This document shows positions 1-36,929 of a DNA stretch of 36,929 nt, piece after piece; the stretch's first letter is position 1, and the number at the start of each line of letters is the position of its first letter. This DNA is from Saccoglossus kowalevskii (lineage: Eukaryota; Hemichordata; Enteropneusta; Harrimaniidae), in the NCBI RefSeq assembly GCF_000003605.2, contig NW_003137825.1, positions 675,586-712,514 of the forward strand, given 5' to 3'. The notes below the pieces were generated by a model. That model had not been told where the DNA came from. It searched no databases and was given only the letters and a program-made list of their open reading frames with translations. A program made the translations under genes and the position numbers.

Positions 1-2062
1 ATGTCTCTCGCCCGTCACGCCATGACCCAGTTTCAACCACACGGCCATTTTGCAACAAGTGCGTGACCCTCGGCGTCACCCGACTGACTATATGATCGTT
101 CTGTTCAACTGTTAAGCTAGGATTTATTACCGTTATTATCATTATATTGTCACATGATTTATTTTACCTTATGTGTAATGTCTTAAGTATCTTTATTGTA
201 ATTTGTATATACCAATTCGTATATACCGAGGAAACGACCCCGATTGAAGGTCATGTATTTTGTGACGTCACCAATTCGTGTGTAGGTACGGCTTCTAGAT
301 CCGTGCCGATAAAAAATAATTATCGAATTTTAATAACGATTTCCTTCAGTGGCCATTACTGTAAATGTGTATCCATCAACATTATTTGTAAGTGTCAAAC
401 TGTCATCTGTAAAATTACTTTTTCTCAGTACTTTTGACTCTCAGAGTTTATTATGAAAAAAGTTATCAACTAATGTATATCGATGTAAGTAAGAAATGAA
501 AAACGAAAATATTTATAATCTTATCCACAATTGTACTCAGTATTGTTTTTTTGTTGCAATACCCAGTACCGGTATACTGATACATTTAGGAACGCCTTTG
601 TTTCTAAAGATGTAAACGGGCACAAGAGGGCGGCAAACATAGACAACGTAAAACCTGACCATACTGTGCGTAGCCGCATATCCCTCAAAGCAGTGATACA
701 ATGACCTGGCAAAGGCTGCTTACCTTCACTTATGAATGTCGTGTGCAATCACAAGCAGTGAAAGGAAACATGTTATTTCGTTCTTCAATTTTCCCTCCGC
801 TGAGCAAGGGCCCCCTATCCCCGCCGACATCAACACATTGTACATGCTGTATTTGCCAATATTCCAGTCTAAAAGTATTCATTTGAAAGAATTAACTGTA
901 GAAAATTATTTTGATGACAACCATGCGGTTAATTTTATCGTTGGCTATTTGGTTGAGTCGTGATATTGCATGTAATTTGCGTAAGTCTGTTAGGGGTACT
1001 TTTCGTCTGATTCGTTGCATCAGATGCATTGTGGGTAACCAATCCGGCGGAAACATTCGAATTATTTTGCTGGGTAGTATTGGCCAAAATATAACAAGGA
1101 CGGCAGTGGGGTGTACGTTTCTTTCCACTTTAGTATGCTTATTTTACCGTTTATATCCTGGAACAATTACGGTAAAATTAATTTTGAATAATGCGATATT
1201 AGTACCAATCGCGCGATGATAAACAAAATGTGGTATGAGAGGATTGCTGGCATAACACCCTCAAAAATGAAATGGTAAAGTCCACCACATGACGTAAGGA
1301 GGTAATACGGACTTCCTAAATTTCTGGAAGTGGTGCGTGTGGGAGAAAGTTCGGTAGAGGATTTTGCAGATTTGAGAATATCCGGCGAAAAATATACCAT
1401 AGAGTTTATTCCAACAAAACCATTGATATTCATTATGGTGTTTTGGTTTGAACAATTTCACCAAGTGAGTATTTGGTCGTCACATGTTTTGCGCTCGGGA
1501 AACAGTGATTTCGCGTCGATCGTTCTATTGTTTTGAACAATAGAGTTGTTCTTCGAAGTGTGGTATGAACCGGGAATATATAGTGTTCGATGTCGTTTAT
1601 CGCCAACCGCTTTATCATAATCGATGAAACTTTCAATGAACTAAAGTTCTAGTTAACTGGTTATCTGCAATGTATTGCGGCTACAGAGGACTGTGTCTAT
1701 GACCTTGAGTTGTGAGCGATTTTCGTGATACAGTCGAAAGTGCTCTCCGTGCTGTCACGGTGTTTGTTTTTTGAACTGTAACAACAAACCACAACCTAAA
1801 ACTTGACACGTAAAGCGTCTGTGATATTGAACTTGTGATAATTAAAAGATCGTGGATCTACAGAACCGACGCCAACTGGTCATCCTATTGCTTTCATTGG
1901 GATTGTGTTTGTAAACAGGCCCGGAAACGTGAAGCCGGGTTGCTACATGATCGGATGTGTCCCTTGCTTTCATGCTTGATTACTGGTTGGTGAATCATTT
2001 GTATTGTGATTCGAATCGTAAATATATTATTCTATACCGAAGTTGATTTAGAGAGACTCACG
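1..2062. other. Upstream region of the Kir gene, no gene recognised
   Basis: Several short open frames exist on both strands, but none has a recognisable motif, a convincing exon border or family similarity. The stretch should carry the promoter and 5' UTR of the Kir channel gene. A TATATA-like string lies near 1576-1583, and AT-rich sequence runs up to the coding start, but I cannot place a transcription start. A CTCF-like word lies at 619-634. Confidence 0.5.
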
Positions 2063-3268
2063 ATGAGCATGACGATGGCGAACATTGATTCGTATGCACC
2101 GATGCCCTCCAACGGTACAAAACAAGAGGTAGTGAGTGTAGAAGGCTATGCAGGAGGAAAAACGCTCGCCTATCGCACGTCATCACGTGGAAAAAGCACT
2201 CAGAAATATCGTATGGTTGATCAGGATGGTCATTGCAACATATCCCACAATTCTCCCCGCAAGCAGAACTATCGATTTTTGGCGGACATATTCACTACAC
2301 TTGTGGACATTAAATGGCGATATAACTTGACAGTGTTTACACTTGCATATGTCCTCAGTTGGCTCATCTTTGGTGCAGTTTGGTGGGTACTTGCTTTGCA
2401 ACATGGAGACTTAGTTCCTGAAAACATTGAGAATCCTGAATGGAAGCCATGTGTTGTAAACGTTCATTCTTTTCCTACAGCTTTTTTGTTCTCCCTTGAA
2501 ACCCAGACAACAATCGGTTATGGTTCTCGATCAGTTACTGAGGAATGTTGGGTTGGAATGTTGTTGGTTGTCTGTCAGTCAGTTGTCAGCTGTATTGTTG
2601 ATGCAGTGATGGTTGGGATAGTTTTTGCCAAAATTGCTCGCCCAAAGAAGAGAGCTGAGACTTTGATTTTCAGTAAGAAGGCTGTTATTACTCTGCGAGA
2701 TGGAAAACTCTGTTTGCTGCTCAGAATTGGAGATATTCGCAAAAGTCACATTTTGGAAGCTCATGTTCGCGGCGTTGTTATTCAAAAGCGTGTCACAAAA
2801 GAAGGCGAAGTCATCCCATTGTATCCGTATGATTTAGACGTTGGGTTTGATCGTGGTTGGGACAGAATATTTCTTGTGTGGCCGATAGTCGTGGAACACG
2901 TAATTGAGAAAGAAAGTCCCTTTTACGAAATGTCAGCTTCTGACCTTGAACATGGTGATTTTGAACTAGTTATAGTCTTAGAAGGCATTGTAGAAGCAAC
3001 GGGAATGACAGTACAAAAACGTACTTCATACCTACCGCATGAGATCTTATGGGGATATCAGTTTGATCACCAGTTGGTTGCGCTGCATGATGACGATTAC
3101 CATGTGAATTACTCTCATTTCAACACTGTTCATCAAGTGTCAACACCACGGTGTTCTGCTAAGCAACTTTACAATATGCGTGATGTTGGTGTTGGAGAAG
3201 GTGATAGTACCACAGGTCCTAATGGTAATATTCCCTTAACTACTTACAACGTGGAGTCAGAACTTTGA
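2063..3268 (+). CDS. Inward-rectifier potassium channel, Kir2/Irk type
   Basis: Pore-forming subunit of a tetrameric plasma-membrane K+ channel that sets resting potential (family knowledge). The 401-residue frame has a cytoplasmic N-terminus, TM1 (about 87-112), a pore helix, the filter TIGYG (150-154) and TM2 (162-191). Cys130 and Cys162 match the pair that forms the extracellular disulfide in Kir channels. Asp180 in TM2 is the residue that gives strong polyamine-dependent rectification in Kir2. PKKR (194-197) and RKSH (226-229) match PIP2-binding sites. Asp263, Asp267 and Glu307 match the cytoplasmic-pore acids of Kir2.1. The protein ends ESEL, a class I PDZ ligand like the Kir2 tail. The FCYENE export motif of Kir2.1 is not seen. 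The coding region has no intron. The frame is open upstream to 2006, but the first in-frame ATG is at 2063; ATGs at 2069 and 2075 are alternatives. Paralogue identity within Kir2 is not settled. Confidence 0.96.
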   Translation: MSMTMANIDSYAPMPSNGTKQEVVSVEGYAGGKTLAYRTSSRGKSTQKYRMVDQDGHCNISHNSPRKQNYRFLADIFTTLVDIKWRYNLTVFTLAYVLSWLIFGAVWWVLALQHGDLVPENIENPEWKPCVVNVHSFPTAFLFSLETQTTIGYGSRSVTEECWVGMLLVVCQSVVSCIVDAVMVGIVFAKIARPKKRAETLIFSKKAVITLRDGKLCLLLRIGDIRKSHILEAHVRGVVIQKRVTKEGEVIPLYPYDLDVGFDRGWDRIFLVWPIVVEHVIEKESPFYEMSASDLEHGDFELVIVLEGIVEATGMTVQKRTSYLPHEILWGYQFDHQLVALHDDDYHVNYSHFNTVHQVSTPRCSAKQLYNMRDVGVGEGDSTTGPNGNIPLTTYNVESEL

Positions 3269-4302
3269 CCATGAAAGCAATCAGATAGCAGGTAATGTTC
3301 TATCCCTTGCACCATGTGGGATGTCTGTCAGCCACAGCCTTTAATATCATGTATACTTCTGCCTAGTTCTTCTATGTTTCACAGCTCCACTTCTCCTACT
3401 GACTGATCAACCAGATTAGCTTTTAGGTCAGATCATTGACAACACACAAACTGCAGAAAACCCTTGAAAATTCATCAATTTTCACAGTATAAGTATAACT
3501 TGCTATCATATCTTTCCTCGTATCTTTGGCGCTGCGTTAACATTCTCTAAGGCATATGATAACCAGTTATCCTAATTTGTTTGCTTAAATCTAAGTACTG
3601 TTTCACTGACATTTTATTTCGCTATTTTGATGGTTTTGATTGTTAATTTACATGTTCATTTAATTTAGCAAATTTTACTTATCAGCGAAAATAGCAAAAT
3701 TAAAACCTAGTGAATTAATGCATTTACAGTAGCTTAAATATTTTTCAAATGGTTAAATTTTGGTGTAAATATTTCAAATATGCATTAAGTTTGCAGAGAA
3801 AAAATTACTTTTATATAAATCATACTTTGATCAGCTAAAAAAAAATGTTTGGCTGACTGACACAAGGGAGTATGGATGTTCAGCATTGTGAATTTATTTA
3901 TTGATTCAGGCGATAGTTTTCAAATCTGGCTAAATGGCTTGCACCAGTGAAACTGAGACAGTGTGTGTGTGTACGTACGTTTCACCATAGACAGAATAGA
4001 TTATACATGTAGTTGGATATTAATTAATAACTAATTCCACTTACATTGTACATGTATGCAGAATAATTTTGTCTCCATTATACTGGGATGTTAGTAACAG
4101 TCTGTTACATTTGACCCAGAAGTATGCTAAGAGTTAAACAGAGAGGGTTTCTCTATGGTTTTGAGAGAAAATTGCTAAAAATTTGTGATTAATTAACCCT
4201 AATTTGTCAGCCCCATGTGCATTTACATTGAATTGACCACATAAGGGTTAAATCATTTTTTTTTTTTTTTTGCATTGGTGGTCAACTGTGGTTAAACAAT
4301 AT
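3269..4302. other. Probable Kir 3' UTR and flank
   Basis: No coding potential is seen. The sequence probably starts with the Kir 3' UTR. A fragment resembling the end of the CTGTA-type MITE found at 27960-28166 lies at about 3684-3731, with AAAACCTAGTGAATT followed by TTTACAGTA. A short GT/ACGT repeat lies near 3961-3980. Confidence 0.4.
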
Positions 4303-4640
4303 GAGGTTGTTACGAGGATACCTCAAAGAATGCACGAAGACAGTACAGCGGCAGTATCGACCGACGTGCAGCAGAGGTCAATGCGACGGCGTACTGTCTG
4401 AGTGCATACTTTGAGATATCCTCGTAATAACCTTATTAGTATACATCTTTTCCCTCCAAAATGTTTAGAACAGAATCAGTGAACTTCTTTGTGCGGAGTC
4501 CGGTCAAACTCTGGTGACAGTATTTGCTTTTATTATTAGAGGACGCTTGCACGTGTAATCATTCCATATTTGAAATTCACATTTCCTAATATAGTGGAAT
4601 GAAAATACCTCATGAAAAAAACGCTGTAATTTATGGCATT
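4303..4640. repeat. Dispersed foldback repeat, copy 1
   Basis: This block is repeated at 24648-25034. It opens with two 44-nt inverted arms (4303-4346 and 4391-4434) that pair at 38 of 44 positions, around a loop containing GACCGACGTGCAGC. About 200 nt of non-palindromic sequence follow and are also shared with copy 2, for example AATGTTTAGAACAGAATCAG and TCATTCCATATTTG. No coding frame is conserved between the copies, so it is probably a non-autonomous mobile element. Outer borders are approximate. Confidence 0.8.
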
Positions 4641-6530
4641 AGGTAATATTCATTATTACATAGTGAAAATTTTAATAGATATTCAATTACTCAACATCAT
4701 TAGCTAACATTGTTTTCTTAAAAATTAAAATACATGTTATAATGGGTGAACTTACTATGCCAGGCATTGTATATCCATCCCTGCAACAGGTGTTGTATCA
4801 AAAAGCCAATTCACTATTTTGTACATGTACTACATGTACTTTAATCAAATTACAAGTATTCTGTGGAGTAGCCAAAAATCCTACTTTGGAAATCTAATCA
4901 GTCAATTGTCAAATTAGCTTATATCGAATCGCTCTCCCTTCACTGATACTAAATCCCCAGTCCTTACATGGCCTTCCTATATATATCCAGATTAATATTA
5001 ATCTTAGTTCCGTTTTAGATAATCCTATGACTCTATTACCAAGGTAATGCATATTTAGTTCATAAAGCACTTATAATAGCCTCTAAATAAAGAAAAAATG
5101 TTTCAATTCAAAAATTACTGACAACTATTAAATTCACTACGTTCAATTACCCACCATAGACTCGGGCCAGTCAAACCCTCGCCTAATTTTTTGCTATTTT
5201 AATTATTTGTGTAATAAAGATATTTCAAAATATCTAGAGCTAAATAGTTGTCTTTAAAAGTTTAATTTTTCAGACCTTGTTGAAATCACAAATTAATTGT
5301 TAACACTGATTTCAAATTATTAACCGATTAAATATGAACTTTTTATAGACAATATACATCCCACAAACATTTTTAGAAGATTTAATTAAATATCAAGTAC
5401 TTCCTGTGAATAGCATACCTGGCACTATGATTGAATGGTTAATATTAAGTTAGTCATTAAGTTTCAAAGATATGTGTATAAAACAATCATTTATTAACTA
5501 TATTGAATACTTATGTTTGAAGCATTAGCCTAATTCCTGCTTGTGAATAAATTGAGAATAAATTCAATAATTTAAAAAAGAAAAAAAGTAAAGTATTACA
5601 AATTTACTAATTTGCTTTCACCCAACAGTGTGTTTTCCCCCGCATCAAAGTATGGTAAGCTTGTCGTTTTTAGCTTCCAGGCCACCATACTTGCTTACCA
5701 TAATAGGAATCAGGATGCATTGTTTACATTCATAATTACAACTAACAATTATGTCTTGTCCACTGTAATAGTTGAACTAATAGTAATACAGAGAAATGGT
5801 TCCTTGGGCTGCCCCTAACCAGCCACCTGGTGTAATTGTATATGCCCCTCCAGATACATGTACAGGTTCTGAAGAGGGGTTTGTATAATATAAATGGGTG
5901 AGGGGCAGGTTTAGGATTAGTTATGAATGAGTGAGCCCTAAGGAAATCTTACTGCTAACTATTGTAGAGAGAGAAATATTACTGTTTAATATTAGTGGAT
6001 TTGAAGTTGCAGAGACTTATACTAGGTTTTAAAAATCACTGGTTTGCGATGGAGGCAATACACTATTGTTGAATTAGAATATTTACCAGTTTTTAATTTA
6101 GTTGTCGGTAAAATGGGTGAAAAGTGTGGATTATCAGGATAAATGAATGGCCTGAACAAAAGGTCACATAAGGGTGGTATAACAACACTCAAATAATCCG
6201 CTTTCTTTCAATTTGTTTGCATGCATTTGAAATCTGGTGAAATCAAGGTCAAATTATGGTCACTTTAGTAGTTATTTTTAGGTATGCACGATTTTGGTGG
6301 CATGCTTTGATTGTGGCCCTATCAGGTTCACCAGCAACCCCAAAATAGTCTATTGTGAAATGCCTGTGTAAGCACAGCACCAATTACCTTGCTTGAATTG
6401 TCAAAAAAACTATCCATTGTTATGCTTTGAACCACTATTGATCATGTGACCAAATTCTCTGACCATATCCCCTTTCCCCTGTTACTTGCCAACTACTAGT
6501 TGCCCTTGTTGATTTTTGGGTCATTTTATG
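4641..6530. other. AT-rich non-coding interval
   Basis: No gene is recognised. The first AATAAA words downstream of the Kir stop codon on the + strand are at 5086-5091 and 5213-5218. If the Kir transcript ends there, its 3' UTR would be about 1.8 kb; this is only a possibility. Confidence 0.4.
5086..5091 (+). terminator. Candidate Kir poly(A) signal
   Basis: First AATAAA on the + strand after the Kir stop codon, followed by an A-rich run and a second AATAAA at 5213. It is distant from the stop codon, so use is uncertain; ATTAAA variants occur closer. Confidence 0.25.
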
Positions 6531-6535
6531 TAATA

Positions 6536-6793
6536 CTGTAGAATACTTTATTTATTTTTATGTAATACTGTAGAATACACATGTACTTTATTTATTTTTA
6601 TATAATACTGTAGAATACTTTATTTATTTTTGCCATTTTCGCTGAAGGGATGATTCCGTGAAAATAAAATCCCGCGAATATACTTTTTTTCCTATATTTC
6701 ACATTAAACTCATCAAAAATCAGTGAAAATAAATTCCATACAAAACGCCTTTTCAGCGAAAATTAATTCCAGCAAAAATAAAGTATTCCACAG
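6536..6793. mobile_element. CTGTA-type MITE (family A) with triplicated left end
   Basis: The full element is 6608-6793, starting CTGTAGAATACTTTATTT and ending in its near inverted repeat AAGTATTCCACAG, flanked by TA on both sides. Two extra copies of the left terminus lie just outside, starting at 6536 and 6568, so the left end is present three times in tandem. It shares internal sequence with 16916-17123 and 19332-19538. TA flanks point to a Tc1/mariner-type transposase acting in trans; no transposase is encoded. Confidence 0.8.
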
Positions 6794-8656
6794 TAAATAT
6801 AAACATACTTAAGTGGTACTTGTGAAACTGGTAGTTTGAAGATCAAAGCCTGAATGAGACACGGATTATCAAATTACTAGCAGTCAGCTTTTATTTCAAT
6901 TACAAGTGTCTTATTATACTACATGTATATCCCAAAATTGATGTAGGTTAGAGTGGATTGTATTATTATATTCACATACATGTTAGTTGCAGAATTCCTG
7001 ACGCTCGTACATTACTCCAAATGCTTATTAGTAGCAAATGCCCTTACCTAGTAAATGACAGGGGTGTACCTATGGTTGAATTATCTAGTATGTATACTAA
7101 GGACTCCCACAGACTCATACTAGATTTCCTCTTACAGTATGTAGACATTTTTATCTGCAACCATGTTTGAGATGACTGTAATTATTGTACTGGTATTTTA
7201 ACGATACATAATGTGTTGCCAGACACACATGCAGTGCTCTCCCAAGATTTTGGACAACATGGCTGCTTATTTGCACATTGATAGTGCCATATTTTAATAT
7301 TAATAAGTTTAATATAGAACAATAGCCTTCTTGAGCAGAAGAATAACTTCTGTTTTCTTGAAAAAGTTTGGGGACAGTAAAATCACTGCTCAAAGATGCA
7401 TCGACAGAAAGAGCACTTGATGTCATATCAGCGTGTCATCCAATCCAATATGGCCCAATACCACTAATAGGTTTCTGTATGAATAAGACTTCAAAGGTTT
7501 TTAGCTCTAAATATTGACAGCGACATCTTCATTCTTTTCAATAACCATAACACAAGCCTGCACACATCTAACAATGGAGTTAGCAGGTGTGTACATTGGT
7601 ATCATGAATAACAATTATAAAGGGCTTGAAATTTCTGAAACTTGTTGGGCTACCAATTTGTAGATTAATCCATCATGTTTAGTAGGTACTTAAAGCCATG
7701 TCAGAGACCAGAAAGTGTGATCACAAATAAATAAATGTCACATTGCATAACTTGTGTAGGAAACCCATAACTTTGAATACATACTGCTTAATGTAAAAAC
7801 AAGGTGTCATTTTTTGTGGTTGTAAATTTCCTGTAGTCTACCAGAAAAAATGGTAACCCTATCACTGTGTTGTGGGCTACTCTTAATTTTGAGCCCTGAT
7901 TATGTTGTGTATAGTGTTCTGTTCTATAGTTAATATTCTGTGCCATATATATATATACTAAAAAAGAAAATAGCAGTTGAAGCTAAATTTCAAGCAAATA
8001 TTGAATATAATTTTGCATTAAAATTGTGTACTTAATAGTTTCCCCAAATCCAGTCACCTGCAGTGTGTGAACTTAATAAAAAAAAGATTTCTATTGAGTT
8101 ATTTTTCCTGTCTACGCCCCTTCCTGTTAGTTTAAGAACAAAGATTTTTTTTTCAAATTAATTCTTTTCATGCTTTCAAGTAGTAAGAAGAAGAAATCTT
8201 TTCACTGCATGGTGATACACTACAATTCATTGCATAAATAGTTGTATTGGGAGCTTCCTAGAAGATGCTCACCATATACAACAGGCAGAGTACTAGTATT
8301 ACATGCTGACTAATCACTTGAAATAACAAGACCCTCCCCCCCCTCCCCCCAAATGCATTTAAAGGTATTGATAGTAACATGTCAAAACAGAAATACAATA
8401 TGTGGCTTTTGGGCTTCAGAGTCACTGACCCAAGACCAAAACAGATCCAATTTCAATAAGGTAATATCTTACAAAAATTCAACATAATTTACTTTATTAT
8501 TTCCCATATTTTAAGTCATATAGTTTTTGATCACAACTTCCTGTACTTTTTATGTGTCTGATTTGTTCTTGCAATTGTTTTTCACATACCTGTCCAAACA
8601 ATACTGCCCATTCAAACTGGATAAGACTATTGTGTTGATTCTTATTGTTAAAATCT

Positions 8657-8928
8657 GTTTAGGACACACCACTCACGGAAATAAAGCAATGGTAAACTAG
8701 GGTTAGGTAATAAACATCTATTATTGTGACGACGATTTGAGTTGAAATAAAAATCCAATAAAAAAAACCTTGCTTTAAAATAAATGCAATGGTGTGGAAA
8801 TAATACATGTATTCAAATTCAAAAGAGTTCATGAACCCATTTTGATGAACATGTTTCATCAAGTTTTACTCACTTAAAGATGGGGCTGCAACTTAACAGT
8901 AATGTTTTCTGAAAGTCTGTCCTAAACA
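8657..8928. mobile_element. Possible MITE with 10-bp inverted ends
   Basis: GTTTAGGACA at 8657 is matched by its exact reverse complement ending at 8928, about 270 bp away. Similarity inside the ends fades quickly, and no target-site duplication is clear, so this is tentative. Confidence 0.3.
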
Positions 8929-11292
8929 AAATATCAAAAAACCTAAAATATCAAACATTTTTGGTTATTTAGTCAAAAATTGGTATTTTATTGGTACATG
9001 CACTATGTAAGACCCAGTTTTGAAACATGTTTGAAAAAAAAAAACATGTAATCATGATCACATTAAAGACATTGAAAATGCACAATTTTTTTTACAAAAC
9101 AAGAAAGTGAAAGTCTTGACTGTACGATACCAGTGGAGCTGTGGTACACAGTCACGTCTTAGTCACCTAGGCTAGCACTATGAAAGGTCCATTTGATTAT
9201 GTTATTAATAATTAATTCTATATGGTTATTGATGTATGATGTCAGTTATTCATTTCATAACTAATTATTGCCATTATCTTTATTATCCACTTCTCAGTCT
9301 CAAATATATTATTTGTATTCCTGTCTGTCTGACTGACTGCAAACTGACTATTAAACTGCTTTCGTGAGCAGTCAAAATTACAACTTAGTCACTGGTTTTT
9401 TTTATACAATGATAGCAGTGAGTTTCGTACTACATGTATGTCGTTCCAATGAATGCAATATAGTTGCACAATAATCCAGGACTTGACATCAAAAATTAAA
9501 ATGTTTAAAAATGTTATATATTACTGGCCATATCGGGTGAGCCCAGTTAGTGCGAGGTAAAATGTTTGTATTTGGGTGGTATTACTTCATATTACATGCC
9601 TCTCATATGAATTTTACTTGCAAAATAATCACAAATATCTACAGTTTTCAAAACCTATCCGGAACTTGAACAAGTGCCACCATCTTGAATAGGTGTTCTC
9701 TGTGGAAACAATCAATACTAGCACATGCTTTACTGGACTGCAAAATACCCCAGATGTTCTATTTTAAACCATGCATCAAATTTGCACGAAATTTTACAAT
9801 TCTGTAAATTATTTTTATTTGTCTTAATAAAAATGAGTTCATATTTTCACACAAATAATTACCATAACTTTCATAGTTGCTATAAAAATTAGCACAACTT
9901 TATGCACTTCAAAATAGTCAAGTGACAATCTCGAGACATTTTTTGGTCTTGAAATCTGTAATCCCGAAAATGCCAAAGCTCAAGCCCAGCAAACAAGTAA
10001 AGCTTTCTTATACAATAAATTGTTAAATCTCAGCTGACAGATGTTTTCATGTTTTGATAAATTTCCACTGTTAGAAAATGTCTGATTTTTCCAATTTTGA
10101 GAAAATTCATCTTATATGCAGTATTTAAACCACAGAGTTGCCTATATTTAGCTAGACTTCCACACAGCTGTTTACCATTCTATTGGTGACAGGCTTACAA
10201 TAAGCATAAAATACTTGTTGAGCTTTTGATTCCATTGATAGTGTCACAGCATAGGAATACTGACTTTGTGGGTTGCATTGAAAATCTTTGTCTTTATATC
10301 AACTCACATAAAGTCTTGTCAGTTTTCAATATGTGTATTATGACTTGCTGATTGTGTTCAATCATTATTGACAGTTACTCTGTCAAGACAACAAAATATG
10401 TTTCCATAGAAACCACGTGTTAGTATGCGGCTTATACTGTATTTAATCTCCTATACAACTTGTGACATCAAAAAAAAAACAATACGTTATGGTCAATACT
10501 CGTATAGTCTCCCAAAAAACCTTTCAAATCTGGAAGTTTATGGATTAAATTTTGGTTTGATATCATATGCCAGGATTCAGAATTAATGCAGATTGTGTTT
10601 ACGCAATCTTATTTAAAATAAAACTTTATAGAAAAACATTCCTCTGGTACCTTGTTGATAGTTTATACAGACAGTCGATAAATATTTAGTATGCTGGAAA
10701 CATCACTGCATTCAATATCTCAGATTGTATAAACCTTATTACTGATTGTCACCAATGCCTCCTAAATTGTGTTAATTGTACAAATGCAGCCAAGCGTCAA
10801 TAAGCAATCAATATATACACAGTAATTTTCACACAGTAACTATTCTATTGCAATGTTATTAAAATTATTGCTAGTACTCTCTCATTGTTATATGCTGTGA
10901 ATATGCTGCGGCCAAATCTAAACTCGCATTCATGTTCCCTAATAGGTGATTTTCTGTTCAACTGCGAGATCTCGCGAGATGCAGGAAAGACGTGCGTTGA
11001 ACGTCTGCCGCAAAAATCGAACAATTTGATTTTGAACTTGAATTTCTTTTATTCGTAGCTCACATCAACCGGCCAATGTTTGACAGAGGAATATTGCTTT
11101 TGAATACCCTCACCTAATCAAAATTGTCTATCATCAAATGTGTACAGCAAATTATTAAGCATGGAAATGCCCCCAAAATATTTTCGCGAATCCCACGCGA
11201 CGTTTGAAGCCACTACGCTATGACCTTTGTTTGTCCAGTATTTACATACATATCGTGTGATTCTCGCAGTAAATGGTCTATAGGCTGGCTAG

Positions 11293-11332
11293 CACATTGG
11301 ATTGTGGGAAAATCACTATTTATCAACACAAA
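11293..11332. repeat. Dispersed repeat, copy 1
   Basis: This 40-nt segment matches 23082-23121 in the opposite orientation at 36 of 40 positions. Weaker similarity extends beyond the right edge (GTGGTCA and ATGTGC words in the same order), so the true element is longer. Confidence 0.6.
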
Positions 11333-13374
11333 TCTCGCACATACATCGCACAGTGACCACCATGTCTTACAACCCAGTCCCAAGATATGATACCAATGGT
11401 CTGTGTTTTATGCCCTCTGGATTTGTGTTATTTTCTTTCATTGAATTCTAAATCTTAAGTCTATTTGTTCCATATAACTATTTTATAATTATTTGTTTTA
11501 TTTTCGCTTATTCCACTGACAATTACAACCCTGTGACTATTTACATTTAACAATAGAAGTTATTATTTCCGTTACAAAGCAGTAAATTTAAAACCGAGAG
11601 AATATAATTGCAACAATCAAACTGTTACAGTTAAACCCAGTGAATATTTTCCGATTCACAGAAATTTGGAAAATGACTTAAACACAAGAATAAAAAATGA
11701 TGGTATACATATACATGTACGCAACCTCTAAAATTTTGTGAAAGACAATGGTAAAGTTTTAAAATAGTTTTAAAATAGTGAACATTTCACTTCAATTCAT
11801 GGGTGCCCTCAAATCATCAAGCTGAGATTATGACGTACATGTGTATGTAACATTTTGCATATCTAACAGTTGCTATGATAAGCTTTCTTACATGTATACA
11901 CTTTTAGTTCAAAGTTGCAATCGTCTTAGAACAATTTGGTTTTCTAAATAGTTCATTTTGCTACATGTTGTGCTCCAAAACAGCCAGAGAGTACTAATAA
12001 TATAATTTAATTAATTTCACTATTTGTTGTTCCAATTACTAGGTGCTATACATCGATATGACAGACACAAAGAGGTGTGGTGTTAAATGAAGATGAGGTG
12101 TTTGTAGATATGTGAAGAAATTGACAACCATATTGGTTGCATCATCTTCGCCAAGGTGCCTGAAGTATATAGACCTTACTTTCTACAGAGAGTGATCACT
12201 CCACTAGTCTAAATCAAGGTCCAGAAGAGCAAATTATTACCCCTAATTCATATCATTTTGAAGAGATTTTAATAGCGTAGCTTGTCACAAGGCATTAACT
12301 TGTTCAAAAGCACCATTTTAAGCTTCCAGACCATTATCAAAAGGCAAAAAAGTAGTATAGTATTTTTCTGTTTTGTTTTTGTTTTTTTAGAAGCAGTCAT
12401 GCATGAAGTGAATTACAGCCTGCCTGGCAGTAAAACTGTGTGAAATGTCAATAAATGAGATCGGATTTCTATTCACTAACTTTCAGCCTTAGGGGAGGAA
12501 CAAACTTTTCTTAGTTGCAGCAATTTACTGGTAGTTATCAAGACTGAGCTTAGGTAGAGATAAATTACCATTTCGCCCCTATCATAATGGCTGTTGTGTG
12601 CATAAGATGTTGACAACCAGCTATTTTTTATGGCGAGACAATAAAAGCAATATGTCCACGTTTGTTTTGCTACATTCAAAAAATATGCAAGGACAAAATA
12701 ACTGTAAATTTTCACTTTTATATGATTATTTTAAAAATCTGAAATTATATTGGGCATGCCTCACATATTATACTTAATGTGTTATATAGGCTTACAACGC
12801 AATAGTCCAATGGGTATTCTATGCAAAACATTACTGATTGTTGTGATTATCAGGAAAAATGAAGAAATCAGTTGGTATGGCAACAAATCATGAAATATTA
12901 AATATTAATAAATATTAATCTCCAAATCAAATGTAAGGTTATTTTATTTTAAAAGATTTTTCTAAATTTGATTTTAGGATTCTGATGGATATTTAAATTT
13001 ATCATGAACCGTACATAAATCTAAAGCTCTTTTGATGTTTTCTAAAGATCACATAAGTGCCCATAATGCATTATTGAAACAGTACATTTATTCCGGCCCA
13101 AAATGAAACACATTTGGACTACAATAAATTTACTCAGATCCTGGAGATGTGTTGCAATGACCAGCTCTTGTACTATATTGAATAACTACATGTACGCTAA
13201 TTAAATCCTTTCTCAGTCTTTAGACTTATATTAATACCATCTTGTAGCAATTCATGAACTCGCATACTTGGTTCAGTGCCACACATTGCACCTGTGATGA
13301 TTAATTCTGAATTTCTGATAAAAATAGGTTAATTGGCATGTAGGATTATAAATGTACTACCCTAGTAATATTAG

Positions 13375-13641
13375 GTTTACATGGCAGCATTTTTGTCAGA
13401 GACGAACCATTCCTCCTCTCACCAATTAACAGAAGATTCTCTCTTGTTTACGGTTGTAAACGTGGCCAGACATCTGCTGGTTCGTTTAGTGTAGAGCTGG
13501 AACAGTGTCCTTGACATGGGATTCTCTTTTTAGAGTTCAAATCCAGGGATTTATTGGAGTCGAACTTGACTTGAGCTGTGCATGTTTACACATTTTTGCG
13601 GCTCAAGCTCATGGTTTCTAATAAAATGCTGTTGTGTAAAC
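13375..13641. mobile_element. MITE with inverted GTTTACA ends
   Basis: The left end GTTTACATGGCAGCATTTT and the reverse complement of the right end GTTTACACAACAGCATTTT agree at 16 of 19 positions across a 267-bp element. No coding frame is present. The target-site duplication is not clear, so the superfamily is left open. Confidence 0.6.
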
Positions 13642-15558
13642 GAAACAATAATCTATGCTGACTACTGCTTGGACAACATTTTTTAGATCTCTAGGCATAT
13701 GTCTAGTTTTACTTGTTATGTTATTGATAAATAATATGCCAACTATGTAATTGACCATTTATACTGATTTTTATGCAGTCTATATATAGTGCCCACCTGT
13801 TGGTGAAGAAATGTCCCAAGTGTTATGTGATACACACCCCCCCCCCCCCAATCTGGTCTCATCTACACTCTTGGGAAAGATGAGGCACTCCATTAGTGTG
13901 ATATTGAATTTATGTCTAAATATACAGCTGACAAAACTTGCCATGATTAATCACCTGCCAGTTAATGTTTTCAGTGTTTACTGCAAAAACTTGTATCTCA
14001 TTCAAATTATCAATGATTTATTCACAAAATAGAATCCTAATGTTCTTTGAACAGTGCTTATGTCTTCCAGTTATAGTGTACTTGCAGTTTACTTTAAAAT
14101 ATACATGTATGCCAACAAAAATAATTTCTTCACCAGTTAATGATGTATTTTTTGTTTTTGTTGTGTGAACTTTTTAATCAAAATTAAAGAGGTAATTCAT
14201 ATCTTTCCGATTTGTTATGCAAATGTTTTGTAAATTTTTGAAATGATTATTTTTTTACCAATTTTATAAGCAAATTGAACATTTTTTATACTGGAGATTA
14301 TTTTTGTAAATGACTTTGATTTATTTTGCTGTGTTGATTGTAGGTAATCCAGTAGAGTAAACAATACTTGCATACTATGATATCCGTGTCCATACTATTA
14401 TTGAAAATATCATTGTATTCCTTTCACAGGTGAAGTCTTTCATTTTTTTTTCCAATAAATACCAAGTTTTGAGTTGTTGCTGGGCTATCCAGTGTGTTGA
14501 TTTGACAACACATACCTCTAGCCAGGCCAAGTATTAAAGGAACACTCAGAACAGCACCTGTTCTATTGTTGTGAAGGAAATCGTCACTGTAATTAGTAGT
14601 TTGAAGTCAGATAACTTGTGTACTAGTTTCCAGAACACAGAGCATAATTGTATTTGAGCCACTCTTGTATTGTAGTATTAAGATGCATTGCTGTACTTGC
14701 ACATACATATTTCAGGGTTGGACCAATATCAAATCTTGGGTGGCTACAATCATAGTACTAAATTTGCACAGTTACTTGGCTAACCCTATTGCATATGATG
14801 GTTCACCCCTTAAAGATGATTTTAGTCTTCGGAAATATTGTAGTACCTTAGTTTTTTTTTTGTATTTATCAATCCCTGTTATGTCTGAATTGTCTTTTTT
14901 TTTTTTGTCAGTTCTGGATTATTACTATAAAAAGCAAGCCATTTAGCAGTTTAACTTAATTTTTTAGAGCTAACTTTGTTCAGTTTCCTGAATTTGAAGC
15001 TTGGATAAACAATGAAACTGCCTTCATGCATTAATGCAATTTGTAACACTGCTTAAATGTATATTTTCATGGTTCTATGTGTAGCTTCGTGCTTTGGATA
15101 TACTATAACCAAATAACAGCTCGTGTGATTATTTGCTACTGCCATATTATAGATTTTATATATTTGGATGTATATTTCAAAGGTAAATACTATAAAAATG
15201 TTTTCTTTATTCTTGATTTATTCATAGTAGTTTTTAGTTGTGTATTTTTTTGTTTGATGGTTCACTAAATAAAGTATTTTATGCTTGGTTTGTGGTATTT
15301 TTGTCTAGAAGTTGCATCATTTCATTTACAATACCAAAAGCTGTCTGCAGTAATTTCAGCAATTTTTGTTTATATTTGGAAAAAGAAATTTAATACTATC
15401 GCATTTATATTGGTCTAATCAAATAATTGAGCAACGAGTTGGTGATTTTTTTTCACCAAATTAAAGCATATACTTTCAAAAATTAAATATTACTTGCCCT
15501 CGTAAGTTTTTTTTTATCAACAAACAGATGGCATGGCACTGTTGCTATGCAGCACACC
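13642..15558. other. Gene-free AT-rich interval
   Basis: Nothing recognisable apart from a C13 tract at 13837-13849 and T-rich runs. Short open frames here look like chance frames in AT-rich DNA. Confidence 0.4.
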
Positions 15559-15562
15559 TTAA

Positions 15563-15959
15563 GGTGGTTGGCTAGCATTGTAACTTATTGATTTCCTTAA
15601 CTTGAATTATGTTTTTGCCCCATAAATACAGAAAAAAAATGTTTGGTAATCGACCTACTTTTCGCACAAACAAATTTTCAAAACGCCCTTAAAAATGGTG
15701 ATTTTTAGGCCATTTATTATATTGTTTCTATGGAAAAAAGTTGCGTTGTCTCAAAACTTCGTTCAGGTACACATAATGAAGAAATATAAAATCGTTTTTT
15801 GTAGTTGTCCATACTATTTATTTTTTCAAAAAACTAACATTTTTGCATATTTTCTGAAAAGTTGTTGTGTCTATATTGACAACTACTAGTATATAACACT
15901 TTTGAAACATAATGCAATATTTTTTTTTTACTTAATAGGTTGAACGTCCATGAACAACC
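15563..15959. mobile_element. Possible TTAA-flanked short element
   Basis: A 397-bp stretch lies between TTAA at 15559-15562 and TTAA at 15960-15963. The ends GGTGGTTGG and, reverse-complemented, GGTTGTTCATGG are only loosely similar. A TTAA-specific (piggyBac-like) non-autonomous element is possible but weakly supported. Confidence 0.3.
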
Positions 15960-15963
15960 TTAA

Positions 15964-16915
15964 CTTCTGCATGTGTCTCACAATAACACTGCCCTGTCAG
16001 GGGAGCATAGAAACAATAAACAACCAAATTATGTTTATGTTTATTATCTACTCTAAAGCTGAAGTGCACTGACCAAAAAAAACTAAACCCAGTCAACCAA
16101 AATGTCAGTTCAGGTTTGAAAAGCCAAGTTTATTTGTATATACTGACTTGGGTATATAAGCCAGATATTCAAAACCTACGACTTAGCCACTGCAAAGTTG
16201 AGACTGCATGTGATATCAATAACAGAATTTCTCAGAGTATTGTCCCCCCCCCTCCCTCTTTCACCTATTAGCTTGATGGCTCAATAATTTTACTTGATTA
16301 CACTTTATACAATGATATCACTAACTGCGATTTACACACAGTTGGTTGCATCTCTATAAGCCTTATATAAATAGTCATTATTCCACAACGTCTACAAACA
16401 TTTTCTTTTAATACAGTGATAGCAATACAAAAGTTGCATGTGAGTACATCATATACATGTACCCAATTTGTTGGATGATAATATTTGAGGTTTATTGTAA
16501 AATTCACATTAAAAGCAGAATCCCTAATAAAAGCCACACCCATTCTTTTTGAGCAATAGAGGACCAAAAAAGTCACCATTTCTCATAGGTGAAAATCCTC
16601 AAATGGAAGCCACAACTTCTAATACAGAATCTGCAGTATATCATGTCACAGTCCCTCAGGGTGTTGAGGGGCTGGGATCATGTTCATGCTAAACACTTAG
16701 AAAAAGCATACTGATACATTTTGTGAAAGCTAATGGTGAAATGACTTTGATGGTACCAAGATTGACGCAGACCCCAAATGGAATATACATGGGCCAGTCA
16801 AATGCTAGGATCTACATGTGCTAAGCATGCATGCATATGCAAACAACATTTAAACAGAAATTCATTTCCAGCAGTTTACATACCATTATCATAAATACAT
16901 GTGACATGACATACA
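15964..16915. other. Gene-free interval
   Basis: No gene recognised. Contains a C9 tract at 16244-16252. Confidence 0.4.
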
Positions 16916-17123
16916 CTGTAAAATACTTTATTTTCGCTTGGAATTCATTTTTGCTATTTTCGCTAAAGGAATGATTCATTGAAAATAAAATCCAGCGAAT
17001 ATACCTTTTTTCCTATATTTTAAATTCAACTTGTCAAAAATTAGTGAAAATCAATTCCATCTAGAACATTCAAAAAGTCTTTTCAGTGAAAATTAATTCC
17101 AGCTAAAATAAAGTATTTTACAG
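16916..17123. mobile_element. CTGTA-type MITE, family A
   Basis: It starts CTGTAAAATACTTTATTTTC and ends AAGTATTTTACAG, with TA on the right and CA where TA would be expected on the left. Internal words such as GAATATAC, TTTTTTCCTATATTT and AAAAAGTCTTTTCAG are shared in order with the copy at 19332-19538. Confidence 0.8.
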
Positions 17124-17176
17124 TACTCTGTGTTTACCGGTAATTTACAAACAAAAAACTCATAACTCTTTGAATA

Positions 17177-17362
17177 CTGTTAAACATTTCATTTTAGCTG
17201 GAATTAATTTTCACTGTTTTGTATAAAGTTTATTTTCACTGATTTGCATTGAGTTGGATGTAAACTATAAAAGAAACAGTATTTTTGCTGGATTTTATTT
17301 TCATTGTTCATTACTTCAGTGAAAATAAATTCCAAGTAATTTATGCATAAAGTAATTTACAG
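17177..17362. mobile_element. CTGTA-type MITE, family A, opposite orientation
   Basis: A diverged copy inserted in reverse, 53 bp from the previous one. It starts CTGTTAAACATTTCATTTTA and ends AAAGTAATTTACAG, with TA on both flanks (17175-17176 and 17363-17364). It shares words such as GCTGGAATTAATTTTCACTG with the reverse complement of the other copies. Confidence 0.7.
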
Positions 17363-17364
17363 TA

Positions 17365-19331
17365 AAATATTTGCTCTGTTAGATGCACAGCTAAAATAGA
17401 AGTGCATGTACAAAGAGAAAATTACCAGTACAGTAACATTTTCAAATCAGCATAAGTTTAATTTACACAAGTACAGGTACATCATACTAGGTCATTATTT
17501 TTAAAATCTGTTTTGTACCTTGTATATCATCCCAATACATATACAGATTTAATTACAGGAGAGTAAGAAATTTGCTGTAAACATCTGTCTCACTCCATCA
17601 GGCATCTACTCTGTGTAATTTAGTAGTTGTGACAGAATGTCAAGAAGTGGCAGATCTTTTCATCTGAGGATCAAGGAGTATGAACATGTATGATTAAGTG
17701 CTAGGCAATTTATTTCTTGGGGGGGGGGGGGCAGAATTTTCGTCCTGTGTCTATTTTCATTCACCTGTTATTAAATCAGTGGACAACAGTTATCCCACTT
17801 TACAGAGTTTAGTTAATTCGAAGTGGGATTTTATTATTTTTTGTATAATGCCACCAACCCCCTCCTGGCAGATTATTACCATTCCTTAATCAAAATGTCA
17901 CATCAGATGAAACCAATCATAGTGCTACGTTAAATGTGTATGAACAGCCATCATTTGTCTTGACCCCTGTGAATAAGTTAGGAAACTAATTAACAGGTCG
18001 TGGTAGATGAAATTCATTATTTACATTAGAGAGATGTACCGTACATAGTGCTTAGTGTTGGGGAGGGGGGGGGGGGTCAATTGATTTTCTCACTTGATGA
18101 GTACAAAAAACCAGGATAAGAAAGTTAGCCAAAATAATCACGCACTCAAAATTATTGAAGAACTCTATTCATATCTAAAATTGAGAAAGGATACTTTTTC
18201 CAAACCATCTTGTTGTATTGAATAATTATCAAGGACTGTGATTACCTATACCATTTTGTATATAGAGGGACTGTGATATTATATTTATCAATCCTATCAG
18301 CTTTTACCAATTTGTAATATTGATGCTTAATGGCAAACATGCAAAGAATTGCGGAGTGACTTCAAAGAAGTTATGCAAAGTCAGCATTTTGCCAAAGAAC
18401 TGTAATCCACCAGTGTAAGGTTACAAGAGAAAGCAATATGAACACAGAGGTCAATTCACATTAAAACGCTACATTAAACAAGTTTGTAAAAACGTGTAAA
18501 TTAAGGACAGAAATTAATTTGTGACATCAACTGTTTGTTTTGAAACTACATGTGGTGAACACCACATGAAATACGTAAATAGAGCAGCTGGAAACAATGC
18601 AGTCACAAGAAATGTCGGACATGCATCCTGTACGATTTTTCGTTCAAATTCTTTCTGATTTTTGAGGAACAAATGTTATCCAATAGGAAACTATTCGGGG
18701 TGGATCATTAGAAACACTGTGAAAAAAAAATATTTATTAAGGATAGATATTTTGAATATTTCAAGTACTTTCATCACTCCAGTTTCGGTACCGAATGTTA
18801 AACATATTGTCAATTATTTTAGTGAAAGATGAATTTTTGCAGGTCAGCAACCTTCGTGAAATTTTGTCTTTGAGGAATACCATAAAATCATCAATTCACG
18901 AAAATAAAAAAAAGTTACTAATTTTTTATTTGCCATTATGGGTCAGAGGTCACACATAATTGTTTTAGATTTAAAAAAAAAAGTTCAAAGCATGAACCAT
19001 GTCATCTCTATGAAACAAATTCTCAAATATTCAGAAATAAATATAAACATGTAGTGCAATGCATGACTCATATAACCTAGCTACATGTAAAAGGCTAAAA
19101 AATGTTGTTTTTCTAAATCACACTCAACTTTGTACAATTGTTTCCTTGGTGATCATATATCATGTGATACATTAAAATAATTTGAACTGGAAAAGTATTT
19201 AATGGCCCATATAGCATATTCATACAGAATAGTGGTGACTACAACCAAACCATGTATAGTGACCACCCAGGGTAAATTCAGACAGGTGGCCTACATGTGG
19301 TCTTCATTACATAGAGGTCAACTACATTATA
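17365..19331. other. Gene-free interval with long G tracts
   Basis: No gene recognised. Notable are a G13 run at 17719-17731 and a G12 run at 18065-18076. Confidence 0.4.
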
Positions 19332-19538
19332 CTGTAGAATACTTTATTTTCGCTTGGAATTTATTTTCGCTATTTTCGCTGAAGGGATGATACCGTGAAA
19401 ATAAAATCCAGCGAATATACTTTTTTCCTATATTTCACATTAAATTCATCAAAAATCAGTGAAAATAAATTCAATACAAAACGCCCAAAAAGTCTTTTCA
19501 GCGAAAATTAATTCCAGCGAAAATAAAGTATTCCACAG
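19332..19538. mobile_element. CTGTA-type MITE, family A, best-preserved copy
   Basis: It starts CTGTAGAATACTTTATTTTC and ends AAAGTATTCCACAG, with TA on both sides (19330-19331 and 19539-19540). Both ends carry repeated TTTTCGCT/AGCGAAAA words, so the element is nearly palindromic throughout and could fold into a long hairpin. No transposase frame. Confidence 0.85.
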
Positions 19539-19540
19539 TA

Positions 19541-20173
19541 GTTCATGACATTGACCTTCAAGTGATCTTTCAATATCCAATTTATTAAATGAGTGTGGTC
19601 ATCTGTTTTTAGACAGTAAACTGCTTTAATTGAACAACGTATTAAATATTGATATTTAGGAAAATAAAATTTGACATTCACCTCATACATTTCAGGTTTA
19701 CGCCACCACCTGTTTTGGTCATTAACATGCTAATTCTATTTCTATATACAGGCTTCTACAAATTCAAACTGTAATCAGTAGCATTTACATAAAATTTAGT
19801 AACCGGAAATATAATAGTATAAATGATTTTCAGAACAAGTACGTAACTGACACAATCAATATAACAAAATTTGAAGATTATTATTTTATCATGATAAACA
19901 TAAACAGTTAAAGGTCAAATGAATTCTGTACATCTTCTTCTGTGCCATGTGGTTTTATTATATATCTACTGAATGACCCATGTAATGGGTTAAAGATGTG
20001 GTGATTAATATGGTTATGAAGATGTCACAATGATCTACCAGGATTGTGTATTGCACATACCAGCATGTAAGCCAGACAGCTTACAGTATACATACCATTG
20101 GTAATGCATAAGCCTTCTGTAGGTTTGGTAACACAGTTAAACTCCACATAGAGAACATGTAAATATGCAGGGC
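19541..20173. other. Gene-free interval
   Basis: Nothing recognisable on either strand. Confidence 0.4.
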
Positions 20174-20175
20174 TA

Positions 20176-20344
20176 CTGTAAAACGCGTCTTTTTAGCTAG
20201 CATGATATTTTAGCTAATTTAATTAATCTGTAATTTAACTAATTTGACATGTCGTTAATTTAAATTAAAGTATATTCTCACAATGATTTAGCTAAATTAA
20301 GTTTCTGTTAAATGCGCTAAAATTGAATGTTAAGCATTTAACAG
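20176..20344. mobile_element. CTGTA-type MITE, family C
   Basis: It starts CTGTAAAACGCG and ends GCATTTAACAG, with TA on each side (20174-20175 and 20345-20346). The interior carries TTTAGCTA/TAGCTAAA and CGC/GCG words in inverted order. The termini match the other CTGTA MITEs but the interior does not, so it is treated as a separate family. Confidence 0.6.
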
Positions 20345-20346
20345 TA

Positions 20347-21099
20347 TTTTACACATAGCAAGTTAAAAATTAAAAAAAAGCATTTGTATATTTGTTTCAA
20401 GTCAAATAGTAAATAACTTCATCACAGTGTTAAAACTCTCCAGAAGGAAGCTGATTCAACTACACTGGCATTGGTAATATTAGAAAATTTTAATCAGATG
20501 ACTACCGGTACTCACTCTATTAAAATGTATCCAGTCTGTCATTTCATTTCTGTCACTAGCTGGTGTTCACTAAAATTCCACTCACAAACTTAGGATTGCT
20601 TATTCTGGTTAAAAAGTTTGAAATACAGGCATGTTATTCCTTGCAAAAAGTTGTTTTTAAAAGAGATACACAATTACAATTTTAGTTGTGCTATCACCGA
20701 AACTTACTCTAATAAACAGTAAGCTACAACTTGTAAATATTTGTTTTTAAATATTAATTGTGATTACTTTGTGCAACATACAATCATCAGTGGAGTTTTT
20801 TTTATACACTGAGAGTGTTTCCAAGTGCTTTAAAGGAGAGAAATATATTGGTAATAAAACAAATCAGATTAAAAACTCACTAAAATTACCTGGGTAAATG
20901 TAAAGTCAGGATTTCAAAGCAACATTTTCAGCCACTGAGCAAAGTTTCTATAGGGAACTACTGTCACCACGAAAACCAATTTTGCATTTCCACATGAAGT
21001 TAGAGTCTGATACTAGTAGTCCGATTTTGTTACAAGAAAACTTTAAAACAGAGTTAGAGTAATTTGTCTATTAGTTTACCCACATAATTTACCTGGTAG
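20347..21099. other. Gene-free interval
   Basis: Nothing recognisable on either strand. Confidence 0.4.
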
Positions 21100-21103
21100 T
21101 TAA

Positions 21104-22841
21104 AGTGCCTGTGCAATGCCCACCCTCACGTTTCCCATTTTAGATCTGTGTCCTACTGAAATGGGCAGTTATTGATTTTTTTGCTGAAAATGTTTACTCG
21201 TATCCAAGTAAATTTGGGATATTTCTCGTGTTGTAGCCACGCCCACCTATCCTGAAACGGTCGACTGTTTCCGGATTTCAGACTCTCGCCGAAAGTGCAC
21301 CACCAAATGACAAAAATGTGAGAGGAAGTCATACCCCAGAGCCGTAATAACACTGGTCATTCAGTATATATACATAGATATACATTTTTAGGTCAGCGTT
21401 TTTTCTTTCTTTTTTTGTCTATTTTATTTTTTTGAGAAAGAGTTGTTAGATGTTGTGTTGTGGGCAGTTGCAGTGAAACGTATAGTCATAGTGTATGTAT
21501 TCACACGTTTCTAATCGATCCAGAGGTGCGACATCAGTAGATGAAAGCCACTTAGCCTCAGATTCTTTTTTTTTTTTTTTTTTTTTGGAAAAACTGTCCT
21601 CGTCCATGAAAAAAAAAAACTAGGTTTAAAGAGAAACGCTGACAAAGTAAACCTGGCGCAACATTTTTGAAAGAAATAGATTTCGGACCAGCCCATGATC
21701 ACCGAGGCGGATTTTAGAAGAGAGAGACGTCCGGCAAGTGTTTTAAATGAGTTGACTTTTTTTGCGATCCTGATTATCGTTTTATAGAGACCATGTTAAG
21801 TAAAAGGTAGCAATAATTTTGACAGTGACACGAAAACGAAGCGTCGGACAAACAGGAAATTACACAGCCCTTACACACTGCTAATTGTTTTCATTTTCGA
21901 AGGCTAAAAGTTTCTGAATTGTTTGGTGATTGGTGTTGAATGTCGAATTCACACCTCTGTTCTTTTTTTACCTCCATGCTTGCAGCTTGATCTGCGTAAT
22001 AATTTATGAAATAAGAATCCGGGCTTGGTCAATGTGTTTCCACCAAATAAAGTTTTAATATGATGTTATAATTATGACAATCACGCCATGGATCGCGCTA
22101 ACTCGAATCCACTCTGAATTTATCTGTATGTGTGTCGATCTTGATTATTTCCAATTAAACGCCGCTTTTAACGCACTTTCCCTCATCGCGACAAAACGCA
22201 TTCACCTATTTCAACAAAATGTCAATTTATTTCCACGCGGCTGTCATTTATTTAGTAACTGATTTGTCGTTTTTTTTTTTTTATTATTTTATAGTGATCA
22301 TTATAGTCTAATATTTAGAATGTCAAAATATGTTCTCTTTTATTTTAATTTTGAAAGTTTTACTCAGACGGCCGATGAAATAAAAGTGTAGTGACGTGCC
22401 TAGTAACCTGCTAAATAACGAGATAATACCGACGTCAAATTCTATTTTGTTCAGCGACAGTGTACAAATGGTGTCGGTGACGATCACGGTGACCATCTAC
22501 ACCAGAACGGACATATTTCGCATCTAACTCAATCCCATGCAACAAAAATTGATACTATGTGTTCATTATGGTCCATTCTTCCTCGACGAACAAGTAAATA
22601 AGTGACAATTTAGTCAAAGACGAGAAAACTGCACAAGAAATTTGCCTTATTTACACGTATCGGCAATGCAAGCTGCCATGCGACTTCCCCTTCTGACGTC
22701 ACAAGGGGAATTTCTGTTCTGTTTAAAACACATTTTTTCACTTAAAAAAAATAATTCATGCTTAGAAACATAAAAATTAATAATATTTATGTATCAATAG
22801 ATAATTTTAGGCGTGAAAATAGCAGCCATTTCACAGGCACT
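21104..22841. mobile_element. TTAA-flanked non-autonomous DNA transposon, 1.74 kb
   Basis: Exact TTAA copies at 21100-21103 and 22842-22845 flank termini AGTGCCTGTGCAATG and, reverse-complemented from the right, AGTGCCTGTGAAATG (14 of 15 identical). A TTAA target duplication is typical of the piggyBac group (family knowledge). Base composition inside is richer in CpG than the flanks. Short frames inside (for example 22074-22262) show no transposase motif, so the element is probably a deletion derivative. It contains a T22-like run near 21567 and a hairpin with TGACGTCA at 22694-22701. Confidence 0.65.
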
Positions 22842-22845
22842 TTAA

Positions 22846-23229
22846 AACAATTATTTCATACTTTTTTTGTGCAATTCTAACACTTGGCTGGAAATGGTGA
22901 TAATCAGATATTATCAATACCATCAAAATGAAATAAAGATAATTACATCATTCTCATCATCACGTTGACTTTTACAAATATAATCGCCACATACTAGACC
23001 AGGTGAACAGCGACACAATGACTGGAGAAAATAGAATACTCAATAAAAATTTAAAAAGCAGTGGTCATCGCATGTGCAACATTTGTGTTGATAAACATTG
23101 ATTTTCCCACAATCCAATGCACTTATCTACAATGTATTTAAATTACGAATACAAGTTTTGACCCAAGTATGACTTGCACTAATTATCGCGGTGACCTCAT
23201 TCGATACCTTCAAATCGCCAACAAAATTA
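22846..23229. other. Gene-free interval with a dispersed repeat
   Basis: Positions 23082-23121 match 11293-11332 in the opposite orientation (36 of 40). No gene is recognised. Confidence 0.5.
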
Positions 23230-23408
23230 CACTGTAACCTCGGTATAATGAACACTGTTAAAATAAACTTCCTGATATAATGAACACATATCATGTCCCC
23301 CACTCATAAACAAACCCAATGTATTATGTACTTCATTATAGTGAACATTTCACTATAACAAACTAATTGTATGTCCCCCAAAGAGTTCGTTATAGCGAGG
23401 CTACAGTG
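23230..23408. mobile_element. Pogo-like MITE with 24-bp inverted ends
   Basis: A 179-bp element flanked by TA at 23228-23229 and 23409-23410. The left end (23230-23253) and the right end (23385-23408) are inverted repeats identical at 21 of 24 positions, beginning CACTGTA and including CCTCG and TATAA. Termini of this form with a TA duplication resemble pogo/Tigger-type elements. The interior also has inverted AATGAACA/TGAACATT words. No transposase frame. Confidence 0.8.
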
Positions 23409-23410
23409 TA

Positions 23411-23868
23411 CCTAATTAAAGCTTATCTCAATTTAGACTTGTTGGTCTGCACAACAGTCAAAGCTGCCATATTGGTGCATATCTCACGCATACATGACAC
23501 AATGATCATCGGTCTTTTAGTCATTTAGTGGATGTCTGCAAACTATATACATATTACATACAGATATATTACACAACAGCAGATTATGTAAAAGTGACTT
23601 TATCCCAGAAATATTTAATTGATAAATAATACACCACTATATAAAAAAAATATTCACCAAAATGATATGATTGTGAGGTACGGTATCTAGTCTAGATATA
23701 AACAGCGCCCTCATGAGGCAGCAATGGAAAATGTATCTACTAGAGTATACTGCAGTAATGACGAAATGCAAGTTAACTACTGGTAACAGACTTTATAAAT
23801 TGTATTTCACTTTTTTTATACGGTAATGATATTTTTTGAAAGTACAGCGTTTCAAAACTAAACGTTAA
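23411..23868. other. Gene-free interval
   Basis: No gene seen. A GCGCCCTC word at 23705-23712 resembles half of a CTCF site. Confidence 0.4.
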
Positions 23869-24286
23869 GGCCAGACTTTTTTTTTATTCCTTGTTTCTCG
23901 AGTTTTTATAAGGCAATTTTTTTGAGGGCGAAAAAAAAATAAAATTAATTCTTTTTTTCCATTAGATTTGTGTGATTCTCAAAGAATTGTAAGTGAGATC
24001 ATTGATCGGAGAGAAGAAATGAAATAAAATTTTATTCCATGTATAACCTTGTTTCTCATCTGCACGAGACTGTACTTTGATCATGATACTCCCACGAAAA
24101 TGCAACTTGGATTTGTTATGCGGGTGGAAAAAAATGAAGATAAAAATAATTTTTTTTAGCAATTTTTTGCACTTACAAGTCGGCAGGCGCGAGAAATTAT
24201 GCTGAAATAAAATTTTATTTTTATTTCATTTTCGGTTCCTGTTCATTTGGAGGGTTCGCGAAACAAGGGGTAATAAAAGTCTGGCC
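23869..24286. mobile_element. Harbinger-like MITE at the LMF1 3' end
   Basis: A 418-bp element with inverted ends GGCCAGACTTTT at 23869 and the same word reverse-complemented ending at 24286. The similarity continues with gaps through CCTTGTTTC and CGA. TAA occurs at 23866-23868 and 24287-24289, a 3-bp duplication of the TWA type seen in PIF/Harbinger elements. It encodes no protein. The last LMF1 coding exon begins only 25 bp beyond its right end, so the LMF1 3' UTR runs into it. Confidence 0.7.
24214..24225 (-). terminator. Tandem poly(A) signals for LMF1
   Basis: Two adjacent AATAAA hexamers on the minus strand (24225-24220 and 24219-24214), about 86-97 nt past the LMF1 stop codon. They are the first such hexamers after the stop, and both lie inside the MITE at 23869-24286. 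Confidence 0.55.
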
Positions 24287-24310
24287 TAAAGAAGCCCAGA
24301 ATTATCATTA

Positions 24311-24527
24311 TCAAGTTTTCTTTTCTATTTTCTTATCTTTTAATTTCACTTTGCCGCGTAATTTAGGAACTCCGTATCCTCTTCTTTTCAAATATGGTAC
24401 TATATCATTTAATGATACTGGCGGCAAGTAGTCTGCGATTTTGGTTCTGTCCCACCACTGACCACGCTTGGCCGATTCACTACCAATTTTTGTATATGTA
24501 TATCTATAATGTTCCATACGTATGTAT
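24311..24527 (-). CDS. LMF1: LMF1 exon 11 (terminal)
   Basis: Acceptor GTCACCAG; completes Arg, then YIRMEHYRYTYT, GQWWDR and LPPVSLNDIVPYL, ending in a Lys-rich tail and TGA at 24313-24311. The Lys-rich tail (KVKLKDKKIEKKT) could help ER retention; that is inference. Confidence 0.93.
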
Positions 24528-27500
24528 CTGGTGACAAATTATAATATCAATCAGTCAGCTAAAATGTTGGCTGTACGTTTTCATATATAATATACTAAAT
24601 ATGGGTGTCTGCACTGACAAAAGAGACCAAAAAATTCAGGATATTATGAGGATATTACGAGAATACCTCAAAGTATGCACAAAGATAGTACAGCTGGAGT
24701 ATTGACCGACGTGCAGCGGAGGTCGGTGTGTGGCATACTGTCTGAGTGCATACTTTGGGGTGTTTTTGTAATATACCTTATTATTATACATCTTTTATTC
24801 CAAGGATACACCATGGGAATGCCAAAATCAAAAATGTTTAGAACAGAATCAGCAAACTCCTTTGTGTTGAATCCAGTCAAACTCTGGTGGCAGCCATGTT
24901 TGTTTTTATTATTAGAGGATGCTTACACAAATAATCATTCCATATTTGGAATTTGCATTTCCTAATATGGTAGGATAAAAATACCCTGTAAAATGCCGCA
25001 AAATTACAGCTTGCTGTAACTTATGGCGTTACAGTGATAGATGTATAATAATATATTTTATTACATTCAATGAAATTTTCTCTCAAAAACAATCACTTTA
25101 GCAACAGTTAGCAAACTCACACTGATGACGGCTACTTTGTAAAACAGGTTTGCTGCTCAGCTTAGAAAAAATTGTACTGGTGATTTAAGATATCTTGAAC
25201 TAGAAATAGAAGATTTTCTTACCGTGGTGGATCAGTATCTTGAAATGGATTATATGCGATAAGATCCAATGTGCTCTCATCATTTACCATAAACTTGGCA
25301 GCTAAGTGGAGCAACCAGGGATTTGATTCATAATTCTATGTAATTGAGAAACAAATATGTATTTATAAGTGTGACATATCATTATAGTTTTATAATCTAT
25401 GATGAAGTATGCTGAAGATCCCACAGATCACAACAAATCGCAAGACAAACACATTTTAAATACATTGTACTAAGAATATGTTTTTTGAAGCATCCTTGCA
25501 TAATAATGTATACACATATTCCATCTTCAAAAGAAAATCTGTGGTAACCTCGCTCATTCTTGTTTCCATAATTACATACAAACTACACTGCTATTGGTCA
25601 AAACAAATTTGATTAATTAACACATGTGTAGATTTCATATGCAGATATATGAATTCCATTTTTCACAAATTGTGCGAGTTCATGGAATATGATTGTGAAT
25701 ATCTTCATCGTTTATCACTGTGCATGGATGAAAGTTGAATCCCTTTAAATTCATCCTAAGTGAGCAAGGCTTTGCAAAGCTGAAAATTTCTGTTACTTTA
25801 ATATTGTAACAATGATGTATAATTTTACAAAAAAAACTCGCGACATAGAACAAACAATTTAAAACTTTAGATCAATGGTTTAAAACACATATTGTTGCAT
25901 TATTATGCATTATTCACTGATGACATAGACAGCGCCCTCAGTGTTGAACATTGAGAGAATGCTACTGACATCAAACACAATACAATTTTCAGGTTTGATG
26001 GAAATCACTCAAAAAGCTAAAATTGTTTTCTTCTATCTATTGCCATCTATAAATACTGCTAGAATATCCTAACCTGGAATGCAGCAAACCATATGAGCCA
26101 GTCAAGTCGATAGTGATATGGTGATATTAAACATGGCCTCCTGGTAACATTACCAGGTTTACATTTGAATTCATACTCCAACCAGACAGCTTCTGGACTT
26201 CTAGGACGTTCACTTAAAGTGCCCTGTATTATCACCTCAGTTCTCTCCTTGGTGACGCTGAAATTACAAATTGACCTACTGTTTACATGGTAAAATTGCG
26301 GAGAATCATATACTGGATGTATATGTGATTTTATTTTAAAAGTAAATATGGTGAAAGTCATCACTGACTCCCTGACGCATTTTTTCCCGAAACTCACAAT
26401 AATTTGTCTTTTGTGAAATTAAAGCAATTTATATTTTGTAGTTACTTAAAAATTGTCAGCTTAAAAACCCAACATATTCTGATATTGTTTTGTAATTAAA
26501 ACAAATTGAATCAAACATCAAAAAGCAATGTAAACTAATATTAGTGATTGCATAGAATATCTATAAAAGATTTCCCTATTAATTTACTTCATCCATTGGT
26601 ATATATGGCAAAGCAAATTAAATTAAATGTGTGTAGTTTCTCATACACCAGGTCACATAGTATTGTTGCCAGGAGTTGTTGATGTGACTTATTGTGTTGT
26701 GGTTATTTTGTTTTGTTTTCAATGAATTAGCTCTATTTCTAATGTAGCCAATGTTATGCAATTGTTTTTGTCGTTCTGAAGGCTGATTTGAAAGTTACCA
26801 ATTTTACCTCTAGTGAAATTTCCTTCCCTCAAAAGTTGATGTAACACTGCTGCTGAACATGATGAACATAAAAATGGTTTGATCGAACAGTTCTGACCAC
26901 ATAACAGTCTACAGACGATGTCAATGACACTGCCAGTAATTCACCTGAGAATGTTGCTGTATTGGTTTATGAAACATAATGGCTGAGAGAGTAATTTCAA
27001 TAGAGCAACAAGATTTGAAATGTACAAAGATGAATAAATTTCCAACCTTCCAAATGCTCCATATGTATTGACCAATCGTAGTGAATCAAATGATGTATTC
27101 ATGGCTTGATACTTGGAGAGCAGATTCTGCACAACTGGTATACTCAGATAGGCTATCAGGATACCAAGCGAAATACTAACAACACGACGAACATACATTC
27201 CTGAGAAGAAAACAAATTCATTTGACATCCGATATGCTTTGTAAACGGTACTCCCAACGAATAGTTATCCCATACATAAACATTATCTTTGATATTAAAC
27301 AAATGATGTTTTTGTAAGCAAAGAAAAAAAGTGGTGTTATAATTTAATTCATAATTGATAGAGTCATTTCATTCAGAGATTTTAATTACTGTACCAGCTC
27401 TATTACATTGTGTAGACATTCTGGAAGTTTGTGATATACTGTATTTGTTCTATTAGTAGCGCATGCAGGTAAATGACTGAGGGTTAATTGTACATGTAAT

Positions 27501-30500
27501 TTGTGATTTTTGCTCACTTCACTTTCATATAATAGATCAAATAAAGAAAAAAAAATAATCCCCACATCTTTAAAGGATGGTGGTCGTGAAAACAATTCAT
27601 CATGTTTGATATAGATCCCATCCAACATGTGTACAATTGTGTTAAAAATAATGGTAGAAGAATTTCAAAAGCATGGTGCTCGACAACCCCTGACCTCCAA
27701 CGACAAGTGTCACATGAATTTACCCCATGTAGTTCTTGGTCCAGTACCCGTTCTTGCTTCCCGCTGTATCATACACACTTTGTGTTTGGCCCATCCTTCT
27801 GAATTGGAGAATAAGAAAGCATAGAACTTATCATCCATACAGCACAGAGATGGTAAAATAGTCAGCCAGTTCAGAAAACTCAGATTACCACTGATGATAA
27901 GAACCACCTGTTGTAAACAGATTTGATTTTGTGAGGGAAAATTTTCAATAATTCATATACTGTAAAGGGGTCAATCATTCACTGGGTTTTAATTTTGTTT
28001 ATTTTGCTGACTGGAAAATGTGTTAAATTAAAACCCAGTGAATATGTAAAATTTAGCATAGAACACATTATCTAAATGATAAAACCGTGAATTTAAAACC
28101 TACTGAATATGTCAGAAATGATAAATCAGCGAAATTTAAACCCAGTGAAAATTAGTCACTTTACAGTAACGTCAGTTTAAAATCATGTAATTTTGCAGTG
28201 ATAAAAATGTCTCCTGGGAACTCTAGCACAGAGTCAGCACAAAATCATCATATGGCGAAAATTCCTAATACATGTAGCAAAAATTAAGTGGTTTACAGTA
28301 TTGCAGATCAGTAGATCAGCATTGCTAGAATTATTGTTTATATCAATGAATGTTTTTTTAATCTATTCTATAGTTAAAATCAACCACTCCCAAAGTTTGC
28401 ATTCCCACTTTCTTTAATCTATATAAAACCTTTCCCTGAGCTCTGTAGGCATTAAAAGTTCAGGAGAAATCTTATTCATCAGTCTCAAAAATGAATTAAG
28501 AAGATTCACTAAAATATATGCAAGTAATTAAAAAAATTATGTTTGATTTAGTGATTAAACACCAAGACCTTCAGGCAGTCTAGGTTCAGTTTTCTAATGT
28601 TTCACAATTTGTCGCCAGACCAATTAATTTCATCATTTCTTACCTGGAACAACACCTGGAAAAGGCCTCCAAGAATGATGGCTGGTCGCCATGGTATCCA
28701 AATCAAGAATGGTGCCACCAGCTCAATGAAATGGTTGACGAGAGTTTCAAATTTATGAAAGAATTCAGGTTCTTGGTGCATGTAATAACTGATGGGATTT
28801 GGCACAGGTTGAGTCTGTAAAAAAACACAAAATCTTGTCAATTACTCAAATTGTACACCAACTGAAAACCCATTATTGACAATCATGATACCTATAGGCT
28901 GTGACTATTTTAAAGTCCAAAGAAAATATGGGCATCCAAACTAGTTTTTGAATTATGAGAGTCAATTTCATGTATTATATTCAGAATCCAGGGATTAATG
29001 ATAGTTTTCATAGCATCCTTGGCATTATTTAAGCTGGTAAAAATTTTGGTGGTGAAATTACAAGAATACCATACAAAAAAAATAACAAATCTAGTCTGTA
29101 AAGGCTTTCAGAAAAATCAGAATTTGTAGTGATTTAAAAATGTCCGTCATTCTCTAATTAGCCATGTCGATCCTTTTTACTTGTTTTGGGTTATCTAGTT
29201 AATGGTATTACAAATTATATAATTCTAATTCTGCAGAAGAGTACAATTACCATATTTGCTTTATTAGTAGCACTTAGTAGCAAGTTTTATGAAAAAATGA
29301 AAAATTTCCCAAATTTAAGCAGCCATTTGTGTGTTGTGGATAACAATAACTTCTATTGAAACAGTGGAATACAATTGCAGTATTTGACCTATAATTGACC
29401 TTTCATCATTTGATATGAAAAAGTACAAAACTGGTGCTTTGGTTTTTACTACATGTGTGACCACCAGAATCATGTTTTTTTTTAAAAAAGAAAGTAATGA
29501 CATACATACCTCATAATGATAGTTCATACAAGTTAAGTCTCTCCAGCATTGGTCACCTCGGATTTTAATCAAACCCTGAAAAACATAATAATAAATATCA
29601 TGACACAAAATAGTTAATTTTATTTAAACTATTTTAATTATAATTTCTAGACATTAGGTAATTAAAGAGAAAGTGAGCACTCTGATTCTTCATATCAGTA
29701 TGTACAGGTAAATACACTAATAAATGTAAGATTATACTTTCTAGAGTTATCGTATTTTACTCCTATTACGACATTAATTTAATTAATTATCATAAATAAT
29801 GTCATAATCAACATTCATGTCATTATAGGCATATTTGGGGGGCTGGTACATGTATAAAGTGGTACTTGAATTTTGATTAATGTAATTTTTATTGCAGCAA
29901 AATAAAATTGTTCTAAGAGAATGAGATCATAGTAACAATTGTTGCTAAGGCCAATAACTGAATGTTCTTGTCATGGATCAGATGAATTATTGTGGGTTCT
30001 CGCATAAGAATAAGGCCATGGAATAAATGAACAGCACAGCAAACCTTGTGTGGTTCATTACTTACAGCACCTAGCATGATTCTAAATATGAGCCATCGAT
30101 AGCCTAGTATAGTAACCAGTGGTGTGGGTGTCTTCCGTGGTATCTGTCTCCATGTTAACAACGGACACATGAATATTGCTAAGAACCCAGTCTCCAAAAG
30201 CTGAGATTCCCATCCTGTGAAAAGTAAAAATTCACCCACCTTGTCATGCTCAAGTGGTATACTAAGTATCTGCATAGTTGGGTTATACAAATTAATGAAA
30301 AAAATATATATGATGTTCATATCGAACATAACTGAAATCAGCATAGAATGAGATTCAAATATTAAATTTCAAGGCTCAATATACATACATACTATATTAT
30401 GTATCTGTACAAAATTGGCCAAAATGAGTCTGAGAAATAGGTATAGACTCAAATATTGTACAAAATGGCTGCCAGTCTGCCATTTCAAATCATATCGGTA

Positions 30501-32460
30501 TATTGAAAACAAATCTTTATATATTGAAATGTGCCTGCCAAAGAAAGAGTATGAATTTAGAACCAAAATGCCCGACATCTGGCTAAAAATAATCTGATGA
30601 AACATGAAATAAAATTGACCAGAGAATGTTCAATATATTATGTCAAACAGACTCGCATCATTATCAGAATATCATTAACTACTTACCAAATGAATACCTG
30701 AATAAAAAAATGGAAAAGAAGTAAATTTGTTTCATCATTAAAATACATTGTATTCTGATCATAGTGAAAAAGCTGGCAGTGAGGTAAGTAAGTTACTCAT
30801 AAAAAAATTGTGATTTACTATTGGAACATTCTTTTGTATCTTGCAACACTGATTACTGATTGGATGCGGCTCAGATCATTTCAAAATTTAATTTTTGACA
30901 TCAAATTTATAAAATAAGAAAAATATTTGGTGTATTTTTGGTGTCTACGTCTGTACCATTTGATGTACTCACCATCTCTGCCCAACGTTGACAATCGAAT
31001 GATACAGTATCCATAGCAATGTCATAACAACCATATTGCTACATCCGCAAACAGTCACCAAGATAGCTAACACCAATCCAATTGTTGCTATAGCATCAAG
31101 ATAAAAGTCTACATCATTGATGTCACAAAACCACAGTATGGTTGGTACAGCATTAAGACACTGATGAATATCATGTTGGAAATGTTCTTTGATTTGGAGC
31201 ATGAACACGTTTACTGGAAGTAAACCATTTTTTCCGAGTAAAGCCCGGTTTTGATGCAATGCTACCAAGAATGCTACAGCTGAAAAAAAATTATTTAACA
31301 GATGAATGAGTAAATCTCAGAGAACATATTAAACAGTTCAAAATTGCATTCTTTAAAACAAAATGATCACCAGTTGGCCATTTCGAGACAATTTGACAAA
31401 GTGACATGCATTAAGATGCCATAAAATTCAATGTACATACCAAGTTTGAACAAAATCTGTCTATGCATGACTGAGATACAGACGAGGTATTTCAGAAATG
31501 ATTGATTTTGATGAACTTTTAACATAAAAACAATTGCATATTGGCCATCAGATATAACAGTTATTATTTAGTAACCAAATGACTAAATATGATAACTATA
31601 TTTTCTGTACATTTTCGATGTATTACATTTTTTCACTATGAATGTGGTAATACATGTTTTATTGATTATTACAAACCGCCTATTTCATGTCAGAAGGTCG
31701 TAGCATCAGTCTCGCTATCTACGAGATGAGACTTGAATGGAATCTTGGCATGATGTCACCATACAGTACTATGCGCATTGCAAACCCTAAGAAATGTGCC
31801 TCTGGTTTAACTGACTTTGATTAATACATAGACCTTAGAAAGGGATATGATTAGTAGCATATCAGAAAAAATGAAAGAAGCAAAATGTACTTTTAATTGC
31901 TTATGGACTTGTAAAATTATGAAATTCGCTATGATAAATGTTGATCTATGTATAGTATTGGTGTATGCCGGAGAGTAAGTAAGACATGTGTACTACTTTG
32001 AATAGCACCGTATACAACGCGTGTAAAATTCGAACTCGCGCTGCGCAATGACCACCGCCCTTTAAGTTGGAATTTGGGAGAAGCTTAGGTAACATTCTCC
32101 GCACATGGCGTTAAAATAAGGATGAAATCGGTACAGCATGTTCAAACAGACCGAAGCCAGCTGGCCGACTCGGAGGCAGGGTTGGGACACTAGTACGTGC
32201 ATAGTCGGTAGTACATGTACCATGGAGTACTCACAATAAATAAAGGCGAGGGACCTCAAAAACACGATCCGCGTCAGCCAATATGTTCCGGGTTCAAGCT
32301 CCATAAGACCGTTGTTTTTAGTTTTTATTTCTTTCTCGTCATGACTGTCTGCGACCTTCGCTTTGCCCATCGGGTTGTTTTCATCCGAATCGTCGCCCTC
32401 TTCATTGGTCCTCGTTCTCCGTCGCCGAAGCTGACTGCTGTCATCGGATTTGTCGGCCAT
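24311..32460 (-). CDS. LMF1: Lipase maturation factor 1, 11 coding exons
   Basis: LMF1 is a multi-pass ER membrane protein needed for folding and dimer assembly of secreted lipases such as lipoprotein lipase (vertebrate knowledge); its clients here are unknown. Coding exons in transcript order: 32460-32235, 31279-30973, 30697-30687, 30214-30066, 29575-29510, 28814-28644, 27907-27724, 27200-27047, 26257-26074, 25335-25223, 24527-24311. They total 1782 nt, giving 593 residues plus TGA (human LMF1 is about 567). All introns are GT-AG and all phases fit. Family landmarks: YWLTRIVFL (TM1), PTILWF, GWESQLLETGFL, RWLIFRIMLGA, GLIKIRGD, CWRDLTCM, HFIEL, SGNLSFLNWLT, NTYGAFGS, KERTEVI, FKCKP, CLISPYHYRLDWLIWFAAFQ, and C-terminal EHYRYTYT. 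WESQLLETGFL and the C-terminus favour LMF1 over LMF2. The charged N-terminus (about 57 residues) is poorly conserved, as in relatives. Nothing suggests a pseudogene. Confidence 0.95.
24648..25034. repeat. Dispersed foldback repeat, copy 2
   Basis: Same orientation as the copy at 4303-4640, lying in LMF1 intron 10. Inverted arms are 24648-24691 and about 24735-24779; the loop again carries GACCGACGTGCAGC. It has about 30 bp after the arms that copy 1 lacks, and ends in TTATGGCGTTACAG. An open frame through it is not shared by copy 1 and is not taken as coding. Confidence 0.8.
25223..25335 (-). CDS. LMF1: LMF1 exon 10
   Basis: A short exon: NYESNPWLLHLAAKFM through AYNPFQDTDPP plus two bases of an Arg codon. 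The acceptor ends in TAG rather than CAG, donor GTAAGA. It aligns with the family's segment between FAAFQ and EHYRY. Confidence 0.92.
26074..26257 (-). CDS. LMF1: LMF1 exon 9
   Basis: Acceptor TTTCAG; encodes VTKERTEVIIQGT, YEFKCKPGN and CLISPYHYRLDWLIWFAAFQ. Donor GTTAGG, phase 0. Human truncating alleles causing lipase deficiency fall in the corresponding C-terminal region. Confidence 0.95.
27047..27200 (-). CDS. LMF1: LMF1 exon 8
   Basis: Acceptor CTTCTCAG; encodes MYVRRVVSISLGILIAYLS and LVNTYGAFG, ending in AG of a Ser codon. The donor GTTGGA is weak but is the only one that gives the conserved GAFGS-TKER junction. Confidence 0.9.
27442..27543. mobile_element. Possible short MITE in LMF1 intron 7
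   Basis: TATTTGTTCTATTA at 27442 and TAATAGATCAAATA ending at 27543 form imperfect inverted ends. A similar left end, ATTTGCTTTATTAGTAGC, occurs near 29254 in intron 5. Confidence 0.35.
27724..27907 (-). CDS. LMF1: LMF1 exon 7
   Basis: Starts VVLIISGNLSFLNWLTILPS. The end is set at donor GTAAAT (27723-27718) because it leaves one base that joins GA of exon 8 to give Gly in the aligned segment TTWGMYVRR. Confidence 0.9.
27960..28166. mobile_element. CTGTA-type MITE, family B, in LMF1 intron 6
   Basis: Starts CTGTAAAGGGGTCAAT and ends GTCACTTTACAG, with TA on both flanks (27958-27959 and 28167-28168). Words AAACCCAGTGAA and TTCACTGGGTTT recur in inverted order. Related fragments lie near 3684-3731 and 11583-11650, and a solo end of similar type near 28225-28300. 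Confidence 0.7.
28644..28814 (-). CDS. LMF1: LMF1 exon 6
   Basis: Fifty-seven codons starting TQPVPNPISYYMH and including KFETLVNHFIELVAPFL. Acceptor TTTTACAG, donor GTAAGA; phases 0/0. Confidence 0.95.
29510..29575 (-). CDS. LMF1: LMF1 exon 5
   Basis: Twenty-two codons, GLIKIRGDQCWRDLTCM followed by NYHYE. Acceptor TTTCAG, donor GTATGT; both phases are 0, so skipping would be in frame. Confidence 0.95.
30066..30214 (-). CDS. LMF1: LMF1 exon 4
   Basis: Acceptor TTTTCACAG; encodes GWESQLLETGFLAIFMCP and RWLIFRIMLGA, two of the most conserved stretches in the family. Donor GTAAGT at 30065-30060, phase 0. Confidence 0.95.
30687..30697 (-). CDS. LMF1: LMF1 exon 3, an 11-nt micro-exon
   Basis: GTATTCATTTG lies between TTATTCAG and GTAAGT. 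It completes the Trp codon left by exon 2, adds Tyr-Ser-Phe and starts the Gly codon that exon 4 completes, producing W-Y-S-F-G-W-E-S as in vertebrate LMF1. Skipping it would shift the frame. Confidence 0.88.
30973..31279 (-). CDS. LMF1: LMF1 exon 2
   Basis: Acceptor TTTCAG; completes a Ser codon, then VAFLVALHQN, GKNGLLPVN, PTILWF and a long hydrophobic pair of helices ending VNVGQR plus TG of a Trp codon. Donor GTGAGT. Confidence 0.95.
32235..32460 (-). CDS. LMF1: LMF1 exon 1
   Basis: Residues 1-75 plus one base of codon 76. ATG at 32460 is chosen because it opens a hydrophilic, Arg/Asp/Glu-rich cytosolic-type tail leading directly into TM1 (YWLTRIVFLRSLAFIY). Donor GTGAGT at 32234-32229. 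Confidence 0.92.
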
Positions 32461-32489
32461 GTTAGCGACAGCTGGTGTTTAGATCCCCC

Positions 32490-32536
32490 TAGCTTACGTG
32501 AAAACGGTAAGCTATCACGTGTACTACTTTCATTGG
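32490..32536 (-). promoter_or_regulatory. LMF1 proximal promoter elements
   Basis: Just upstream of the LMF1 ATG are an 8-bp stem TAGCTTAC/GTAAGCTA (32490-32497 with 32507-32514), an E-box CACGTG at 32516-32521, and an inverted CCAAT box (ATTGG at 32532-32536, reading CCAAT on the gene strand). No TATA box is evident. USF- and TFEB-type factors bind CACGTG in general; use here is inferred. Confidence 0.4.
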
Positions 32537-33039
32537 TTATATCCCGTAAAGCCTGCCCTCAAATATCATAGATAAAGTAAGGTCTACGCGTTTGTTTTCA
32601 CACACTTGCTGAATTCGGACAAATATAAATAATTTCTGCTTTAAAATAAATGCATAGCACCATATGATCACAGAGAGCCGAGTAAACATAAGTGGTTGCA
32701 TTGGAATGGGCGTATAATTTACTGCGGGCTTTTCATTGCGCGAACTGCGTTTGTTTTCTAATATTGTCGTGAATAAGTTTACGATTTGAATAAGTTAATG
32801 TATAATACAGTTAAATTGAAGCGGTGGTCACAAATCTATAATTTCCGAAAAACCAAGCAACGAATTTGTGAGCACGATTTTACTCAATCTGTCTCAGTGA
32901 CCGAGCGCCAGTGGTTCCCCGGACACTTGGGTAACAGTTGTTTTAAGCCGTTTCTTACTTTTCTACCTTCATGATGTAACTAATAAAAACGCGTGGTATA
33001 TCACGTGTCAATGGAGACCCTAGAAACAGTCGGGGATTA
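32537..33039. other. Upstream region of LMF1, no gene recognised
   Basis: Probably the rest of the LMF1 promoter region. No divergent gene with recognisable coding sequence is seen on the + strand. Confidence 0.4.
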
Positions 33040-33280
33040 AACTACTCTCACCGGGACGAAATAACATTAGGGTAAAACACTGAGGAAATCATTGGGGTGA
33101 GACAACTGACGCTGTGACGAAGAGCATTGAAACGAAACACTGGAAACAATCGGGGCGAAACGGATGTTACGAGTATTACTCAGTATAATAATGGAACTAA
33201 AGTGAAACTACGCTGCGACGAAATAGCGTTGTGGCGAAACTAATGTCACTACAAAGAAGAGGCATTGGAACGACCCCCTA
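33040..33280. repeat. Degenerate GAAAC-rich minisatellite
   Basis: Units of roughly 13-16 nt resembling GGGACGAAACAACATTG recur imperfectly, for example at GGGACGAAATAACATT, GACGAAGAGCATTG, AACGAAACACTGG and GGGGCGAAACGGATG. Unit boundaries drift and no protein frame survives, so it is best described as an old tandem repeat. Confidence 0.5.
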
Positions 33281-36200
33281 ACCCTCTCTCAATAAGACGA
33301 ATTCACCCATCAATGACGAGACATTCATGCACCGTCGGGATGCTGATTTATGTTTTGTTTTTGTATACTATTCCCCGGGATACTATATAAACTGAACTGT
33401 TGTTTGTATCTCAGACTACTAATACATTGTATTAGTTGTTTGTGTTTGTATTAAGTACATTACTTGTTTGTCTTATGTATTAACGAGATCTGTATGTAAA
33501 GTTTTTACTAATATTTGTTATGCTCTATTTAAAAGTCTGACTTATAACACTTATTGTGTAATTTGCATCAGGACTACCTATTGGTTGTACTGCCGTAGTA
33601 AGGAGGGTAAGCCAGTGCGCCCTCTCATGGTATGGATATGAGTAAGTAAGTAATACTGAAAAATGCCAGTAGTACACGATTACTAACCGCGGTATGACCG
33701 AGATTTCAAAACTTTGATTATGCTAGGAATAAGTCAATCACAGACGTAGTTGATATATTCGTTTTATCACAATTTAAAGGGTGTTCGAATTTCATGTAAA
33801 TAAACAATGTATTTTACACGCGTTGTATACGTCGCTATGAGTCCCATATCGAACAGGACGCGGCACGACGACTACCGCACTTTAACATAAAGTGAAATAT
33901 AGTAATTCAGTATTTTTCTAAAGTACTATTTTATTATGGAAATATATAGAAAACGGGGCTTTGTGTAGGCGTGAAGTGTTCTCTTATCCGGAAAATTATA
34001 TACCGCCCTCATGTGACACCTATCCACAAGCGTTACCTTTTGACCATCCTATTTTTCCATCCCAGGTTTTCATCTCAACCATAGACACTCAAAGGCTCTA
34101 CTAGTATGTCCCAACCAACAGAATCTGGTCGGGTTAAATTTCTTATCACTTTCAACAAACCCGTTTTTGTTATTCAGATCAGATCACAAACTTTTCTAAG
34201 GTCTATGTTCTGATGTGGTTTTTTTTTCGGCGATTATTTCCATGGTAACACGTGCTCTTGTCGGTATTTGTTTATTCAGAATATTTGTCTGTGGGTTTTA
34301 TTTTGAATACAGTTCAGTACTTTGAAACCGATACGTGGAATGCGAGGGCTGAATTGTGTGTGCGAATTTAATTTAGTTTTAAGTTCTACGTGAGAATGTC
34401 GCAAAACCGCCCGTTCGCTCACCCCTTCTTGTCACCTGACACCTTATGAAACTCCCACTACTTGGACATTTCTAACCAGACCAGAAATATTACTGTCCAT
34501 AAGAAAACTTACAAGCCACCGGCATGTCGGTGCACTTTCATCCCCGGGTTAAGGTCTAACGTTGCAATTACAACGACTTTCTCCACTATTGAGTAACCGT
34601 TGTAATTTGTGTATACGCAAACGGGCATGACATTGGGTGACCCCTGGCGCTATTTGAAACCTAGTTGGTCAATTAATTGTATTGTCTCCAGCAATGTGTT
34701 GAAATTCTGCCGATGGTTTGTAAAGAATTTAGCTGTCGAGCCAAGGGGAGAACAAAAAAGTCAATTCGTTTGCACATAGGCATTGTACAGGTGTGAAAAC
34801 TACCATATTACCAAGGACCTATGTGAAGCCACGGTTTGACACCCGTAAAGAAAACCGACACTTCAGACTTGCTGACAGATTCCATAGAGCATTGGCAATA
34901 CACAACACGAAACAAATAAAAGAAATAAATAGACGAAAAGTGTCGTTTTTCTTTATTTCATCTACAGAGGTGTGAAAAAGGTGCACCTGCGGTGAACGAG
35001 ACCGCGTCTCATTTTACCCCTCCTACAGGAATGCGCTTGCATTTGCGGTGAAAACCCGACACGTACTTCCGAGTCGTAATCGGCGAAGTCACCAGGCTTG
35101 GCTACCCATGTACAGTGGGCATTCGATGATGACCGACCTCCCTGTCAGTTTGTGTGATATAACAGTCCGAACAGTACGACGAGAAAGGTAATTACCGCCA
35201 CCCCGTACACTTTTAAACACGAATATCAAATCTTTCCTTGACAGTACTGGAACAGGATAGTTTCCCAGCTATTAAATGTCAAGGTGACCGCCAATTATAA
35301 TTATTTCTGACGTAACTATTCCCTCTCATGTTCCGACCTGACCTGGTTCAGATTTCCAAATCCCATCCCATTGCAACTTGTAATACCTTTTCTCAATGAG
35401 AGTTTCAGACGGTTTATTTCAACATTTTACCTGTTTATCCTGACGTCATCGTGTTCCAGGATGACCCCAACTGATCCATCAAGCATTTCTTTACATTCGG
35501 GTGCTGATTTTTGAGGGCGATTCCCCATGGGTTGATTTAGCGGATTTAGTAACGTTACTATTAATAGACGATTAGATCATACCGGTTGAAAATTCTCTTT
35601 TATTGTGTGGGTTTTTGCTGTTTATTGTTTAGCCTCTCTGGCGACTATCGAACTGCTTCGGGGAGTCTTTGATGATAAAACGTTCAACAAATAGGGCATA
35701 TATGCTGCAACACGTTGTCCTATTTCATTGAAATTCAAACTACATGTGAACGTGCAGTCCGCCACGCAGTCTAGATACATGATAAAGGATTACTAGTTGG
35801 TTTATAAAATCAGGCTAATCCGAACCTGTTTTACAAGGACACAGGAAACTATGTCCACCTGTGTGTCAGTTGACGCAGTACGAAATAAAGTTACCAACAT
35901 AAAGTATAGTTCAAAGAACTTCGACGGAGGACGAGCCCATTACCTTTGGGGGTTCAGTTTAAGTGTACTCACACCCATCCGAATTATTGTCGATTCGGGG
36001 AACGCATAATCTTTCTTTTTTGGATCATGGCCCTCACCTTTCCGTACTATGCCCCGTACATATTTCTCTCTGGTTTAGGTGGTCTTCACCCTGTCCGTAC
36101 TATTGATGGAACACGTAGTTGCCCCTGGCTTAGAGGTTCCCAGTCTCACCTGATTGGGTCCACATATAACCGCAATCACTTTCTTTAAGTGTTTTACCTA

Positions 36201-36714
36201 CGGCAGCAACATCAAACATGTCAAGCATACTGCTATACTGCGCGTGAATAATTTTAAAAACTTCTAGATGGGTCCCAGAGTACGCCATTCCGATTTTCAC
36301 TGCGACGCATTTTCGTTATGACGTGTGTTCCCACAATAGGCCGGCGAGGACTATATTCTGTGTTTTAAACTTCGGTATAACGCTCGTATAATACGTTGTA
36401 GAATTGGAGGACTGTCACTAACTAATAACAACCAAAATAACACCTCAAATCTGGCGAAATAACAACTACTGAACAAACAATACTATTCTGATAAATGGAA
36501 CCTTGACAACAATCATAAAAGAGTTAATCAACAGAAAACGGATCAAAACTATATATGAGCACAATTTATTGCTGTTGTAATTTAGCCATTGACATATACA
36601 ACCTAAAAGTAGAATACATTTAACTATACAAAGAACTGTAATTGTCAATTATGTCACACATTTTCAAAGATTTCTTTTTTTTTACCAATATTTCCTTTTT
36701 TTTTGGAGTATTAC
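33281..36714. other. Gene-free interval
   Basis: More CpG-containing than the central desert, but no exon, RNA gene or transposase is recognised. Holds one arm of an inverted repeat (33811-33839) whose partner is 32001-32029, and a CTCF-like word at 33614-33632. Short open frames near 34793-34975 and 35797-36188 have no recognisable features. Confidence 0.4.
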
Positions 36715-36770
36715 ATTGTATTATTAATATTATTATTATTGTTGTTGTTGACGTTGTTATTATTATTGTT
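36715..36770. repeat. ATT/GTT trinucleotide microsatellite
   Basis: Interrupted runs of ATT and GTT triplets, with one GAC interruption. Preceded by T-rich runs. Confidence 0.75.
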
Positions 36771-36929
36771 AAAGATGCCGGCGTCAGAAATGGGAAATTC
36801 AAATTATGTGAAATCCGTGTAAAGTGAAATTTGGGCACCAAATATCCTCAAATGACCCTATAGACAAGAACATGTTCATTGCATTTAAGGTAGCGAGAAG
36901 GGTTTTGTGACATTTTCGAATAAAACATT

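Follow-up and report, generated by a model that had tools for sequence, protein, structure and literature searches.

Regulated neural microexons carry a UGC-type enhancer immediately 5' of the acceptor. Neural microexons whose lengths are multiples of three were reportedly described by Irimia et al. in 2014. A study of plants (PMC8831610), whose conserved microexons measure 1-15 nt, puts the share of lengths divisible by three at about 80% for human microexons, as against about half for the plant ones. The human MPC1 gene contains a coding 4-nt microexon, and no skipped form of it was observed (PMC9929638). Here we describe an 11-nt coding exon of LMF1 in a stretch of 36,929 nt from Saccoglossus kowalevskii; the whole of the analysed stretch is hereafter called the window, and all coordinates are window positions. 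Like the neural microexons, this is a very short coding exon of an animal gene, but the former are regulated and preserve the frame, whereas the 11 nt found here break it. The plant microexons are likewise short, old and often unannotated, although they belong to plants and to other genes. The MPC1 microexon is also coding, not a multiple of three, frame-critical and conserved across species; it differs in gene and length, and it depends on 67 nt of upstream sequence that include a pyrimidine-rich stretch. In the window, a T-rich tract adjoins the acceptor of the LMF1 microexon. MPC1 is the closest functional parallel among these systems. The 11-nt exon is a known kind of element rather than a new type, apparently real and easily missed. 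The plant study agrees with a remark made in the initial annotation of this locus, that predictors usually miss exons this short (PMC8831610). A predictor that missed the 11 nt would call LMF1 frameshifted or truncated in animal genomes, and such a call could be misread as gene loss. We found no description of this exon in the titles and abstracts of the LMF1 papers that our searches listed, and in PMC8931337 the word "microexon" occurs beside LMF1 only within a reference title.

LMF1 lies on the minus strand of the window and was rebuilt from 11 exons, which join into 1782 nt (593 codons plus stop) with no internal stop codon, GT and AG being present at every intron. The coding part of exon 1, from the ATG, occupies 32235..32460 (226 nt, with GTGAGT at its end, phase 1) and exon 2 occupies 30973..31279 (307 nt, phase 2). 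Exon 3, the microexon, lies at 30687..30697 between introns of 275 nt (30698..30972) on its 5' side and 472 nt (30215..30686) on its 3' side, and is followed by exon 4 at 30066..30214 (149 nt). The remaining exons are exon 5 (29510..29575, 66 nt), exon 6 (28644..28814, 171 nt), exon 7 (27724..27907, 184 nt), exon 8 (27047..27200, 154 nt, ending in phase 2), exon 9 (26074..26257, 184 nt), exon 10 (25223..25335, 113 nt) and exon 11 (24311..24527, 217 nt, with the TGA stop at its end). The deduced protein matched the Pfam families LMF1 (PF06762; residues 179-339, 227.6 bits with a cut-off of 27) and LMF1_C (PF25179; residues 414-557, 176.8 bits with a cut-off of 34.2), and position 1 of the LMF1 profile fell on residue 179, within the microexon. 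A comparison of the protein with the sequences of solved structures yielded no match up to an E value of 1, and a scan of viral contigs for relatives gave two pattern matches, neither of which was a relative.

A scan of genome contigs with six search patterns identified 12 bacterial loci (L001-L012), each encoding an LMF1 homologue in a single ORF. The record titles of these loci name Verrucomicrobia, Polyangia, Myxococcota, Deltaproteobacteria, Chloroflexi and several actinobacterial genera, and the LMF-like proteins are full-length. Their identity to the window protein was 38-49% over about 500 residues. If the LMF1 of the window were a pseudogene or an assembly artefact, the gene would be broken and the 11-nt match coincidental; the level of identity to all 12 homologues, the 593 open codons over 11 exons and the intact intron ends all speak against such an explanation, which we consider extremely unlikely.

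The microexon consists of GTATTCATTTG (30697-30687, minus strand), preceded by the terminal T-rich tract TTTTTTTATTCAG of the upstream intron and followed by GTAAGTAG, the first letters of the downstream intron. Exon 2 ends in GAGATG and exon 4 begins with GATGGG, so the TG and GA ends and the GTAAGT donor given in the initial annotation were borne out. The spliced junction reads TG/G TAT TCA TTT G/GA, in which the 11 nt encode (W)YSF(G), and the protein across the junction is GQRWYSFGWES. As a short block of 11 nt bounded by AG and GT within coding sequence, it fits, by sequence, the class of microexons, here taken as internal coding exons of at most 30 nt. The 593-codon join and the restoration of W-Y-S-F-G uphold, at the level of sequence, the earlier proposal that this block is a coding microexon of LMF1. 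Among 720,000 introns of the same make-up simulated with a first-order Markov model, 16 contained an AG-11 nt-GT block coding in frame for Y-(S/G)-(F/Y)-G; a smaller run yielded 1 of 60,001 with the same set of residues and 4 of 60,001 when a broader set was allowed.

The junction could be aligned without gaps in all 12 bacterial homologues. Tyr179 and Gly182 were conserved in 12 of 12, Trp178 in nine (Phe in three), Ser180 in nine (Gly in three) and Phe181 in ten (Tyr in two), figures that should be read with the search in mind, because the octamer QRWYSFGW, which spans the motif, was one of the six search patterns and the homologues were thus partly selected for it; L001, L003 and L004, in which the octamer is absent, were picked up with other patterns.

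The initial annotation had held that only this block would both restore W-Y-S-F-G and keep the frame. This stands for the motif, but it does not for the frame, since 86 splice choices that keep the frame were enumerated. These comprised nine cassette exons, the 11-mer among them, from a search for exons of 1-400 nt between AG and GT within the interval (a smaller enumeration of cassettes of up to 150 nt found eight). The other 77 were direct joins through shifted sites, for which the donor could be any GT of exon 2 or of the 60 nt that follow it, and the acceptor any AG at most 60 nt from the start of exon 4. When the products were scored with a profile built from the 12 bacterial homologues, that of the 11-nt exon came first of the 86 (629.5 bits), each of the 85 others scoring below it, with 606.3 bits for the second and 494.6 bits for the lowest. 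The 77 direct joins raise the question of whether exons 2 and 4 might simply be joined by way of shifted sites, there being no microexon at all. The second-ranked choice is of this type: it joins a donor 14 nt 5' of the end of exon 2 to an acceptor 25 nt 5' of exon 4, keeping both frame and length, and gives VNVGEFLLFTGWES. However, it is 23 bits worse on the homologue profile, its pairwise scores were lower with 12 of the 12 homologues, and its sites are poor (donor 2.1 bits and acceptor -14.7 bits, versus 6.96 and 9.84 bits for the microexon). We therefore regard a direct join as highly improbable.

A candidate exon of 354 nt at 30593-30240 (minus strand), in the intron 3' of the microexon, was likewise rejected as a bridge, because the reading frame would run into a stop at the very first codon. 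This decoy exon has many stops in the needed frame, with an acceptor of 14.2 bits and a donor of 9.6 bits, and it could be a poison exon or a product of chance.

Within the gene, the splice sites of the microexon were typical in strength: in a leave-one-out comparison, the donor ranked fifth of 10 (6.96 bits) and the acceptor third of 10 (9.84 bits), and when the matrices were derived from the gene's remaining sites they ranked 21st among all 436 GT and ninth among all 382 AG dinucleotides in the gene, these matrices being rough, with nine sites each. The donor of the microexon was weaker than that of exon 2 (6.96 versus 9.07 bits, leave-one-out), and the decoy acceptor (AG ending at 30594), downstream in the same intron, outscored the acceptor of the microexon (14.2 versus 9.8 bits). 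The block opens with GT directly after AG, and CAG/GTATTC might thus be read as a recursive splicing point, that is, a zero-length exon at which the donor is rebuilt and then removed. A recursive site combines an acceptor with a usable rebuilt donor, but the donor rebuilt here, ATG/GTATTC, scored only -1.4 bits, against 6.96 bits for the real donor, and full use of such a point would remove the 11 nt, at the cost of the frame. The resemblance is better seen as a by-product of coding, because a W codon split after TG forces GTAY from the W-Y codons, and recursive splicing at this position is very unlikely.

Human LMF1 has 11 exons (PMC7068683), the same number as the gene in the window. In the variant table of PMC9820378, exon 2 holds c.491 (V164A) and exon 4 holds c.540 (T180) and c.543 (G181). 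Human exon 3 must therefore lie within c.492-539 and have a length of at most 48 nt, a bracket that depends on the exon labels of this one paper. The same numbering fits the exon labels of two other papers: PMC7068683 assigns c.428 to exon 2 and c.746 to exon 6, and the second places c.697 in exon 5. Human V164, T180 and G181 align with V174, T190 and G191 of the window protein. As the offset is 10 on both sides, the window microexon is predicted to correspond to human c.504-514. Thus, human exon 3 (NM_022773.4) resembles the window microexon in being the third of 11 exons, located between V164 and T180 and no longer than 48 nt; it differs in being known as a bracket, with c.504-514 derived from the alignment, whereas the 11 nt were read directly in the window.

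Six human boundaries could be read from the variant table (193/194, 663/664, 729/730, 897/898, 1232/1233 and 1416/1417), and all six agreed in phase with the window gene, including the phase 1 end of exon 1 and the phase 2 end of exon 8, the comparison covering human LMF1 alone. Exon lengths in human and window were 66 and 66 nt for exon 5 (c.664-729), 184 and 184 nt for exon 9 (c.1233-1416), and 168 and 171 nt for exon 6 (c.730-897). A comparison of gene structures with vertebrates had been proposed as a check on the microexon, and human LMF1, with a short exon 3 at the equivalent place and matching phases at all readable boundaries, agrees with it. Place, order and shortness, as judged from the bracket and the residue alignment, all correspond between the two exons. 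Taking these data together with the junction, the homologues and the splice sites, we hold with considerable confidence, for the explanation as a whole, that the 11-nt block is, by sequence, a genuine, frame-critical exon 3 of LMF1, having passed every test that could be made on the sequence, and that it is probably orthologous to human exon 3, old and not species-specific. The common ancestor of Saccoglossus and vertebrates would then already have had two introns 11 nt apart in a formerly continuous coding stretch.

The initial annotation argued that skipping of the 11 nt would abolish the protein, and the predicted consequences support this: translation would keep W178, add 43 foreign residues and end at a stop codon within exon 4, leaving seven exon junctions downstream. 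Retention of the upstream intron (30698..30972) is predicted to give a stop at codon 179. Decay is expected for a skipped or intron-retaining transcript. Skipped transcripts would thus probably be degraded rather than form a regulated isoform. At 11 nt, the exon probably offers too little length for exon definition; its recognition more likely relies on the T-rich acceptor and the GTAAGT donor, together with intron definition over the two short introns of 275 and 472 nt that flank it. Work on PRP-40 favours intron definition for microexons (PMC8378409). The microexon is most likely included constitutively, as far as the sequence of the locus can indicate. Several points run counter to this reading, among them the stronger decoy acceptor and the alternative splicing of 283 of 411 Drosophila microexons (PMC8042270). 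Constitutive Drosophila microexons tend to have donors that outscore the upstream donor (PMC8042270), the opposite of the situation here, and four other human microexons that are not multiples of three, and that are unskipped in endogenous mRNA, were significantly skipped in minigenes with the nearby introns only (PMC9929638).

It had also been suggested that the exon might act as an on/off splicing switch, in which skipping dependent on tissue or state would turn LMF1 off through the frameshift and nonsense-mediated decay. The predicted foreign residues, exon 4 stop and seven downstream junctions would suit such a role, as would the strong decoy acceptor in the intron, which could compete, and 283 of 411 Drosophila exon-microexon-exon cases are alternatively spliced (PMC8042270). 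However, TGCATG does not occur in the 758 nt that separate exon 2 from exon 4, and the 100 nt upstream of the microexon contain a single TGC, at about -81, so that a UGC-type enhancer near the acceptor, as in regulated neural microexons, is lacking; nor is the length of 11 nt a multiple of three, the usual, though not strict, mark of that class. Coding-region microexons of Drosophila also favour multiples of three (PMC8042270), and the human MPC1 microexon remained unskipped even when decay was blocked (PMC9929638). No positive evidence for a switch emerged, and regulation is not something that one sequence can show; human LMF1 has an exon 3 of at most 48 nt in the corresponding place, and the MPC1 parallel is constitutive (PMC9929638). 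We therefore consider a regulated switch improbable and favour constitutive inclusion of the microexon.

According to PMC7068683, an earlier study with an expression assay found LPL activity to be reduced by the human variant p.Gly172Arg. Human Gly172 corresponds to Gly182 of the window protein, the codon of which is split G/GA over the junction between the microexon and exon 4. Because a single-base change from Gly to Arg must alter the first base of codon 172, p.Gly172Arg hits c.514, the base with which human exon 3 is predicted to end. The variant may plausibly disturb splicing as well. We tentatively raise the possibility, itself rather doubtful, that the microexon is an ancient vulnerability of LMF1, at which p.Gly172Arg does harm twice, by changing the residue and by causing the 11-nt exon to be skipped with a frameshift. 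If this were true, a cDNA assay would be blind to the harm done to splicing by this variant. Our searches on LMF1 showed no mention of a splicing effect of p.Gly172Arg. LMF1 is a human hypertriglyceridemia gene, and variants in or near exon 3, p.Gly172Arg in particular, may pose a risk to splicing that has been overlooked.

Elsewhere in the window, a scan for tRNAs and Rfam families found none. The plus strand carries an open frame of 424 codons at 1994-3268, apparently intronless, for an inward-rectifier potassium channel; it matched the Pfam families IRK and IRK_C (queried from 2066), and its nearest solved relatives were Kir2.2 chains, followed by Kir2.1 and Kir3.2. An AT-rich short tandem array with a period of 32 and 3.1 copies is located at 6524-6631.
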